Below, in pieces: positions 1-63,547 of a stretch of DNA of 63,547 nt. Each line of letters starts with the position of its first letter. Within the stretch, counting starts at the first letter, position 1. Both the position numbers and the translations under genes were made by a program. The notes under the pieces are model-generated. The model saw only the letters and a list, made by a program, of their open reading frames with translations. It searched no databases and was not told the origin of the DNA. Source of the stretch: Myxococcota bacterium (GTDB lineage: Bacteria > Myxococcota_A > Polyangia > HGW-17); contig JAHJMN010000052.1 in assembly GCA_018821305.1 (NCBI GenBank), forward strand, positions 1 to 63,547. The letters are read 5' to 3'.

Positions 1-108
1 AAGGATCCCCTGATTAGTAACTTTGTCAGGCCTGAAGAAATAACGCCTCTCACTGGTACGTCGAGTAGCAAAAATAACACTTCCGGGATTAATAAAACGA
101 GGTAACAT
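1..108 (-). CDS. REP-associated (Y1/RAYT-like) transposase, N-terminal part, runs off the window
   Basis: The 36 visible codons read minus-strand from an ATG at 108 with no stop before the window edge. The start of the peptide (PRFINPGSVIFATRRTSER, then an RRYFFRPDKVTNQ stretch) resembles the N-terminus of the Y1_Tnp/RAYT transposases of deltaproteobacteria, which usually open with a PGSVYLITRR...Q..LL.P-type segment. A GGAGGTGG motif at 121-128 lies upstream, about 12 nt from the ATG, somewhat far. The catalytic HUH motif and Tyr would lie outside the window, so function cannot be confirmed. This call rests on recalled family similarity of a short segment. Confidence 0.5.
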   Translation of the reverse strand, partial: MLPRFINPGSVIFATRRTSERRYFFRPDKVTNQGIL

Positions 109-398
109 AAACCATTATCGCCACCTCCAAATGAAAGTTGCGCAGATCGCTTCAGATCGTTCGGAACCTCAGGATGATCAAAGACATTCCCCACCTGCTT
201 CCGATCGACCCTGGGCGCCTTCTCGAACCACGACTTTCGGTGGTGGAGGAAAAATTTTAGGGTGAAGGCAATCAGTGAGAGTTTGCAGTGTGACCGGTGG
301 TATTTAACAAGTACAACTCAATTTTTTAAATCTTGAACTTTCCCATTGCTTTGTCAAGAAATTTTGATATTTTAAACTGAAGGAATATTACAGTAAAA

Positions 399-1145
399 AT
401 GACTGACATATCATATCTGAGCGTTATTGGAATCAAATCAGTATCAAAATCAGGTGCAATGCAGCCCTTATTGTGTACGCTTGAAAATGGTAAAGATTAC
501 TATGTTAAGTACTTTGACACAGCTGCAGGTGCAGATTTATATAACGAGTTAATCTGTTGTGAACTAGCTAAATTATATAAATTGAATATTCCAGATTACA
601 AAATTGCGATGTTTGATCAAAACAATATTAAATTTTTCAATCTTACAAATAAAGTCAAGATTGATATAATTCCCTGCTTTGGATTTGCTTCAGAATATCA
701 GGAAAGTTATTCTTTGATTAAAAATATTCAAATCCCCAAAATTTCTGACGATATCAAAATGAAGGTTTTTTTATTTGATTGGTGGATAAAAAATTCTGAC
801 CGAAAAAAAGATACTAACCAGAAATTTAACTCCAACTTTTTATTTCAATATCCTGACAGTTATTTTCTGATTGATCACAACAATGCTTTCAGTTTTTCAT
901 TCAAAGAAAACGATTTTCTTGAAACTCATATATTTTCTGATATTAAAGATAAAATTACTGCAGATTTTCTTGCAGAACAGAAAGTAATCTTGAAATCTAT
1001 TGCAACAGAAAGTAAAATTACAGATATATTAGATAAAATTCCCATTGAATGGGATTTTGGAAAAAATCAAAACTTATCTTACGACACAAAAGATAAAATT
1101 TGTGAACTTCTTAACCGTGTAGATAAGGGATTTTGGCATGAGTAA
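399..1145 (+). CDS. HipA-like kinase domain protein (HipA_2 type)
   Basis: A 248-residue protein that keeps only the kinase core of the HipA fold. Visible signatures are a beta-strand Lys (K37 in YYVKYF) as the likely ATP contact, the catalytic-loop-like DWWIKNSDR (residues 127-135) followed by Asn144/Asn146, and a metal-binding-loop candidate LIDHNNAF with D159. HipA proper is about 440 residues; this short form is the one usually paired with a DUF3037 protein. It overlaps the next gene by 8 nt, so the two are translationally coupled. Both are markedly more AT-rich than the window average, which suggests horizontal acquisition. The upstream Shine-Dalgarno (AAGGA near 380) is distant, so the start is not certain. 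Substrate is unknown; protein Ser/Thr phosphorylation is inferred from the family. Confidence 0.75.
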   Translation: MTDISYLSVIGIKSVSKSGAMQPLLCTLENGKDYYVKYFDTAAGADLYNELICCELAKLYKLNIPDYKIAMFDQNNIKFFNLTNKVKIDIIPCFGFASEYQESYSLIKNIQIPKISDDIKMKVFLFDWWIKNSDRKKDTNQKFNSNFLFQYPDSYFLIDHNNAFSFSFKENDFLETHIFSDIKDKITADFLAEQKVILKSIATESKITDILDKIPIEWDFGKNQNLSYDTKDKICELLNRVDKGFWHE

Positions 1146-1971
1146 AAAAAATAATTACATATATAGCATAGTAAAATTCCGACCATATAATACAACCGAA
1201 GAGTTTGTTAACGTTGGTGTTGTTATCTACGATCCTGAAAATAGAATTTTTGATTACAAAATAGATTCAATACATCGAAAAAGAGTCAATGACTTTTTTC
1301 CTGAGTTAAATAAAAAATATTTTATTAACTGGTTACGAGGGGTAAAAGAAGAGTTATCTTTTTATAAAAAGAGCATATCTGATGATCCTCTTTTGGCTCC
1401 AATTTCTGATGATCCTCTTATTCTGTTTAAGACACTTGTTTCCCCTTCAGAAAATGTGTTGATATTTTCTGATATAAAATATTTATTTTCTGATAAATCT
1501 GTTGAATCTGAAATTGGTGATTTATTTAAATATTACGTTGAAAGAAATTTTGCTCATAGTGATTCTTATCAGCAAAAAATGATCCGTGATCTTAAAAGAA
1601 AAATCGAAAGTAGAAATTTACTTACAAAGTTTAAATTGAACTCTGAAATTGGTGATCCTGATGGTTTACATATTAGCATTCCCTTTTTGTTTAGAGAAAA
1701 ATTATCAGGTATAAAGGTTATTGATTTAAATAAAGATGCAAACACTATATTTAAAGAAGGCGTAACTTTTATTAAACTTATTGATAGTGTAAGAGAAGTA
1801 GAATCTATTTCCAAAATTCTTGTTGCGTTGAACAAACCTAGTACCGATAAAAAGGTTGCGGCTTCTGATATTTATAAAAGTATTTTTAAAGAGTTTAAAT
1901 CACACGAATTAATAGAACCCTGCCATTATGAAGATGATGATCAAATATTTGAGTTTATAGAGAGCAACTAA
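1138..1971 (+). CDS. DUF3037 domain protein, partner of the HipA-like kinase
   Basis: A 277-residue protein whose N-terminus (YSIVKFRPYNTTEEFVNVGV, then VIYDP) is the hallmark of DUF3037. The ATG lies inside the last codons of the HipA-like gene with a GGGA-type ribosome site before it. No signal peptide or membrane segment is seen, so it is probably cytoplasmic. DUF3037 and HipA_2 genes are recurrent neighbours in bacteria and are suspected to form a toxin-antitoxin-like or regulatory pair; nothing in the sequence shows which partner would be toxic. A tandem near-repeat, (S/A)PISDDPL, occurs around residues 80-95. Like its partner, the gene is strongly AT-rich. Confidence 0.75.
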   Translation: MSKKNNYIYSIVKFRPYNTTEEFVNVGVVIYDPENRIFDYKIDSIHRKRVNDFFPELNKKYFINWLRGVKEELSFYKKSISDDPLLAPISDDPLILFKTLVSPSENVLIFSDIKYLFSDKSVESEIGDLFKYYVERNFAHSDSYQQKMIRDLKRKIESRNLLTKFKLNSEIGDPDGLHISIPFLFREKLSGIKVIDLNKDANTIFKEGVTFIKLIDSVREVESISKILVALNKPSTDKKVAASDIYKSIFKEFKSHELIEPCHYEDDDQIFEFIESN

Positions 1972-2029
1972 TTTTCTGCAGTTCTGATTCTTTGAACTCT
2001 CTGTCATATTTCGGCATGTCTTTTTTCCT

Positions 2030-2276
2030 CTAGACCGCTTCATGAGTAAAAGGATCGAAATCTAAAAAGTGAATATTTGCTTCCAGTCTTTGTAATTAAC
2101 AATTGATATTGAATGTTTTCGCACTGATCCTTAACCTGTTTGCCTGACCACCTGAGTTCCAGTTTAAAATTTCAGGTAACCAGGAAATCAGTAGCAGGAA
2201 CAGGAAAACAGGGGGCTCATTCCTGAAGCATTTCTTTTAAACGAGTCCCAATCGTATTACTCCGCAAGCGGTCTAG
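2030..2276. repeat. B element, intact copy (MITE-like)
   Basis: The best preserved copy of the B family, 247 bp. It begins CTAGACCGCTT and ends with the exact inverse AAGCGGTCTAG, both inside a longer terminal inverted repeat (TAGACCGCTTGCGGAGTAA in consensus). The inside holds a foldback built of CCTG/CAGG words and conserved blocks such as GGATCGAAAT, TTGATATTGAATG and CCTGAAGCATTTC. It has no coding capacity. CTAG flanks are what IS630/Tc1-mariner-type insertion would give. Confidence 0.8.
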
Positions 2277-3040
2277 CCCTCTTCTTATAAACCATTCTTA
2301 TAAGACGCGACATCTTTTCTGACACAGAGGGACAGTAACTATTTAATTGATGGTTTATGCCAATTATCATGGGATATGCTTAGTGACATTCAATCGTGAT
2401 TTGCCTGTTACAAGCCAGAAAAAGTGATCAGAAAACCCCCATCTCCACCTTTCAGACTCCATCCCTGCAGTTAATAACGAATTTAAGGCCTTGAATCATC
2501 AAAGTACAGTTGAAATTGTGCCACTAAAAGGACGTTAAAGATCATTTTCAAGCCTGAAATCGTCGATTTTAAAGCTTCAAACGTCCAAAGACTTACTTTT
2601 TTCCTCATTTTTATACTCAAAAATAGCAATTCCCTTTTCCGGGATGACCTTCCAGAGCCGGGGAAGGTATAAGCGTAGAATGTACTCTGACCTTTAAACA
2701 CTGGGCACCGGTTCAGTATAGTTGGTTAAGTGACCTTTTAATACTGGGGAGGGGCGCAAAAAATACCGGGGACCGGCTCAGTTTTGCAAGGGAAACAACG
2801 TAAAATCACGCAAGACCAACTCACAGTAGGCATGGAAGAGATGCCTGATGGCAATTTTGCCAGAAGGCGTGATGTGATTACCGTGTGTCGAGTTTTTTTT
2901 GGGTTATTAGGATAAACGTGAATGACCTCACCCCTGAATCCAAACATCGATGGTGAATCTGCGAATCATGAGCCTGTGACCACACAGGCGACAGCTTTCC
3001 AGCCCGGTTCGTAAGAGCCGGGTTTGAATTGTCGTTTGGT
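2277..3040. other. Non-coding stretch with hairpin cluster related to the one near 49.2 kb
   Basis: No convincing gene is present. From 2807 to 2871 the DNA folds into nested hairpins: CACGC (2807-2811) with GCGTG (2867-2871) enclosing AGGCAT/ATGCCT (2828-2833, 2841-2846) and TGGCAA/TTGCCA (2849-2854, 2857-2862). CCCGG/CCGGG arms lie at 3003-3007 and 3018-3022. The segment about 2908-2945 resembles 49300-49345 (both contain GAATGACC.CACCC.TGAATCC), so this is a degenerate copy of the same structured repeat. Confidence 0.5.
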
Positions 3041-3048
3041 CCCTTCCC

Positions 3049-3996
3049 CTATTTCGTGAAGCGGTTGTCGGAGCGTTTTTCTTCTACTGCTTTTCGTTCG
3101 TGCTTCATCCAGCCGGATATTGACTCACCGGGATAGTCAAAATTATGGATCCAGGGTTTTATATCATAAACGGGGGTTTTATCCAGCATGTCTACACCGG
3201 AAAACTCCACAATATTTCCTTTTACAGAAACCAATTTGACGATGCTCATACCAATTCCTGAAACTCTTTTCGGGGATCGCGTTGAAAAAATACCACGGGG
3301 CTCCGTATCCATAAATGGGACAACTTTCAAATTATAACCGTTCTGCCGATGAAATCTATAAATTATTATAATATGCGAAAAACCATCAAGGTCAGCTAGC
3401 CCTTCTTCGTACTCGGGGAAAATGTTTATTTGCCCTCGCAACTGGGCCCCACCGCTGGGCTGAATGGGAACGCCTTCCCGCTCAAGAAAAGGACTTGAGA
3501 TGTAACCTACTGAGCGAAGGCAGGCAGAGCGTTCCGGGATTTCTCTGAACATTTCCACAAACGCAAGACCGTCTTTTTGCTGTATTCCGCTGCGAAATGA
3601 AAAGCCCAGTTTGAGATAAGCATAGGTAGCGGACACATCGGAGTTTACTGTAATTTCTGACACTTGCGCGTCGGTTCGCATCAGATAATCAATGGACGCA
3701 TCCAGCAAGTTACGACCAACACCTTGACCTCTGAACAATTTATCCACAAAAAAGAGGGAAATGTGGGATGTTGTTTTGAAAAAAATAAATCCCGCAAGGT
3801 TGCCTTCAAAAGTAGCAATATGCCCGAATCCGCCTTCGTTCATTCGTGTTTCTAAAACAGTCGCATTACAAAAATCACTGAATGTATTAAGTCCTGAATT
3901 CGTATGCCCCGCAAGCAGTTCAAGCAGGAAAATTTCTCTCCCTAACTTGGATACTTTTTCAAGGTGTTCTTTTTCCATTTTTATATATTCAAACAT
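3049..3996 (-). CDS. GNAT acetyltransferase fused to TrmO-type tRNA methyltransferase
   Basis: A 315-residue two-domain protein. Residues 1-155 form a GNAT N-acetyltransferase with the acetyl-CoA loop FRGQGVGRNLL (88-98). Residues 160-290 form a TrmO/TsaA (UPF0066) domain: LRSVGYISSPF (160-170), EYEEGLADLDGFSHIIIIY (195-213), PFMDTEPRGIFSTRSPKR (227-244) and a VYDIKPWI tail. TrmO uses S-adenosylmethionine to methylate t6A at position 37 of some tRNAs, so the fusion may pair acyl transfer with anticodon-loop modification, or the GNAT may act elsewhere. The start is supported by GGAGGA four nt before the ATG. The usual RPNPIG after the TRSP motif reads KRVSGIG here. The substrate of the GNAT half is unknown. 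Confidence 0.85.
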   Translation of the reverse strand: MFEYIKMEKEHLEKVSKLGREIFLLELLAGHTNSGLNTFSDFCNATVLETRMNEGGFGHIATFEGNLAGFIFFKTTSHISLFFVDKLFRGQGVGRNLLDASIDYLMRTDAQVSEITVNSDVSATYAYLKLGFSFRSGIQQKDGLAFVEMFREIPERSACLRSVGYISSPFLEREGVPIQPSGGAQLRGQINIFPEYEEGLADLDGFSHIIIIYRFHRQNGYNLKVVPFMDTEPRGIFSTRSPKRVSGIGMSIVKLVSVKGNIVEFSGVDMLDKTPVYDIKPWIHNFDYPGESISGWMKHERKAVEEKRSDNRFTK

Positions 3997-4146
3997 TTTT
4001 CCTCCAACGGTTCAGAACCCTGTCTTCTGCAACAAAATCCATACACGAACATATTAACAGTGGATCTCTGATGCGATTCAATATATAAATGTAAACGCGT
4101 TTTTTCTACTGTTCTTTTCCTGACAATAAATTTGGAGGTTCCCGTT

Positions 4147-5274
4147 TTGAAAAAGAATGATGAAGTATTTATAATTAAAGGAAATCAACTTAACCCTGTC
4201 CCCGTTGAAAACATTCTCAAATCCGGCCCTGAAAAAACCCTTGAGGAACTTTTTACAGACATTATTGAGAATAATCCTTCAATTATTCCGGGACAGCAAG
4301 TTGCTCCGGAGACCGAAAATCCTCCAGTGTTCGTTAATCTGGGACAGAAAATTCGTGCGGGAATATGGGATCTCGATTTTTTGTTTGCCGATCAGTACGG
4401 TGTTCCGACAATTATTGAAATGAAATTAATTAAAAACCCCGAAGCATCTCGTGCTGTTATCGGTAAAATTATAGAATACGCAGCCACGATAGCCCGTGAA
4501 TGGAATACAGATTTCATCAGAAAGCAAGCTCAGGACTACTGGTCAAAAAAAGGGCGGCTCCTCGAAGATGCACTTTTCCATGCCTTCGGGCCTGACTTTA
4601 ATATAAATAATTTTTGGACTATGATGGAAATGTCCATTTCCAGCGGGAAAATTCGCAGCATTATTGTCTCCGACGATTTGCGACCGGAAATGAAACTGAT
4701 GATTGAATATCTCAACAGTCAGTTGATGCATGGGGAGGTTCTCGGTCTGGAATTGAAGTGTTACGGCGACGGTGGACAGAGTATGCTTTTAATTCCATCA
4801 ATTATTGGCCAGTCCTTCAGTGTTTCTTCGCGCAAAGGCCTTAAAGGTGGTGCGATTGAGTGGTCGAGGGAACTTCTTTACAAAGAACTTGAAGAAATCA
4901 CAGATCCTTTCCTCAAAAGCAGATTATCTGAATTAATTGAGTTCGCTATCTCAAACAATCTTTTCATAGCCGGTAAAACCCTTGAAGGTCTTGCCAGTTT
5001 CGGCATAAAGGGTTTGAGTGGTGAGCGGTTGTTTACTGTTTACCTCAATGGAAAAGTAAGTTTCTTTATAAGTGAAATAAACGATCTTGATACTATAATC
5101 AAACGCGATGAACTGATTGGAAGTTTGAAATCAATGGATTTACTTCCTAAAAAATTTGACTCTGTAAAATTTACGGAGATTCCATTTCTGGATAAAAATC
5201 TATCCCGTCTTCACGAGAAGGAGTTCAGGGATTTACTTGAACTCATTAAGAAATTTCATTCTTTGAAGAGTTAA
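4147..5274 (+). CDS. NucS/DUF91-like PD-(D/E)xK nuclease family protein
   Basis: Read from a TTG at 4147, because GGAGGT at 4134-4139 lies 7 nt before it; a longer reading from a TTG at 4132 would start on top of that site. The 375-residue product has the restriction-endonuclease core IWDLDFLFADQYGVPTIIEMK (spaced D...ExK), then an AVIGKIIEYAA helix, as in DUF91/NucS-like and related endonuclease-fold proteins. The first ~60 residues and the C-terminal half are not recognised. It is probably cytoplasmic and DNA-directed, but specificity cannot be read from the sequence. It stands alone between the divergent GNAT-TrmO gene and a lipoprotein gene. Confidence 0.65.
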   Translation: MKKNDEVFIIKGNQLNPVPVENILKSGPEKTLEELFTDIIENNPSIIPGQQVAPETENPPVFVNLGQKIRAGIWDLDFLFADQYGVPTIIEMKLIKNPEASRAVIGKIIEYAATIAREWNTDFIRKQAQDYWSKKGRLLEDALFHAFGPDFNINNFWTMMEMSISSGKIRSIIVSDDLRPEMKLMIEYLNSQLMHGEVLGLELKCYGDGGQSMLLIPSIIGQSFSVSSRKGLKGGAIEWSRELLYKELEEITDPFLKSRLSELIEFAISNNLFIAGKTLEGLASFGIKGLSGERLFTVYLNGKVSFFISEINDLDTIIKRDELIGSLKSMDLLPKKFDSVKFTEIPFLDKNLSRLHEKEFRDLLELIKKFHSLKS

Positions 5275-5354
5275 AACACTAAATTACGTCTTTATTCGAT
5301 GATTATTTCTAAATTCATATTTGATTTCCAGACTGTGGATGCAATAATGTTTTT

Positions 5355-6560
5355 ATGAAACAAAAACTTATTTTTTACTTCAGTGTGCTTCTAACCCTCG
5401 TTTCCTGCGAGACGAAGGGCCTTGACGTCAAACAATGTGATCCTGGCTGGGTACTTACTTCAAACGGATGCAGGCAACGATGTCTTGTGAGTGATGACTG
5501 TGGCGCCGGTACATCTTGTATCGGGGATCTTTGTATACCCTGCGTTAGTGACGGCCAATGTTTGGACAACCTTAAATGTGATATCGAATCGGGGGAATGC
5601 TTTGATATCTGTGATGTTCATGAACATTGTACTTATGGATATTATTGCACTGTTGATAATCATTGCCTTCCGAAGTTGAACTTCGGGGAAGAGTGCGTTA
5701 CTGACGGTGACTGTGAAAGTAACGAATGTAACGGTTACTGTCGTCTGAGTTTTGGGTCTGAGTGTGCCGCGGATAATCAGTGCCCGACGGATTTTTGCAC
5801 TGATGGTTATTGCTGCACATCAAGATGCCATGAAGGTTGCGAATCCTGCGACTCCAATGGTGTGTGTTCTGCAGTTATTTCTGGAACGGATCCCGAGTGC
5901 CCTACCCTTTGCACCGAAACGGGATGTCGGTCCTGCCCGGAAGATATGGAAGAGATTGAAGATTTCTGCATGGATAAATTCGAAGCACCGGGACAGGGAG
6001 ACCAGTTACCCTTTGTAATGTTTTCTTTTATTGAAGCTGAGCAATGGTGTGATTCCAGGGGGAAACGACTCTGTTTTGATACGGAGTGGACACTGGCATG
6101 CGGAACTGCTCAATCCCTGAACTATCCCTACGGGGATACGCACATCCCCGGCACATGTAATGACAATAAAACCTGGCGACCATATAATCAGGATCTGCTG
6201 AATTTATGGCCCATTGGCATAAACGATCCTTCCGTAGTTACTTTGGAAGAATTGCTGACTTCAGCCAGGGCAACAGGAGTTAATGGAACCAGTGCTGCGG
6301 ACCATATTGAACAACTTTATCAGGGGGCAGCATCCGGTACTTATATTGACTGTGTAAATACCTATGGAATTTACGATTTATGTGGCAATGTTGAAGAATG
6401 GACTCGTCGTTCCGATGGCGGGGTAACAGATTTTCATGGCAATTTAAAAGGTCGATATTGGGCAGATAGCAGGCGATGCGGCGATAATATCACAGATCAC
6501 GGCGATTCTTTTCGCTTTTATGAAATTGGATTTCGCTGCTGCAGCAGTTTGTGGTATTAA
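5355..6560 (+). CDS. Cys-rich lipoprotein with formylglycine-generating-enzyme-like (SUMF1) domain
   Basis: A 401-residue predicted lipoprotein: signal peptide with lipobox LVSC (Cys18). Next comes a Cys-rich section (to about residue 195) made of short repeats with the pattern CVSDDCG..., CVSDGQC..., CVTDGDC..., typical of Myxococcota surface lipoproteins. The rest is an FGE-sulfatase/C-type-lectin-like domain with FCMDKFEAPG, EAEQWCDSRGKRLCFDTEWTLAC, GLYDLCGNVEEWT-type (here GIYDLCGNVEEWT) and FRCC. Such domains are often non-enzymatic in bacterial surface proteins; the Cys pair of true formylglycine generators is not clearly present. It is likely anchored in the outer membrane. No strong Shine-Dalgarno precedes the ATG. 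Confidence 0.8.
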   Translation: MKQKLIFYFSVLLTLVSCETKGLDVKQCDPGWVLTSNGCRQRCLVSDDCGAGTSCIGDLCIPCVSDGQCLDNLKCDIESGECFDICDVHEHCTYGYYCTVDNHCLPKLNFGEECVTDGDCESNECNGYCRLSFGSECAADNQCPTDFCTDGYCCTSRCHEGCESCDSNGVCSAVISGTDPECPTLCTETGCRSCPEDMEEIEDFCMDKFEAPGQGDQLPFVMFSFIEAEQWCDSRGKRLCFDTEWTLACGTAQSLNYPYGDTHIPGTCNDNKTWRPYNQDLLNLWPIGINDPSVVTLEELLTSARATGVNGTSAADHIEQLYQGAASGTYIDCVNTYGIYDLCGNVEEWTRRSDGGVTDFHGNLKGRYWADSRRCGDNITDHGDSFRFYEIGFRCCSSLWY

Positions 6561-6633
6561 TAGTAATGCGACGATCGGATTTTGTCGCTGCTGTGAACTG
6601 TAACTTTCAGTTTTCTACGAAAAAGGTGAATCA

Positions 6634-8787
6634 TTGAGGTGTATTGGTTGTAATAACGTCGTCCCCGATGAGGCCAGATTCTGCCCCAGATGTGGTCTGA
6701 GTCTACGGCCATCAAATCAGGATCCATTTATCGGGAAAAAACTGGATGACAGATATCTGGTTTTAGAAGCCATTGGTGAGGGTGGTTCGGGTAAAGTCTA
6801 TCTGGCTCGTCATATCCAATTGGGAAAACGTATTGCTGTTAAAATCCTTCATAATGAACTTGCTCAGAATGAAAAAGCTCTAAAAAAATTCAGAAAAGAA
6901 GCCCTCAGTGTGGGGGAACTTGAAAATGAGCATATTATTAAAATTTTTGACTTTGGTCAAACAGATGGTACTCCCTACTTCGCCATGGAGCTCCTGACGG
7001 GAGATACTCTGAGTACTGCTCTGACCCGCAAATCATTTTTCTCCTTCAAAGACACATACGATATTATAACCCAGATCTGTGAAGGGCTTGCGGAAACCCA
7101 CGCTCTGGGCTTTGTTCACCGTGATCTACGTCCTCGAAATATTATGCTGACGACTCATGCTGGAAAAGATAATTTTGTTAAAATTCTTGATTTCGGTTTA
7201 GCCAAGATGGTTGTAGGCGGAGATCCCGGAAAGTCAGGAATTGGCTTCAGTGTAGGAGATCCAACCTACACAGCTCCGGAGCAAATGAAGTCCGGAACCA
7301 TCGACAGTAGAGCAGATTTGTATTCTCTTGGAATAATAGCATACCATATGCTCTCAGGACATGCTCCGTATTCCGGGAACAATGTTTTTGAAATCATGGG
7401 GAAACATCTCGACGCGCCCTACCCGCCCATCGAAGGTACAGTTCAACCACTACCATCTGGAATTGATTATATTTTAGCCAAATCATTATCAAAAAACCCT
7501 GAAAACAGATTTAAAACTGCTCTACAATTTAAAGAAGCACTTCAGAGTCTGTTGAAAATGCACTTAATCCCTGTTAAAGATTCAAAAAATGCATTTCAAA
7601 AGGGCATTTCCTATATCGATTTGCAGAGTCCATTTCCTCTTGCTGACAGCGCGAAAATGGTTCGCCTTGCGGGAGGCGGTGTAATTCGCTCTGAAAGTCC
7701 CCCGGTAGCACCGCCTGCGCAAAGGGCATCATCATCACAAAATTCCGCTGTCCCTGCTCCGGATGTAAAAAAATTCCAGCATAACCGCAAAATGGATGTT
7801 CTAGTTGGAATCAATGCTGCGGATTTGAAGCAGCAACTTGAAGCAGGTGGTGATAATAAAAGCCCGACGGAAAAAATTCCGACGGAAAAAAAAAATGAAC
7901 AAACCGACCCCTCCTCGTCCCTCATAGCAGCTGCTCCGTCCGAAAGCTTCATCAGGCATCAGGATGATTTGATAATAGAAAGGCAAAAAAAATCCAATCA
8001 GGAACGCAAGTTCTGGCTTGTCATCATAATTGGAGGAGTCGCACTGGCACTGTTGCTTTATTTCCTTGTATCCAGTTTTACAAAAGATGACAAATTGCCG
8101 GATTTTAAAAAGAATACTCCCGGAAAAACTGAAACAACTGATAAAAAGCCACCGGATATGCTTCCTCAAATGGTCGCTGATATGACTGCCACTTCCGGGA
8201 ACGTTTTAATCACGGCAATGGATGTTCAAAGTGCAACCCCCATCGCTGTAAATACCCAGCCTGTTATGACCGAGCCTGTTATGACCGAGCCCGTTATGAC
8301 TGAGCCCGTTATGACCGAGCCTGTTATGACTGAGCCCGTTATGACCGAGCCCGTTATGACTGAGCCTGTGAAAATTATGGTTCCGGATAAAATCGATATC
8401 CCGGTGATTATGAAGCCCGTGGATCCAGCGCCAGTTAAGGACCCGGCCGCTCTCCTGAAAAAGGCACAAACTGAATATAACAACGGTAGTTTCAGTGCTG
8501 CATACAATACTTATAAATCGCTGCTTGCAAAAACACCTTCCAGTGCAACGGCGCTGAGTGGAATGGCCAGTGTCTGTTTTGAACTTGGGAAAACCCAGGA
8601 AGCTGAAAAGTATTTAGGAAAACTTGTTAATGTAGCTTCAACGGCAAACAATTGGTATCGACTTGGTTCCGCACGTCAGAAGCTTGGAAAAACACAGCCT
8701 GCTATCGAAGCTTATAAAAAAGCTCTTTCTAAAAACCCCAATTTTGAACCTGCCAAGCGTGCTCTGGCAAAACTAACTGGCGGTTGA
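6634..8787 (+). CDS. Membrane Ser/Thr protein kinase with zinc ribbon, TEPVM repeats and TPR domain
   Basis: 717 residues from a TTG start with AAGGTG 7 nt upstream. In order: zinc ribbon (C3, C6, C17, C20); Hanks-type kinase at about 40-315 with GEGGSGKVYLA (48-58), K70, HRDLRPRN (162-169), DFG (187-189) and APE; a low-complexity linker; one transmembrane helix near residues 465-485; a periplasmic PVMTE repeat (seven identical units); and TPR units to the end. The catalytic loop has Arg instead of the usual Lys in HRDLKP, with the catalytic Asp164 intact. It is probably an active inner-membrane sensor kinase whose TPR part lies outside the cytoplasm. Two zinc-ribbon proteins with repeated Ser-rich motifs at 24-27 kb are possible, unproven substrates. 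Confidence 0.9.
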   Translation: MRCIGCNNVVPDEARFCPRCGLSLRPSNQDPFIGKKLDDRYLVLEAIGEGGSGKVYLARHIQLGKRIAVKILHNELAQNEKALKKFRKEALSVGELENEHIIKIFDFGQTDGTPYFAMELLTGDTLSTALTRKSFFSFKDTYDIITQICEGLAETHALGFVHRDLRPRNIMLTTHAGKDNFVKILDFGLAKMVVGGDPGKSGIGFSVGDPTYTAPEQMKSGTIDSRADLYSLGIIAYHMLSGHAPYSGNNVFEIMGKHLDAPYPPIEGTVQPLPSGIDYILAKSLSKNPENRFKTALQFKEALQSLLKMHLIPVKDSKNAFQKGISYIDLQSPFPLADSAKMVRLAGGGVIRSESPPVAPPAQRASSSQNSAVPAPDVKKFQHNRKMDVLVGINAADLKQQLEAGGDNKSPTEKIPTEKKNEQTDPSSSLIAAAPSESFIRHQDDLIIERQKKSNQERKFWLVIIIGGVALALLLYFLVSSFTKDDKLPDFKKNTPGKTETTDKKPPDMLPQMVADMTATSGNVLITAMDVQSATPIAVNTQPVMTEPVMTEPVMTEPVMTEPVMTEPVMTEPVMTEPVKIMVPDKIDIPVIMKPVDPAPVKDPAALLKKAQTEYNNGSFSAAYNTYKSLLAKTPSSATALSGMASVCFELGKTQEAEKYLGKLVNVASTANNWYRLGSARQKLGKTQPAIEAYKKALSKNPNFEPAKRALAKLTGG
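8260..8364 (+). repeat. 15-bp tandem repeat, 7 units, coding for PVMTE
   Basis: Seven units of the form CCTGTTATGACCGAG differ only at third codon positions (CCT/CCC, ACC/ACT). They lie in frame in the extracytoplasmic linker of the Ser/Thr kinase, between its membrane helix and TPR region, and are prone to length change by slippage. Confidence 0.9.
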
Positions 8788-8810
8788 CCAAGGTAAATTT
8801 CAGGACCGAA

Positions 8811-9127
8811 CTAGACCCAATGCTGATCGGTTAGTGAACTTCCGAGTAAATTAGTCAATAAATACAATCTTATATAATAATTTCAGGCAGACAGGAATTC
8901 AGGAAAACAGGGGTCAGGAGCAGGGCGTTTACTTTGAAGGTGAGCGTTTTTGTGGCATAAAGATCGATTTCAATTCAGTATTTGCATATACACCTTCAGG
9001 AACACGACCCTGTATCCTGATTCTGTTCCTGTTTCTGACTCCCTGAATATTTTTACTAATACTTATTATTCTTATTTTTGTTAACAATATCAACTAATAC
9101 GCCTTAACCGAACAGCATTGGAACTAG
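8811..9127. repeat. C element, copy 1 (MITE-like)
   Basis: About 317 bp bounded by CTAG on both sides. The ends are inverted: CTAG-ac-CCAATGCTGATCGGTTA at the left and the inverse of CTAG-tt-CCAATGCTGTTCGGTTA at the right. It is near-identical in length and sequence to 27613-27934. The right CTAG (9124-9127) is shared with the start of B element copy 2. No open frame is present. Confidence 0.75.
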
Positions 9128-9358
9128 ACCGCTTGCGGAGTAAAAGGATCGAAATCGGGAAATTGAATTAAAATTACGTTCTTTTTAATTATTAATTGAT
9201 ATTGAATGGTTAACCGCTGGTCCTGACCCTGTTTACCTGACTTCCTGATTACAGGTTAAAAAAATCAGGAACACAGCAAATCAGTGGCAGAAACAGGACA
9301 TTCAGGGTCTTTCTCCTGAAGCATTTCATTCAAATAATTTACTATCATATTAATTACT
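9124..9358. repeat. B element, copy 2, right end decayed
   Basis: It starts CTAGACCGCTTGCGGAG at 9124 and keeps the inner foldback and CCTGAAGCATTTC block. The right inverted repeat has decayed to AATTACTTA, and the TAA stop of the neighbouring minus-strand gene (9354-9356) falls in that decayed end. Confidence 0.7.
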
Positions 9359-11804
9359 TATCCCCGCCTATAATGACCTGCCCCCAGACCACAAAACCAT
9401 CAGTTAATTTCATATCCGGGCCTTCAATGTTTGTCCAGGCGGCACTGATAGATGGTTTGACATACCACCATCCAAATGGAAAGTTCATTTCAAATGAAAG
9501 AAACACGTCGTGAACATTACTCATTCCAGTATTTCCTTCTTTGAATAATTTAAAACCATATCCAAATTTCAGAGTCGATTCTTTCTTTGCTATTTTAAAT
9601 GATTTTCCTAATGAGGGATTTATATAAAAGTAACTCTCGGGGCGGAGTTCCTCCTGAATACCAATAAAATAATGGATGGCCATCTGTGCCGTTAAAAAGT
9701 TAAAATCTCTGGCATAAGCTACTGAAGGCTCCAGATAAGCTGGCATGCTCATTTCCGGAACTTCCGCAAAAAAGAAAAGATATGTCTGCAGTGAGCCCTT
9801 GATTTTATTTTTACCTATTTCTTTTTCATAATTAACATAGAAATCCGATTCAAGATTAACGCCCCCTTGTCTGTTCGTCTTCAGATTTGACCCGGTTAAC
9901 TGAAAAGCGCCCCAGTATCCAATGGATAAGCCTGTCTCAAAAATTGACCAGGTAATCCCGGGAGCTAACAGCATGTGTTGATCCATCTGCGAATCTTTTG
10001 CATACAGATTTAGACCGCGAAAAACAAATGCACTGGCAACTTGAAGCTCTGCATTCAGGCCAATTCCTGATTTTTCCTCTTCATTTTCGTTTTTTTTTTC
10101 TGGAGCACTTGTTTGTGAAGGAGCTTTATCTATGAGCTCAACTTTTTTTTTAACGTTTTTTTTTTCAACTTTTTCTGGTTCGGGCTTCTCTTCAGAATCA
10201 GTGTCTGAATTATTTTTCTTTTTCAGGGCAGGTGCATCTGTAAGAAAATGGTCTTTCTGAGGAATAGGTTCGCGTAACAGCTTTCTCATATTGAGGGAGA
10301 AAAACCGGTTGAGAAATTTCTCTGTATATTCTGCAAGCCATGTATTGAGAATCTTTATTTTTGAAGCGGCGCTTTCGTCATAGGACAGCTCAATGGTCTT
10401 TCCTTTTTTAATATTATATTTAATAGATACACTTTCACGATAGCTTTCAGAGATTCCCAGTGTTGGCAGTCTTATTGTAATTGAGCGTAAAAGATGGAGG
10501 AAATAAGCACCGGAGGCACTATCAAAGGTCCTTACAGGTTCCGTTGAAACAGTAATAATTACATCAGCATTCAAAGCTTCGCTGTCAGTGAATTTTTTTA
10601 ATGTTTTTGCTGAAAAATATTGTTTTAAATTAAAACTGGTTGCTCCTATTTTGTCCAGCCCCTGAGCATCGCCTTTGATTTGCTCGAAAGAAATATTGAC
10701 TTTAAAGTCTTTCTTTTCCTGTAGCCGTAAAATGTATTTAGCGATAGAAGACATCTGTTTATCTTTTACAAGCCTGCCGAGTGTTGGTTTAACCTTGGTT
10801 TTTTGAACATAAGTCAGCCAAAGAAGACCGTAAGTTCTTTCTTTAACAGGGGATTTGGAGAATATTATCTGGTTCAAATAATTGACAGACTGTTGTTTTT
10901 TCTTTGTATATATATTGTAAAGACTTGCGGCGAGGTAGTTCCTCTTAGCAGCAGCGGGATAAATAGCTCTATTAAAACTATTTATAAAGGTTTTATCATA
11001 TTGCTCAAGAAACCGCAGTGCCGGCTTATATCTTTTTTGTGACAGGTATTTTTCAATAATGACATCCGGGGCAAAAACAAACTGTTTAGGTTTAGTTACA
11101 ATTGCAGGTTTTACGGGTCGTCTCCGGGATATAATCCGAACTGCAGGTTTTTCAGGTTCGCCAAAAGCTTTTTTTAAAATCTCCATTCGGTCATTACCTT
11201 TAAAGCCTGGTGCTTTCATAAGCGATTCACCTAATCTAGGCAAATGGTTACGAAATGCCCCCAGAGCAAGGGCCTTATAAATGTCTTTTTCCGCATAGCC
11301 AGCTTTTTTCAACATTGAAGCGGCTATTCTGAAATAGCCATACTTCATGTAGTCTGTGGAAGCAGAATTTATCATCTCAATTGATTTGGCTACCTGCCCG
11401 GCTTTTTCATAATAAAATGCTGCCAGAGCGTAACTCATTTCGCGTTCAGCATTTTGAGCCGCACTTATAAATAGCTTTTTGGATTTTTCTTTATCTCCTG
11501 CCCATAAATAGTATTCAGCTGCTTCCGATTTCTTCCCGGAATTTTCAAGTTCTAAACCTCTCTTTAGACTTGCCCGGTTTTCAAGTTTCCGACTTTCTCC
11601 AAGAAAATAATAACCGCGAGCAACTTCATACGAACGTTTCCGTTCATGGTAAAGCCCTGTATCAATCCAGCACTCACTACGGGCTGACCCGGTTTTTTCA
11701 AGGCAATATTTCTCTGCTTTATCAAACTGTTTTTTTTCTAAAAACGTATTAACGTTTGTACATCCTGAAATAAAAAACAAAAATGTAATTAATTTATATT
11801 TCAT
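9354..11804 (-). CDS. TPR-like lipoprotein with C-terminal outer-membrane beta-barrel
   Basis: Start set at 11804, where GGAGG lies 5 nt before the ATG; an upstream in-frame ATG has no such site. The 816-residue product begins with a lipoprotein signal (FLFFISGC). About 250 residues of helical TPR/Sel1-like repeats follow, recognisable by AAEYYLWAGDKEKSKKLF and ALAAFYYEKAGQVAKSIEM. Then come a mixed region, a Lys/Glu-rich linker (about 545-605), and about 220 residues rich in aromatic beta-strands (ASAFVFRGLNLYAKDSQMDQ, GLSIGYWGAFQLTG) that resemble TIGR02001-type outer-membrane barrels. Lipid anchor plus barrel in one chain is unusual. It lies 88 nt downstream of the HAD gene and may share its transcript. 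Function unknown; an assembly or transport role is only a guess. Confidence 0.75.
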   Translation of the reverse strand: MKYKLITFLFFISGCTNVNTFLEKKQFDKAEKYCLEKTGSARSECWIDTGLYHERKRSYEVARGYYFLGESRKLENRASLKRGLELENSGKKSEAAEYYLWAGDKEKSKKLFISAAQNAEREMSYALAAFYYEKAGQVAKSIEMINSASTDYMKYGYFRIAASMLKKAGYAEKDIYKALALGAFRNHLPRLGESLMKAPGFKGNDRMEILKKAFGEPEKPAVRIISRRRPVKPAIVTKPKQFVFAPDVIIEKYLSQKRYKPALRFLEQYDKTFINSFNRAIYPAAAKRNYLAASLYNIYTKKKQQSVNYLNQIIFSKSPVKERTYGLLWLTYVQKTKVKPTLGRLVKDKQMSSIAKYILRLQEKKDFKVNISFEQIKGDAQGLDKIGATSFNLKQYFSAKTLKKFTDSEALNADVIITVSTEPVRTFDSASGAYFLHLLRSITIRLPTLGISESYRESVSIKYNIKKGKTIELSYDESAASKIKILNTWLAEYTEKFLNRFFSLNMRKLLREPIPQKDHFLTDAPALKKKNNSDTDSEEKPEPEKVEKKNVKKKVELIDKAPSQTSAPEKKNENEEEKSGIGLNAELQVASAFVFRGLNLYAKDSQMDQHMLLAPGITWSIFETGLSIGYWGAFQLTGSNLKTNRQGGVNLESDFYVNYEKEIGKNKIKGSLQTYLFFFAEVPEMSMPAYLEPSVAYARDFNFLTAQMAIHYFIGIQEELRPESYFYINPSLGKSFKIAKKESTLKFGYGFKLFKEGNTGMSNVHDVFLSFEMNFPFGWWYVKPSISAAWTNIEGPDMKLTDGFVVWGQVIIGGDK

Positions 11805-11892
11805 AATACCTCCCCAGAAATCTGAGCATGGCCCATTATTAACACGCAAAAACCAGAATTTACAGGAAAAATAACATTTTGGAGCACCATGT

Positions 11893-12573
11893 TCAGTGTT
11901 TCCAGTTTAAAATTGGCCATTTGCGCTTTTTCGCAGCCCTTCGAAGTTTAGGATCCGGATTAATTGCAAAAGGAAGCCCAACATTTTCCATCATATCCAG
12001 ATCCGAAATAGAATCGGTATAAAAATAGGATTCCGATAGCAAAATTCCTTCGGTCTCAGCAAATTTCTGAGCACGCAGGGTTTTCCCCTTCCCATAACAT
12101 AAAGGGCGTTCAAATTCACCGGTAAGTCTACCTTGTGTATCTATGTTATATAAATTGGAAATGCGGTGATCAAAACCCCATTCTTCAAGAGCTAACTTTG
12201 AAAGATAAGGAGAAGAGTTAGTTATTAGAACAGCATAATGACCCATTCGCTTATGGTATTCCAGGGTCCGCAAAGCCCCCGGCATTGCACGACTTACTAT
12301 GTCACGGGAAAAAAATTTCTCTGTTATCTCTTTTACTTCTGACTCAGATGTTCCTTTATATAAGGCCAGGGCCTTGCTGTAAGCGCTGTCTATGTCAGCT
12401 ATGCCCAAGTGGTAAAGGCCAAGCCATAATAATGACTGCAAAAATTGAGTGTTGTTGATACGCTTGTTTGCCTTCTCGAACCTGGCATAAAGGTAACCGC
12501 TGTTAATATCAATAAATGTACGGTCAAAATCAAAGAACGCCGCAACCTTGATCGGTTTCATATTCATATCCAT
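11893..12573 (-). CDS. HAD-superfamily subfamily IB phosphatase (SerB-like)
   Basis: 226 residues with all HAD motifs: motif I FFDFDRTFID (nucleophile D15, acid D17), motif II LITNSS, the Lys of GKGKTLRAQ (motif III) and motif IV YTDSISDLDMM. The helical cap between motifs I and II is the type seen in phosphoserine-phosphatase-like IB hydrolases. AGGAAG sits 6-7 nt before the first ATG. It is cytosolic; the substrate cannot be told from sequence and may be a phospholipid head group or small phosphomonoester. It precedes the lipoprotein-barrel gene on the same strand. Confidence 0.85.
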   Translation of the reverse strand: MDMNMKPIKVAAFFDFDRTFIDINSGYLYARFEKANKRINNTQFLQSLLWLGLYHLGIADIDSAYSKALALYKGTSESEVKEITEKFFSRDIVSRAMPGALRTLEYHKRMGHYAVLITNSSPYLSKLALEEWGFDHRISNLYNIDTQGRLTGEFERPLCYGKGKTLRAQKFAETEGILLSESYFYTDSISDLDMMENVGLPFAINPDPKLRRAAKKRKWPILNWKH

Positions 12574-12601
12574 AGATTACTTCCTGTATCTTATTTTAAC
12601 A

Positions 12602-12685
12602 AGTTCGTGTCCTGCCCCACATTCCGAACCGAAAAATCGATATTGCTTAACTGAATTCCAATTTTTATTAAAATTGAATAAAGGA
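12602..12685. repeat. A-family fragment
   Basis: It contains the A terminus GTTCGTGTCCTG and the variant inner motif CAATTTTTATTAAAATTG, and lies between the HAD gene and a small gene. It is degenerate. Confidence 0.45.
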
Positions 12686-12721
12686 AATGCATTAGCGCGG
12701 AGTGGTACCATTCATGAGCAG

Positions 12722-12937
12722 TTATTTGCTTTTCAATTTGATGAGTAGCTTTTTCTCCTGAATGTACTCAGATACGCTTTCCTGCTCCATTTTTTTGTTC
12801 AATTTAAATATTTCAATGTCTCTCGTAGTGTAGTGAGGCTGATTCATTTTATAATCATAATCACTTATTGCATGTAGACCTTCCTTGATTTTTTCTTCAA
12901 GTTCCTCAAGTCTCTGCTTAATTTCTTCATCTGTCAT
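12722..12937 (-). CDS. Small coiled-coil protein, unknown function
   Basis: A 71-residue, highly charged protein (EEIKQRLEELEEKIKEGLHAI at the N-terminus) with heptad-like Leu/Ile spacing, so a coiled coil is likely. It is supported as a real gene by a GGAGG box 8 nt before the ATG and by lying on the same strand as its neighbours. There is no signal peptide. SlyX-like or other small coiled-coil families are possible, but no family is recognised. Confidence 0.55.
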   Translation of the reverse strand: MTDEEIKQRLEELEEKIKEGLHAISDYDYKMNQPHYTTRDIEIFKLNKKMEQESVSEYIQEKKLLIKLKSK

Positions 12938-12961
12938 CAGGGAACCTCCAGGTTAAGCAAC

Positions 12962-13070
12962 AGTTTCGTGTCCACTTGCATTCCGCGTTTCGGAATTGCT
13001 TGCCTGAAATTCAATTTTTTTCAAAATTGAGCATGTTTACGAAAAACCGTATTTCAGGACAGAATTAACT
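12962..13070. repeat. A-family variant (CAATTTT...AAAATTG subtype)
   Basis: It runs from TTCGTGTCC to TTTCAGGACA with an inner CAATTTTTTTCAAAATTG and GAGCATGTTTACGAAAA. The same subtype occurs at 39,100-39,165 and 33,525-33,570. It differs in the middle from the standard A element. Confidence 0.55.
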
Positions 13071-13186
13071 TCATTTGACGTTACCGCTCATTAGTTTTTT
13101 GTCAACGGTGACTTTGCTTAGTTGTTTAAAATATTGATTTTGATAACTGATGTTTCTGTCGAAAGGATCCAACTGACAGGGATAAG

Positions 13187-13339
13187 TAGTTCGTGTCCGG
13201 AAATTCGCTTCGCGAAGAATTTTATTAAAAATTCTATCCGGCCACTAGTAATATTTTCAACACCTTGCGGTTACTGTCCTGAACAAAAAATCGGCGAAAA
13301 ATTTGATTTTGGGTATTTCAGGACAGTAACTATTTAATT
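13187..13339. repeat. A element, full copy (inverted relative to 63.4 kb copy)
   Basis: About 150 bp, from TAGTTCGTGTCCGG to CAGGACAGTAAC. It contains the A-specific inner blocks GCTTCGCGAAG, GGCCACTAGTAAT and CACCTTGCGGTTACTGTCCTGA. It abuts the remains of a DUF4143 gene, which begins exactly at its right end. Confidence 0.75.
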
Positions 13340-13540
13340 GTAAGGAATGGAGAAGTTGTTCCAATAGAGGTAAAGACTTCATCTGGAAGAAAAATGAAAA
13401 GCATGCGTATTTTTCTTGAAGAAAAATAGAGCAGATACGGAATCAGATTGAGTGCTGACAATTTCTCAAAAGATGGAAATATTTATTCAATTCCCCTTTA
13501 TGCAACTGGATTTTTACAAAACTATCAATGGCTTGTTTGA
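13340..13540 (+). pseudogene. C-terminal remnant of a DUF4143/AAA+ ATPase gene
   Basis: The forward frame encodes VRNGEVVPIEVKTSSGRKMK, then SMRIFLEEK, an in-frame TAG at 13427-13429, then SRYGIRLSADNFSKDG, NIYSIPLYATGFL and a TGA at 13538-13540. This matches the ending of ATPase-AAA_14/DUF4143 proteins (a PIEVK...G...S...F...Y nuclease-like core followed by a 'SIPLYA' tail). The N-terminal ~300 residues are absent, and the frame begins at the border of the A element at 13187-13339. The element insertion and a nonsense mutation have therefore left a dead fragment. Confidence 0.75.
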
Positions 13541-13546
13541 GCGCTA

Positions 13547-13987
13547 CTACCAGTTGAAGACGGGGACTGTCATTTTTTGACGGCCGGGGTTTAAAGGCAT
13601 GCGGGATTTTTTCCATTCGTCTTCTTCTTCATCGATGCCTAAAACAATGGCCAGAATTAAAAGTCCCAGACCGGCAATTCCAAGGATTAAGAATAGCAAT
13701 TCATTGCCGGCTTCTTTTTCAGATCCCCTGGTATGTCCGCCTTCCATAGTCGGTTCATCTCCAGCAGGGTCATTATAGCCTCTAGCCTTCAGGTTAAAAA
13801 CCGTTGTAACAGATTCAACGGTTTTGAGATTGAGGGTAGTATCCAGAGAGGTGGATGAAAATTTGATTCCAGGAACAAAATTCTGTTTTTTTGCCGGCCT
13901 GAAAAGCCCACTGGCATTAGCTGAAGTTGTGTAGAAAAAACAAAAAGATACAAAAAGCCCTACGGCCGCAAAAAGATCTTTTTTCAT
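13547..13987 (-). CDS. Small envelope protein with signal peptide and C-terminal membrane helix
   Basis: 146 residues. The signal peptide (KKDLFAAVGLFVSFCFFY, likely cleaved after ANA) is followed by about 65 residues without family match. A strong hydrophobic segment (ELLFLILGIAGLGLLILAI) and a charged DEEEDEWKK tail complete it. An AGGT box precedes the ATG by about 8 nt. It is predicted to sit in the inner membrane with a periplasmic N-terminal part. Function unknown. It converges on the DUF4143 remnant with 6 nt between them. Confidence 0.65.
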   Translation of the reverse strand: MKKDLFAAVGLFVSFCFFYTTSANASGLFRPAKKQNFVPGIKFSSTSLDTTLNLKTVESVTTVFNLKARGYNDPAGDEPTMEGGHTRGSEKEAGNELLFLILGIAGLGLLILAIVLGIDEEEDEWKKSRMPLNPGRQKMTVPVFNW

Positions 13988-14103
13988 GGAAATACCTCGC
14001 TGGGTTAGAGTTTAAATCTCATATAATATACTGTGCCTTTTGTAAAAAGAGTAGATATTTTTTGTTATGTAAGTCGATTCAAGAACTGGGCAAGCTGATT
14101 AGA

Positions 14104-14643
14104 TTAAAATTTGAAGGAAACCGTTGCTCCGAGGTACCATTCATCAAAATCGCCTTCACTCTCGTCCCAGGAGTTGATTTGATATTTTAACTGTGCACCA
14201 ATGGCCATGAGAGGAGTGATTGAATATTCAACACCACCACCGAGTTGAACGAAGAAAGCAGAGTCGTCTCCGTCGCCGTAATCGTTTTCATAAGTCATTG
14301 TTGTGTAGCCTACAGAACCCAGACCATAGAGTTTAAGCATTGGATTTAACGGAAGATAAAAACGACCTTCAACACCGAGAGCCATACTGCTGAGATCACC
14401 AAATTCAACGGAATACATCTGGTATCTGATGGTGGCGCCAACGGCGATGTTGGGCATAATCATATAAAACCCTGAAATGTTAATCCCGATGCTTGAATCT
14501 ACTCCTTCGCAATCTCCACTGCAACCACCAAAACCGATACCGCCTTCAACGAATCCTCGTGCTTGTGGTTGTGGATTCTGAGCTGATGCTGAGAAGGGAA
14601 TCAAAATTGCTGCGAGAACAAAAGAAACTAATAGCTTTTTCAT
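14104..14643 (-). CDS. Outer-membrane beta-barrel protein (OmpA/OprF-porin-like fold)
   Basis: Start placed at 14643, just after AAGGAGTGG. 179 residues: signal peptide ending SASA, then eight or so amphipathic strands with alternating residues and Gly-rich turns (GFVEGGIGFGGCSGDCEG, INISGFYMI, GVEYSITPLMAIGAQLKYQI). The last residue is Phe (GATVSFKF), the usual C-terminal signature for Bam-dependent insertion. The length fits an eight-stranded small barrel. One Cys pair lies in an early loop. Its role is unknown. Confidence 0.8.
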   Translation of the reverse strand: MKKLLVSFVLAAILIPFSASAQNPQPQARGFVEGGIGFGGCSGDCEGVDSSIGINISGFYMIMPNIAVGATIRYQMYSVEFGDLSSMALGVEGRFYLPLNPMLKLYGLGSVGYTTMTYENDYGDGDDSAFFVQLGGGVEYSITPLMAIGAQLKYQINSWDESEGDFDEWYLGATVSFKF

Positions 14644-14898
14644 GTAAAACCACTCCTTTATTAGGTTGTTAAGGGACAATCAGACTCATGGACAGAATTT
14701 ATTCTTGTTTTATTTTTTGTCAAAATAATTTTTAGAAATCATCTTGCCTGTGAATCAATTTATTCAAGTCTGATTTTTATTAAAAATATTCTACAAGTTA
14801 AAATTTTCTCGATTGAATTATTGAGCATGGTTAGCGGCGCAAAACATGGCGTTTTAGTGACGTGAAATCAATAAGTTGTAATCAAGCAAAAACTTAGT

Positions 14899-14926
14899 TT
14901 GACAAGGGAGTGCGTCTATATACTAT
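14899..14926 (+). promoter_or_regulatory. Sigma-70-like promoter of the por-diaphorase operon
   Basis: A consensus -35 TTGACA (14899-14904) is followed after 16 nt by TACTAT (14921-14926), a close -10 match within an AT-rich TATATACTAT run. It lies 36 nt before the porC start codon. The strong match fits a highly expressed metabolic operon. Confidence 0.65.
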
Positions 14927-14961
14927 GGCGACCGTGCGCACTGCGCAGGAAGGAGTTGTCA

Positions 14962-15516
14962 ATGCTCGAATTCAGATTTCATGGTCGAGGAGGCCAGGGA
15001 AGTGTTACATCGGCGGAACTGCTGGCCATAACAGCTGTAGCCGATAACAAGTTCGCCCAGGCTTTCCCCAGTTTCGGCCCCGAACGAAGGGGTGCTCCCG
15101 TACAGGCTTTTGCAAGGATCGATGAAGAACAGATCCTTAACAGAAGCAAGGTATATACTCCCGATGTAGTTCTGGTGCTCGACTACACCCTCACCCAGAT
15201 GGTAAATGTTACCACAGGTCTCAAACCCGATGGCATTTTAATCGTAAGTACCGGAAATACACCGGAACTTGTGCGTGAGGAAACCGGCTGGAAAGGTCGG
15301 CTGGCTATCGTCGATGGCGTCAAAATAGCAATGACTCACATCAAGCGCCCGATAAACAATACGGTAATGCTCGGTGCTCTGATTAAAGCATCGGGATGTG
15401 TTTCAATGGAAAACATGAAGGAAGCTGTAAAAGAGCGTTTCGGTAAAATTGCTGCCGTTAATATGGCCGCACTTACGGAAGCTTTTGAAACAGTTACAAT
15501 TTCCGAGGGAGAATAA
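14962..15516 (+). CDS. porC: 2-oxoacid:ferredoxin oxidoreductase, gamma subunit
   Basis: 184 residues from the ATG at 14962, which follows AAGGAG; a reading that begins farther upstream would include promoter sequence. The N-terminus EFRFHGRGGQGSVTSAELLA and the following FPSFGPERRGAPVQAF are diagnostic of the gamma domain (domain III) of pyruvate/2-oxoacid:ferredoxin oxidoreductases, which helps bind coenzyme A. First gene of a seven-gene operon. Order gamma-delta-alpha-beta is the four-subunit archaeal-type arrangement. Pyruvate is the default guess for the substrate; 2-oxoisovalerate or an aromatic 2-oxoacid cannot be excluded. Confidence 0.9.
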   Translation: MLEFRFHGRGGQGSVTSAELLAITAVADNKFAQAFPSFGPERRGAPVQAFARIDEEQILNRSKVYTPDVVLVLDYTLTQMVNVTTGLKPDGILIVSTGNTPELVREETGWKGRLAIVDGVKIAMTHIKRPINNTVMLGALIKASGCVSMENMKEAVKERFGKIAAVNMAALTEAFETVTISEGE

Positions 15517-15517
15517 A

Positions 15518-15811
15518 ATGTCAAAAAACCCTTATGAACTCACCTGGAAAGAAATCCCCATCGGATTCATTCACACAGATTATATGAGTGCTAAAAAGAA
15601 CCACACCGGGTCTTGGAGATCCGAACGTCCCATCTGGAATGAAGCCCAGTGCATTAAATGCGGCGTTTGTTCGCTTTTCTGCCCTGAAGCTTGCATCGTG
15701 CAGGATGAAAAAGGTTATTTTCACGCTGACCTTGATTACTGCAAGGGCTGCGGCGTTTGTGCTCACGAATGCGTAACCGGCTGCATAGCCATGAAACCCG
15801 AGGAGGCATAA
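15518..15811 (+). CDS. porD: 2-oxoacid:ferredoxin oxidoreductase, delta (ferredoxin-like) subunit
   Basis: 97 residues, starting at ATG 15518 next to the porC stop, with GAGGGAG in the end of porC as ribosome site. It carries two [4Fe-4S] motifs, CIKCGVCSLFCPEAC and CKGCGVCAHECVTGC, in the standard C-x2-C-x2-C-x3-C pattern of bacterial ferredoxins. It passes electrons from the TPP-bound radical intermediate of the alpha/beta core outward, here probably toward the diaphorase subunits encoded downstream. Length and motif spacing are normal for PorD. Confidence 0.9.
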   Translation: MSKNPYELTWKEIPIGFIHTDYMSAKKNHTGSWRSERPIWNEAQCIKCGVCSLFCPEACIVQDEKGYFHADLDYCKGCGVCAHECVTGCIAMKPEEA

Positions 15812-15812
15812 C

Positions 15813-16988
15813 ATGGTAAAAAGAAAAGGTGTTGAAAGCTCTATTGCACTCGCTGACGCCGCTGCCATGTGCAACGTGGATGCCATCAGTGCATATCCGA
15901 TTACTCCTCAAACCCACATCGTTGAACATCTCTCCGAATGGGTAAACAACGGCGAACTCGACGCAGAATTCATTCCCGTTGAATCAGAACACAGTGCCAT
16001 GAGTGCTGCTCTCGGTACCTCCGCAATGGGCGCCCGTACATTTACAGCAACTGCATCACAGGGCCTTGCTCTCATGCATGAAATCCTGTTTATTGCTCCG
16101 GCCATGAGACTTCCTGTGGTAATGGCCGTTGCTAACCGCGCTCTTTCCGGACCTATCAGCATCTGGAACGATCACGGTGATATTATGTGTGAACGCGATA
16201 TCGGCTGGATCCAGATCTTCGCTGAAAATGGCCAGGAATGCTTCGATCTTACCCCCGCCTGTTTCAAAATAGCCGAAGATAAGCGCGTTATTTTACCGAC
16301 TATTCTCAATTTCGACGGTTTTATCGTTTCCCATATGATCGAACCCATCGAGTACTGGGAACAGGAAACCATCAATAATTTCCTGCCGGATTTCGAACCT
16401 CAGATTAAACTGGATATCCGCAATCCTTCCACTATGGGAGCTGTTGGCGTTCCTGAAATCTATTACGAAGCACGCATTGCTCAGAATGAAGCTTTACTCA
16501 ATTCAAAATCCGTCATCAAGGAAGTTTTTGAAGAAGTTACAAAAATAACAGGTAGACCTTATAACCTTGTTGAATCCTACAACATGGAAAAAGCTGAAGT
16601 AGCCCTCTTTATGATGGGATCTCTCACTGAAACCGCCATGACAGCTGTTAAAAACCTGAAAAAACGCGGTATCGAAGTTGGTATAGTACGCCCTCGACTC
16701 TGGAGACCCTACCCAACAGAAGAAATCATTGAAGCTATCGGTAATATTAAGGCTCTCGGTATCGTTGATCGCGCCATGGGATTCGGCGCCCAGTCTCATC
16801 CCGTTGCAAGTGAAGTGAAAAGCACACTTTACTCTTCAGATAAACGTCCCGTTGTTTGTGAATATGTTATCGGTCTCGGTGGTCGCGATGTAAGAATTGA
16901 AGACATCGAAGCCATGTTCTTGGAGCTTATTGAAGCTGCAAAATCCGGGAAATCCCAACCCGTTAAATACATAGGAGTGAGAGAGTAA
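15813..16988 (+). CDS. porA: 2-oxoacid:ferredoxin oxidoreductase, alpha subunit
   Basis: 391 residues, GAGGAGG just upstream. SAYPITPQTHIVE near residue 30 is the family signature in domain I; EFIPVESEHSAMSAALG-type text contains the conserved Glu of the TPP pyrimidine-binding site. Domain II begins near residue 260 (AEVALFMMGSLTETAMTAV). The size is that of four-subunit enzymes (the homodimeric type is about 1,170 residues). The gene overlaps porB by one base (TAATG). It catalyses oxidative decarboxylation of a 2-oxoacid to acyl-CoA with porB. Confidence 0.92.
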   Translation: MVKRKGVESSIALADAAAMCNVDAISAYPITPQTHIVEHLSEWVNNGELDAEFIPVESEHSAMSAALGTSAMGARTFTATASQGLALMHEILFIAPAMRLPVVMAVANRALSGPISIWNDHGDIMCERDIGWIQIFAENGQECFDLTPACFKIAEDKRVILPTILNFDGFIVSHMIEPIEYWEQETINNFLPDFEPQIKLDIRNPSTMGAVGVPEIYYEARIAQNEALLNSKSVIKEVFEEVTKITGRPYNLVESYNMEKAEVALFMMGSLTETAMTAVKNLKKRGIEVGIVRPRLWRPYPTEEIIEAIGNIKALGIVDRAMGFGAQSHPVASEVKSTLYSSDKRPVVCEYVIGLGGRDVRIEDIEAMFLELIEAAKSGKSQPVKYIGVRE

Positions 16989-17923
16989 TGGAACATTTCA
17001 ACGTATTTGCTTCAAAGCTTGTTCCGGGCAGAGAACTCTTTTCACCCGGGCACAAAGCATGTCAGGGCTGCGCACCAGCTCTGGCTATGAGATACCTGCT
17101 TAAAGCTGCAGGCCCGAATACAATCATTGCCAATGCTACCGGCTGTATGGAAATTATTTCCTCCGCATATCCGGACATCGCCTGGGGCGTTCCCTGGATT
17201 CACGTAGCATTTGAAAACGCTGCTGCTGTTGCCAGTGGCATCGAAGCTGGTATAAAAGTCCTTCAGCGTAAGGGTAAACTGGCTCCCGGTAAAATCAACG
17301 TAATCGCCATCGGCGGAGACGGCGGAACTTTCGACATTGGTCTTCAGGCTCTGTCCGGCATGCTCGAACGCGGTCATGAAGTTCTTTATCTTTGTTACGA
17401 CAATGAAGCCTACATGAACACCGGTATTCAGAGATCTTCTGCAACGCCCATGTTCTCATCCACGACAACTTCCCCCGCAGGAAAGAAAATCCCCGGTCAG
17501 GCTACAGGTAAAAAAGATCTGGCAGGTATTGCGGCGGCCCACAACGTGGGTTATGTTGCAACGGCCTGTACAAGTTATCCGTTTGATTTTATGGCAAAAG
17601 TTAAAACAGCTTTTGAAACTCCCGGATCCAAACTGATTCACATTTTCGCTCCCTGTCCTACGGGCTGGAGAAGTGCTCCCAATGAAATCATCAAACTTGG
17701 AAGACTTGCTGTTCAGACCGGTATTTTCCCCCTGTACGAATATAAAGGTGGTCAATATCATATGAGCATGGAACTTCCTTTCCTGAAACCCATTAAATCA
17801 TACATGAAGAGTCAGGGGCGTTATCGTCATCTCTCTGAAGAGCAGATTGCAATGGTTCAGGAAAACGTAACCGCACGGTATGAGTGGCTGCAGAAACTTG
17901 CCGCCGCTTCCCAGGAGGGATGA
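16988..17923 (+). CDS. porB: 2-oxoacid:ferredoxin oxidoreductase, beta (TPP-binding) subunit
   Basis: 311 residues. The TPP/Mg site is clear: IGGDGGTFDIGLQALSGML (GDG) followed by YDNEAYMNTGIQRS. Cysteines for the proximal [4Fe-4S] cluster are C25 and C28 (KACQGCAP), C53 (TGCMEII) and the C-terminal FAPCPTGWR. The APCPTGWR motif with the following LAVQTG resembles PorB rather than KorB, supporting pyruvate or a similar substrate. It is coupled to porA by a one-base overlap and followed 2 nt later by the diaphorase genes. Confidence 0.92.
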   Translation: MEHFNVFASKLVPGRELFSPGHKACQGCAPALAMRYLLKAAGPNTIIANATGCMEIISSAYPDIAWGVPWIHVAFENAAAVASGIEAGIKVLQRKGKLAPGKINVIAIGGDGGTFDIGLQALSGMLERGHEVLYLCYDNEAYMNTGIQRSSATPMFSSTTTSPAGKKIPGQATGKKDLAGIAAAHNVGYVATACTSYPFDFMAKVKTAFETPGSKLIHIFAPCPTGWRSAPNEIIKLGRLAVQTGIFPLYEYKGGQYHMSMELPFLKPIKSYMKSQGRYRHLSEEQIAMVQENVTARYEWLQKLAAASQEG

Positions 17924-17925
17924 GA

Positions 17926-18384
17926 ATGGACGCTGCAAAACTTGATTCCATAATTGATGGTTATAATGGAGATGAAACAGCTATTCTGGCAATTTTACAG
18001 GATATTCAAGCTGAATTCAACTACCTTCCCAAAGAAGCTATGAAGCGCGTTGCGGAAAAACTGAATGTTCCGTTTTCCCGTGTAAGTGCTCTGGCAACAT
18101 TTTTCGCGGCTTTCGCCCTTAATCCACGCGGTAAACATATTGTTACCGTTTGCATGGGGACAGCCTGTCACGTACGTGGAGCCCCGCGTGTGCTCGAAGA
18201 AATCGAACGTGATCTTAAAATCAAGAGTGGCGAAAATACACCCGATATGGCCTTCACAATTGAAACCGTCAACTGTGTTGGTGCCTGTGCCCTCGGTCCA
18301 CTAGTAATTGTGAACGGAAACTATCATGGCAACCTCACGACTTCGGAAGTGACCGGTATGATTGACCAGTATCGGGGCCAGTAA
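17926..18384 (+). CDS. NuoE/HydC-like thioredoxin-fold [2Fe-2S] subunit
   Basis: 152 residues from the ATG at 17926, with GGAGG at 17914-17918 inside the end of porB. An N-terminal helical domain ([19 protein letters not shown]...[14 protein letters not shown]) is followed by a thioredoxin-like [2Fe-2S] domain with [11 protein letters not shown] and [15 protein letters not shown]. This is the 24-kDa complex I type, as in NuoE, HoxE and the gamma subunit of bifurcating hydrogenases. It forms an electron-transfer unit with the NuoF-like product of the next gene. Direct linkage to por genes suggests that the partner here is the 2-oxoacid oxidoreductase. Confidence 0.9.
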
Positions 18385-18403
18385 GGCAGGAAGGAAATTT
18401 AAA

Positions 18404-20314
18404 ATGACTAAAGTCAGTTCCGTAGCAGCTTTGGAGCAGCTAATTAAGGAAAAGTCAGTTAACCGCACCGCCGATAAAAAATACATTTCTGTATGCGGTG
18501 GAACCGGATGTCTTGCCGGTGGCGGAAATGCTGTTATTGATGCTCTCAGTAAAGAGCTTACAAATCAGAATATGGACATAGAAGTCGTCAGAACCGGTTG
18601 TCATGGTTTCTGTGAAAGAGGACCACTTGTGGTTATTCATCCGGAAGGAACCTTCTACAATCGAGTTAAACCTGCGGATGTTCCAGATATTCTTGAAAAA
18701 ACAATTAAAAACGGCGAAGTTATCAAGAAACTCCTTTATCGCGATGAAAACAAAGTGGAATACGAAAAGGAAAAAGATGTACCGTTTTACAAACATCAGA
18801 TGCGCGTCGTTTTTGAAAACAATGGGCACATAGATCCTGAGAAAATCGAAGATTATTTTGCACGGGGCGGATACAAAGCCCTTGCAAAAGTCCTCGGTGG
18901 AATTTCTCCGGATGACGTAGTTGACTTGGTTTTGAAAAGCGGTCTTCGCGGTCGTGGCGGCGGTGGTTTCCCCACGGGCGTTAAATGGAAATCCTGCCGG
19001 AAGGCAACGGGAGGTCCGAAATACGTTCTGTGTAACGCCGACGAAGGTGATCCAGGTGCATTCATGGATCGTTCGATCATGGAAGGTAACCCCCACAGCG
19101 TTATCGAAGGAATGCTCATCGGAGCATATGCCATCGGTTCTACTGAAGGTTATATCTACATCCGTAACGAATACCCACTGGCAGTTCACCGTGTAAAAGT
19201 TGCTCTTGAGCAGGCCCGTGAATACGGCCTTCTGGGCGAAAACATTCTCGGTACAGGTTTCTCCTTTGATATCAAAATAAACCGCGGTGGTGGCGCATTC
19301 ATTTGCGGTGAATCCACGGCTCTCATGATGAGTATTGAAGGTAAAGTTGGCCGTCCAAGACCTAAATACATTCACACCGTAGAGTCCGGCCTCTGGGACA
19401 AACCCACGAACCTTAACAATGTTGAAACCTGGGCTAACGTGCCTCACATTATTGAAAAAGGTGTTGAATGGTACACCTCAATCGGTACCGGTGACGTTTC
19501 AAACGATCCCTGGGGCGGTTCAAAAGGTACAAAAATTTTCTCCCTCGTAGGCAAAGTTAACAATACAGGTCTCGTGGAAGTTCCCATGGGTATCACACTC
19601 CGCGATATTATTTATAAAATCGGTGGTGGTATCAAAAATGCCAAGAAGGGTCGTACTTTCAAAGCAATCCAGACTGGTGGTCCCTCCGGTGGTTGTATTC
19701 CTGAAAAATTCCTTGATGAACCCGTTGATTTCGACGGACTTACCAAGCTCGGTTCCATGATGGGGTCCGGTGGTATGATCGTCATGGATGACATGACCTG
19801 CATGGTTGAAGTTGCACGTTATTTCGTCGATTTCCTTAAGGATGAAAGCTGCGGAAAATGTACTCCCTGCCGTGAAGGTCTCCGTCAGATGAGTGATATA
19901 CTTAATCGTATTACAAAGGGAGAAGGGCGCGATAACGATATCGATACCCTTTATGAACTCGGACGCGTTATGGAAGACAGTGCACTGTGTGCCCTCGGTC
20001 AGACAGCAGCATATCCGGTTCTTTCCACTGTTAAATACTTCCGTGAGGAGTATGAGCAGCACATCAAAGATGGCTACTGTGCAGGAAAACAATGTACAAG
20101 CCTTATACGATACACTATCGATCCTGAAAAATGTACAGGATGCAGCATCTGCGCCAAGAAATGCCCCACAAAGGCTATCAGCGGCGAACTAAAGAAGACT
20201 TACACGATTGATCAGGACACATGCGTAAGATGCGGCGTCTGCTTTGACGTTTGCAACTTCAACGCCGTGATCATACCTTCAGGCTCTGAAATCAGAGAGA
20301 AATTGGGGGAGTAA
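18404..20314 (+). CDS. NuoF/HydB-like FMN- and NAD(H)-binding subunit with extra ferredoxin domains
   Basis: 636 residues from ATG 18404 (GGAAGGAA 6-8 nt upstream). Domains: N-terminal thioredoxin-like [2Fe-2S] with [11 protein letters not shown] and [11 protein letters not shown] (to ~110); the 51-kDa complex I core with [17 protein letters not shown] (NADH/FMN site) and [14 protein letters not shown]; an SLBB domain; the [11 protein letters not shown] [4Fe-4S] site; and a C-terminal two-cluster ferredoxin ([28 protein letters not shown]). This extended layout is that of HydB of electron-bifurcating hydrogenases, HndC and NADP-reducing relatives, not of plain NuoF (about 440 residues). It would exchange electrons between the iron-sulfur chain and NAD(P). 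Confidence 0.92.
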
Positions 20315-20318
20315 CCAC

Positions 20319-21044
20319 ATGGTAGAAATTAAAATAAACGGAAAAACCGTCCAAGCCAATGAAGGTGAAACAATTCTGGAAGTAGCCACTCGTGAAGGTA
20401 TCTACATTCCGAGTCTCTGCCATCATGAAGCAGTAGCAGCCACTGGGGCATGTCGTATGTGTGTCGTCGAAGCCGGCAAAGCAGGACGCAAAAAGAAGAT
20501 CGTAACTGCATGCACCTTCCCCGTATCTGCAGGTGTTGAAGTAGAGACTTCCAATGATCGCGTTAAAATGAACCAGAAACTCGTTCTGGAACTTCTCATG
20601 AGTCGCGCACCGCAAGCCAAAATACTTGACGAAATCGCCTGCAGACTTGATCTCGAAGTGCCCCGTCGTTTTGAAATGGCAAACGCTGACGAGTGTATTC
20701 TCTGCGGTCTTTGTGTACGGGTTTGTGATGAAGTTGTTGGCGCAAATGCAATTACTTTCAACAGTCGCGGTGCTGATACTAAAGTTGGCGGTCCTCTCAT
20801 GGAAAGCCCGGAAGACTGCATCGGCTGCGCAGCATGCGTTTATGTATGTCCCACAGACTGCATTAAGATGACTGAAACGGCAGAAGCTCGCACCATCGTA
20901 AAATGGGATCGAGTTCTTCCTATGAAGAAATGTGCTGAATGCGGCTGGCCCTTTATGCCTAACTTCCAGGCTCTTCAGTTCCGCAAAATGACTGAAGTTC
21001 CAAAAGAATTCTTCAGCCTCTGCCCCGACTGCCGTAAACACTGA
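20319..21044 (+). CDS. HoxU/NuoG-N-like iron-sulfur subunit
   Basis: 241 residues. An N-terminal [2Fe-2S] ferredoxin fold (C34, C45, C48, C65) is followed by two [4Fe-4S] motifs, CILCGLCVRVC (126-136) and CIGCAACVYVCPTDC (167-181). A C-terminal pair CAEC (205-208) and CPDC (235-238) may bind zinc or another cluster. The His-Cys3 cluster motif of full NuoG and the H-cluster domain of [FeFe]-hydrogenase are both absent, so this is an electron wire, not a catalytic hydrogenase subunit. It ends the seven-gene operon and could bridge PorD and the NuoEF-like diaphorase. Confidence 0.88.
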   Translation: MVEIKINGKTVQANEGETILEVATREGIYIPSLCHHEAVAATGACRMCVVEAGKAGRKKKIVTACTFPVSAGVEVETSNDRVKMNQKLVLELLMSRAPQAKILDEIACRLDLEVPRRFEMANADECILCGLCVRVCDEVVGANAITFNSRGADTKVGGPLMESPEDCIGCAACVYVCPTDCIKMTETAEARTIVKWDRVLPMKKCAECGWPFMPNFQALQFRKMTEVPKEFFSLCPDCRKH

Positions 21045-21070
21045 CAGTACCTCCACAATTTCAAAAATCT

Positions 21071-21356
21071 ATACCGCTTCCTTAGGGTAAAAGTATCAAA
21101 ATCGTAAAAGTGAATTAAAAATTACATTCTTTTGTAATTATTAATTGATATTGAATGGTTACTCCCTGCTTCTGACCCTGCCCCTGTTTGCCTGACTTCC
21201 TGTCTTCCTGTTGAAAAAATCAGGGTACAGGTAATCAGTAGCAGGGTCAGGACAATCAGGTAGGCAATTTCGCGCAGCGTAATGCTTTAGCCGGTCTCTT
21301 TCCTGAAGCATTTCTTTAAAACGAGTCAGTATCGTATTACTCCAAAAGCGATATAG
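21071..21356. repeat. B element, copy 3
   Basis: The left end ATACCGCTTCC and right end GCGATATAG are mutated versions of the terminal repeat. The foldback, TTGATATTGAATGGTTA and CCTGAAGCATTTC blocks are present, plus an extra GGCAATTTCGCGCAGCG segment also seen in the copies at 32.6 and 39.3 kb. It lies 27 nt after the por-diaphorase operon; no separate terminator is evident, and the foldback could serve as one. Confidence 0.75.
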
Positions 21357-21428
21357 AATTCACATTTCGGAAAATAATGTCGACACAGAAAATGGAAGAG
21401 TATAAACTTTTTCTGAAAGGACTTTTTT

Positions 21429-21758
21429 ATGACAGCAAAAAATAAAATTGAAATTCTGAATGAAGTCGCACGCAGTCGTTTTTCTACTTCAACTAAACTG
21501 CCTGTATGGGCGGTTTCTCTCATGGTAGGTGCTGGGATTGCTGCAGCGGGATGTGGTGGAAAATGTGATTGTGGAAAGACCACAGGCGACACTGATAATA
21601 GCGGTACTGTTATGAAAGCAGATGACCCGGCACCAAAAACTGACAAAGTTGTTCCAGTGTACAGTGCCCCTCCACAACCAATGAATGCAGAGCCTGTAAA
21701 AAAGAATCCAGGATCAGAACCAGTAGAAGAATACGGCGTAAGACTTCCCAATGAATAA
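21429..21758 (+). CDS. Small membrane or lipoprotein-like protein, unknown function
   Basis: 109 residues. An unusually long charged N-terminal region of 24 residues precedes a hydrophobic segment WAVSLMVGAGIAAAGCGGKC. AAAGC could act as a lipobox, but the leader is longer than normal for lipoproteins; a signal-anchor is the alternative. The remainder is Pro/Lys-rich and ends EEYGVRLPNE. AAAGGA precedes the ATG. A cluster of Cys (CGGKCDCG) follows the hydrophobic segment and might bind metal. No family recognised. Confidence 0.55.
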   Translation: MTAKNKIEILNEVARSRFSTSTKLPVWAVSLMVGAGIAAAGCGGKCDCGKTTGDTDNSGTVMKADDPAPKTDKVVPVYSAPPQPMNAEPVKKNPGSEPVEEYGVRLPNE

Positions 21759-21802
21759 TCAAATTTAGTTCATGTTTTTGAGGCAATCTTTAAAAACGGT
21801 TT

Positions 21803-23572
21803 TTAGTTCGGGTTGCTAACCATGGTCAGGATTTTTTTACGAATTTCAGTGGGAGTATAGGGCTTTTGGAGAAAATCGCTTTTTCCAGTTTCAATCTCAG
21901 GTATTTTAGAAGAATCAGTATACCCGGAAGTGAAAAGAATTTTTAAATCAGGCATTATCTGTCGCAGAGTCTTTGCAAGTTCCTGCCCGCCCATTTGAGG
22001 CATTACAAGATCCGTAACAAGCAGATGAATTTCCTTACGTTCTCTTTCAACCAGTTCTAAAGCTGAAACACCATTATCTGCCTGCAGAAGGTTGTATCCA
22101 AGTTTGGAAATAGCTTTGAGGGCAACTTTACGTACTATTTCTTCATCTTCAACGAGGAGAATATTCAAGTTTCTGATATTATTGCTTTCATCAGATTTAA
22201 TTATTTCGAATTTCGCTGTGTTTTTTTCTGAATTTATATCATCACTCGGAGGCAAGTATATTTTAAACTCTGTTCCCTTTCCGGGACTGGAGTTGACGTC
22301 GATGAAACCATTATGTTGTTTAACAATACTGTAAACCATGGATAATCCAAGTCCAGTACCTTTATCTTTGGGTTTCGTACTGAAAAATGGTTCGAAGATG
22401 TGCTTTACAAGTTCTGATGGAATACCATGACCGGAATCAGTTACTTTAAGTTCAATCCATTCTCCGCTGGGGAGAGAAATAAAATCCGTTTTAATACCAT
22501 GAGATATCTCAATTTTTGCGCATTCTATAGTAAGTTTACCTCCCGAAGGCATGGCATCCCTGGCATTAACCGCAAGATTGATAACTATCTGTTCGATTTG
22601 ATGTATGTCACCTTTAATAATTATTTTGTCTGATGAAGGTCTTATATAAAGTTCAATATCTTCACCTATAAGTCGCTTTATCATGCGCGACAGGTCTTTA
22701 ACTGCAGCACTAAGGTCAAATACAGTGATGTTTAGAACATTTTTCCGGGCGAATGTGAGAAGTCTCCTTACCAGCGCTGACGCACGCTGAGAACTGCTCA
22801 AAATTTCATCAATATAATCTTTGGCTTCTCTACTATCAACGAGATCTTTGGCAAATTCAGCGGATCCAATGATTCCTGTGAGAATATTATTGAAATCATG
22901 AGCAATCCCACCAGCCAGTTGACCAACGGATTCGAGTTTCTGGGACTGGAGCAACTGCTCAGATAGTACTTCTTTCTCATCAAGAGTTTTCTGTAGATTA
23001 TCAATAAGATCCTTATGGGAAGTAATGTCTGTGCCAACTATAGCTGCACTGGTGAGTTCGCCATCAATTCTGACAGGCATGAACATTGCTTCGAAATGTC
23101 GTACATTATCTCCAAATTTGATTGTTTTCTGATCAGAGAACTGTTCCCCTGCTAAAGTACGATCATATCTGGATTTCCAGTAATCAAGATCCTCCTTGGG
23201 AACTCCGGGCACCGTCATGAGGTTCATACCAGTTGTGGCTTCCACACCATAAACTGACTTGTAATATCTTGAAAAAATAGAGTTGCCCAGTACTAAATGA
23301 TAGGTTTTAGAAACAATCCAGATTGGAGTTATGGCATTTTCAATAACAGTTATAAGATTTGCTTTTACTTCGTCAATATTTCGCTGAAGCCGGATAGTTT
23401 CTGATGGATCTTCACAAAGGGATTTTTCGGAAAAGTTTGTTTGAAACTTCGAAAGTTCAATATTTTTTATCTTTTCTTTACTTTTCCTGACATAAACTAA
23501 CGCAAAAATCAGGGACATTGACCCTGATAGAAAAAAGAATATTGATAGTATTAACGTTAAAGTCGAAGACAA
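21803..23572 (-). CDS. Hybrid sensor histidine kinase with PAS and C-terminal receiver
   Basis: 589 residues: one N-terminal membrane helix (5-27), a PAS domain (about 75-190, ending AAIVGTDITSHK), HisKA with the phospho-acceptor H225 in GGIAHDFNNILTG, HATPase with N336 (INLAVNARDA), DSGHGIP (379-384) and KGTGLGLSMVYSIV, and a receiver domain from about 468 with DE acidic pair at 476-477 and phospho-acceptor D521 (LLVTDLVMPQMGG). The HDFNN type is common among hybrid kinases that signal by phosphorelay or cross-talk to another regulator. No output domain and no partner gene lie nearby. The signal is unknown. Confidence 0.92.
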   Translation of the reverse strand: MSSTLTLILSIFFFLSGSMSLIFALVYVRKSKEKIKNIELSKFQTNFSEKSLCEDPSETIRLQRNIDEVKANLITVIENAITPIWIVSKTYHLVLGNSIFSRYYKSVYGVEATTGMNLMTVPGVPKEDLDYWKSRYDRTLAGEQFSDQKTIKFGDNVRHFEAMFMPVRIDGELTSAAIVGTDITSHKDLIDNLQKTLDEKEVLSEQLLQSQKLESVGQLAGGIAHDFNNILTGIIGSAEFAKDLVDSREAKDYIDEILSSSQRASALVRRLLTFARKNVLNITVFDLSAAVKDLSRMIKRLIGEDIELYIRPSSDKIIIKGDIHQIEQIVINLAVNARDAMPSGGKLTIECAKIEISHGIKTDFISLPSGEWIELKVTDSGHGIPSELVKHIFEPFFSTKPKDKGTGLGLSMVYSIVKQHNGFIDVNSSPGKGTEFKIYLPPSDDINSEKNTAKFEIIKSDESNNIRNLNILLVEDEEIVRKVALKAISKLGYNLLQADNGVSALELVERERKEIHLLVTDLVMPQMGGQELAKTLRQIMPDLKILFTSGYTDSSKIPEIETGKSDFLQKPYTPTEIRKKILTMVSNPN

Positions 23573-23723
23573 AGTAATTATCCTGTTTGAAACTGTTCAG
23601 TACAAGTTTTACCAATAAGTGGTCTATCTGAGTCCAAACTGATACGTTAAGAATCGGCAACATTTAAAGCAAGTTTAACTGAAACCAGTATGTTATTCAA
23701 TCAGAACGCTTTCGAACTAATCA

Positions 23724-23874
23724 GTTAATGTCCTGTAATACGATATTTTCAAATTTTTCACCGATTTTTCGCTCAGGACAGTAACCGCAAGGTGTTGAAT
23801 TTATTGCTAGTGGCCGGATAGAATTTTTAATAAAATCCTTCGCAAAGCGAATTACAGGACACGAACTAATCAGT
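23724..23874. repeat. A element, copy flanked by 13-bp direct repeats
   Basis: From GTTAATGTCCTG to CAGGACACGAACTAAT, with the blocks GCTCAGGACAGTAACCGCAAGG and GGCCGGATAGAATTT. CGAACTAATCAGT occurs at both sides (about 23713-23725 and 23862-23874). This could be a target duplication or the leftover end of a second A copy. Confidence 0.7.
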
Positions 23875-23982
23875 GTTGGGGGTCAGTGGTTGACAAAAGG
23901 TCAGTGTAAGATTGACACAGGGGCAAAAAACGGCAACACTGAAGACCGGGGAAAACTATATATGCACTGGAGGCTTTAAATT

Positions 23983-26310
23983 ATGGAAAATTGCCCACAT
24001 TGTGGAAAAAGTAGATTTGGCGACGATAATACATGCTGGTTCTGCGGAAAAGATGTAAATGCTCCCGTTTCTACAAACCTTGAAGAACATAAGGAAACCG
24101 GTGGATTGCATTTTGAAACCCTTGTTCCTCCGGAGCAAAATTACTCCAAGAAGATGACTTACGGTCTCAGCGACGAAAGCGCGTCCCGTGACCGAGCAGC
24201 GGGGATACAGAACTACGGCCTCAGCGACGAAAGCGCATCTCGTGATCGAGCCGCAGGTGCTCAGAACTACGGCCTCAGCGACGAAAGCGCGTCCCGTGAT
24301 CGAGCAGCGGGGATACAGAACTACGGTCTCAGCGACGAAAGCGCGTCCCGCGACCGGGCCGCAGGTGTTCAAAACTACGGACTTAGCGACGAAAGCGCGT
24401 CCCGTGACCGGGCGGCAGGTGTTCAAAACTACGGTCTCAGTGACGAAAGTGATTCCCGGGACAAATCCTCCAGAGTTCATGCTTATGGTTTGAGGGAGGA
24501 GATTGATGGAGCCAGTGCTCTTGAATCACCACCACCTCCTGTAAAACCTAAAGGAGAACAGCCAAAGCCCAGACCCCGAATGCCTGCACCTCCCGTAACG
24601 ACAACTAAAAAGGGTCCTGGGGCGGCAATTGCGGGTTCGATTGGAATATTTGTAATAGCTTCAATATTTATAGCTGTTTTGCAGTCCAGATCAAAACCTC
24701 GTTCGCGAAATGTTGTAAAAAAAGAGGAAATCAGGAAAAAACTCCAGGAAAACCTCGAAAAGAGGAAAACAAGAGCTATTACTGATAAAAAAGCTCTCGT
24801 GGAAAAAAATAACTCAAACGATAAGAGACTTGAAGAACATGTGCAAAATTGCATAAAAAAATCTTATCGCCTGTCCTGCAGACGGGCTCTTTTAAAACTT
24901 AAAACCTTGGATAGAACAGAAGCCACCGCAAAGAAAATTCTGAATGTAGCTCGAGCAGGATGTAAAAAAGGTTATGTAGAAAGTTGTATGGACCTTTGTG
25001 ATGAAGCACGTAAACGGGATAAGTTTACGGCAGAAGATAAAGATTATTACTGTAGTTACGGCTGTGAAGTAGCCGGTAATGCAGGAATGTGCGAAAAGCT
25101 GGCTTTTGCAAAACTTCGGGGTGAAGGTCATCTGGTGGATGAATCCGCGGCGAAAAGGCATGTGACAGGATTATGCAGTAATTTGTCCGCAGGGTGCTGG
25201 AATGAAGCTGAAATTGCTGAGATTATAGTCTGGAATCGGGTTGATGAAAAGTCACCAAGAAGTGCTTCCGAAAAGGACATCTGGATTGGGCCTGCTATTT
25301 TACGAAATCAGAGTAAAGGTTTTAAAGATCTTTTAAAAACCCCCAAATCCAGGGATTCTCATTTGAAGGGAATCAAAATAAAAAGTACATATTTCCGTGA
25401 ACTTATATCAAAGAAAAGTATTTCAAGGCAAAAAGATCCGGAAAAACCCGCGAGATATGAACAGATTCATTTTTATTTACACAACGGCTCATGTACTGAT
25501 GCTGTTGTGAATTTGACTTTGGAGTGGGTATTAAATGGTAAAATGCCTGCTAAAACACTCAAAAACCCGAAGGTTTGTTACCCCGGACCCTCAGGGGAAG
25601 TATGCCAGAATTACACAATTGCCGAAGGTCAAAACCCCGTTTCAAGTATTTCTGTGAAATTACCCGCAAACATCTCTAGTCATGTTTTTATTGAGATGGA
25701 TTCAAATTTTATCGGCCCGGATGCGGCTTTATATAAAAAGATAAAATTTATTGGTAAGAATATCCTGTGGTCAAAAGGCAAAACCTGTCCAAAGCCTGAT
25801 TTAAAGGCACTTTTAGCTTTAAAAGGCCCATACAAATACATCGGGGATATCTACAAAAAAGGATGCGAACTGCAAAAATCTAAAAAGCCTGATTACATGC
25901 TTTGCAAATACATGGAAAAAATTGGAAGGCACAAAAAAGAAGACCTTCGAACCATGTGTAATAATCGGAATCTTCATCCATCTGGTTATATAGAAGGGGC
26001 CTGTCGGCGTCTTAAAGCCCGATTTAAAGAGGAAATCAAAGAAGAGAAAACAGCGGAAATTTCAGAGCCAGCGTTTGATGTAGCCCCATCGGGGGGAGCA
26101 GGAATAGCAATATCCTCAGGTACTTCAATAAAAATAGGTTCTTCCTCGTCCATCACAATCAAGGGCGGTTCAAAGAACCTGCGCATAAACGGCAAGACCG
26201 GCAAAGAAGCAGAAAAAGAACTCATGAAGCTCATGAAAAAACAGGGGATAAATGTGAACAATCTCCACAAAAATCAGATCATAATTGACGGGAATATTAA
26301 AAAACAGTAA
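23983..26310 (+). CDS. Zinc-ribbon membrane protein with 18-residue GLSDESASRDR repeats
   Basis: 775 residues. A zinc ribbon (C4, C7, C18, C21) is followed by six tandem 18-residue repeats beginning at Tyr60 (core YGLSDESASRDRAAG; the sixth diverged, a seventh partial). Then come a Pro-rich stretch, one membrane helix (about 213-235), a basic/coiled segment, a Cys-paired helical region similar to Sel1/Hcp-like repeats (ARAGCKKGYVESCMDLC, CSYGCEVAGNAGMCEKLAF), and a long unassigned C-terminal part. The repeats would be cytoplasmic and offer regularly spaced Ser residues, possible kinase targets. The zinc ribbon and repeat are shared with the gene at 26679. The TAA stop lies in A-element sequence, so the natural C-terminus may have been altered. 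Confidence 0.75.
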   Translation: MENCPHCGKSRFGDDNTCWFCGKDVNAPVSTNLEEHKETGGLHFETLVPPEQNYSKKMTYGLSDESASRDRAAGIQNYGLSDESASRDRAAGAQNYGLSDESASRDRAAGIQNYGLSDESASRDRAAGVQNYGLSDESASRDRAAGVQNYGLSDESDSRDKSSRVHAYGLREEIDGASALESPPPPVKPKGEQPKPRPRMPAPPVTTTKKGPGAAIAGSIGIFVIASIFIAVLQSRSKPRSRNVVKKEEIRKKLQENLEKRKTRAITDKKALVEKNNSNDKRLEEHVQNCIKKSYRLSCRRALLKLKTLDRTEATAKKILNVARAGCKKGYVESCMDLCDEARKRDKFTAEDKDYYCSYGCEVAGNAGMCEKLAFAKLRGEGHLVDESAAKRHVTGLCSNLSAGCWNEAEIAEIIVWNRVDEKSPRSASEKDIWIGPAILRNQSKGFKDLLKTPKSRDSHLKGIKIKSTYFRELISKKSISRQKDPEKPARYEQIHFYLHNGSCTDAVVNLTLEWVLNGKMPAKTLKNPKVCYPGPSGEVCQNYTIAEGQNPVSSISVKLPANISSHVFIEMDSNFIGPDAALYKKIKFIGKNILWSKGKTCPKPDLKALLALKGPYKYIGDIYKKGCELQKSKKPDYMLCKYMEKIGRHKKEDLRTMCNNRNLHPSGYIEGACRRLKARFKEEIKEEKTAEISEPAFDVAPSGGAGIAISSGTSIKIGSSSSITIKGGSKNLRINGKTGKEAEKELMKLMKKQGINVNNLHKNQIIIDGNIKKQ
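24160..24483 (+). repeat. 54-bp tandem repeat, 6 units, in frame
   Basis: Six units of 54 bp encode the 18-residue repeat of the zinc-ribbon protein. Units 1-5 are nearly identical at the DNA level (GGCCTCAGCGACGAAAGCGC core), so they arose by recent expansion or are kept uniform by recombination. Unit 6 is diverged. Confidence 0.92.
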
Positions 26311-26456
26311 CCGTAAGGTGTTGAATTTATTGTAGTGGCCTGTTTCTCACTGTTTTCTACGAAAACAGGGGGCCAACTTTGACGATTTCCTGCGGAAATA
26401 CGTCGTAGTTAGGATTTTTAATAAAATTCTTCGTGAATTGAATTTCAGGACACGAT
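26302..26456. repeat. A element with an unusual middle, overlapping the upstream stop codon
   Basis: It starts inside the A motif CAGTAACCGTAAGGTGTTGAA and ends TTTCAGGACACGAT. The middle has an insertion (GTTTTCTACGAAAACAGGGGG and following bases) not seen in other copies. The left half of the element is missing; CDS 23983-26310 ends at its TAA. It joins B copy 4 directly. Confidence 0.65.
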
Positions 26457-26640
26457 CTAGACCGATTGCGGAGTAATAAGGATCGAAACGGGAAAAGTGA
26501 ATGTTTTCATCCTGCTATTTGTAATTATGCATTGATTTTGAATGTTTAACCGCTGATCCTGAACCTGTTTTCCTGACTTCCTGAGTCCCTGTTAAAAAAT
26601 TTCAGATAAACAGGAAATCAGTAGCAGTAACTGATGTCTT
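26457..26640. repeat. B element, copy 4, right end missing
   Basis: It starts CTAGACCGATTGCGGAG and continues through the TGCATTGATTTTGAATG block and CAGGAAATCAGTAGCAG. It stops before the right inverted repeat, about 40 nt before the next start codon. Confidence 0.7.
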
Positions 26641-26678
26641 AGAATATTCTGAGAATTCTGAGCTAAAAGGAGCCTTAA

Positions 26679-27365
26679 ATGCTGGAAAACTGCCCTCATT
26701 GTGGTCAAAGTCGATTTGGAAATGAAAAAATTTGCTGGTTATGTGGAAAAGATGTTGATGAACCTGTTTTGGGGGTTAAGCAGGATGATAAAACAAACGT
26801 CATTTATCAGTCCACAGCAGGGAATTACGGTCTCAGTGACGAAAGTGCGTCCCGGGATCGACCTTCACAACCACCGGAATATGGACTCAGTGATGAGAGC
26901 GCTGCTCGTGACCGACCCTCTGAATTAAAAACGTACGGATTCAGTGATGAGAGTGCATCTCGAGACAGGCCTGCCCAGACTCAGAAATATGGACTAAGTG
27001 ATGAGAGCGCCTCCCGGGATAGACCGACCCACTCACAGAATTTTGGTTTGAGCGATGAAATAAATTCCCGGACTCAGGATTCAAAACTGCCGGGTTATAG
27101 CTCAGATTCGAAACAACCTGACAGCAAAAGTAAAATTATCAAAGTATTAAGTAAAAAGCCGTGTATGGTAGAAGAATCACCCTATCAGCCTGGAGAACGT
27201 GTGGTAAGTGGTCAAGTGATCTTTTTGATAGAAGTTAACAAAATGCAGGACGAAATATGTTCACCATGTGACGGGGTAATTGAAAGCATTCTGGTTCAGG
27301 AAGGGCAATCCGTAGAAGCGGGTGAGATTCTTGCCACAATAATCGGCAAAAAAAAGAAAAAATAA
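26679..27365 (+). CDS. Zinc-ribbon/GLSDES-repeat protein with biotinyl/lipoyl-like domain
   Basis: 228 residues, AAAAGGAG upstream. The zinc ribbon CPHCG...CWLCG and five 18-residue repeats (Tyr50, 68, 86, 104, Phe122) match those of the gene at 23983. In place of the membrane part, residues 160-223 form a biotinyl/lipoyl-type domain: YQPGERVVSGQVIFLIEVNK, M189, then SPCDGVIESILVQEGQSVEA, GEILATI. The carrier Lys is K188, in EVNKM where biotin carriers have EAMKM. The domain may be biotinylated or lipoylated, or may be a structural hammerhead. No carboxylase genes are nearby. The pairing of these three modules is not one I know. Confidence 0.8.
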   Translation: MLENCPHCGQSRFGNEKICWLCGKDVDEPVLGVKQDDKTNVIYQSTAGNYGLSDESASRDRPSQPPEYGLSDESAARDRPSELKTYGFSDESASRDRPAQTQKYGLSDESASRDRPTHSQNFGLSDEINSRTQDSKLPGYSSDSKQPDSKSKIIKVLSKKPCMVEESPYQPGERVVSGQVIFLIEVNKMQDEICSPCDGVIESILVQEGQSVEAGEILATIIGKKKKK

Positions 27366-27418
27366 AACCAGTGAAGCAATAAAAGCAATTTGTATATAAA
27401 CAATAATTTAATGAAATT

Positions 27419-27618
27419 CTTCAGGTGAAAGCATGTGATTCTCCTGTTACTGCTACTGCTTACCAGGATTACTCTGATTTTTTTAACAGGTAATCAGGAA
27501 GTCAGGAAAACAGAGTCAGGATCAGCGGTTAACCATTCAATATCAATTAATAATTAAAAAATGTATTTTTTAATCCAATTTCTCAATTTCGATCTTATTA
27601 CTCCGAAAGCGGTTTAGA
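27419..27618. repeat. B element, copy 5 (reverse orientation)
   Basis: It ends CTCCGAAAGCGGTTTAGAC at 27601-27619 and contains the GTTAACCATTCAATATCAATTA block. The left terminal repeat is lost. Its right end shares TTTAGAC with the start of C element copy 2. Confidence 0.7.
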
Positions 27619-27934
27619 CGCAATGCTGATCGGATAGTGAACTTCCGAGTGAATTAGTTAATAAATACAATATTGTATAATAATTACAGGCAGACAGGAA
27701 TTCAGGAAAACAGGGGTCAGGAGCAGGGCGTTTACTTTGAAGGTGTGCGTTTTTGTGGCATAAAGATCGATTTCAATTCAGTATTTGCATACACACCTTC
27801 AGGAACAAGACCCTGATTATCCTGATTCTGATACTGTTTCTGACTTTCTGAATGTTCTTGCTTTTATTAAATTATGTTGTTTTTATTAACAATATCAACT
27901 AATACACCTTAACCTAACAGCATTAGGTTTAGAC
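27613..27934. repeat. C element, copy 2 (MITE-like)
   Basis: It is very similar along its length to 8811-9127. The left end is TTAGACGCAATGCTGATCGG and the right end is the inverse of TAAACCTAATGCTGTTAGG. Both copies lie directly against a B element. Confidence 0.75.
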
Positions 27935-27944
27935 GGGTAGGTTG

Positions 27945-28958
27945 TCAGCAGGGGCAGTCGGTGTAGGGGTAGGTGAGGCTGAAAATGCTTTTGAGTTTTC
28001 CATTTTCAATGATGAAAATACTTCGTTTGTCTATCATTTCGTCCGTTTCAATTAAAAATTCTACTTTGCCGTCATCGTTATAGTCATCGGCATCAATGAG
28101 TCGCCCGAAGACATCGCGATCTTCAATCTTTACATAACCGGTAGCGGTCTTTTTAACTAAAATCCACCGTTGAGCACCGGTGCCACCGCAGTAGGGCTCT
28201 CCAATTTTTCCATAAACTTCAAAGAAATCTTCTTTGCCCACGGAAAACTTCCGAACCCGATAGGATGGTTTTTCGGAACTGTTTTCCTGAAGTTTTTTAT
28301 TAAACTCCCCATTTTGCAACAATTTTATAAGTTCTTCTCTCTGAGGTCCTGCCGATTCAGAAACGGCATCTCCCCTTCGTGTGGACGGTTTTAACCGGGC
28401 CCAGAGTTTGAGATTATTTTTTACAGTTTCCAGTTTGCACGTAGTGCTCAGTTTAATGGCAAGCATATGCGTTGAATCTTTAATGATTTTAGTAAAAACC
28501 GGGACGTGTTTGCTGTCTTTGAGATCAATGCCGTAGTCGGCAATACTGCCGAAATGCGGGTGCATGCGTGAAATAATGTGAATCGAATCAAAGGTCGCCT
28601 GACAAAACTTTTTATGTCCATCGTAAATAAAGAATTCTGCACCTTTAAGAGCTTCAAATTTACCATCGGATGTTCTTGCAAGTCTCGAAACTGCGATTGG
28701 AGCCGCCGTATTTATCAAAACCGGCATTCCTGAAGCCGTCGCTTTTGATGTATCCGCGGAAACACCCACCCAGAGGGAACCGCCATAGACAAACACAGGC
28801 CTTGCTCCGAACATATTAAGCACTGGACTGATGGGTTTTTTAGCGGAAGTTTTCCCTCCATTTGGCAGCGCAGGCACGGTCACTTCATCAGATGAGTTCC
28901 GGCACCCGAACAACAGATTGATTAGAACAAAAGTCAAAATTAAAAACTGTATTTTCAT
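27945..28958 (-). CDS. Lipoprotein of unknown function
   Basis: 337 residues. The start is set at 28958, since GGAG lies 5 nt before this ATG and a lipoprotein signal (KIQFLILTFVLINLLFGC) follows at once. A Ser/Thr/Pro-rich spacer leads to a mixed alpha/beta region with no family match. Near the C-terminus, DADDYNDDGKVEFLIETDE resembles a single calcium-binding/FG-GAP-like Dx(D/N)xDG loop, and the protein ends in CPC. It is probably anchored in the outer membrane facing the periplasm. Confidence 0.7.
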   Translation of the reverse strand: MKIQFLILTFVLINLLFGCRNSSDEVTVPALPNGGKTSAKKPISPVLNMFGARPVFVYGGSLWVGVSADTSKATASGMPVLINTAAPIAVSRLARTSDGKFEALKGAEFFIYDGHKKFCQATFDSIHIISRMHPHFGSIADYGIDLKDSKHVPVFTKIIKDSTHMLAIKLSTTCKLETVKNNLKLWARLKPSTRRGDAVSESAGPQREELIKLLQNGEFNKKLQENSSEKPSYRVRKFSVGKEDFFEVYGKIGEPYCGGTGAQRWILVKKTATGYVKIEDRDVFGRLIDADDYNDDGKVEFLIETDEMIDKRSIFIIENGKLKSIFSLTYPYTDCPC

Positions 28959-29064
28959 CACAAACTCCATATGGCCCAAATAGAAACCACGAAACCTTTG
29001 AATCGACAACCATAATATCAGATTTCCCAGGTCTGGTACCCCCTGTTTTCCATAAATTGGAAAC

Positions 29065-30792
29065 TCAATCAGTCAAGTCTTTTTTTATAAGGAAAGGAAC
29101 ACCAGAAAAACCATTATAACTATATTTGTTGCCAGGAATCCAAACGGTTTCTCCTTTTACAGCAATATCCCCAATTTCGATACTGGTTGAATTATTAATA
29201 TACCACTCATAGTGAGTTGAAGAATCTGGCCCAAAGACAGATAATACTACACTGGTGCAACTGTCTGAATTGCAGGTGTTTTCAATTGAATATTGTAATT
29301 CATCAGATTTATTGGTGGAGACAAAAACCAGCTTTCCTGAGTCTGTGATTCGGTGTCTTGCATTAAGATTTTTTATGGAATCTAATTCATGACCAGGTGT
29401 TATGGTCTCAATTAAATTGCCGGAAATACTGATACGATGAACCTCAAAATCGTTTTCATAATTATAACAGTATAGAAAGAGATTTCCTGATGAATCCCTC
29501 TGAATAGCCAAATTGGAAGGAATTGACCAGAAACCGCGGTAATAATCATTGAGGAGAGTATCCAAATAGTATGGTTCACATGAAAAGAAAAAGGAAGTTT
29601 CGTGTGTTACAGTGTTATATCTGAGTAATTCGCCCTCCGGATTCCTTGCAATAACAAAATTCCCGGTGAGGTGATCCAGTATTAAAAGGTCAGAAGTAAT
29701 ATTTTCGGAAGATTCCGTTTCAACATCAATGAGTGCGATAGGATTAAAATGATCAAAAATGATTGCTTTAGTTTCCGAAATCCGGACTAAAAACGGTGAC
29801 ATGATAATTGGTAAGTCAAGGACAATTGTTTTAATAATCTCCATTGCTTCCGATATAAAGGAAAATCTATATACACCATCAAGGGGATAAGAGGGACTAT
29901 GCCCTTTTGGCCAGATAGCTTCATTGAAACTTAAAACCATAAACCCTGGAAAGTTTCCCTTTACTGTATTCAGGACAAAATCATTTTGTAAAGACCCACT
30001 TTGAAAAGAATTGATCACACTTCCACGTACATCAATTGTTGTGCCCCATATGTCCATACAGGTATTGTAAACACTGACCCACCCCTCCTGACCATCAAAA
30101 TATCCCTCATACCCATCGATGAAATTCAATCGAGTACAATCGAAGTTTTCGTTTAGATTTCCGTGAAGATTACCACCGGTAGTTCCAAAAAGAACTATAG
30201 AACCATCGGCTTGAGGATGGACTGCATTCAAAGTGTCAAATCGATTGGATGAAATTGTCATAACTCCATCGCAACTGCTGTAATCCGCGCTTTTGCAGTC
30301 GCTGCTGCAAGTAACGTTTCCCCATTTCCCTACATCCGCACATGATGCACTACCGGAAACCAGACCGTCACAGACTTCCCCGAACTCAGTTTGAACAATT
30401 CCGTCACCACAATATGTGCAGTTTCGACGGTCATAATCGCAGGAATCCTCAAAACATGCAATTTCACCGGTGTAACACCCAGCTTCAGCGCTACTTGAGT
30501 GTTTGAAATTGCCACTGTCACAGTCTTCAAGGGGTGCAAGTTCACCATCACCGCATACTCCCCATTCCTCGCACTGTGTCAAATCAAGCCCACAACTCTC
30601 GGTGCAGGCGGCTAATCCACCGCGGTAACCCATATCTTTGCATTGCCGGCTGTAAATCGGTGCAAAACGGTCTCCATCACAATCTTCGTGATCATCAATA
30701 TTCCCATCACCACAGTGCTCTGAGGTGGCAGGACCACATGCTACTGACAAAAATAATGAGAAAAGTGTAGAGAATAGAATTTTCAAATTCAT
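29065..30792 (-). CDS. Cys-rich repeat lipoprotein with propeller-like C-terminal region
   Basis: 575 residues. Lipobox SVAC (about Cys19), then four or so Cys-rich repeats of the myxobacterial kind, each with a CGDG...E.CD core (HCGDGNIDDHEDCDGD, VCGDGELAPLEDCDSG, YCGDGIVQTEFGEVCDG). From about residue 175 there is a beta-rich region with repeated strands (e.g. GSIVLFGTTGG, RFSFISEAMEIIKT, GNLFLYCYNYENDFEVHRI) that fits a propeller. It overlaps the upstream EGF-like lipoprotein gene by 4 nt (ATGA), so the two are co-translated. Likely a surface protein; ligand unknown. Confidence 0.75.
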   Translation of the reverse strand: MNLKILFSTLFSLFLSVACGPATSEHCGDGNIDDHEDCDGDRFAPIYSRQCKDMGYRGGLAACTESCGLDLTQCEEWGVCGDGELAPLEDCDSGNFKHSSSAEAGCYTGEIACFEDSCDYDRRNCTYCGDGIVQTEFGEVCDGLVSGSASCADVGKWGNVTCSSDCKSADYSSCDGVMTISSNRFDTLNAVHPQADGSIVLFGTTGGNLHGNLNENFDCTRLNFIDGYEGYFDGQEGWVSVYNTCMDIWGTTIDVRGSVINSFQSGSLQNDFVLNTVKGNFPGFMVLSFNEAIWPKGHSPSYPLDGVYRFSFISEAMEIIKTIVLDLPIIMSPFLVRISETKAIIFDHFNPIALIDVETESSENITSDLLILDHLTGNFVIARNPEGELLRYNTVTHETSFFFSCEPYYLDTLLNDYYRGFWSIPSNLAIQRDSSGNLFLYCYNYENDFEVHRISISGNLIETITPGHELDSIKNLNARHRITDSGKLVFVSTNKSDELQYSIENTCNSDSCTSVVLSVFGPDSSTHYEWYINNSTSIEIGDIAVKGETVWIPGNKYSYNGFSGVPFLIKKDLTD

Positions 30793-31532
30793 TTATCCTG
30801 CTGCCTTCCTCCCCATTCAACGAGAGTAAATCCCGTGCGAACGGGAGTAACGATGGTCTGAGGAACTACAGTTTCCGGAGCAGATACCGGACGATAAATC
30901 ATTAGAAATCGAACCTGAGAATCTGGAAAAGGATCTACAATAAGAGGAACCGCATCGATCCAGCTTTTCTGTGCAAAAGATATGATATTGTATGGATTTG
31001 AGGCAAGTTTCGGAAGCCAGTAAATTATGAACTCATTAGCTTCTTTCCAGTCAAGACCGAGGCGGGGGAGCATTTCTTCCAGAAATGTGAGGGTATCTTC
31101 ACCGGCAACACAAAAACCTCCGGAAGAATAATCTATTGAGTCATGAGTAAATCCTTCCCAGAAGAGAGAATACCAGCACCGGTCACCGGAAACCTCACAC
31201 AAAGTACCGTCAGGATGAGCAGTTACCACCCAGCCATCATTCGGATACTGCGGGTATGTGTAGGTAAAGTCGACATCCCGGGCAAATTTCACATGAACAT
31301 CAGTAGTTTCGGTAGGATAAAGGTATATTACAGGTTTAAAACTTTGTTGACTATCTACACAAGAATAATTGTCACCCCGGGTATAGCCTTGATCACAGTT
31401 GCAATACTTGTCCCCGCTCTTGGTTTCGTAGCACTCGCCGTGCCCGGAACAGTTTTCCCCAGGGCACTCAGGAAAAACATAGTCACATCCTGAAATTAAG
31501 AAAAGGACAATTAAAATATGTAAGTTATTCAT
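30789..31532 (-). CDS. EGF-like lipoprotein
   Basis: 247 residues. Signal peptide with lipobox LISGC (Cys16), then an EGF-like module (CPGENCSGHGECYETKSGDK, YCNCDQGY), then a domain opening with KPVIYLYPTETTDVHVKF. The KPVIYLYP opening recurs in uncharacterised bacterial secreted proteins. The C-terminal half has EFIIYWLPKLASNPYNIISF and ends WGGRQQDK. First gene of a two-gene unit with the Cys-rich propeller lipoprotein. Confidence 0.75.
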   Translation of the reverse strand: MNNLHILIVLFLISGCDYVFPECPGENCSGHGECYETKSGDKYCNCDQGYTRGDNYSCVDSQQSFKPVIYLYPTETTDVHVKFARDVDFTYTYPQYPNDGWVVTAHPDGTLCEVSGDRCWYSLFWEGFTHDSIDYSSGGFCVAGEDTLTFLEEMLPRLGLDWKEANEFIIYWLPKLASNPYNIISFAQKSWIDAVPLIVDPFPDSQVRFLMIYRPVSAPETVVPQTIVTPVRTGFTLVEWGGRQQDK

Positions 31533-31670
31533 GATCAGATTACCTCAGGTAAACAATAGTAATAAACTTAGCATGCTTTTACTTAAAGACAATGTAGAAA
31601 AAAAGAAAAGTAACGAAATTTAAATAAATGCTTCAGATGCAAACCGCTCCAATGCATTCGCAGTTCGATT

Positions 31671-31756
31671 CGGTAACCGCAAGGTGTTGAAAATATTACT
31701 AGTGGCCTGTTAGAAATTTTAGTAAATTTCTTCGCGAAGCGAATTTCAGGACATTA
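31671..31756. repeat. A element, right half
   Basis: GGTAACCGCAAGGTGTTGAA to CGAATTTCAGGACATTAA. The left half is absent. It lies in the gap between the EGF-like lipoprotein gene and the GGCT-like gene. Confidence 0.65.
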
Positions 31757-31804
31757 AGAATGAAGACCTTGAAATTATTATAGTGTCCTGAAATTTTAAA
31801 CAGT

Positions 31805-31931
31805 AACTCAGGTAATCAGGCAAACAGGATCAGGATCAGGTCATAAACATTCAACATCAAAGCATAATTACAAATGGCAGGATTAAAAAATTCACTTTTC
31901 CCTTTTCGATCCTTTTATTCCGAAAGCGGTC
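31805..31931. repeat. B element, copy 6 (right part)
   Basis: Foldback remainder (CAGGTAATCAGGCAAACAGG) to the terminal CCGAAAGCGGTCC. It is followed immediately by a second truncated B end. Confidence 0.65.
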
Positions 31932-32014
31932 CAATATCAATGCATAATTACAAAGGATCAGAGGGATAATATTCACTTTTCAGGTTTCGATTCTTTTATA
32001 CCGCGAGGGGGCTA
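31932..32014. repeat. B element terminal fragment on the stop codon of the GGCT-like gene
   Basis: AATATCAATGCATAATTACAA to TTTATACCGCGAGGGGGCTA. The terminal CTA supplies the TAG stop of the minus-strand CDS 32012-32473. Confidence 0.55.
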
Positions 32015-32473
32015 TGACGGTTCTTCAAAGGTGGGGATGGATTCGAGGAATTTTTTGTAGGATGGTGAAAGGAATTCACCACGGATGAGGTCCTGAATAT
32101 ACTCACGCTTGGGTTTCAGACCTTCTACTACATGTTCCGGCTGGGCCTGAAATACTGCAACCATCAGTTTTCGCCCGTTTTCATCGAGAGCAGGCAGGAG
32201 ATCCCGTTTGTAATGTTCCGGAAAGCCTTCGTAACTGTCGACAATTTTCATATCAGATTCCATAAGTTCGTAAACGGTGCCTTCTACTTCATCATCATCA
32301 CAGATTACAACGTCTGCATAACTGAAATCGCCGTCCAGGGCTTTTTTCTGAAATTTCAGCGCAAATCCGGGAAGTTTTGCCCCATAACGTTTGATAGTGT
32401 CCATTTCTCTACCGCAACGCTCTGCCATAACCCGGGGATTCATGTTTCTACCGTATGCAAAATAATAAATCAT
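32012..32473 (-). CDS. Gamma-glutamylcyclotransferase-like (GGCT/AIG2) protein
   Basis: 153 residues with the GGCT-fold opening YYFAYGRNMNPRVMAERC (the usual FAYGSNM; Ser replaced by Arg). DEVEGTVYEL and the catalytic Glu region VDSYEGFPEHYKRDLL follow. A GGAGCGG box precedes the ATG. The family cyclises gamma-glutamyl dipeptides or related amines to 5-oxoproline; the exact substrate cannot be told. It is cytosolic and stands alone. Its stop codon lies in the end of a B element. Confidence 0.85.
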   Translation of the reverse strand: MIYYFAYGRNMNPRVMAERCGREMDTIKRYGAKLPGFALKFQKKALDGDFSYADVVICDDDEVEGTVYELMESDMKIVDSYEGFPEHYKRDLLPALDENGRKLMVAVFQAQPEHVVEGLKPKREYIQDLIRGEFLSPSYKKFLESIPTFEEPS

Positions 32474-32604
32474 ATACCGCTCCTACTTCAGTTAATTGTC
32501 AAATCCAAAAGACAAAAGCAGTTTAGTCACATTTCCCCCAAAATTCAACCCCGGATTTCAGATTTCCAATTTTGCCAGGGCAGAGGTTAATTGATCCGTA
32601 TTTA

Positions 32605-33029
32605 ATACCGCTTCCTGAGTAATACGATTGTGAGTTATTCTAAAGACAATCTTCAGGAAAGAGCCCCCTCTATGGCATTCCGCTGCGCGAAATTGCCTAC
32701 CTGTTTTCCTGTTGCTGCTACTGCTTACCTGCTTACCTGAAATTTAAACAGGTATACAGGAAGTCAGGAAAACAGGTTCAGGATCAGCGGTTAAACATTC
32801 AATATCAATTAATAATTAGTTACTGTCCTGAAATACCGGAAATCAAATTTTTAAATAATTTTTTGCTCAGGACAGTAACCGCAAGGTGTTGAAAATATTA
32901 CTAGTGGCCTGTTAGAAATTTTAATAAATTTCTTCGCGAAGCGAATTACAGGACACGAATTAATTAAAAAGAACGTAATTTTTAATTCATTTTCCCAATT
33001 TCGATCCTTTTAATCCGCAAGCGGTCTGG
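32605..33029. repeat. B element, copy 7, carrying a nested A element
   Basis: The left end ATACCGCTTCCTGAGTAATA and right end TCCGCAAGCGGTCTGG are both present. The element is split at its CAATTAATAATTA block by an A element (32819-32959) and resumes with AAAAAGAACGTAATT. The unsplit arrangement can be read at 59229-59262. A further partial B end follows at 33030-33062. Confidence 0.8.
32819..32959. repeat. A element nested in a B element
   Basis: GTTACTGTCCTGAAATACCG to ATTACAGGACACGAA, about 141 bp, complete. It is flanked by AATTA/TTAATTA, compatible with a short TA-containing target duplication. It shows that A inserted after B. Confidence 0.8.
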
Positions 33030-33075
33030 ATTTCGATCCTTTTACAAGAAAGCAGTCTGTTGCGAGAGCGATTGG

Positions 33076-33501
33076 TTAATGATTTTTATATGTTGGCGTT
33101 ACGGTGTTTCCGTTCAGTGCGAACCCGGTAACGGGCTTGCGGCAGGTATATTTCATTTCAACATGGAAACCCGGGTCAAGGTCTTGCGGATCTTGTCTTC
33201 CGTAGCGAACAATCCATAAACCGTGTCGGCCTAGGGCGAAAACAACAACATCACCCTTGATGACCCATTTAACCGGAACTGAAGGCAGTTCATAGTATTT
33301 CGTGAAAGCGGACGGGGCATATTCCATCTGGTAGTGCTTGCCCGAAACATGGAATGCTCCTGCCGGTTCATTGGATTTGGGTGCTATTTCAACGGATGTC
33401 ACACATTTTCCCGAGGGAGCAGGTGGCTTGATTTCACTCGATTGCGAACTGCAGGAACACCAGAAAAATAATGAAAAAATAAAAATCCTTAAAACGCCCA
33501 T
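33076..33501 (-). CDS. Small lipoprotein, unknown function
   Basis: 141 residues from the ATG at 33501, chosen because GGAAGG lies 7 nt upstream and a lipoprotein signal follows directly (GVLRIFIFSLFFWCSCSS). The mature part holds a beta-rich segment (GAFHVSGKHYQMEYAPSAF, VVFALGRHGLWIVRYG) with two Cys. No family recognised. It is downstream of the M48 protease gene on the same strand, with an A-family remnant in the 67-nt gap. Confidence 0.65.
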   Translation of the reverse strand: MGVLRIFIFSLFFWCSCSSQSSEIKPPAPSGKCVTSVEIAPKSNEPAGAFHVSGKHYQMEYAPSAFTKYYELPSVPVKWVIKGDVVVFALGRHGLWIVRYGRQDPQDLDPGFHVEMKYTCRKPVTGFALNGNTVTPTYKNH

Positions 33502-33524
33502 GTTAAAACCTTCCATGTTCTCTT

Positions 33525-33570
33525 GAACATACTCAATTTTTATCAAAATTGAATTACAGGACACGAACTA
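33525..33570. repeat. A-family terminus supplying the M48 gene stop codon
   Basis: CAATTTTTATCAAAATTG then AATTACAGGACACGAACTA. On the minus strand the end reads TAGTTCGTGTCCTG, and its first three bases are the stop of CDS 33568-35703. Confidence 0.65.
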
Positions 33571-35703
33571 CTTTATTGATTCACTTACTTCTAGTACTAT
33601 GGCGTCAGCTAAGGGCAGGGGATCGGCCAGTTTTTTCATGCCTTTTTCAATTTCGACTTCCTCGCAGATTGCCGCCAGTTCGTAGAAATTACGCTGGAGA
33701 AGGGAATTATAAATGGTGAAAAAACGCTGAGCTTTGTCCAGAGCATCGGAAATATTACCTTTGTGAATCAGCGGGATGTTCGTCTTGATGTTAGTTGTGT
33801 ACTTTGTAGGTACAAGATTGAAATCGTTAAACTCTTTGAGTGTTTTCAGGAAAACACGATGGAACTCATGTTCAAACTTTTTAATGTAGAATATCCACCG
33901 GGAACCATCACAGTTGCAGAATATAACCGGTGCATTGGCTGTGAGTTTCAGGTTAAGTACCCAGATTTTGTATAACTTTTCATTGATTGAGTAGAGCTTT
34001 CTGAGGTTTTCAAGGATGTCCGTCATAGCTTTATGGCGTTCATCGGAAACGGAAATCGAATTAAGAGCGTTATAAACACGCCTCAGACCGAGTTTGTAAA
34101 ACTTATTTGCTTTGCGGTCGAGGGAGTCGATTTGATTGTAAATTGCAATGATTTCCTTGTGGACATCCGTTGCCATACGATCGAAAACACCGTTTTTTTC
34201 CTTGATGATGTAGCCGCTGTCAATGAGTTCAATCTCCACTTCCTTTAAGTTTACCTTCATGAATTTCTTCATGAAACGGTAGATGCTATTTTCAGTATTT
34301 TCCCGGTGTTCGAGCTGCATTTTAATGACATCTGACGTGGACAGGGAAGGAAGGATGGACTCACTTAGAAGTTTGCCGCGCCGAAGGCTGATGCGCTGAT
34401 TGAAGGAACACTGAAAAACCCGGAGGAAGGCTAATTGGTATTCATTAACCTTTTTGAGGTCATCGAGGATTTCCGTCGTAAGCACATAAGTTGAGTTTTT
34501 TCGGTGGAATGGAGCGATAGAATCGCGATTATTACGGGTAAGTTTATCGTCAATAGCATCGAAATCCGCAAACATCAATTTCGCTTCCCAGGTCCCGGAC
34601 AGATGTCCACCGTATGCACACTTACGGGCAACTTCGATTCTTTCAACGGTGGAAGGGTGGGTTTCAAGAACTTTGATTTTCCGGTTTCGAAGTTTCTCAT
34701 GAAGGTAGTCGACGGATTTCTCATTCATGAGATCCGGCATAGCTTTTACAAGGTTTGAAAAGTCCCGGATGATTATGTTTTCCTGCAAGTTGAGTTCTTT
34801 TGCTACAGCAATTGCCTTATGGTGGAAAAGCTCACTCTTCTCTACTTTATCAAAACTTAGGGCGAAAACTTCAGGACCGGAGAGGTTATGCTCATATCGA
34901 TCAGCTTTAAATTCAATCTGCCGTGAAAGGTCCATGCTTGCCCGGAACGCAAAGTAATGGAGGAGTTTCATTACTTTTCGCACGATTAAAAGCATGAGAT
35001 AGGGGATGAGTAGAAGAAATATGTACAGACTGTTATGGAAGAAACGATAAATAGGATCGTCCTCCCGGGAAAAATATTTAAACCAACTTATGACAACTTC
35101 ATTGAAATTCTGGATTCCGAGTTTTTCCCGAATCTTCTGGTGTCCGAGTTCGTGAGCTAAAATCCCTGCAAGGTTTGAAACTTCCATGTGGACAAGAGAT
35201 GGAAAGCCGATTTGAAGATAGTATTCATGCTCTTTTTTCCATATGCCTGGCATTCCCTGTACAGCGAAATAACTGTTAAAATTAAGGAAAATCTTTGTTG
35301 GAGAACTGACACCAACGTAATTGGACACAGCCTCAATCATTGCGAAAAACTCTGGTGCATCTTTGCGTTTGAGCTGCATCTCCCCTTCGTCCAGTGTAAA
35401 TTTAACAAAAAAGGGTCTTGTGAAGATGATCAGCCCGAAAACAAGGCCCACAGCGATAGTAAAATACGCGATAAACCCCCAGGGGCCCGTTTTCATCATG
35501 AATGTGTTATTGAGAAGGTGCACGACAACACCTACGCTGCAGGCGGCAATCAACAATATGTAGATAATCAGCAGAAACGCTACGGAGAGGTTTGTGCGTA
35601 GCAGGGCTCTTTTCGTTTCCGGGAAGAAGTTGAAATTAGGCGTTTCTTTTTCTCTGATCTCTTTAATGAATTTCTTAATGTCTTTTATCTGCTCTGGTGT
35701 CAT
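33568..35703 (-). CDS. M48-family membrane zinc metalloprotease
   Basis: 711 residues. Two membrane helices (about 38-62 and 74-97) precede a peptidase M48 domain with the zinc motif HELGH (184-188). A further pair of helices (about 232-255) and the third-ligand region with FKADRYEHNLSG follow, as in HtpX/Ste24-like enzymes. The C-terminal ~400 residues are helical and unassigned, much longer than HtpX (about 290). The active site is predicted cytoplasmic, suggesting membrane-protein quality control or peptide processing. AGGA lies 6 nt before the ATG. It follows the outer-membrane protein gene by 14 nt and is probably co-transcribed with it. Confidence 0.85.
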   Translation of the reverse strand: MTPEQIKDIKKFIKEIREKETPNFNFFPETKRALLRTNLSVAFLLIIYILLIAACSVGVVVHLLNNTFMMKTGPWGFIAYFTIAVGLVFGLIIFTRPFFVKFTLDEGEMQLKRKDAPEFFAMIEAVSNYVGVSSPTKIFLNFNSYFAVQGMPGIWKKEHEYYLQIGFPSLVHMEVSNLAGILAHELGHQKIREKLGIQNFNEVVISWFKYFSREDDPIYRFFHNSLYIFLLLIPYLMLLIVRKVMKLLHYFAFRASMDLSRQIEFKADRYEHNLSGPEVFALSFDKVEKSELFHHKAIAVAKELNLQENIIIRDFSNLVKAMPDLMNEKSVDYLHEKLRNRKIKVLETHPSTVERIEVARKCAYGGHLSGTWEAKLMFADFDAIDDKLTRNNRDSIAPFHRKNSTYVLTTEILDDLKKVNEYQLAFLRVFQCSFNQRISLRRGKLLSESILPSLSTSDVIKMQLEHRENTENSIYRFMKKFMKVNLKEVEIELIDSGYIIKEKNGVFDRMATDVHKEIIAIYNQIDSLDRKANKFYKLGLRRVYNALNSISVSDERHKAMTDILENLRKLYSINEKLYKIWVLNLKLTANAPVIFCNCDGSRWIFYIKKFEHEFHRVFLKTLKEFNDFNLVPTKYTTNIKTNIPLIHKGNISDALDKAQRFFTIYNSLLQRNFYELAAICEEVEIEKGMKKLADPLPLADAIVLEVSESIK

Positions 35704-35717
35704 GTGGTTCCTGAGGT

Positions 35718-36539
35718 TCAGCGGATGGACAGGTAGATTGCAGGGCTGGGTTTTGCTTTCAGCCTGTTTGTTTCAGACCCAAGTTCGAGGCCACTTGCTC
35801 CAAATCCGAAGGCAAACCACCACTTCTTGTAAAAGCGCCAACTGGCATAAAGAGCGGTGTAACTGAGGGTCATGGACCACTCACATGCCGGGTCTTTTTT
35901 ATCTTCGCAGAGGGAAAGGGTGCGGGTGCCGGATTCCGAGAAAATGCCGATCTTCCATTTATGATTAATCTGCCAGCCAAGATCGAAGTATACCTCAGCT
36001 ATCTGATCTCCGGAGCTGCCCACGATGCTTGCGAGAATATCAAGGTAGAAGTGCTTGGGTGTCCAGCGCAACCCCAAACTGAAACCGCCGCCACCACGGG
36101 TGGTATTTTCCACTTCAATGTCGGATTCCACTTTGAGATCATTTGTGTAGAAAAGCCCTGCATGGAGATCCGCCGTGAGGATGAGATCCCTGTCGGGAAA
36201 ACGCCACAGATAGCCCGCTTTGGCAAACTTGAGGTACATGGTGTGGATGTACATTTCCTTTTTGACTTCGGGATCTTCCGTTTCCTTACGGGAGAAGATG
36301 TCGTTTCCCATGAGTTGGATTTCGAAAATATTGAAATACCAGTTTTTATACCAGAAATACCCCGGGTGAGCCTTGATGTACTCGGTGTTTTCAAAACTGA
36401 TGATGGATGCAGACGGAGGAGTGTAGCCGAAATTTGTTTTTTTAATGTATGTTGCGGGTTCGTTATCAAGGGGAGATCCCGCATGTGCCGTGGAAGTAAT
36501 AAGTGTGAGTAAAAAAGCTGCGGGGCAAAAGAGCCTCAT
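35718..36539 (-). CDS. Predicted outer-membrane protein
   Basis: 273 residues from the ATG at 36539, preceded by GGAAGG. Signal peptide ends TAHA. The mature protein has alternating aromatic strands (YLWRFPDRDLILTADLHAGL, GFSLGLRWTPKHFYLDIL, LSYTALYASWRFYKKWWFAF) ending PAIYLSIR. The last residue is Arg, not the usual Phe, so barrel insertion is less certain. No family recognised. First gene of the unit with the M48 protease. Confidence 0.65.
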   Translation of the reverse strand: MRLFCPAAFLLTLITSTAHAGSPLDNEPATYIKKTNFGYTPPSASIISFENTEYIKAHPGYFWYKNWYFNIFEIQLMGNDIFSRKETEDPEVKKEMYIHTMYLKFAKAGYLWRFPDRDLILTADLHAGLFYTNDLKVESDIEVENTTRGGGGFSLGLRWTPKHFYLDILASIVGSSGDQIAEVYFDLGWQINHKWKIGIFSESGTRTLSLCEDKKDPACEWSMTLSYTALYASWRFYKKWWFAFGFGASGLELGSETNRLKAKPSPAIYLSIR

Positions 36540-36765
36540 TGCGACCTTCCTTTTAGGATATTGATACATTCATTCAAACTATGACCAAAGTGGTGGTTTT
36601 AATCTCACCAATCCACCAGTTTTGAAATAATAGCATAGATGCACAAATGGAAAAGATGGGAAAAATTCGGAAGTGGATTTCTCTTTTTGGATCTTTCAGT
36701 GTATAAAGCCTACTGATCTTTTTTTTATCTTTGGGTAAGACAAGTTTATCCTCGAGGTTTCTTAA

Positions 36766-38208
36766 ATGAAGTACACTAAATTTGCAATATTTACATTATT
36801 ATGTCTTTTGCCTGAAATGGCTTTTGCAACAGGATTTCATGAGTATCTTGGAAGTCACGACAACGTAAATCCTTTTACCGGGCGTATCAACGGAGCGAGC
36901 CCTTCGAACATCTATTTCAATCCAGCGTCAATTGTGAATATGCCCACGACACTGAGTTTCGGCTTCAGTTACACACTGCTTCGTCCCGTTGTGAGTCTGA
37001 AGAGCCGTGATTCCGCATATGATGTTCAATCATCGATTTTTGAGAGTATTCCCGCTTCTGGTGCCGTGGACAACACCTACATCCGCCCGCTGCCCACTTC
37101 GCGCCTTCGTACACCAAGGGGAAGCTCAAGCGGATCAGTTACTACAGGGCATCTGCATTTAGGTGCCGTTTCGAGTATTGTGAAGGATCGCGTGGCCATC
37201 GGGTTCATGGCCCTTTTGCCCCTGCGGAGTTTTCAGACTCAGGAACCTTTCTTTGTGGATGAACGGGAGCAGTTCTTTTCAAACAGCCTTCACCACGAGT
37301 TTTTAGGAGATCGCATTGAAAACAACAGTTTCTGTTTTGCCATCGGTGGGAAAGTTCTTCCGTGGCTCAATTTAGGGGCTGGTTTATGCATGACTACCAC
37401 GGCCATGAGCCGGGCGGAACTGTACCTTCCTGATGCTTCAAAGCAGGATGAGAGTTACATGAACAGTTCTGTGGTGGTTGAATCCAGCTTTGTGCCCCAC
37501 TTCAGTGCTGAAGTTGTACAGAAATCATTGAAATATACGCTGGGAGTACACTTGCCATCCCAGTCGCGAACTCAGGGCAACAGTTACATTCAGTTCTGGA
37601 ACGTAAACGAAACCGAAGAACCCACGGTGCAGAAATTCAATTTCGTCTACAGTTATGAGCCTTACCGCATAAATACGGGAGTCAGTTACGAAACCAAGGC
37701 TGGAGATTTCCGCATTCGTTCGGGACTTACCGCAGTGGCTGCCTTCTGGTCAAATTACATTGATCGTCATGGGGAAAAGCCCTCAAAAGAATGGTCAGAT
37801 ACTGTTACTTTGAGTGCCGGCGTGCGGATGTACAATAAAGTTCACAATTTCGGCCTGGATGCCATGTTTGCACCGACGCCGGTACCGGATCAGGATGGAC
37901 GGACAAATTACGTGGATAACTCAAGAATCAGTGCCGGTGCAGGGTATGAATACAATTTCATCATGAGCGGCCGCAAGCTTACTTTCGGAGTTTATGGAGT
38001 TTTTCACTATATGATTCCGCGCAGCGTAAGCAAAAATCCATCGGCGGCAAACCCCGTAGTTGACGAATTCCCCGACAGTGTTAACATATTTACAAATGAT
38101 CCGGTACCCGACAGTGCCGGTTTCCAGACCAACAACCCTGGTTTTCCCGGGTTTTCAAGTAGGGGCTGGATATTATCCCTTGGAGCATCTCTGAAGATGC
38201 AGTTTTGA
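36766..38208 (+). CDS. OmpP1/FadL-type outer-membrane transport protein
   Basis: 480 residues. The signal peptide ends EMAFA; the mature N-terminus GFHEYLGSHDNVNPFTGRIN, then NIYFNPASIVNMP, follows the FadL pattern (a small plug with an NPA motif, in which the N-terminal hatch lines the barrel). The rest is beta-strand rich and ends LGASLKMQF with C-terminal Phe. Members carry hydrophobic compounds such as long-chain fatty acids or aromatic hydrocarbons across the outer membrane. It is followed 6 nt later by a lipoprotein gene, so both are likely expressed together. Confidence 0.8.
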   Translation: MKYTKFAIFTLLCLLPEMAFATGFHEYLGSHDNVNPFTGRINGASPSNIYFNPASIVNMPTTLSFGFSYTLLRPVVSLKSRDSAYDVQSSIFESIPASGAVDNTYIRPLPTSRLRTPRGSSSGSVTTGHLHLGAVSSIVKDRVAIGFMALLPLRSFQTQEPFFVDEREQFFSNSLHHEFLGDRIENNSFCFAIGGKVLPWLNLGAGLCMTTTAMSRAELYLPDASKQDESYMNSSVVVESSFVPHFSAEVVQKSLKYTLGVHLPSQSRTQGNSYIQFWNVNETEEPTVQKFNFVYSYEPYRINTGVSYETKAGDFRIRSGLTAVAAFWSNYIDRHGEKPSKEWSDTVTLSAGVRMYNKVHNFGLDAMFAPTPVPDQDGRTNYVDNSRISAGAGYEYNFIMSGRKLTFGVYGVFHYMIPRSVSKNPSAANPVVDEFPDSVNIFTNDPVPDSAGFQTNNPGFPGFSSRGWILSLGASLKMQF

Positions 38209-38214
38209 GGACCC

Positions 38215-39087
38215 ATGCTGAACAGAATCATATTTATTACTCTAACCATTATGCTTTTTTCATGTTCTTCTGATGACAAGGACAACAACTACCAGTGGAA
38301 TCAGGACGCCGGAAGCGATACCACGGATGTAACGGACAGCGGCAGTGATGTAACGGATGCCGCGGAAGATGCGGACGTCATCGAAACAAATGATCCTCCT
38401 CCAAATGTGGCCGGTCTATGGGCCTATCTCAATGTGCGATCTTCTCTCGTCAACTACCCCATGATTGGACTCGTGGAAAACGACATCAAGTCATACCTTT
38501 TATATAATATCACGCAGGATGGCACCACACTGAACGTGGAGGAAACCGCCTGCGATATCATTATCGAATCCACAAACACCATGGTTACGACCATTATCCC
38601 TGATGATTTCGTCGACTCCATGCCCATTGAGATGCGCACAAACGAACTTGTGAAGCAGGGGGCAGGCTGGGCCATGCATCAGCCGAAATACTGGGTAACA
38701 CAGGGAGTAAATCTTTCAGATGTTGAAAACGAAGAATTGCCTGCGGAACCGGATGACCCGAGGGTTTTTGATCAGGATGGCGACGGACATCCGGGCCTTA
38801 CGGTGCGCCTGACGGGAATGCTGAGCGGAGAACTGTACGTTGTTCAGCGTGGCTGGACCATTTTAGAACCATCCGTTGCAACGGAAATGCGCATGGAGGG
38901 ACTCATTACCTGGGCTGATCAGCAGGTTACTTTAGATGCAGATCCTGCATCTCTGAAAATCAATCCCGAAACAAACCCCAATTCCAACGCCTCACGCAGT
39001 TACTATATTATTGTTCCCGTCAGTGCCGAAATGACCTGCTCCGAGCTCATCGAACAAGCTGAAACCCTCTTCCCCTCCTCCAAGTAG
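38215..39087 (+). CDS. Lipoprotein co-encoded with the FadL-like porin
   Basis: 290 residues. Lipobox in LFSC, followed by an Asp-rich, low-complexity spacer (TTDVTDSGSDVTDAAEDADV) of the type found in myxobacterial lipoproteins. The globular part contains a calcium-loop-like DQDGDGHPGL. Function unknown; a partner role for the FadL-like transporter is inferred from the 6-nt spacing. The TAG stop (39085-39087) is the first three bases of an A-family terminus. Confidence 0.7.
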   Translation: MLNRIIFITLTIMLFSCSSDDKDNNYQWNQDAGSDTTDVTDSGSDVTDAAEDADVIETNDPPPNVAGLWAYLNVRSSLVNYPMIGLVENDIKSYLLYNITQDGTTLNVEETACDIIIESTNTMVTTIIPDDFVDSMPIEMRTNELVKQGAGWAMHQPKYWVTQGVNLSDVENEELPAEPDDPRVFDQDGDGHPGLTVRLTGMLSGELYVVQRGWTILEPSVATEMRMEGLITWADQQVTLDADPASLKINPETNPNSNASRSYYIIVPVSAEMTCSELIEQAETLFPSSK

Positions 39088-39252
39088 TTCATATCCTGAA
39101 TAGTTCGTGTCCTGAAATTCAATTTTTATCAAAATTGAGCATGTTTACGAAAACATGCTATTCAGAACACTGCAATAATTTCAAGGTCTTCATTCTTAAT
39201 GTCCTGTGATATAAATAGTCGTTAACTTGAAAAGCTGGTATTACAGGACATT
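39085..39252. repeat. Tandem A-family variants
   Basis: TAGTTCATATCCTGAA is followed at once by TAGTTCGTGTCCTGAAATTC, the CAATTTTTATCAAAATTG inner motif, GAGCATGTTTACGAAAACATG, and after a spacer TTAATGTCCTG...TTACAGGACATTAA (39197-39254). Two partial copies lie end to end. Confidence 0.6.
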
Positions 39253-39560
39253 AACTGAGTAATACGATAGTGACTAGTTTTTAAGAAATGCTTCAGGAAA
39301 AAGCCCCTCTAAAGCAATCCGCTGCGCGAAATTGCCTACCTGATTGTCCTGATTTCCTGATCCTGCTACTGATTTCCTGCGTTCCTGATTTTTTAACAGG
39401 GAAACAGGGAGGCAGGGAGGCAGGGAGGCAGGGAGGCAGGGAGGCAGGGAAACAGGGAGGCAGGGAGGCAGGGAAACAGGGAGGCAGTGCGTAAACATCC
39501 AACTTCAATGCAAAAATTACCAGCATGGGATGAGGCAATCACTTTACTTTTTGAATCGTG
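39253..39560. repeat. B element, copy 8, with expanded GGGAGGCA microsatellite
   Basis: It starts with the reverse-oriented terminus CTGAGTAATACGATAGTGA. The GGCAATTTCGCGCAGCGG-type block is in reverse orientation. The foldback arm has expanded at 39405-39486 into about ten CAGGGAGG/CAGGGAAA units. The right end is decayed. Confidence 0.65.
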
Positions 39561-39783
39561 AAAATCGCTTATATTGCGTCTTTGAAACACCTGCAGGGAT
39601 AATTTGTTTTAAATATTCTGCAATTGCCTGAAATTCAGTAATTTCAGGCTTTTTACTATTTATCTGATCATTTTCTCTTGACTTGGAAATAATCATGAGT
39701 ATATATCAGTTCTATCAACTGAACATTTTCGGGTTCCGTGAAAAGTGAATACAACTTTTCAATCGTCTGTATGTCATTTTTTT

Positions 39784-40257
39784 GTTCATAGTCCGGAAAT
39801 ATTTTATTTCCGGTGTGGTAATCCACCGATTCAGTCCAGAGGATCTTCTGATTTCTTCGGGCTAAGTATTTTTTGATACGTTTGTTGACAGTTTTTGATA
39901 CGTTTTGCTGGCTGTATCTTTGATACGTTCTGTGATTGTATTTGATTTGTTGATAGTAGTATTTTGATACGTGTTTTGTAGGGTCTTGTATGCCCTCTGG
40001 ATACTGAATCGGTCTTTTTTGTTCATAGTCCGGAAATATTTTATTTCCGGTGTGGTAATCCACCGATTCAGTCCAGAGGATCTTCTGATTTCTTCGGGCT
40101 AAGTATTTTTTGATACGTTTGTTGACGGTTTTTGATACGTTTTGCTGGCTGTATCTTTGATACGTTCTGTGATTGTATTTGATTTGTTGATAGTAGTATT
40201 TTGATACGTGTTTTGTAGGGTCTTGTATGCCCTCTGGATACTGAATCGGTCTTTTTG
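39784..40257. repeat. Two 237-bp direct repeats with iteron-like TTTGATACGT motifs and a hairpin
   Basis: Unit 1 is 39784-40020, unit 2 is 40021-40257; I see a single internal difference plus the last base. Each holds four copies of TTTGATACGT (39872, 39894, 39919, 39963 and +237) and a hairpin with arms CCGGAAATA/TATTTCCGG (39793-39813, 40030-40050). The minus strand is open across both units (79 codons each, ending at 39668 with a TYQRYSQQNVSK-rich product of up to 229 residues). The only start codons for it lie in sequence antisense to the gene at 40275, so I treat coding as unproven. Confidence 0.85.
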
Positions 40258-40274
40258 TTTTGGGAGGATGTGGA

Positions 40275-40511
40275 ATGCTGGAAGGAAAACTGGATTTCTT
40301 GCCCATCGAATTTGTAGAGTACCTTGAAAAGGCTCTTGAGATGAACCCTGATTTCACCGTAACTGAAGACGGCGATAAATTGATTTTCCGCTTCCGTGGT
40401 AATCAGGTTACCCTTAACAAACTTTACGAAAGATATCTGGTTAAACTCGAAGATCGCGTCTACGACGATACAAAATTCCTCAAACTTATCGAACGCACCA
40501 CCGCCGCTTAG
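40275..40511 (+). CDS. Small acidic protein, unknown function
   Basis: 78 residues starting at the ATG at 40275, 7 nt after GGGAGG (40262-40267). The sequence (LEGKLDFLPIEFVEYLEKAL, MNPDFTVTEDGDKLIFRFRG) suggests a small alpha/beta cytosolic protein. No signal peptide, no Cys, no recognised family. It converges with the sirtuin gene, with 17 nt between the two stops. Confidence 0.65.
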   Translation: MLEGKLDFLPIEFVEYLEKALEMNPDFTVTEDGDKLIFRFRGNQVTLNKLYERYLVKLEDRVYDDTKFLKLIERTTAA

Positions 40512-40528
40512 ATTTCACATTATCAAAA

Positions 40529-41275
40529 TCAAAACAATAAACTGGAAATTACTTCGAGGACTTCATCGGAAGTGGCCTGCAGGTGCAGATCTGTGATGGA
40601 AGAAGTAAAATTTGACCTTATGGGGTTTATTTCAATGATTTTCCCTCCGGAAGTCGAAGTTGCTGCAGGAACTGCCGCCGCAGGCATTACTTCCCCCGTG
40701 GAACCAATACAGATCATTAGATCACACTGGAGGGCCTGGTGGAATGCATCTTCTAAAGTCCTGCCATCAAGGGGTTCTCCGAAAAAAGTAAATGAAGGTT
40801 TTAAAAGACCAGTTGAGCAGTGCGGGCATCTGGGAACTCTTAAAGCAAGAAGTTTGGTTGTAAGGTCCATTACGGCAGTGCAGGTCAGACACACAGCTTT
40901 AGAACTGTTTCCATGAAGTTCGAGAACATTCACGGAGCCTGCTTTTGAATGCAGAGAATCAATATTCTGGGTTATGACTGTAGAAATAAACCCCTTTGAT
41001 TCCATTTGAGCAAGAATTTCATGAGAACGGGATGGTTTTATTACCATATTGTCGGGATAAAAGATCTCCCGGATGGCGTCCCAGGATTCTTCCGGGGATT
41101 TTCGGAATCTATCGATGCTCAAAAGGCCAGGATCATAGCGATTCCAGACGCCGCCGGGACCTCGAAATGGAGGAATTCCACATGGTACACTTATTCCGGC
41201 TCCCGTGAATACGGCTGTTTTGCGGGAGGATTTGATCAGTTCGTTTGCACGTTGGATTTTCTCTGGTGAAATCAT
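40529..41275 (-). CDS. Sir2-family NAD-dependent protein deacylase (sirtuin)
   Basis: 248 residues with the full sirtuin set: FTGAGISVPCGIPPFRG (NAD site), TQNIDSLHSKAG (QNID), the catalytic His in ELHGN, a Cys4 zinc site (CLTC ... CPHC), KPSFTFFGEPL, GSTGEVMPAAAVP and IEINP. It deacylates lysine side chains with NAD. The missing Ala of the common GAGIS.ESGIP (here VPCGIP) is a small deviation. The start overlaps the end of the amidase gene by 4 nt (ATGA), implying translational coupling to a cell-wall enzyme. Confidence 0.92.
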   Translation of the reverse strand: MISPEKIQRANELIKSSRKTAVFTGAGISVPCGIPPFRGPGGVWNRYDPGLLSIDRFRKSPEESWDAIREIFYPDNMVIKPSRSHEILAQMESKGFISTVITQNIDSLHSKAGSVNVLELHGNSSKAVCLTCTAVMDLTTKLLALRVPRCPHCSTGLLKPSFTFFGEPLDGRTLEDAFHQALQCDLMICIGSTGEVMPAAAVPAATSTSGGKIIEINPIRSNFTSSITDLHLQATSDEVLEVISSLLF

Positions 41276-42312
41276 GGCTCGGACACAAGGTTAAGATGTT
41301 TTACCCGGTTTCGGAGATTACGCATGAATCTCCAGCCGGGATCCGGCTTATATGTAAGATACTTTGGATCTTTTTCCTTCCACAAAGGAGTTTTCTTGAA
41401 TTTTAAATACTCATGATGGCCGATGAGCCACTTGATACCAGGAAAGCGCGCTTTGAGGTATTTTACAAGGGCTACATTTGCTTTGAGTTGTTCATAAGTG
41501 AGAGGAAAACGTTTCGTTCCCCCAACGTTTTCGATCCCGATAGCCATATAACCGATGCCAATGATATGTCGCCCGAATATGTTTTCCGGAATCAATCGGT
41601 AAATTCGCCCGGCACGATCCACGAGAAAATGAGCACTCAGGTTTAGTCGCCCGGCTTTGGGATAACGAAGTTTACCGCGAATTTTAACCGGTTGAAAAGT
41701 CCAGAAGGCACTCTGAAATGACCCTGAATGCGTATGATGGATGACGATCATTTTAGGATCGATAGTGGGTTCTTTCTGGATGATGCCGAAACGATCTTTC
41801 AGATAATCAAGGCTCATCTGCCGCCGCATTTCGTTCCAGATTACCGGTTTATCAATAATCTTAATATTGAGATCCGGATTTGGGGCTGCCTTCGGCTCTA
41901 CTGTTTCAGTAGGCTTTTTTTCGTCTTTATGGGGGATCTTCTTTTCTTTTGTCGGATTTTTAACTGACACCGGCAGGGTCTTTGTTGCCTCAGAAACCGG
42001 TGTTTGTATGGGAGGATTTTCAGTGTTTGAATTTTTGTTTTTCTCGCAGGGCAAGCACTTGGATTCTGGAGATTTTCCAGGATGCGAGTCCGTTTGAATA
42101 TTTTTTTTACCTGCGGGGTCGCCGGATTGATTTTTTGAGGCATTTTTTTCCGCAACGGGGGGTTTATGCGGAGTTGGAGCTGTGTTTCCATTTTCAACGT
42201 TACCGGATTTATTATCAACAGGTGTTTTTACGGAAGTCGTTTTTTCCCCGGAACAAGTCATCGTTGTTGTTAGAACCGCAAGTAACAATGGGATAAGGTA
42301 GATACGTCTCAT
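41272..42312 (-). CDS. N-acetylmuramoyl-L-alanine amidase lipoprotein (Amidase_2)
   Basis: 346 residues from the ATG at 42312. Signal peptide with lipobox-like MTC, a long Lys/Pro/Thr-rich spacer (to about residue 165) that could span to the peptidoglycan, then an Amidase_2 domain: MIVIHHTHSG (zinc His), LSAHFLVDRAGRIYRLIPE, AIGIENVGG, and WLIGHHEY (second zinc His). It cleaves the amide bond between MurNAc and the stem peptide, in cell-wall turnover or recycling. No clear Shine-Dalgarno is seen. First gene of a pair with the sirtuin. Confidence 0.85.
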   Translation of the reverse strand: MRRIYLIPLLLAVLTTTMTCSGEKTTSVKTPVDNKSGNVENGNTAPTPHKPPVAEKNASKNQSGDPAGKKNIQTDSHPGKSPESKCLPCEKNKNSNTENPPIQTPVSEATKTLPVSVKNPTKEKKIPHKDEKKPTETVEPKAAPNPDLNIKIIDKPVIWNEMRRQMSLDYLKDRFGIIQKEPTIDPKMIVIHHTHSGSFQSAFWTFQPVKIRGKLRYPKAGRLNLSAHFLVDRAGRIYRLIPENIFGRHIIGIGYMAIGIENVGGTKRFPLTYEQLKANVALVKYLKARFPGIKWLIGHHEYLKFKKTPLWKEKDPKYLTYKPDPGWRFMRNLRNRVKHLNLVSEP

Positions 42313-42405
42313 ATTTATTAAATACACGAAAATTACTGTGAAGTATCGCTTTTTGTTGATTATTTTACTGGAGTAGTGCTAAATGTGCACCGAAAGGAAT
42401 CTTTT

Positions 42406-44004
42406 ATGTTTAAAAAATCATTTGTTTCTATAATGTTATTAATATCTTTTGTAACTTTCAGTTGCAGTAAGAAATCCCCCGATACCAAATCCGACAAACC
42501 TTCACCGAAAACCGTAAAAGGCGACGATGCGAAAAAGGACGGCAAACCAACTCTTACATTGTTTGTAATGAGCCAGTGTCCCTATGGTCTTGCGGCAGAA
42601 TCTGCAGTTAAAATGATCAGCGACCTCGTTGGGAAGCATTTCCACACTCGTCTGGAATATGTGGTTAACGAAACTCCCGATGGTAAAATCGAATCTCTTC
42701 ATGGTCAGCCTGAAATCGATGGCAATATTGCTCAACTCTGTGTACAGAAGATTGCTCCGGAAAAAATCTGGGCTTTCCTTGAATGTCAGAACGCTGATCC
42801 CCGCAACGTTGATAAGAACTGGCAACAGTGTGCTCCAACGGCAGGTGTAGATCTCGCAAAACTTACGGCATGCAAAAACGGAAAAGAGGGCATGGATATG
42901 CTCCGGGCCAGTGCAAAGATTGCTGCGGCTAAAAAAGTAGAAGCAAGCCCCACAATTTTTATTAACGATAAAAAAGTGGAAGGTCCCTCCCCCTGGGCAA
43001 TTATGAAGAGTGTCTGCAGCGCGATTAAAGATAAGCCGGCGGAATGTAACCCGGTTAAAGGCGTTGCTGTGACCCTTCTGACGGATAAACGCTGTGAAAA
43101 ATGCAAACAGTATGAAAAAGTTCTCGATTTCATAAAGAGAGATCTGAACGAACCCGTTACAAAAGTTGTTGATTACTCTACTCCAGAAGGTAAAGAACTT
43201 TATAAGAAAGCTGGAACCAAGCTTGTTCCCGTTCTTTTCTTCGGTAAAAGCATTAAAGAAGATAAACTCACGTTTAAACTTTTTGAAAAAGCCCTTAAAC
43301 CCGCAGGAGATCTCTATACATTTGGTGTATTTCAGCCCATTTTTGATCCCACGGCAGAAATCTGCGACAACAAAACCGATGATGACGGAAACGGGAAGAC
43401 CGACTGTGATGATGAAGCTTGTGCAAAACAGTTGATCTGTGCAAAGGAAACACCGGGCACGCTGGATGTTTTTGTAATGAGTCAGTGCCCCTACGGTGCT
43501 CTTGCTCTGATTTCAATGGTGGAAGTTCTCAACGCCTTCAAAGGCGAGATGAAATTCACCGTTAATTATATTGTTGATCATCAGAACGGTAAGTTTCGTT
43601 CATTGCACGGTCAGCCGGAAGTTGACGAAAATATACGTCAACTCTGCGCCATTAAAAATTACGGCAAAGATTATAAATATATGGAATACCTCGCATGTCG
43701 AAGCAAAGACTACAATAATGCCAACTGGAAAGCTTGCGCTGTTAAAGGTATTGATCCTGTCGTCATGGAAAAATGCATAAAGGACGAAGGAACAAAACTT
43801 CTCGTTGAAAACTCAGAGAAGGCGAAGACTTTTGAAGTTCAGGGTAGTCCCACTTGGATCGCTAACGGCAAATTTAAATTCCAGGGCATTACAGCGGAAC
43901 ATGTTCGCGTCGGCTACTGCAAAAGCAATCCCAAAGCTAAAGGCTGCGCAAAACCGCTTTCAAGCAATGAAAATGTGAAAGCCGGCGGCGGCTGCGGCAA
44001 ATAA
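42406..44004 (+). CDS. Lipoprotein with three thioredoxin-like domains (two CPYG, one CxxC)
   Basis: 532 residues from the ATG at 42406 (AAAGGA upstream). After a lipoprotein signal (lipobox TFSC) come two long DsbA/GILT-like domains that each open with (L/V)FVMSQCPYG and contain SLHGQPE(I/V)D.NI.QLC and ASPTIFIN / GSPTWIAN cis-Pro regions. Between them lies a shorter glutaredoxin-like domain with CEKC (LLTDKRCEKCKQYEKVLDFI) and a calcium-loop-like NKTDDDGNGKTDCDDEAC segment. The C-terminus is GGGCGK. Anchored in the envelope, it could act in disulfide or metal-thiol chemistry of periplasmic proteins. CPYG is not the CxxC of classical DsbA: it has one Cys. Confidence 0.8.
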   Translation: MFKKSFVSIMLLISFVTFSCSKKSPDTKSDKPSPKTVKGDDAKKDGKPTLTLFVMSQCPYGLAAESAVKMISDLVGKHFHTRLEYVVNETPDGKIESLHGQPEIDGNIAQLCVQKIAPEKIWAFLECQNADPRNVDKNWQQCAPTAGVDLAKLTACKNGKEGMDMLRASAKIAAAKKVEASPTIFINDKKVEGPSPWAIMKSVCSAIKDKPAECNPVKGVAVTLLTDKRCEKCKQYEKVLDFIKRDLNEPVTKVVDYSTPEGKELYKKAGTKLVPVLFFGKSIKEDKLTFKLFEKALKPAGDLYTFGVFQPIFDPTAEICDNKTDDDGNGKTDCDDEACAKQLICAKETPGTLDVFVMSQCPYGALALISMVEVLNAFKGEMKFTVNYIVDHQNGKFRSLHGQPEVDENIRQLCAIKNYGKDYKYMEYLACRSKDYNNANWKACAVKGIDPVVMEKCIKDEGTKLLVENSEKAKTFEVQGSPTWIANGKFKFQGITAEHVRVGYCKSNPKAKGCAKPLSSNENVKAGGGCGK

Positions 44005-44379
44005 TCCCTGTTTCGTTCCCAAGCCAACCTCATTGCTTGCCTTAATAATAAAATAATCAATAACTGATGGTGACAAATATCACCGAGGTTTCCGCATAAT
44101 ACTCTTTTGACACTCTGAGTTGCCCCGGCGGTCCAGGTATGCAAAAAAAAGATACAAGCGAATAAAAAAGATCTCTCCGTAAGTCAATGCAATTTATGAA
44201 TTAGCTGAGAATGCAAAGTATAAACAGAAGAAATAATAATACTTTTTTACTGGAAATTTCCCATGAGAGAATAATTTAAGAGTAACACTATGACATTCCT
44301 GTCAGGAGATAGAGTGGCCCCATACCGGGAGGTGGAAAACCAGAAATGAAAAAAAAATGGAAAAAAAGTAAAAAGGCAA
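44005..44379. other. Intergenic stretch, AT-rich, no gene seen
   Basis: No supported frame. A small stem GGTGA/TCACC lies at 44068-44083. A run of A-rich sequence precedes the structured region. Confidence 0.5.
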
Positions 44380-44556
44380 TTGAAAGGAATAAAAGAGGTG
44401 CTAGGCTAGTAAGTAAGTTATAAGCGTTAAGCTAAGCTAGGCACCGTTCCTTCAAAACTTAAGAGTATGTAGAGCAGAAATAAGCTAAGCTAAGTATAGG
44501 AACCACACCCCTTATACATTGCACAATAGATGCCTATTTCTGCTCTTTCTGTTTTT
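44380..44556 (+). ncRNA. Candidate structured RNA of two long hairpins
   Basis: Hairpin 1: TTGAAAGGAA (44380-44389) and GGTGCTAGGCTAG (44397-44409) pair with CTAAGCTAGGCACC (about 44432-44445) and TTCCTTCAA (44447-44455). Hairpin 2: AGAGCAGAAATA (44471-44482) pairs perfectly with TATTTCTGCTCT (44535-44546), enclosing smaller stems. A CTGTTTTT run (to 44556) after hairpin 2 resembles an intrinsic terminator. TAAGCTAAGCTA recurs in both hairpins. It matches none of the standard RNAs I can recognise (tmRNA, RNase P, SRP, 6S). The transcript strand is inferred from the T-run only. Confidence 0.45.
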
Positions 44557-45010
44557 GGGCTGTAATTTCAACAATATCTTTCAATACTCTACTTCAAACC
44601 TCTGGAAAATCTGCGGTGAACCCGGACATTTTTGTCATGATCTGAAAAACTAAGGAACTTTTTTCCTCTAATTGCATGAATTCTGTTAGAAATTGGATTG
44701 CAGAGTATTTAAAAAAGGTAGAGTAAATAACTGAAAATATGTAGCTATATAAGATAATCTCATTATAGGGCTCTTTTAATATAATATACATTCAGGATCA
44801 TGGTATGTTAAAAACCAACGAAACGCCCATTCAATAAAAACCAGCATTAATTCCAAATCGGGCAAAGCAGGTGGCGTTTTTTCCATAGGCTTGTAATAGA
44901 AAATAGTATGGAACACTTTTTACCATCGCACAGTTGTTTTTTAACTTCCGGATACTATATTAAAAAGGTATATCGGAACTTCGACTCCAGTTTTTTACGG
45001 ATGGTGAAAC
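44557..45010. other. Intergenic stretch upstream of the surface-protein gene
   Basis: AT-rich, no supported gene. The start region of the next gene is preceded by GGATGGTG. Confidence 0.5.
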
Positions 45011-48000
45011 ATGAGACAATTATCAGGAATTCTATTTCTGCTTACGCTGACTTATTCTCCCGTGGCCCGTGCTCAGGATTTCTCCTTTGAAAATCAGTGG
45101 ACCCTTTGGCCCGGGGATGCAGTCATACGGCCCAATCCGGCATATGACAGTTACGTAAAGGCTGCGGGAAACGGCACGGACTTTTTCGCCGTCTGGGTGG
45201 ATTCCCGAAGTGGCGGGTCGAATATTTTCGGCAGTAGAATTCTCGCCGACGGCACTGTGGTGGACACCTTTCCCATCCGAATTTCATCTTCGAGCTCCGC
45301 AACTTTGCCTCAGATCGTATGGGACGGCTCCAATTATTTCGTCGTATGGGAGGATTCCAGAAACGGAAACGGTGATCTCTACGGCGCTCGTGTGCGTCCT
45401 GATGGTACCGTTATCGACACTTCCGGTATTCAAATCACCTCCACCCTGGATTCCGAACGACAGGCATCCATGCTTTTTGACGGAAGCAATTACATTATTG
45501 CCTACATAAAAACCGTCGGTTCCTACTCTCAACTATATATTACCCGGGTGAGTCCCTCGGGCATCGTCGATCCGGTGTTTTCACGCCAACTCACGGATTT
45601 CCCCGCAAACAAACAGTACCCCACCATTGCTTACAACGGTACAAACTACCTCATTGCATGGACGGATATCCGGGCTGGCTACACTGTCCGGGCCATGGGT
45701 GTGGATTCTACGGGCAATTATATCCAGTACGACGGTTTTCCCATCGGCACCATAGTTGGTCACAACGACTGGGCCGGGGCTGCATCAAACGGTACGGATT
45801 TTTTAATTGTCTGGCATCACTCCCTTTCCGGTGTTGGTGGCCTCTCCGGGCGTAAAGTGTTTGCGGATTTCACGACGGGCCCCGTTACAGACGTTACAAC
45901 CAATCTTAATGACCGATGGGCCAAATTGGAATACGCCCAGGGCTCCTATCACGTGACTTATCAGGACCATGACGGTGTAACTTTTCAGACGGGATATCTG
46001 GCAGTGGATGACGACGCTCACACCGTACCCGGGTCATATGTACGACTTGATCCCACGGGAATTTACCAGTTTCTTCCCTCCATCGCCGTGAGCGGGTCGC
46101 GCCTTGCGATTTTGTGGGCGGATTATCGAAGAGACAACTGGGATGCGCAGTTCATTACCGCTGATGTAAATGCCATAGTGGCGCAGGTTTCTTCTACTCT
46201 TTCTTTGAGTGCAAATACTCACACTAAAACCCTTCTCACTCGAGGGGCCGACGGGGTTTTAGCACTGTGGGAAGACAACACCGCTCTGAAACGTACCATC
46301 CGAGGTAATATGATCGATTTCGTGGGGAACGTCCTTTCCTCATCGGACATCGAAGTTTCCATGGCAGACACTGAAAACACCGATGCCGCTGCCGTCTTCA
46401 CGGGCAGTTCATTTATCACCTCATGGATCAGCGAGGATGCATCGGGCTTTTCAATTCTCACCCGGAACGTAGAGCTGGACTCAACAACGGGGGCCGTTTC
46501 AGTGGTTGCTTCTTCTCCATACAGGCTGGACAATCTCGTCATGGCTCATGCTCAGGGAAACACCCTGCAGGTGTGGGAAGACTGGTCTTCATCTACCCCG
46601 CAACTTTCAGGCTCCATTATTACGTCTTCCGGGGCTACTGCGGGCCTTACAATTCCGGACTCCATCGTTTCCTTTAATCCTACAGTAGCATCCGACGGCA
46701 CGGATTTCCTTTTAGTCTGGCAGGAATTTGAAAGCTCAACATACATCCTTAAATACCTGCGGATACTTTCCGACGGCACGGTAAACGGGCCCGCCGCAGT
46801 TCTTTCCGCTGATAGTGACGTCCAGATTAATCCCCATGCAGTCTTCTGCAGCGGCAACTACAATATCCTGTGGGAAGACGGTCGAAGTGGCGACTACGAC
46901 ATTTATTCAAGACGCATTGCAACGGATGGCACATCACCGGATACCGCAGATACTCTTCTGGTTTTGGCGGACTTTGTTCAATCCGACGTGAAAGCCGCCT
47001 GTGATAATGACAATCTTGTGATCGCCATCTGGCGGGATATGCGAAGTGGGAATTCCGACATTTACCTTGGGGCTTTTAAGCCGGATTACTCCTGGATTTC
47101 ACCCTCACTGCCCCTTGCTACCACCAGCGTGTACGAAGAAACTCCCGATGTTGTTGTCGTTTCCCCAAGAGTCTTCATGACATCTTATAACGGTACCATT
47201 ACCGATGAACCCTACGGCTCAAGTCGTACCATTGCAGGGTCCTGGATTTACGGTTCCGCCCCCACAGCTTATTCCCGGAACGTCTTTACCCCGGAAGACA
47301 CTCCCATTACTTTCTCCCTTGATTGTCTCGAACCTGATGGCGATCCTCTTTCGTACATCATTGAATCGGGCCCATACAGCGGAAGTATCGCCCTTGAAGG
47401 CAACCTGGTCACTTACAGTCCCGCGGCAGAATGGACCGGGGAAGATTCAATTACCTTCCACTGTAACGACGGCTGGTTTGATTCAAATTCAGCTCAGGTC
47501 GTCATAAATGTTATCGATGCAAACGATCCCCCCGTGGCATTTCCCCAGACCGTTCAGACGGATGTGGACGTTCCGGTCATGATCACCCTCGATGGTACAG
47601 ATGTGGATTCCGCAGTTTTAATGTATGAGATTACTTCGGGCCCGGTATATGGTGACCTTGAAGGATCAGAAAACCAGTATCTCTATACCACGGATGCGGG
47701 CTTTGAGGGAGAAGATGAATTTTCCTTCCATGTTTTCGATGGGGATTATTATTCAGCTATCGCCACGATGCGTATTATCGTCGGCACGGCCAATGAGCCC
47801 CCCGTCGTCGAGGACCATGACTATTCCCTTATTAAAAACACATCGGTTTCCTTTAATCTCACGGGGACAGATCCCGAAAATGATCTCCTCACGTTTGACA
47901 TCGTAAATCAGCCCGTGCACGGAACTCTAACCATTGACGCGACGCTTGTAACCTATGTTCCCGAAACAGGCTATGAAGGTTCCGACAGCTTTACCTACCG

Positions 48001-48184
48001 GGCCTATGACGGCATTTCATACTCAAACACTGCAATGATCCGCATTGAAGTACTGCCGGACAATCCCCCGGGCTCAAGTGACGGCTGCAGCTGTTCAAAT
48101 GTATCCTCGAAAGACACCTCCCGCCCAATTTTCGCCTTCCTCTTCTTCACCGCCCTCATGCTCCTAATCCGCCGCCAGTGGTAG
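45011..48184 (+). CDS. Large surface protein: beta-propeller repeats, three cadherin-like domains, MYXO-CTERM-like tail
   Basis: 1057 residues. Signal peptide ending ARAQD. Residues 25-750 hold a propeller-like array with recurrent WxDxRsG (VWVDSRSGGSNIFGSRI, VWEDSRNGNGDLYGARV, ILWEDGRSGDYDIYSRRI). From about 755 to 1020 there are three Big_9/cadherin-like repeats, each with a ...(E/V)D(T/V)P...L...D.D..L.Y.I..GP..G pattern. The end is a sorting tail: DGCSCSNVSSK, hydrophobic FAFLFFTALMLLI, then RRQW. This corresponds to MYXO-CTERM/GlyGly-CTERM anchoring, in which the tail is removed after a Cys modification. Likely displayed on the outer surface; ligand unknown. Confidence 0.85.
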   Translation: MRQLSGILFLLTLTYSPVARAQDFSFENQWTLWPGDAVIRPNPAYDSYVKAAGNGTDFFAVWVDSRSGGSNIFGSRILADGTVVDTFPIRISSSSSATLPQIVWDGSNYFVVWEDSRNGNGDLYGARVRPDGTVIDTSGIQITSTLDSERQASMLFDGSNYIIAYIKTVGSYSQLYITRVSPSGIVDPVFSRQLTDFPANKQYPTIAYNGTNYLIAWTDIRAGYTVRAMGVDSTGNYIQYDGFPIGTIVGHNDWAGAASNGTDFLIVWHHSLSGVGGLSGRKVFADFTTGPVTDVTTNLNDRWAKLEYAQGSYHVTYQDHDGVTFQTGYLAVDDDAHTVPGSYVRLDPTGIYQFLPSIAVSGSRLAILWADYRRDNWDAQFITADVNAIVAQVSSTLSLSANTHTKTLLTRGADGVLALWEDNTALKRTIRGNMIDFVGNVLSSSDIEVSMADTENTDAAAVFTGSSFITSWISEDASGFSILTRNVELDSTTGAVSVVASSPYRLDNLVMAHAQGNTLQVWEDWSSSTPQLSGSIITSSGATAGLTIPDSIVSFNPTVASDGTDFLLVWQEFESSTYILKYLRILSDGTVNGPAAVLSADSDVQINPHAVFCSGNYNILWEDGRSGDYDIYSRRIATDGTSPDTADTLLVLADFVQSDVKAACDNDNLVIAIWRDMRSGNSDIYLGAFKPDYSWISPSLPLATTSVYEETPDVVVVSPRVFMTSYNGTITDEPYGSSRTIAGSWIYGSAPTAYSRNVFTPEDTPITFSLDCLEPDGDPLSYIIESGPYSGSIALEGNLVTYSPAAEWTGEDSITFHCNDGWFDSNSAQVVINVIDANDPPVAFPQTVQTDVDVPVMITLDGTDVDSAVLMYEITSGPVYGDLEGSENQYLYTTDAGFEGEDEFSFHVFDGDYYSAIATMRIIVGTANEPPVVEDHDYSLIKNTSVSFNLTGTDPENDLLTFDIVNQPVHGTLTIDATLVTYVPETGYEGSDSFTYRAYDGISYSNTAMIRIEVLPDNPPGSSDGCSCSNVSSKDTSRPIFAFLFFTALMLLIRRQW

Positions 48185-48185
48185 T

Positions 48186-48205
48186 AAAAAATCGTACGAT
48201 TTTTT
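48186..48205 (+). terminator. Perfect 20-bp palindrome immediately after the surface-protein gene
   Basis: AAAAAATCG-TA-CGATTTTTT begins one base after the TAG stop. It is a stem with a U-run in either direction, consistent with a weak intrinsic terminator, though its GC content is low. Confidence 0.45.
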
Positions 48206-48256
48206 GAAACGGGTGTCTGAACTGCGTATAAACACCTTTAAACATGTGTGGTCAAG

Positions 48257-48455
48257 GGCCTCGAGCCCCTGATATCCTGTTCCTGCTACTGTTTACCTGA
48301 ATACCTGATTTTTTTAACAGGTAATCAGGAAGTCAGGCAAACAGGAACAGGGTCAGGAACAGGTCATAAACATTTAATATAAAAGTAAAATTACAAAAAT
48401 GAAATAAAATATTCACTTTTCCCGTTTCGATCCTTTTACTCCGAAAGCGGTATAG
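48257..48455. repeat. B element, copy 9 (reverse orientation)
   Basis: It contains GAGCCCCTGATATCCTG, the TTTTTTTAACAGG foldback loop, and ends TCCTTTTACTCCGAAAGCGG-TATAG. Its end touches the A fragment that follows. Confidence 0.7.
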
Positions 48456-48510
48456 TGGCCTGTTAGGATTTTTATTAAATTCTTCGCGAAGCGAATTACA
48501 GGACATTAAC
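48454..48510. repeat. A element, right half, ending on a stop codon
   Basis: TAGTGGCCTGTTAGGATTTTTA to GCGAATTACAGGACATTAAC. On the minus strand its end reads GTTAATGTCCTG, and the TAA of CDS 48506-48925 lies within it. Confidence 0.65.
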
Positions 48511-48925
48511 TATCTAAGTTATAGAATTTTCGCAGTTCGAGGCGGAAGGCTTTTGGCTGGACGCTGATGGCACGGGGGGAGCGACCTTTTACTTTGAGTC
48601 TGATTTGACCGAAAATCCACCAGCCTCCCTGAATGTTGAACTTTTCACAGTCTGCGACGGTGATTACGTTTTCGTCCTCCAGTGCTTCAAGCATGGCCTT
48701 TTCGAATTCTTCTACGGTCATGTCTGCCGCAAGAGAATTCATCTCAATAGCCCATTCCAGTGCACCCTTGGTGATAGCAATCTTCCGGAAACTGGATTTC
48801 ATGGATGGAATTTCGAAGATGTAGTTTTTAGTAAAGAAAACTGACCCTTTTACTACTTGAGAATAGGCAACGCCCCCGGCAATGTCAGCTTTCTGTGCGA
48901 AATAATAATCCTGTTTTTCAATCAT
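48506..48925 (-). CDS. Conserved-looking cytosolic protein, unknown function
   Basis: 139 residues from the ATG at 48925, which is preceded by AGGAG at 7-8 nt. No signal peptide. The sequence has a beta-rich first half (DYYFAQKADIAGGVAYSQVV) and an acidic helical part (DMTVEEFEKAMLEALEDENV), then GGWWIFGQIRLKVKGRSPRA. No family recognised. Its TAA stop comes from an A-element end. Confidence 0.6.
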   Translation of the reverse strand: MIEKQDYYFAQKADIAGGVAYSQVVKGSVFFTKNYIFEIPSMKSSFRKIAITKGALEWAIEMNSLAADMTVEEFEKAMLEALEDENVITVADCEKFNIQGGWWIFGQIRLKVKGRSPRAISVQPKAFRLELRKFYNLDS

Positions 48926-49176
48926 AATGACTCCTGTGTGAATGTTCATAGACCGCAAGCGGTTTTGCCCAGTGTGTATGAAAGAGCCTCACTTTTCAAG
49001 AGGAAAGGGGGGAAAAGGGATACAAAAACGCCCCGATTCCCAGAGGGGGAAGCACTGGGCTAATACAGGCGTTCTACGAACGCGGAACCTGTAAAAACAA
49101 TCAGGGATGCAGGAAATCAGGATCAGGATCAGGGAAACAGGTTTTTTTCTGACGTTGGATATTTACGACCTCCCAC
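48926..49176. other. Intergenic stretch with hairpin and degenerate B sequence
   Basis: A perfect stem GCGTTC/GAACGC with 3-nt loop lies at 49069-49083 inside ACAGG...CCTGT. CAGG words typical of the B foldback follow at 49095-49142. No gene seen. Confidence 0.5.
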
Positions 49177-49288
49177 AGCGCCTGGGTTTACACAGGCGCT
49201 CCGGCTCCTCAGGAGCCGGAGAAGAGCCACAACGTGGCTCACACATCATAGCGAAGGGATCAAAGATGCCAGCGGCATCAAGGATCCC
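49177..49288. repeat. Array of four consecutive hairpins (REP-like)
   Basis: Stem 1 is AGCGCCTG/CAGGCGCT (49177-49184, 49193-49200). Stem 2 is CTCCGGCTCC/GGAGCCGGAG (49199-49208, 49212-49221). Stem 3 is GAGCCAC/GTGGCTC (49224-49230, 49234-49240). Stem 4 is GGGATC/GATCCC (49256-49261, 49283-49288) enclosing GATGCC/GGCATC. Stems 2-4 all have 3-nt loops at their tips. A related degenerate copy lies at 2807-3022. No long open frame with a ribosome site is present. Confidence 0.8.
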
Positions 49289-49369
49289 TGGTGGGCTCCG
49301 GGGTAATCACATAGACATGAATGACCACACCCGTGAATCCCCATGCGACAGTGAATGAACGGATTTCTC

Positions 49370-49496
49370 CTGCGCCCTGCCTGCCTGCGCCCTGATTTCC
49401 TGATTACCTGCGCCCTGATTACCTGATTTCCTGCCTCCCTGCCTCCCTGCGCCCTGATTACCTGCGCCCTGATTTCCCCCTGCCTGCCTGCTTTCT
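49370..49496. repeat. Expanded CCTG/CCCTG microsatellite
   Basis: Runs of GCCCTGATTACCTG, CCTGCCTCCCTG and related units. It is the reverse-complement equivalent of the CAGGGAGG expansion at 39.4 kb and probably derives from a B foldback arm. Confidence 0.65.
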
Positions 49497-49518
49497 GAAA
49501 ATGATGCTGGACTGGTGT

Positions 49519-49544
49519 GACAATTGTCGGTAGTATATGCGACA
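49519..49544 (+). promoter_or_regulatory. Candidate operator/promoter of the Xre-RES pair
   Basis: A perfect palindrome GACAATTGTC (49519-49528) and a spaced inverted repeat TGTCG-N9-CGACA (49526-49530, 49540-49544) surround a TAGTATAT -10-like stretch, 12-37 nt before the antitoxin start. This layout suits autorepression by the antitoxin. Confidence 0.45.
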
Positions 49545-49555
49545 TGGAGGCAGAA

Positions 49556-49987
49556 ATGACCGAAGTAACCATTGAAACTCTGCTGGGCGGATCGCTGATA
49601 ACTGGGCATTCGATTGAAAACAGCCTTGATCTTTTTGAGGTGAGCCGCAGCGGGCTTCCCAAGAAATCACTGCTCAGTTTGATAGATAATCTGGGGCTAA
49701 CCCTGCGTACGGCAGCGGGGCTTTTAAACATTACCGAGCGGACTATACAGCGGAAAAAAGATACGGATTTGCTCGATCAGGCTACGACGGAACAGATTCT
49801 GCAGATTGCGGAGATCTTTTTCCGGGGTTACGAGGTCTTCGGATCCCTCGATAACTTCCGGGCCTGGCTTGATATTGAAAACATCAGCCTCGGGGGTCAC
49901 CGTCCTATAGATCTTCTCGGGTCCCGCTACGGTGCGAGAATGGTTTTAGATACCCTCGGACGCATAGAGCAGGGAGTGTTTTCCTGA
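49556..49987 (+). CDS. Xre/MbcA/ParS-type antitoxin
   Basis: 143 residues from the ATG at 49556, five nt after GGAGG (49546-49550). The N-terminal part is a helix-turn-helix-like region (RTAAGLLNITERTIQRKK). The C-terminal part is the DUF2384/MbcA-ParS toxin-binding domain: AEIFFRGYEVFGSLDNFRAWL, then PIDLLGSRYGARMVLDTLGR and IEQGVF. It would repress its own promoter and block the RES toxin. The gap to the toxin gene is 1 nt. Confidence 0.9.
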   Translation: MTEVTIETLLGGSLITGHSIENSLDLFEVSRSGLPKKSLLSLIDNLGLTLRTAAGLLNITERTIQRKKDTDLLDQATTEQILQIAEIFFRGYEVFGSLDNFRAWLDIENISLGGHRPIDLLGSRYGARMVLDTLGRIEQGVFS

Positions 49988-49988
49988 G

Positions 49989-50453
49989 ATGAAAGTATAT
50001 CGTATTGCGAAAAATCAGTACATACATGATCTTTCGGGAGAAGGGGCGAGACTGTACGGTGGACGCTGGAATCGGCCCGGGCAGAGAGTTCTTTATACAG
50101 CTCAAAGTCGAGCTCTTGCTGCTTTGGAATGTCTTGTACATCTGCCCCTGCATTTTTTACCCCCCGATATGTCCATAGCGGAGATTGAACTCCCATCCGG
50201 GGCTGTTTTGCAATCTGTGAATCCGGCGGAGCTTGCCGGGGACTGGAATACATTTCCACCACCGGGTTTCTTAGCAGATATAACGGGAAAATGGCTTTCA
50301 GACGGTGCAAACCTTGGCCTGATTGTCCCTTCTGCGGTAGTAAGTGGCGAATCAAACTGCCTCATAAACCCTGCTCATCCTCAATTCGAACTGATTAAAA
50401 TCACTGAGATTGCTCCATTTAACTTTGACTCAAGGCTCCTTAGAAATACATGA
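49989..50453 (+). CDS. RES-domain toxin (NAD-degrading)
   Basis: 154 residues with a RES domain. VYRIAKNQYIHDL near the N-terminus is followed by the signature GARLYGGRWNRPGQRVLYTA and the helix RALAALECLVHL with its conserved Glu. Family members of this pair consume NAD+ by phosphorolysis or glycohydrolysis. The length is typical. Its last bases overlap the start of the next gene (ATGA), an odd coupling of a toxin to a lipoprotein gene. Confidence 0.92.
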   Translation: MKVYRIAKNQYIHDLSGEGARLYGGRWNRPGQRVLYTAQSRALAALECLVHLPLHFLPPDMSIAEIELPSGAVLQSVNPAELAGDWNTFPPPGFLADITGKWLSDGANLGLIVPSAVVSGESNCLINPAHPQFELIKITEIAPFNFDSRLLRNT

Positions 50454-52192
50454 CAAGAAAAGTTATCATTAATATACTGTTAGTTTTTACTGCTTTGACT
50501 ATGTCCTGCAGTTCGCTGTCGGATAAAATAAACCGGAAATATCCCCCCGTGGACGATACGGGGCAGAGATACGCCGCCATAAAGATGCAGGCGGAAAACA
50601 TTGCAAAGCACCCAGCCCCGCATTTCGCCGCTTTTTTATCGACTTCGGACTTGAATGCTGTTGTTTTGCCGCAGTTCCGGGCACGACTTGAGAACATCCG
50701 GTTTAAAAACGGTAGAGTAAAGCTTTCAGGCATAACCTTGAAATGCGGTGAGCAGAGTATCAGCATAAGTGCCAGTTTTGCGGGGAAAGTGTCGAACTTT
50801 CGCGGGAAATACAGTGGAAAGTTTGAAGGACATGCCGAAGGATCTGTTTCCGTATCCGTCTGGGGTGATTCCGTTTTCTTGAGACCGGCCTTCACTCGCG
50901 TTGTCCTTACTTCTGCGGATATCTCGGGAAGTCTGTTTGCAAGCTCGGTAACTATCGGAAACATGATAATCCGGGCATTTATTGAGAATATCAATTCTGT
51001 TTTCATTAAGCCGGAGCAGATACGATTTGATACGGAAGGCCTCTGGGATGGGGCCATGGCGAAACTCAAAGAAAAGCGTGGCGTGGAGTATTCTTCGAAA
51101 TCCCGGGGGGAAATTTTCATTAAGGAGTCTGCTATTCTGATTTCAACCGAAGGGCTTTACATAACTGGAACTTTAAGCAGGGAAAAACCTCCTCAGGTGG
51201 CGTTAAAACCTGCAGCCTATGCCGCCGTGGATATAAAGGAAACATCTGCACTCTATGCCCGATTCAAGAGTGATTTTCTAAGACTTATCAGTAAGATGCC
51301 TATTACGCGGGAATCAAGCGGTATCTACATAGCACCGGAAATCACCGCGGCATACATTCAGTCAATTTTAAAGGGCAATGCAGAAATTACAGTGCCGCTT
51401 CCCCTTGTGAAACATGAATTCTCCAGATTCTTTGAAATAAGCAGTCCGGGGTCAAAACTGCACTGCAATCGCCTCGGGAAAAAGGGCGGGATAACATCGA
51501 AGTTGAAAGGCGCCGGTAGCGCAATACCGTGTCGTGCTCTGGAAGCTATTTTGAAAAGAACCGGAAAAATAGACATCGGGGAAATCAGCGGTAACTACGA
51601 GTTTCGCAATATGATTCTTCACGCTATTTTCGAAAATGCCTCAGTAAGTGAGGATATGTCGGAAATAGCAGCGGATTTAGTCGGCGAGGTATTTACGGAA
51701 GCGAAAGTTACATTTACCTTTAAACCTGTAAAACTCGGGCGGGCAGGGTGTATGAAATCTTTCAGAAAAACGTATCGTTCCAAAGCTGAGTTAAGAGTAA
51801 AGCGTGAAAAAATAAAGATGAAATTGTCATTTATTGAAACGCCGGATGGTCTGAATTTGAAAATCAATATGGGGGAACTAACGGTTTGGGGTAAAATAAA
51901 GCCACCGCCGGATGAGCTTTTTAAAAAGGATCTGAAACTTAAGATTAATTGTTTTGCCGCATGGATGGCCAAGGAAGTCTTTCAGAAGATCTCCCTTCGC
52001 CGGAGAAGCAAAGGAAATGACGTACTTCAGGCTTTTGATTCCGGGGAGTTTAAACATACTTTCCGTAATATTCATCCAATTGTTAAACTGAAGCCGATTA
52101 GATTAAAAACAGCATCCGGTTCCATTTCTCTGAAGCCGGGAATGAAAAAAGGTATTATAGTCTTTTCTTTGAAAAAGGATGGCCCGAACTAG
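50450..52192 (+). CDS. Lipoprotein, unknown (possible lipid-binding repeat fold)
   Basis: 580 residues. Lipobox TMSC (about Cys20), then a beta-rich protein with repeated amphipathic segments (FKNGRVKLSGITLKCGEQ, ISASFAGKVSNFRGKYSGKF, DGLNLKINMGELTVWGKI). The pattern recalls DUF4403/BPI-like or AsmA-like lipid-binding proteins, but no signature confirms it. It starts inside the last codons of the RES toxin gene with a weak ribosome site. The TAG stop is the CTAG terminus of a B element. Confidence 0.65.
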   Translation: MTRKVIINILLVFTALTMSCSSLSDKINRKYPPVDDTGQRYAAIKMQAENIAKHPAPHFAAFLSTSDLNAVVLPQFRARLENIRFKNGRVKLSGITLKCGEQSISISASFAGKVSNFRGKYSGKFEGHAEGSVSVSVWGDSVFLRPAFTRVVLTSADISGSLFASSVTIGNMIIRAFIENINSVFIKPEQIRFDTEGLWDGAMAKLKEKRGVEYSSKSRGEIFIKESAILISTEGLYITGTLSREKPPQVALKPAAYAAVDIKETSALYARFKSDFLRLISKMPITRESSGIYIAPEITAAYIQSILKGNAEITVPLPLVKHEFSRFFEISSPGSKLHCNRLGKKGGITSKLKGAGSAIPCRALEAILKRTGKIDIGEISGNYEFRNMILHAIFENASVSEDMSEIAADLVGEVFTEAKVTFTFKPVKLGRAGCMKSFRKTYRSKAELRVKREKIKMKLSFIETPDGLNLKINMGELTVWGKIKPPPDELFKKDLKLKINCFAAWMAKEVFQKISLRRRSKGNDVLQAFDSGEFKHTFRNIHPIVKLKPIRLKTASGSISLKPGMKKGIIVFSLKKDGPN

Positions 52193-52440
52193 TACACTTG
52201 CGGAGTAAAAGGATCGAAATCGGGAAAAGTACTTGTTTTCTTCCTGCCATTTGTAATTATGCATTGATTATGAATGTATACGCACTGATCCTGAACCTGT
52301 TTTCCTGACTACCTGAATACCTGTTAAAAATATTCAGGCAAACAGGAAATCAGTAGCAGGAACAGGACAATCAGGGGCTCTTTCCTGATGATTTTCTTTA
52401 GAATAACTCACAATCGTATTCCTCAGGAAGCGTATTTCAG
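52189..52440. repeat. B element, copy 10, starting on a stop codon
   Basis: CTAGTACACTTGCGGAGTAA at the left, with TAG serving as the stop of CDS 50450-52192. The foldback and CAATCGTATTCCTCAGGAAGCG right end are present. Confidence 0.75.
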
Positions 52441-52529
52441 GACATTAACTGACTAAAAAGGTGGAAAAGTTGGGTGAACTGGTGCTACACTTCTTTTCCG
52501 GGTGCTTATAATATTGAAAGTGGTGCGTT

Positions 52530-53978
52530 ATGATGAAGAAACTGGTTATTTTTGTAGTGTTGATTTTAACCGCTGGTTGTGATGATTCTTCTGAAGACAA
52601 AAAACAAAATCCTCTCTCATGGCTTGCGGTGAATATTCCCTCTTCGGGCCCTGCATTTGAAAATATTTCGGGAAATCTGGTGTGCAACGGGGATCCCCTT
52701 GCGCCGCCGCATCTTGAAATTACAGCGGAAGATACCTGCGCCGGGGCCCTGAGTGATGGGCAATCATCGTCGGCAACATACACTTTCAAAAGTGGGGAAG
52801 AAAATACTTCCTGTCAGGTATCTGTAAAATGTACTGATGGGGAATTTGAGATAATTCATTCTCAGGAAGTTATATTTACGTCTGAACTGGATATCGCTGA
52901 TTATGATTTTTCCGGATGGGAAGAGTTTGACAGGCCCATTGAAGACTACATTACGGCCTGCGCATCGGAACTCGGGCACATGGCGTTTCGAAAGAGCATT
53001 TCCGAGATGACGGTTTTTGACGGCAGGCTCTACATAGGGTGGGGAGATGCGGATCTTAACCTTGGTCGAATTTTCCCTGTTGAAATAAGAAGTTATACAT
53101 CACTTGATCCTTCTTCACTTCAGACCGAAGCTGTAACTCAGGAAGAGGAAATCAGCTCGTACCGACTGACGGGGGGAACAATTGTTGTTCCGGGCGTAGA
53201 CGCCACGGAAGATAATCTCATTGGAAACACATACATTCTGGATAACGGCCAGTGGGTCAAAAACCGCAGTCTCGAATGGGCCTGGCATGTGCACGATACG
53301 CTGTTTTTCGATGGTTCTTTCATGAGCGTCGGAAGTGGCGGAAGTCTTGATGATTACAATAATTCCACTGTGCGAAGTTTCGTCTGGTCCTCAACGGACG
53401 GAATCGAAGACAACACTGTAGTGTTTGACAATCCTCACCCACAGCCTCCGGGAGACAACCGCTTCACGCATCTTCTGGGTGCCGGCAGTAAAATGTATGT
53501 TTTCGGATATGTATCAGCTTCAAACACGACTTATTCACAGTATTTTGAATATGACGGAACGTCCTTTGACGCTGTGACGACTCCGCCGAACTTCTTCATA
53601 TTCAATTCCTGGCCGACATCTGAAGACAGCGGTCTTGTAAGTGGTGTGAAAATAGCAACTCCCCTGGTATTCGGCGTCATGAAGTGGACTCCGGACGGGT
53701 TTCTAACCGTGGATGCTTTTAACGGCCTGACGGTTTACGACATGTTCGCCATGGATGACAGTCGGGTTTTAGTCATGTACATCGAAGGCGATACCTACCC
53801 CGACGAAAGTGAGCGGCCCTGGAACTTTAAAGTCGGTTTGTATGATACAGACGGAAATCTTACGGAAATTTTTAACCGCATGACGGAAGTAAAACCTGTG
53901 TCTATAGCCTGGTATGAGAAAAATATTCTCATCGGCCTTGAAGACGGTAGCATTCAGGTTATTACTAAGAGCTGGTAA
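52530..53978 (+). CDS. Propeller-like lipoprotein
   Basis: 482 residues. Lipobox TAGC (about Cys16; KKLVIFVVLILTAGC), then a Cys-paired N-terminal domain (CNGDPLAPPHLEITAEDTC). From about residue 130 there is a beta-propeller-like region with recurring tryptophans and aspartates (VFDGRLYIGWGDADLNLGRI-like, GGSLDDYNNSTVRSFVWSS, MYVFGYVSASNTTYSQYF). No sorting tail. A membrane metalloprotease gene follows after 4 nt. Likely an outer-membrane-anchored, periplasmic or surface protein. Confidence 0.7.
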   Translation: MMKKLVIFVVLILTAGCDDSSEDKKQNPLSWLAVNIPSSGPAFENISGNLVCNGDPLAPPHLEITAEDTCAGALSDGQSSSATYTFKSGEENTSCQVSVKCTDGEFEIIHSQEVIFTSELDIADYDFSGWEEFDRPIEDYITACASELGHMAFRKSISEMTVFDGRLYIGWGDADLNLGRIFPVEIRSYTSLDPSSLQTEAVTQEEEISSYRLTGGTIVVPGVDATEDNLIGNTYILDNGQWVKNRSLEWAWHVHDTLFFDGSFMSVGSGGSLDDYNNSTVRSFVWSSTDGIEDNTVVFDNPHPQPPGDNRFTHLLGAGSKMYVFGYVSASNTTYSQYFEYDGTSFDAVTTPPNFFIFNSWPTSEDSGLVSGVKIATPLVFGVMKWTPDGFLTVDAFNGLTVYDMFAMDDSRVLVMYIEGDTYPDESERPWNFKVGLYDTDGNLTEIFNRMTEVKPVSIAWYEKNILIGLEDGSIQVITKSW

Positions 53979-53982
53979 TTTC

Positions 53983-54651
53983 ATGGTATTATCAAAGAAA
54001 ATCGATACGGGTTTTGCATTCATGAAATGGCCTGTGGGGGCCGCTGCCGGGCTTTTAATGATCCCGGCCCTGTGGGCTTTTGGTGCAAGTGTAATTAAAA
54101 TGATCCAGCGCCCCGGGGTTTCGATACCGTTCGGTATCGGCTTCGGAGGGTATTTTGTGCTCTGGAAGTTATTCTTCCGCAGTCGTAGTTTCGGTAGTGT
54201 ATTTTCCACTTTCGAGCACGAACTTACCCATGCCCTGTTTGCCTGGCTCACGCTGCACCGGGTTACAAATCTGCGGGTTACCTGGTCATCAGGGGGAAGT
54301 GTTTCCTTTACGCCTCCGGGAAACTGGCTTATTTATCTCGCTCCGTATTTTTTCCCGACTATTACTTTCATGTTGCTTCCTTTTACCCTTTCGGGAGCAT
54401 CATCAGTGTTTATTGCCGCCGTGGGTGTCTCTGCAAGTTACCACATGACTTCCACCTGGATTGAAACTCACTTTAGTCAGACGGATATTCAGCAGACGGG
54501 TTTTTTATTCAGTTTTCTGTTTCTACCCACGGCTAACTTCATCTGTTACGGAGTGATTATTTCGGTCCTCATGGAAAAGGGTCACGGTTTTGGTGCGTAC
54601 TTCAGTCAACTCAGTTATTATGCAAGCCGCGTCTGGTCGATTATTTTCTGA
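53983..54651 (+). CDS. M50-like membrane metallopeptidase
   Basis: 222 residues starting at ATG 53983, 4 nt after the preceding stop. Several hydrophobic segments surround the zinc motif FEHELTHALFAW (HELTH at 79-83), a site typical of site-2-protease-like and 'M50 family' membrane proteins. A short beta-hairpin (LRVTWSSGGSVSFTPPGNWL) separates the motif from the next membrane helices, as in S2P-type folds; YHMTSTWIETHF is a candidate for the third ligand region. Proteolysis within the membrane is inferred from the motif; the substrate is unknown. Confidence 0.75.
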   Translation: MVLSKKIDTGFAFMKWPVGAAAGLLMIPALWAFGASVIKMIQRPGVSIPFGIGFGGYFVLWKLFFRSRSFGSVFSTFEHELTHALFAWLTLHRVTNLRVTWSSGGSVSFTPPGNWLIYLAPYFFPTITFMLLPFTLSGASSVFIAAVGVSASYHMTSTWIETHFSQTDIQQTGFLFSFLFLPTANFICYGVIISVLMEKGHGFGAYFSQLSYYASRVWSIIF

Positions 54652-54668
54652 CAATATTCTGAAAACGA

Positions 54669-54686
54669 TTTCACAATATTGTGAAA
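54669..54686 (+). promoter_or_regulatory. 18-bp perfect palindrome upstream of the metallothionein-like gene
   Basis: TTTCACAATATTGTGAAA, 144 nt before the start codon. A hairpin CTTCGC/GCGAAG (54778-54794) lies in the leader. The palindrome is a candidate operator for a dimeric, perhaps metal-responsive, repressor. It could also belong to the end of the preceding gene. Confidence 0.5.
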
Positions 54687-54829
54687 AACAGAACTTGGGA
54701 TAAAAATATTTAACTATTAAAGTTAATATAAACAGATGCTTATGGAAAGGGCACGGGAATTGCTTTCGGAAGGGGTCCTTCGCATGAAGCGAAGATAAAC
54801 CCGGGCTGTGTTGTCCAAAGGAGTCATAA

Positions 54830-55231
54830 ATGCTGAAAATATTTTTCCCCGTCCTTTTAACCCTCACTTTAGTTTCCTGTGGCAAAGAAAAGAAGGCCGA
54901 TAATCAGGACAAAAAGACAGTAAAATCAGAAGTCAAATCGGATTGCAAATGCGGTAAAGATTGCAAATGTAATAAAGACGGCAAGGGCTGCACCTGCGGT
55001 AAAGACTGCAAATGCGCTAAAGACGGCAAAGCTTGTACCTGCGGTAAAGACTGCAAATGCAACAAAGACGGCAAGGGCTGCACCTGCGGTAAAGATTGCA
55101 AATGTAATAAAGACGGCTCAAGTTGTAATTGCGCTGGAGAAGTAAAAGGTTGTGGCGGAGATTCTCCGTGTAAAAAAGATACACCCTGCAGCGGCGCAGC
55201 TGATAAACCCTGCGCAAAATCCGGAAAATAG
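54830..55231 (+). CDS. Lipid-anchored metallothionein-like Cys-rich lipoprotein
   Basis: 133 residues. Signal peptide with lipobox LVSC (Cys17), a short Lys/Asp-rich spacer, then about four 15-residue repeats (GKDCKCNKDGKGCTC) from C39, each with four Cys in C-x-C-x3-C-x-C pattern. A further Cys-rich tail (SCNCAGEVKGCGGDSPCKKD) brings the total to more than twenty Cys. Cys-x-Cys density with Lys and no aromatics is the composition of metallothioneins, here exported and lipid-anchored. Likely binds soft metals (Cu, Zn, Cd) outside the cytoplasm. GGAG precedes the ATG. The TAG stop is the end of a B element. Confidence 0.75.
   Translation: MLKIFFPVLLTLTLVSCGKEKKADNQDKKTVKSEVKSDCKCGKDCKCNKDGKGCTCGKDCKCAKDGKACTCGKDCKCNKDGKGCTCGKDCKCNKDGSSCNCAGEVKGCGGDSPCKKDTPCSGAADKPCAKSGK
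54944..55123 (+). repeat. 45-bp tandem repeat, 4 units, in frame
   Basis: Units encode CxCGKDCxCxKDGKx. DNA differences are few and mainly synonymous (GATTGCAAATG vs GACTGCAAATG), so the array is recent or homogenised. Confidence 0.85.
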
Positions 55232-55498
55232 ACCGCTAGCGGAGTAACAGGATCGACAGATTAAAAGTGTTTATTTAGTTACTGTCCTGAAATACAATAA
55301 ATCAAATTTTTCGCCGATTTTTTGCTCCATCCTTTGCAATTTTACATTGATATTGGATGTTTAACCGCTGATCCTGACCCTGTTTCCCTGATTACCTGAT
55401 TGCCTGTTAAAAACAATCAGGGCACAGGTAATCTGCTTTTTTTTTACTGAAGCTTTTCTTGAAAATCGGATACTATAGTATTACTCCGAACGCGGCCT
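55228..55498. repeat. B element, copy 11, with nested A fragment, starting on a stop codon
   Basis: The left end ATAGACCGCTAGCGGAGTAA overlaps the TAG stop of the metallothionein-like gene. The right end is TATTACTCCGAACGCGGCCTG. The left half of an A element (GTTACTGTCCTGAAATACAA to TTTTTTGCTC, 55277-55327) interrupts it, and the B sequence resumes with ATCCTTTGCAATTTTACATTG. Confidence 0.75.
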
Positions 55499-55516
55499 GA
55501 TGCTGGAACTGGAATT

Positions 55517-56863
55517 ATGAAAATACTCATTGTGGAAGATGATCCCTCCGCAAGAAATCTTGCGGAGTACAATCTGGGAAAAATGGGCCATGCGTGCACC
55601 GTGGCGTCTGATGGTTGTGAAGCTCTTAAAATCCTTAAAAAAAACAAATTCGACGTTATCCTGACAGATGTTAAAATGCCCTGTCTCGGCGGGCTTGAGT
55701 TGCTGGAAGCAGTCCGGAAAACTGATAATGATACTATGATTATCATCATGACGGCCTTTGGCGATATAGAAATGGCAGTAAAAGCCATGAAAGCCGGAGC
55801 CTGGGACTTTATAACCAAACCTTTCAGTCGTGATTATCTGGGAATTCTGATGGATAAAGCCGCAGAGCATCTGCATTTGCGACAAACGGTAAAGGATTTT
55901 GAAAAACGGCTGGAAGGTGTCGAGCGGCAGATAATTTATTCACCACAAAGCCCCATGACGAAAATCATTTCTCTAGTAGACCGGGTCAGCAATACCGATC
56001 ACACTGTGTTAATCACCGGTGAAAGCGGCACAGGTAAAGAACTGATTGCAAGGAGAATTCACGCGCGGAGTCCCTTCTCAAAAGGGCCGTTTGTTGCGGT
56101 AAACTGTGGAGCTATTCCCGCAGGTCTTATGGAAAGTGAACTGTTTGGTCACCGCAAGGGAGCATTTACCGGTGCGACGGAAAACCGTAACGGGCGATTT
56201 CAGAGTGCCGACGGTGGTAGTCTTTTCCTCGATGAGATCTCCGAACTTGATTATTCACTTCAGACGAGATTGCTCAGAGTCCTTGCGGAGGGGGAAGTCG
56301 CCCCCGTGGGTTCCGATAAAAGTGAGAAATTAAATGTCCGGGTTATAGCTGCCACAAACCGTGATTTATCAGGAATGATCTCAACTGGCAGTTTTCGCGA
56401 AGATTTGTACTTCCGGCTCAATGTCATTAATATTGATCTTCCTCCCCTGCGGCAACGAAGAGAAGATATTGCAGTTCTTTTCAGGCATTTTATTTCAATT
56501 TATTCTCAGGGACGAAGTTTCCGGTGGGATGCCGAATTTGAAAAACATCTGACTTCCCTTTTATTGCCCGGGAATGTAAGGGAGCTGGAAAACCTGGCCA
56601 AGAGATTGACCATATTGTCCGACGGGGAAGAATTGACGAGGGAAACTCTGGAGATGAGTTCTGTTAATCGTCCCTGTGATGATCACAATTGTCCATTTAC
56701 TCTGACTCCCGAGGGTTTCGGTCTGCTGGATCTTGAAAAACATGCCATATGGTCATCTTTAGAGTACAATCGCTGGAATGTGTCAAAAACTGCGGAATAT
56801 CTTAAGGTTCCACGATATTTCCTGGCGTACCGGATGGAAAAATATGGAATTAAAAAGCCGTAG
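55517..56863 (+). CDS. NtrC-family sigma-54-dependent response regulator
   Basis: 448 residues: receiver domain with acidic pair at 8-9, phospho-acceptor D51 (VILTDVKMPCLGG) and conserved Lys101; AAA+ domain from about 140 with Walker A GESGTGKE (168-175), GAFTGA (215-220, the sigma-54 contact), Walker B GSLFLDEI and arginine fingers in YFRLNVINIDLPPLRQRRED; C-terminal Fis-type helix-turn-helix (about 405-445, WNVSKTAEYLKVPRYFLAYR). It activates RNA polymerase-sigma54 at unknown targets. Its gene overlaps the histidine kinase gene by 20 nt, so the two form a cognate pair. Confidence 0.95.
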   Translation: MKILIVEDDPSARNLAEYNLGKMGHACTVASDGCEALKILKKNKFDVILTDVKMPCLGGLELLEAVRKTDNDTMIIIMTAFGDIEMAVKAMKAGAWDFITKPFSRDYLGILMDKAAEHLHLRQTVKDFEKRLEGVERQIIYSPQSPMTKIISLVDRVSNTDHTVLITGESGTGKELIARRIHARSPFSKGPFVAVNCGAIPAGLMESELFGHRKGAFTGATENRNGRFQSADGGSLFLDEISELDYSLQTRLLRVLAEGEVAPVGSDKSEKLNVRVIAATNRDLSGMISTGSFREDLYFRLNVINIDLPPLRQRREDIAVLFRHFISIYSQGRSFRWDAEFEKHLTSLLLPGNVRELENLAKRLTILSDGEELTRETLEMSSVNRPCDDHNCPFTLTPEGFGLLDLEKHAIWSSLEYNRWNVSKTAEYLKVPRYFLAYRMEKYGIKKP

Positions 56864-57926
56864 ATCCTTCTTTAAATCACTGTTTCATTACCGGGATATA
56901 CTGTTTTTCTGGTTTCCCGTTTCAACTATTACGATTCTGCATTTTCTGTCACCCACTCATATCCACTGGATACACGATATTCTTCGCAGGCTTTACTACA
57001 TACCACTGGTTTACTTCGGTTTCAAACACGGTCTTGCAGGGGGAATAACCGGGGCCATTTTTGTCACGCTGATTTATTTTCCCCACGCATTTATTACATC
57101 GCTTCCCATGGATCCCGGGCACACCGTTGAAAAACTGATGGAAATAGTCACATATTTCGGGGCCGCGGGGGTATCGGGAATAATCGGAATGAAGCAACTT
57201 GCTCACGAGGAAGCTCTACGCAAGCATCTGGAACTACAAAACAGGATGCAGGCCCATCTTGTGAGGCGGACCCGTATGGAAGCGCTTGGAGGCGTAGTTT
57301 CTGGTCTTGCTCACGAACTTAAAAACCCCCTTCATATTATGCAGGGAACGGCAGAAATCATATCAGATCTGATTCCTCCGGATAGTCCCGAAACAAAGCT
57401 CTGGGAAAACCACGTTTCTGAAATCCATCGAATGGAGCGGATTACCGACAGATATCTTAGTTTTTCCCGGGAGGAAACCGGTGCACTGAAACCAACGGAT
57501 ATTCAGGTTTTACTCAGGAAAACCGCAGAACTCTACCGGGTAAAAGCAGATAAATCAGGAGTAATAATTCATCTTCCGGAAAATACCGGAACACTGATCC
57601 TTGAAACCGATGGAGATGCACTTCTGCAGGTTTTTCTTAATATTACTCTTAATGCAATCGAAGCTTTTGAGGGTAAAAGCGGCAACGTATGGTTTAAAAT
57701 TGAGGAAGACAGCAATTTTGCAGTGGTAAAAATACTTAATGACGCAAAGCATATACCGCAAGAAATTGAAGAGAAGATCTTTGATCCGTTTTTTACCACA
57801 AGAGATGACGGCAGTGGACTGGGGCTTTCAATAAGTCAATCGGTAGTTCAGAGCATGGGAGGATTTTTAAGCCTTAAGCAGGAAGAAAACCTCGTATGCT
57901 TTGAGATAAAAATTCCGATCAATTAA
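56844..57926 (+). CDS. Membrane sensor histidine kinase, partner of the NtrC-type regulator
   Basis: 360 residues from the ATG at 56844, within the last codons of the regulator gene (GGATGGA upstream). Four or so membrane helices in the first 115 residues resemble a short integral sensor domain. HisKA has the phospho-acceptor H157 (GLAHELKNPLHIM); HATPase has ITLNAIEAF (N box), a degenerate G1 region and SGLGLSISQSVVQ. It senses a membrane or intramembrane signal. It phosphorylates the upstream-encoded regulator. Confidence 0.92.
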   Translation: MELKSRRSFFKSLFHYRDILFFWFPVSTITILHFLSPTHIHWIHDILRRLYYIPLVYFGFKHGLAGGITGAIFVTLIYFPHAFITSLPMDPGHTVEKLMEIVTYFGAAGVSGIIGMKQLAHEEALRKHLELQNRMQAHLVRRTRMEALGGVVSGLAHELKNPLHIMQGTAEIISDLIPPDSPETKLWENHVSEIHRMERITDRYLSFSREETGALKPTDIQVLLRKTAELYRVKADKSGVIIHLPENTGTLILETDGDALLQVFLNITLNAIEAFEGKSGNVWFKIEEDSNFAVVKILNDAKHIPQEIEEKIFDPFFTTRDDGSGLGLSISQSVVQSMGGFLSLKQEENLVCFEIKIPIN

Positions 57927-58074
57927 GGTGAGCCCCTTAAGTTCTCGAAAACTGACAATAAATACAAAGGTAAAAAAAGTAAAAAAGTGGGGAATAAAAA
58001 CCCACTTCAAGCGTCCAAGAGCGGCTGTGGATGAACTTTTTACAATGGTAAGTAAGTCCACTGGCAATGAAATG

Positions 58075-58102
58075 TTGATTTCGATCACATTTATGGTATA
58101 AC
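58075..58102 (+). promoter_or_regulatory. Sigma-70-like promoter of the Cys-rich lipoprotein gene
   Basis: TTGATT (58075-58080), 16-nt spacer, TATAAC (58097-58102). The next gene starts 46 nt downstream of the -10 and has a strong GGAGG site. Confidence 0.5.
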
Positions 58103-58148
58103 TTTTGAACTGAACAGCCAATTACGGCACTACACAGGAGGATACAAC

Positions 58149-58919
58149 ATGAAAAAATTACTTCTTATTCCCGCAATTTTAGCATCATTTTTTGCTGCCA
58201 GCTGCACTTCCGAAGACGCAGTCATTACTTGCGACAACTTTGACTACTTCCTTGAAAGTTGCGGAAACTGCTCCATGACAGCAGCCTGTACTGCAAATTA
58301 TGATTCCCTTGACCTTGATACTCAGCTTATGCTCGATGACTGCTCTGACTACATGGCCGACGCCGCTGATAATGGTTATTGCTCTGACTGGACCGGCGAT
58401 ATGGCAGCCTGTATTGCTTTAGCTGAAACTTACCTCGACATGGTCTGCACCGCCCCCATCGTATGTGGCGACGGCTACTGTGAAGGTAACGAAGATGTAA
58501 CTTGTCCCCAGGATTGTCCCGTTGACGACTGTGGCGACGGCGAATGCACCGGTGACGAAAATGAAATTAACTGTGCCGAAGACTGCGCAGTTGAAGACGT
58601 ATGTGGCGACAAAGAATGTACAGGTCTTGAAGATGAAGTAAGTTGTTTTGAAGACTGTGGCGGCGCTACCGTTTGTGACGACTATGATATTTATCTCGCC
58701 GGTTGCTGGACAGATTGTTCAATTATGACAACTTGCGAAGCTGAATACCTCACTCTTGAAAATTGGGATGAAGTAGAAGATTGTGCAGACGCTCTTGCTG
58801 CTGAAGCAGAAGATGAAACCTGCATGGACGTCGTTTCTATAGATGGAAACAGTTGTGACATCGTTCTTGAAGAAGCCCTCGGTTCCGAAGGCGAATGCAT
58901 TGACATCGCAAAGAAATAG
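58149..58919 (+). CDS. Acidic Cys-rich repeat lipoprotein
   Basis: 256 residues. Lipobox AASC (about Cys19). A central section has three repeats of the form CGDGYCEGNEDVTCPQDC, as in the CGDG...E.C..DC modules of myxobacterial proteins. The flanking parts form two related domains, each with a CxxxxxxC..C pattern (CDNFDYFLESCGNCSMTAAC; CDDYDIYLAGCWTDCSIMTT), so the protein may be an internal duplication. Very acidic (Asp/Glu-rich). GGAGG 7 nt before the ATG. Function unknown. Confidence 0.75.
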   Translation: MKKLLLIPAILASFFAASCTSEDAVITCDNFDYFLESCGNCSMTAACTANYDSLDLDTQLMLDDCSDYMADAADNGYCSDWTGDMAACIALAETYLDMVCTAPIVCGDGYCEGNEDVTCPQDCPVDDCGDGECTGDENEINCAEDCAVEDVCGDKECTGLEDEVSCFEDCGGATVCDDYDIYLAGCWTDCSIMTTCEAEYLTLENWDEVEDCADALAAEAEDETCMDVVSIDGNSCDIVLEEALGSEGECIDIAKK

Positions 58920-58984
58920 TTCCCCCTTTCTCTTTTAAAAACAACCCCCGTAAAAATTAAAGCCAATATTACAAAAAGCTTCTC

Positions 58985-59003
58985 ACTCCGATAGCGGTTT
59001 AGC
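58985..59003. repeat. B terminal fragment
   Basis: ACTCCGATAGCGGTTTAG, an isolated copy of the B terminus. Confidence 0.4.
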
Positions 59004-59066
59004 GGTTTTGATGCCCCTTGTGATCGTTGCAACCGTATCAGTTGAAGTTGTTAATAAAACTATGAC

Positions 59067-59305
59067 GCTTCCTGAGTAAAACGATAGTGTTTAATTTCAA
59101 AGAAAACCTTCAGGAAAAAGCCCCTGATTGCCCTGTTGCTGCTACTGCTTACCTGATTTCCTGATTTTTTTAACAGGGAATCAGGTAGTCAGGCAAACAG
59201 GTTCAGGATCAGGGCGTAACCATTCAATATCAATTAATAATTAAAAAGAACGTAATTTTTGATTCAATTTCCTCATTTCGATCCTTTTACTCTGCAAGTG
59301 GTCTA
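59067..59305. repeat. B element, copy 12 (uninterrupted internal block), ending on a stop codon
   Basis: GCTTCCTGAGTAAAACGATAG to CTGCAAGTGGTCTA. The CAATTAATAATTAAAAAG block is unbroken here and serves as the empty-site reference for the nested A at 32.8 kb. The terminal CTA supplies the TAG stop of CDS 59303-60700. Confidence 0.75.
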
Positions 59306-60700
59306 AATTTTTCTTCGGAAAGTGAGGGCTGTGATGGCCATTAAAAGCAGCAGGAGGGGAAAAGATGAGTGTTTTGAGGTGCCGGTTTTACAATTACAGC
59401 CGGAGTCTGAGTTATTTTCCTCACCGGAATCGGTCTGAGAATCCGTTCCACCGTCGGAAGAGTTCGTGCACTGACCGTTTGAGCAGGTTGCTCCATCGGG
59501 GCATGGTTCGTTGTTTCCGTATTCAAGACAACTGTCTTCGTCAAACTGTCCACAGTACTGTAGGACAGTAGGTGAGAAGCATGAGTACCCCGTTTGTGTG
59601 CACTCATCAGTGCAGCCTGCGGGGTTAAATTCACAAGTGCCATCGGTACAGACTTCGTCAAGACCGCAGAATTCCACCGACGACCATTCAAGACAGTTGT
59701 CGCCGTCGAAATTACCGCAGGTTTTAAAACCGTTTGAGCCTTCGCAAGTCCGCTCACCTTCTGAACATTCATCCTGACACTGAGGGGTAGGTTCAACGCT
59801 GATGGCATCGTACAAAAGGACCCGACGCAAATCGTAGTTTTCCCCGGTGTTGTCATTGAGTCTTACAAATTGCGTGGTACCTTCGTTAAGCCAGAAACTT
59901 CCAAGAAAAACCCAGTTACCTGCATTTGCCGCCTGATTTACTGAAACCGGAGTTTCGCCCCCGCTGTGTGATACTGTGTATGAAGCCTGCTGAGTCATGT
60001 CATTTACAGAGGGCGGAATCATTACGGAAATATCGTAGTTGCCCGCTACTGTAACATTGAGGCGCCAGCTTGCCCAGCTGTCTGCCAGGGTGTCATCCGT
60101 GGCGTAGGTATAATATGAATGCCCGTCCGTTCCCACCGCTTCATCCCACCAGTAGGTTCCGTGGTGTTCAAAACAATCGGAAGCATCATCAATTACCACG
60201 GGAGTGCCATTTATTTCGATATCACATGCGGGGGGAATTACCCCGCCAACGGGAATTATGTAGCCGCCATCAAAATAAGAAGCATCATAATTCCAGGTTC
60301 GCACCCCCGCAGCACAAGTGGAGCAGCAGTTTTCTTCCTCAACGGTGATGGTATTTCCCGAAACAGCGGTAACAAAAGCAACATGACCATAGGTTCCGAG
60401 GGTTCTGCAGGCAATGGCTCCAACGACAGGATAGGATAAAACCTCATAATTGGGATTCGCGTTGGCATACTGAGCCCAGGTTTGAGCATTTCCCCAGCCG
60501 GGAAGAGCCATATCCCAGTGACAGCATGCACTGTGCCAGGCATACCAGGTGCAGTTTCCGCCATTATCGCAGCAGGGATAAGGATTTGAGGCGCCGCAGG
60601 GGCATGTATCGTTGACACCACCGCAACTGTAAACTGCATGGGAATTCAATGGATATAAAGCCAGAAAAAAAGTCATAAATATAAAAGTTCTAGCGCTCAT
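59303..60700 (-). CDS. Secreted CHAP-domain hydrolase with golvesin-like domain and MYXO-CTERM-like tail
   Basis: 465 residues. Signal peptide ends SHA; a CHAP (NlpC/P60-like) amidase domain follows with catalytic Cys in GGNCTWYAWHSACC and His in TYGHVAFVTAV. Then a golvesin/CBM-like beta domain (CFEHHGTYWWDEA, SWRLNVTVAGNYDISVMIPP), then Cys-rich repeats (CSEGERTCEGSNGFKTCGNF). A sorting tail DSGCNCKTGTSK-hydrophobic-FRRKI ends it. It probably cleaves peptidoglycan peptide bonds at the cell surface. The tail matches that of the 45-48 kb surface protein. TAG stop lies in a B terminus. Confidence 0.85.
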   Translation of the reverse strand: MSARTFIFMTFFLALYPLNSHAVYSCGGVNDTCPCGASNPYPCCDNGGNCTWYAWHSACCHWDMALPGWGNAQTWAQYANANPNYEVLSYPVVGAIACRTLGTYGHVAFVTAVSGNTITVEEENCCSTCAAGVRTWNYDASYFDGGYIIPVGGVIPPACDIEINGTPVVIDDASDCFEHHGTYWWDEAVGTDGHSYYTYATDDTLADSWASWRLNVTVAGNYDISVMIPPSVNDMTQQASYTVSHSGGETPVSVNQAANAGNWVFLGSFWLNEGTTQFVRLNDNTGENYDLRRVLLYDAISVEPTPQCQDECSEGERTCEGSNGFKTCGNFDGDNCLEWSSVEFCGLDEVCTDGTCEFNPAGCTDECTQTGYSCFSPTVLQYCGQFDEDSCLEYGNNEPCPDGATCSNGQCTNSSDGGTDSQTDSGEENNSDSGCNCKTGTSKHSSFPLLLLLMAITALTFRRKI

Positions 60701-60804
60701 TTTTATGTCCTCATTTCTTTTGTGTCTTCTAAAACCTTCAGTGTCAATGAATTTATGCTGGTGAGGATACCTGCCAGATGCCGTTGTGCACCTGACGGAT
60801 ACAG
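60701..60804. other. Leader of the CHAP hydrolase gene
   Basis: AT-rich sequence upstream of the minus-strand start at 60700, no other gene. Confidence 0.4.
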
Positions 60805-60965
60805 GATGGGCACTGCTCCTGAACCTGTTCCCTGACTGCCTGCTTGCCTGTTAAAAATCAGGGAAACAAGAAATTAGTAGCAGGAACAGGGAGGCAATTT
60901 TTGCTTTGCAAAAATGCAAGGGGACAATCAGTGTCTCATTCCTGAAGGTAATTGTTTTTTTATTC
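60805..60965. repeat. B element, copy 13, truncated
   Basis: CACTGCTCCTGAACCTGTTC through CAGGAACAGGGAGGCAATTT to ATTCCTGAAGG. A GCTTTGCAAAAATGCAAGG insertion lies inside. The terminal repeats are lost. Confidence 0.6.
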
Positions 60966-61607
60966 TGTAATAAGGCAGCAATCGTCGCAGGGGGTTTCTG
61001 AGAGGTACAGGTTGTCGGGGCATTCTTCCCAACCCAGGGGAGTTTTCCAGTCATAGGGCGAAAGTCCATGGATTACAATTGTACCGCCGGTTGAGGCATA
61101 ACACATCTGCCAGCCTTCGGAATATCCCTGCTGTGTATTAACTATGAAGCACTGTGGCAGCAAAGCGCGATGAGCAAAGCAGTTGCCCTCAACATTCTCA
61201 ATTAGAAAAACATTTTCATCGGGGACGCACATCCATGTGTAAAGGGGCTCATCCCCGAAAAGCAGGCACTGATTTGGCTTCAAAGAATCAAGAGTAGTGG
61301 CTAGAAGACCTTCGTAACTGCAGTCATACCAACCATCTTCTTCGATGTATCGGGGATCTTTTTGATTCAAATATAAAATGCCGCCGTCTTCATTAATCCT
61401 GCATTTTTCAGTGTAAGTAGAATCTTTGTTGCTTACTCTTACACAGTGTTCGGACAGTCTTTCAGCAAAACACTGATTTTTTTCGGTGTAAATATGGATC
61501 GGAGTAAGGCATTTTACTTCTTCATCGTCAAACGGGTTGCGACAACCAGCAAGAAATGGCGATACAGCAAGAATTGACAGAGAAAAGAGAATAATTTTCA
61601 ATAACAC
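60960..61607 (-). CDS. Small Cys-rich lipoprotein
   Basis: 215 residues read from a GTG at 61607; a TTG at 61601 is the alternative start (MKIILFSLSILAV...), and neither has a clear ribosome site. Lipobox FLAGC (about Cys21). The mature protein has some 17 Cys in motifs such as CLTPIHIYTEKNQCFAERLS, PLYTWMCVPDEN, GNCFAHRALLPQCFI and a CDDCCLI end. It follows the von Willebrand A lipoprotein gene with 3 nt between stop and start. No family recognised. Confidence 0.65.
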   Translation of the reverse strand: MLLKIILFSLSILAVSPFLAGCRNPFDDEEVKCLTPIHIYTEKNQCFAERLSEHCVRVSNKDSTYTEKCRINEDGGILYLNQKDPRYIEEDGWYDCSYEGLLATTLDSLKPNQCLLFGDEPLYTWMCVPDENVFLIENVEGNCFAHRALLPQCFIVNTQQGYSEGWQMCYASTGGTIVIHGLSPYDWKTPLGWEECPDNLYLSETPCDDCCLITE

Positions 61608-61610
61608 TGC

Positions 61611-63173
61611 TTAGTTACAAGTTCCAAGAAGGGAAATAATTTCAGATAAATCTTCGTCCTGAGTTTCACTATACAACGTCTGGAGTTCTTCTAAAAGCCT
61701 TGATTTCTGTGTAGCTCGATCAAGTTCTTCACTTTCATAAACTTCAAGCCCTGCAATCCAGCGTGCATAATTAACAATCAGATTGGATTTGAGGAGTTTA
61801 TCTACTGGACCTTCAAGAAGTTCACCTATGGTAATAGAGATCGTTTCCTCCATGGGATTTCTTGTGAGGGGATCCATCCATGTTACCCGGAAGGTAACGG
61901 TTTCAGATGCGGGATCTTCGGAGCCGCAATCTGCTAAAGATGAGTGATAGAGCATGGCATCGTTGGGAGCAAGATGCTGAGGGCGTACTTCGTCAGGATT
62001 TGTGGAAATCTCTTCACCATGGAACTGGGCCACAATAAATGCAGGTGGAAGGGTGACTTCAAGTCGTACACCCAAAGCAGCAACATCAACATTTGACAGG
62101 AAGCGCTCTTCGGAGAAGACTTCGTAGGCAGCTGTTTCGTCGTTTACATAGACATAGGCTCCACGACCAAGATCTGTGACTCGATCCATAAGTTGATGAT
62201 TGTAGTAATCGGAAGTTCCAATTCCGATCATGAAAATGCCTTCCCCTTCCTGCATAGAAGCGGCATTTCCGATGATCTCCTCATCGGTAATTCCCGTATT
62301 AGCACCGCCGTCGGATACCAGAAATACTCTTGTGAGACGCTCAGCGCTGTAATATTGATTTGCAAGGTCATAGGCAGTTACAAGTCCAGCGTGAAGGTCA
62401 GTGGAACCTGATGAAGCCAGATTATTTACAACATTAAGAAAGTCCAGATCATTGGGGCCGCTTACTTCATGGGCTTCTAAAAGAACTTCCTGAGTATTAC
62501 TCCACTCAACTAAAGATACAATATCACCGACTCTCATGCGTGGTGCAAGGGCCCTAAGCACATGCTTAACATTTTCAAGGGGTTCTCCGGACATTGAACC
62601 GCTGGTATCAATTGAAAATACAAAATGAAGTGAGCGTCTATCTTCAATTTCACGGCTTTCGGATACGACACCCACCAGCAGTTTATACATACCATCGTTA
62701 TCAAGCATCATCTGAGGAGTAATCCCAAGACTTCCAGCAGCAGGTCGTTCATAGTTAAATGAATAGTAGTTCAGGAATTCATATTCTCTTGGAGGATTCC
62801 CCATGAGATAATAGCAAGAGCCTTTCTGGATATTATGCTTAGCCAGCATTGCGTGAGCTTGAGAACCGCTGTCGTCGGCACTCATAAAATAAGTAACTTC
62901 TTCTTCCGGGGCATCCTGGCAGAGAAGTTCGAGAAGTTCTTCAGGTGTCAATTCAGTAGTGTTGTTAGTAGTGGTAGTGTTACTTGTATTGTTGGTGTTA
63001 TTTTGATTATTGGAGTTGTTTAGATTTTGAGTATTGTTATTAACACCACCATCATTATAGTTAGAATTATTATAGTTATTTGAGCTATAATAGTTGTTAC
63101 TGTCATCGCTGCCATCAGTACAGCCGATAAAGAATGCGGATAGGATAAGAATAAATAATAATTTAAGTTTCAT
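61611..63173 (-). CDS. von Willebrand factor A-domain lipoprotein with Asn/Ser/Thr-rich linker
   Basis: 520 residues. Lipobox FFIGC (Cys18), then about 55 residues of Asn/Ser/Thr-rich low complexity (residues 24-75), a flexible spacer to the cell surface. The vWA domain at about 180-370 has the metal-ion site DTSGSMSGEP, a Thr/Ser region SGSTDLHAGL and SDGGANTG. C-terminal beta domain (LEVTLPPAFIVAQFHGEEI, PNDAMLYHSSLADCGSEDP), ending LGTCN. It probably binds a metal-dependent protein ligand on the surface. First gene of a pair with the small Cys-rich lipoprotein. Confidence 0.85.
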   Translation of the reverse strand: MKLKLLFILILSAFFIGCTDGSDDSNNYYSSNNYNNSNYNDGGVNNNTQNLNNSNNQNNTNNTSNTTTTNNTTELTPEELLELLCQDAPEEEVTYFMSADDSGSQAHAMLAKHNIQKGSCYYLMGNPPREYEFLNYYSFNYERPAAGSLGITPQMMLDNDGMYKLLVGVVSESREIEDRRSLHFVFSIDTSGSMSGEPLENVKHVLRALAPRMRVGDIVSLVEWSNTQEVLLEAHEVSGPNDLDFLNVVNNLASSGSTDLHAGLVTAYDLANQYYSAERLTRVFLVSDGGANTGITDEEIIGNAASMQEGEGIFMIGIGTSDYYNHQLMDRVTDLGRGAYVYVNDETAAYEVFSEERFLSNVDVAALGVRLEVTLPPAFIVAQFHGEEISTNPDEVRPQHLAPNDAMLYHSSLADCGSEDPASETVTFRVTWMDPLTRNPMEETISITIGELLEGPVDKLLKSNLIVNYARWIAGLEVYESEELDRATQKSRLLEELQTLYSETQDEDLSEIISLLGTCN

Positions 63174-63295
63174 TGCAAAGCCTTTCTGTTACTGTTTGTT
63201 TGTAACCTTCAAAGTTTAGCATTTATATTGTAGCATGCAATGAGAAGAATATACTTTTTTTGAGAAAAATTTGTGCGGAGTATAAAATGAACTTT

Positions 63296-63405
63296 CAGGA
63301 TGATTGAATACCTGAGTCCCTTTTAAGAAAATTCAAGGAATCAGGAAATCAGTAGCAGGAACAGGAAATCAGGGGCTTTCTCCTTAAGCTTTTCTCTGAA
63401 ATTAA
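63296..63405. repeat. B element, copy 14, truncated
   Basis: TCAGGATGATTGAATACCTGAG to TTCTCTGAAATTAAA. It is cut by the A element that follows. Confidence 0.6.
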
Positions 63406-63407
63406 AT

Positions 63408-63547
63408 AGTTACTGTCCTGAAATACCGAAAATCAAATTTTTCGCCCGATTTTTGCTCAGGACAGTAACCGCAAGGTGTTGAATTTATTACTAGTGGCCG
63501 GATAGAATTTTTAATAAAATTCTTCGCGAAGCGAATTTCCGGACACG
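63408..63547. repeat. A element, copy at window edge
   Basis: GTTACTGTCCTGAAATACCG through GACAGTAACCGCAAGGTGTT, GCTAGTGG-type ACTAGTGGCCGGATAG, and CTTCGCGAAGCGAATTTCCG to GGACACG at the last base. One of the best conserved copies. Confidence 0.75.

Follow-up and report, generated by a model that had tools for sequence, protein, structure and literature searches.

Two neighbouring zinc-ribbon proteins of a Myxococcota bacterium share a conserved 12-residue repeat core, a candidate docking motif

The gene pair and its surroundings

The locus belongs to the genome of a single Myxococcota bacterium (97.7% complete); the stretch of DNA analysed as a whole, here called the window, spans 63,547 nucleotides. 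Two neighbouring genes stand in it on the same strand, the forward one, as do all their features given below, and each has a Shine-Dalgarno-like GGAG a few bases 5' of its start. Gene 1 (23983-26310) encodes 775 residues: a zinc ribbon, six repeats, a Pro-rich linker, one membrane helix and a Cys-rich C-terminal half. Gene 2 (26679-27365) encodes 228 residues comprising a zinc ribbon, five repeats and a biotinyl-like domain, with no membrane helix. A preliminary description of this DNA had reported two adjacent ribbon-repeat reading frames, and their coordinates, strand, ribbons and repeat period were all borne out, as was the arrangement it gave for gene 1, in which ribbon and repeats are followed by a (predicted) membrane helix and a large Cys-rich part.

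Both proteins open with the same CPHCG..CW.CG ribbon. The ribbon of gene 1 (23983-24054) carries Cys4, Cys7, Cys18 and Cys21, and that of gene 2 (26682-26756), with Cys5, Cys8, Cys19 and Cys22, is homologous to it; the two sequences, MENCPHCGKSRFGDDNTCWFCGKDV and LENCPHCGQSRFGNEKICWLCGKDV, are 78% identical at the DNA level across 26 codons. Homology between the genes starts about 14 bases upstream of the gene 1 start codon.

The repeat unit is a 12-residue core, YGLSDESASRDR (Y-G-L-S-D-E-S-A-S-R-D-R), followed by a 6-residue spacer, so that both arrays have a period of 54 bp. Six 18-residue copies of the form YGLSDESASRDR-AAG(I/V/A)QN stand in gene 1 (24160-24483), where they also show a 108 bp higher-order pattern and have no structure in a low-confidence model; the five in gene 2 (26826-27095) keep the core and vary in the spacer. 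The end copies of the two arrays are degenerate, the sixth of gene 1 as YGLSDESDSRDK and the fifth of gene 2 as FGLSDEINSRTQ.

The window is rich in other repeated DNA. Dense dispersed intergenic repeats of about 50-310 bp, 78-90% identical, occur at 23719-23870, 26310-26630, 27400-27920 and at least 10 other places in the window, both sides of gene 2 among them. Elsewhere, 39778-40256 holds two tandem copies of a 237 bp unit, 99% identical, a recent duplication, and a short reading frame at 54950-55117 holds a Cys- and Lys-rich tandem repeat with a 45 bp unit that could bind metal.

Selection on the repeat core and its distribution

Codon-by-codon comparison of repeat copies sets the core apart from the spacer. 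Copies of gene 1 compared with one another give a core pN/pS of 0, those of gene 2 one of 0.04, and comparison across the two genes one of 0.018; for the spacer the corresponding values are 0.10, 0.50 and 0.63. The between-gene test used four disjoint pairs of a gene 1 and a gene 2 copy, each copy used once, and in these the core differs by 33 synonymous and 2 nonsynonymous changes against 15.5 and 28.5 in the spacer (Fisher p = 3.4e-8). Neutral simulation gave a mean of 25.9 nonsynonymous core changes and a minimum of 17.5, where 2 were observed. Among the nine full copies, core codons vary at 3 of 12 first positions, at none of the 12 second positions and at all 12 third positions. As judged from these codon changes, the 12-residue core is under strong purifying selection in both genes and the spacer is free of such constraint. 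Selection has thus kept the peptide, as predicted for a binding or modification site.

This pattern bears directly on the idea of a neutral linker VNTR that expanded recently and came to be shared by both genes through recombination. The occurrence of the repeats in one species only, the gene 1 orthologues that are devoid of them, the dispersed intergenic repeats flanking both genes and the higher-order pattern in gene 1 all fit such a history, but the synonymous sites of the core are almost saturated between the two genes, and its amino acids hardly differ. The arrays must therefore be old relative to any homogenisation. A fresh VNTR or gene conversion is excluded, since either would also have erased synonymous differences. 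For the core, then, neutral VNTR behaviour or recent gene conversion is ruled out by the balance of synonymous and nonsynonymous changes; for copy number and spacers a VNTR reading may hold, and as an account of the repeats in general it seems to us highly improbable. Two arrays drifting separately in one genome provide a clean test of lineage-restricted repeats in bacterial linkers, a kind readily written off as neutral noise, and the outcome is a defined 12-residue peptide that can be used in pull-downs.

The repeat appears confined to this gene pair. In a search within the genome, a four-copy query found the gene 2 repeats at E = 1.6e-26, well past any chance level, and a repeat profile recovered 11 copies only, all in genes 1 and 2, the next matches having E values of 1.7 and 6.3. 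No repeat array was found in 77 relatives, among them one from its genus and six from its family, nor any 18-residue array in other ribbon proteins of relatives at the loci examined. Single matches to a DNA pattern in two genomes (G008 and G066) proved to be short frames, each holding a single FGLSDE-like stretch without any array, and were set aside. Pattern scans of genome_contigs, viral_contigs and plasmids, collections from which near genomes may be absent, were seeded on a few stretches of 8 residues and within that scope returned no relative of the ribbon-repeat part. As to a fusion of ribbon and biotinyl domain, the readable biotinyl matches in relatives (frames of the forward strand only) were ordinary EAMKM, EAMKL or ESMKM carriers, and gene 2 has been seen in one genome only. 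The preliminary description had held that a motif limited to one organism and lacking sequence constraint would count against it; limitation to one organism stands in everything searched, and lack of constraint does not, since the core is selected.

Domains carried by the two proteins

Gene 1 belongs to a small family. Two full-length orthologues, both from metagenome-assembled genomes and 26-29% identical to it, lie on JAHJLU010000284 (Myxococcota, saline) and QKIM01000647 (Deltaproteobacteria SZUA-580). Both share its ribbon and follow it with a second one at the place of the repeats, then with a Pro-rich linker, a membrane helix and a Cys-rich part, and ribbon cysteines C4, C7, C18 and C21 are invariant in gene 1 and the two orthologues (L115 and L116). 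Neither of these two sequences has the repeats, which must therefore be dispensable for the ancestral role. A class-level search of 290 genomes added one further relative (G233), in which the ribbon is absent and the protein begins with a lipoprotein-like leader resembling a lipobox, SSLMALTGC; 13 cysteines are invariant across the four homologues. The preliminary description knew of no described family joining these modules, which stands for gene 2 and falls for gene 1, as relatives without the repeats exist. An extension of about 85 residues at the C-terminus of gene 1 (26038-26307), Gly/Ser-rich and strand-like, is absent from its two orthologues.

The single predicted helix (24625-24681; residues 215-233, Kyte-Doolittle 2.61) is followed by 540 residues with 18 cysteines, of which the Cys-rich region proper (24790-26037) comprises Sel1-like helical pairs at about 270-405, a beta-sandwich at about 430-598 and a second helical Cys part. 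Gene 1 has no Pfam family match, and the Sel1 family (PF08238) in particular is matched neither by gene 1 nor by the three relatives scanned; a weak match (E 0.001) links it to a 967-residue protein with four Sel1 stretches. An AlphaFold model of gene 1 (three rows) has a mean pLDDT of 42 and is thus of low confidence; in it residues 270-405 form helix pairs and 413-598 a beta-sandwich. The best structural matches to the helix pairs of the low-confidence model are COA7 (Z 8.8, rmsd 6.9 over 128), c5321 (Z 8.7, rmsd 8.8 over 131) and HcpB (Z 6.6, rmsd 6.6 over 128), with Z values that can be generic by the tool's own warning. The top PDB match by Foldseek, AlkC, had a TM score below 0.2 and was judged meaningless. 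The cysteine pattern makes a Sel1-like, Cys-rich C-terminal half plausible. The model of gene 2 alone (mean pLDDT 41) is too poor to speak to mechanism, and because both models are poor they lend little weight either to disorder of the repeats or to the Sel1-like fold.

The lipoprotein-like relative and the conserved cysteines suggest that the C-terminal half of gene 1 is extracytoplasmic, which would leave ribbon and repeats inside. On the other hand, the residues directly after the helix are very basic, and the positive-inside rule would place these inside; with the two arguments opposed, a cytoplasmic location of ribbon and repeats, which the preliminary description had given for the repeats, is what we infer for gene 1.

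The preliminary description also gave gene 2 a biotinyl- or lipoyl-like C-terminal domain with Lys188 in EVNKM. This domain (27159-27341) is confirmed by a match of residues 161-221 to the Pfam family Biotin_lipoyl (PF00364) at 52.5 bits, where the cut-off is 22.1. In alignments Lys188 falls at the hairpin turn, on the carrier lysine of OadA and of BCCPs with solved structures. Three domains in the genome exceed the PF00364 cut-off, namely those of OadA, gene 2 and a fused carboxylase; within the genome OadA is the nearest relative (55% identity over residues 170-225). To judge from these resemblances, gene 2 is most likely the product of a fusion in which a copied OadA biotinyl domain came to follow the 5' part of a gene resembling gene 1; that the dispersed intergenic repeats helped to join the parts is speculation.

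Whether the domain still carries a cofactor is a separate matter. Gene 2 has neither the (A/S)MKM context of BCCPs nor their N-terminal P-x-P-x-x-G strand, its first strand reading KKPCMVEESPY where PSPLQGTIFKL is expected. Biotinylation of yeast pyruvate carboxylase 1 is reported to suffer when the residue preceding the acceptor lysine is replaced, and a BCCP in which MKM is replaced by DKA becomes partially lipoylated (PMC2753649). Since an asparagine precedes Lys188, these findings lead us to expect weak or no biotin on gene 2, and the change from EAMKM to EVNKM probably weakens biotinylation. Lipoylation was also considered: two LplA/LipB-type genes are present in the genome, but the lysine motif is wrong, NKM at 187-189 in place of the lipoyl context DK(A/V), and lipoylation of Lys188 is unlikely. 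The carrier role proposed earlier thus keeps its lysine and a genome equipped with a biotin ligase and the LplA/LipB-type genes, and loses ground through the asparagine and the altered first strand.

A candidate docking motif, its alternatives and its relatives

We propose that the repeat core is a short linear docking motif, present several times along a flexible linker, through which the membrane protein of gene 1 and the soluble protein of gene 2 would recruit a common cytoplasmic partner or compete for it. The case is strongest in that selection has kept one 12-residue peptide in two proteins whose C-terminal halves differ, and docking by a common motif is the most economical mechanism for it. 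Binding would be multivalent, with gene 1 presenting the motif at the membrane and gene 2 in solution; across the membrane, gene 1 would couple the putative partner to its outer part, Cys-rich and Sel1-like, and the biotinyl domain of gene 2 would serve mainly as a folded module for binding or assembly, biotin attachment being weakened or lost. Docking sites had been suggested in the preliminary description, and strong purifying selection on the core strengthens that suggestion. No repeat-binding domain was found for the core peptide. We infer that the repeats are disordered and bind a partner; for the reading as a whole, in which a multi-copy core binds one partner for both proteins, we see the chances as evenly balanced. 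More tentative, and on balance doubtful, is the full picture in which YGLSDESASRDR, a docking peptide not described before, is displayed in multiple copies on a sensor-like, Cys-rich membrane protein and on a soluble chimera of ribbon and biotinyl domain and lets the two compete for or bridge on one cytoplasmic partner, the biotinyl domain having been repurposed from metabolism to signalling or scaffolding. If it is true, a carboxylase-type carrier domain has been reused in a non-metabolic adaptor.

Alternatively, the selected residues could be viewed as multisite phosphorylation targets (Ser4, Ser7, Ser9 or Tyr1 of each copy) of a Hanks-type kinase, perhaps one with its own zinc ribbon such as that encoded at 6634-8787. 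That gene specifies a Ser/Thr kinase that begins with a zinc ribbon and has a membrane helix, then about seven TEPVM tandem repeats, and TPRs at the C-terminus. A kinase that itself has an N-terminal ribbon is thus encoded in the same window, and Ser4 is invariant in all 11 repeat copies, Ser7 and Ser9 in 10 of 11; yet conservation is roughly as tight at Y1-G2-L3 and R10-D11-R12 as at the serines, so that a longer recognition element than a simple acceptor site is needed. Moreover, the kinase gene is not adjacent but some 15 kb off, across unrelated genes, and the earlier proposal of phosphorylation sites has gained no specific support; we hold it to be unlikely. The constancy of the 18-residue period, which shows no indels in nine full copies despite spacer drift, and the presence of the same core in both proteins might instead reflect folding, with the units stacked as a small solenoid or self-associating array through which the proteins polymerise or bind each other. 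Prolines in the gene 2 spacers speak against this, as does the lack of structure there in the models, though these are too poor to weigh much; history alone could account for the constant six-residue spacer length, and a folded array strikes us as very unlikely.

A further alternative concerns gene 2 alone and would make it a working biotin carrier, in which the biotin ligase loads a mobile biotinyl domain that ribbon and repeats direct to a carboxylase or decarboxylase in the membrane. The strength of the Pfam match, the retention of Lys188 and of the glutamate at -3, a biotin ligase gene directly upstream of oadA, and best solved relatives that are the biotin carriers of transcarboxylase and methylmalonyl-CoA decarboxylase all agree with such a role. 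Asparagine nevertheless replaces methionine before the lysine, P-x-P-x-x-G is gone, and the two other biotin carriers of the genome, OadA and the fused carboxylase, both retain EAMKM; a working carrier is accordingly quite unlikely in our estimate.

Set beside known systems, the motif and the combination of modules in gene 2 appear to be without a match in the collections searched, although each ingredient is of a known kind, be it ribbon-linker-membrane protein, biotinyl domain or motif array. Relative to OadA and BCCPs (PF00364), gene 2 keeps the hammerhead motifs around the lysine and the second half of the domain; it differs in EVNKM, in its diverged first strand, in having no catalytic domain and in the ribbon and repeats placed in front. 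With the Cys-rich Sel1-like proteins of the Helicobacter Hcp family and COA7, gene 1 shares conserved cysteines and, in the low-confidence model, helix pairs at residues 270-405, and differs from them in its attached beta-sandwich and membrane anchor and in having no Pfam Sel1 match.

In layout, gene 1 is similar to a protein of the same phylum, GltJ/AgmX of the Myxococcus xanthus gliding machinery, which has an N-terminal zinc ribbon, a disordered cytoplasmic part, one membrane helix and a periplasmic C-terminal region. The two are alike in the layout of ribbon, flexible linker, one membrane helix and outer domain. GltJ is membrane-anchored, with a periplasm-exposed region and a TonB-like C-terminus (PMC8262864). 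The end of gene 1 is instead Cys-rich, with a probable Sel1-like part and a beta-sandwich, and a Pfam scan of gene 1 with E up to 1 detected no GYF or TonB-like domain. The same genome encodes another protein with a ribbon, a long disordered-looking linker and a membrane helix, without the repeats (L143; G000:C73, 844-2406, minus strand), and the ribbon-linker-membrane-helix layout seems common in this class. Multivalent arrays of short linear motifs on disordered linkers are known from scaffold and adaptor proteins; the present arrays would join them with a conserved core of about 12 residues, variable spacers and a probably disordered linker, carried by two genes of one species.
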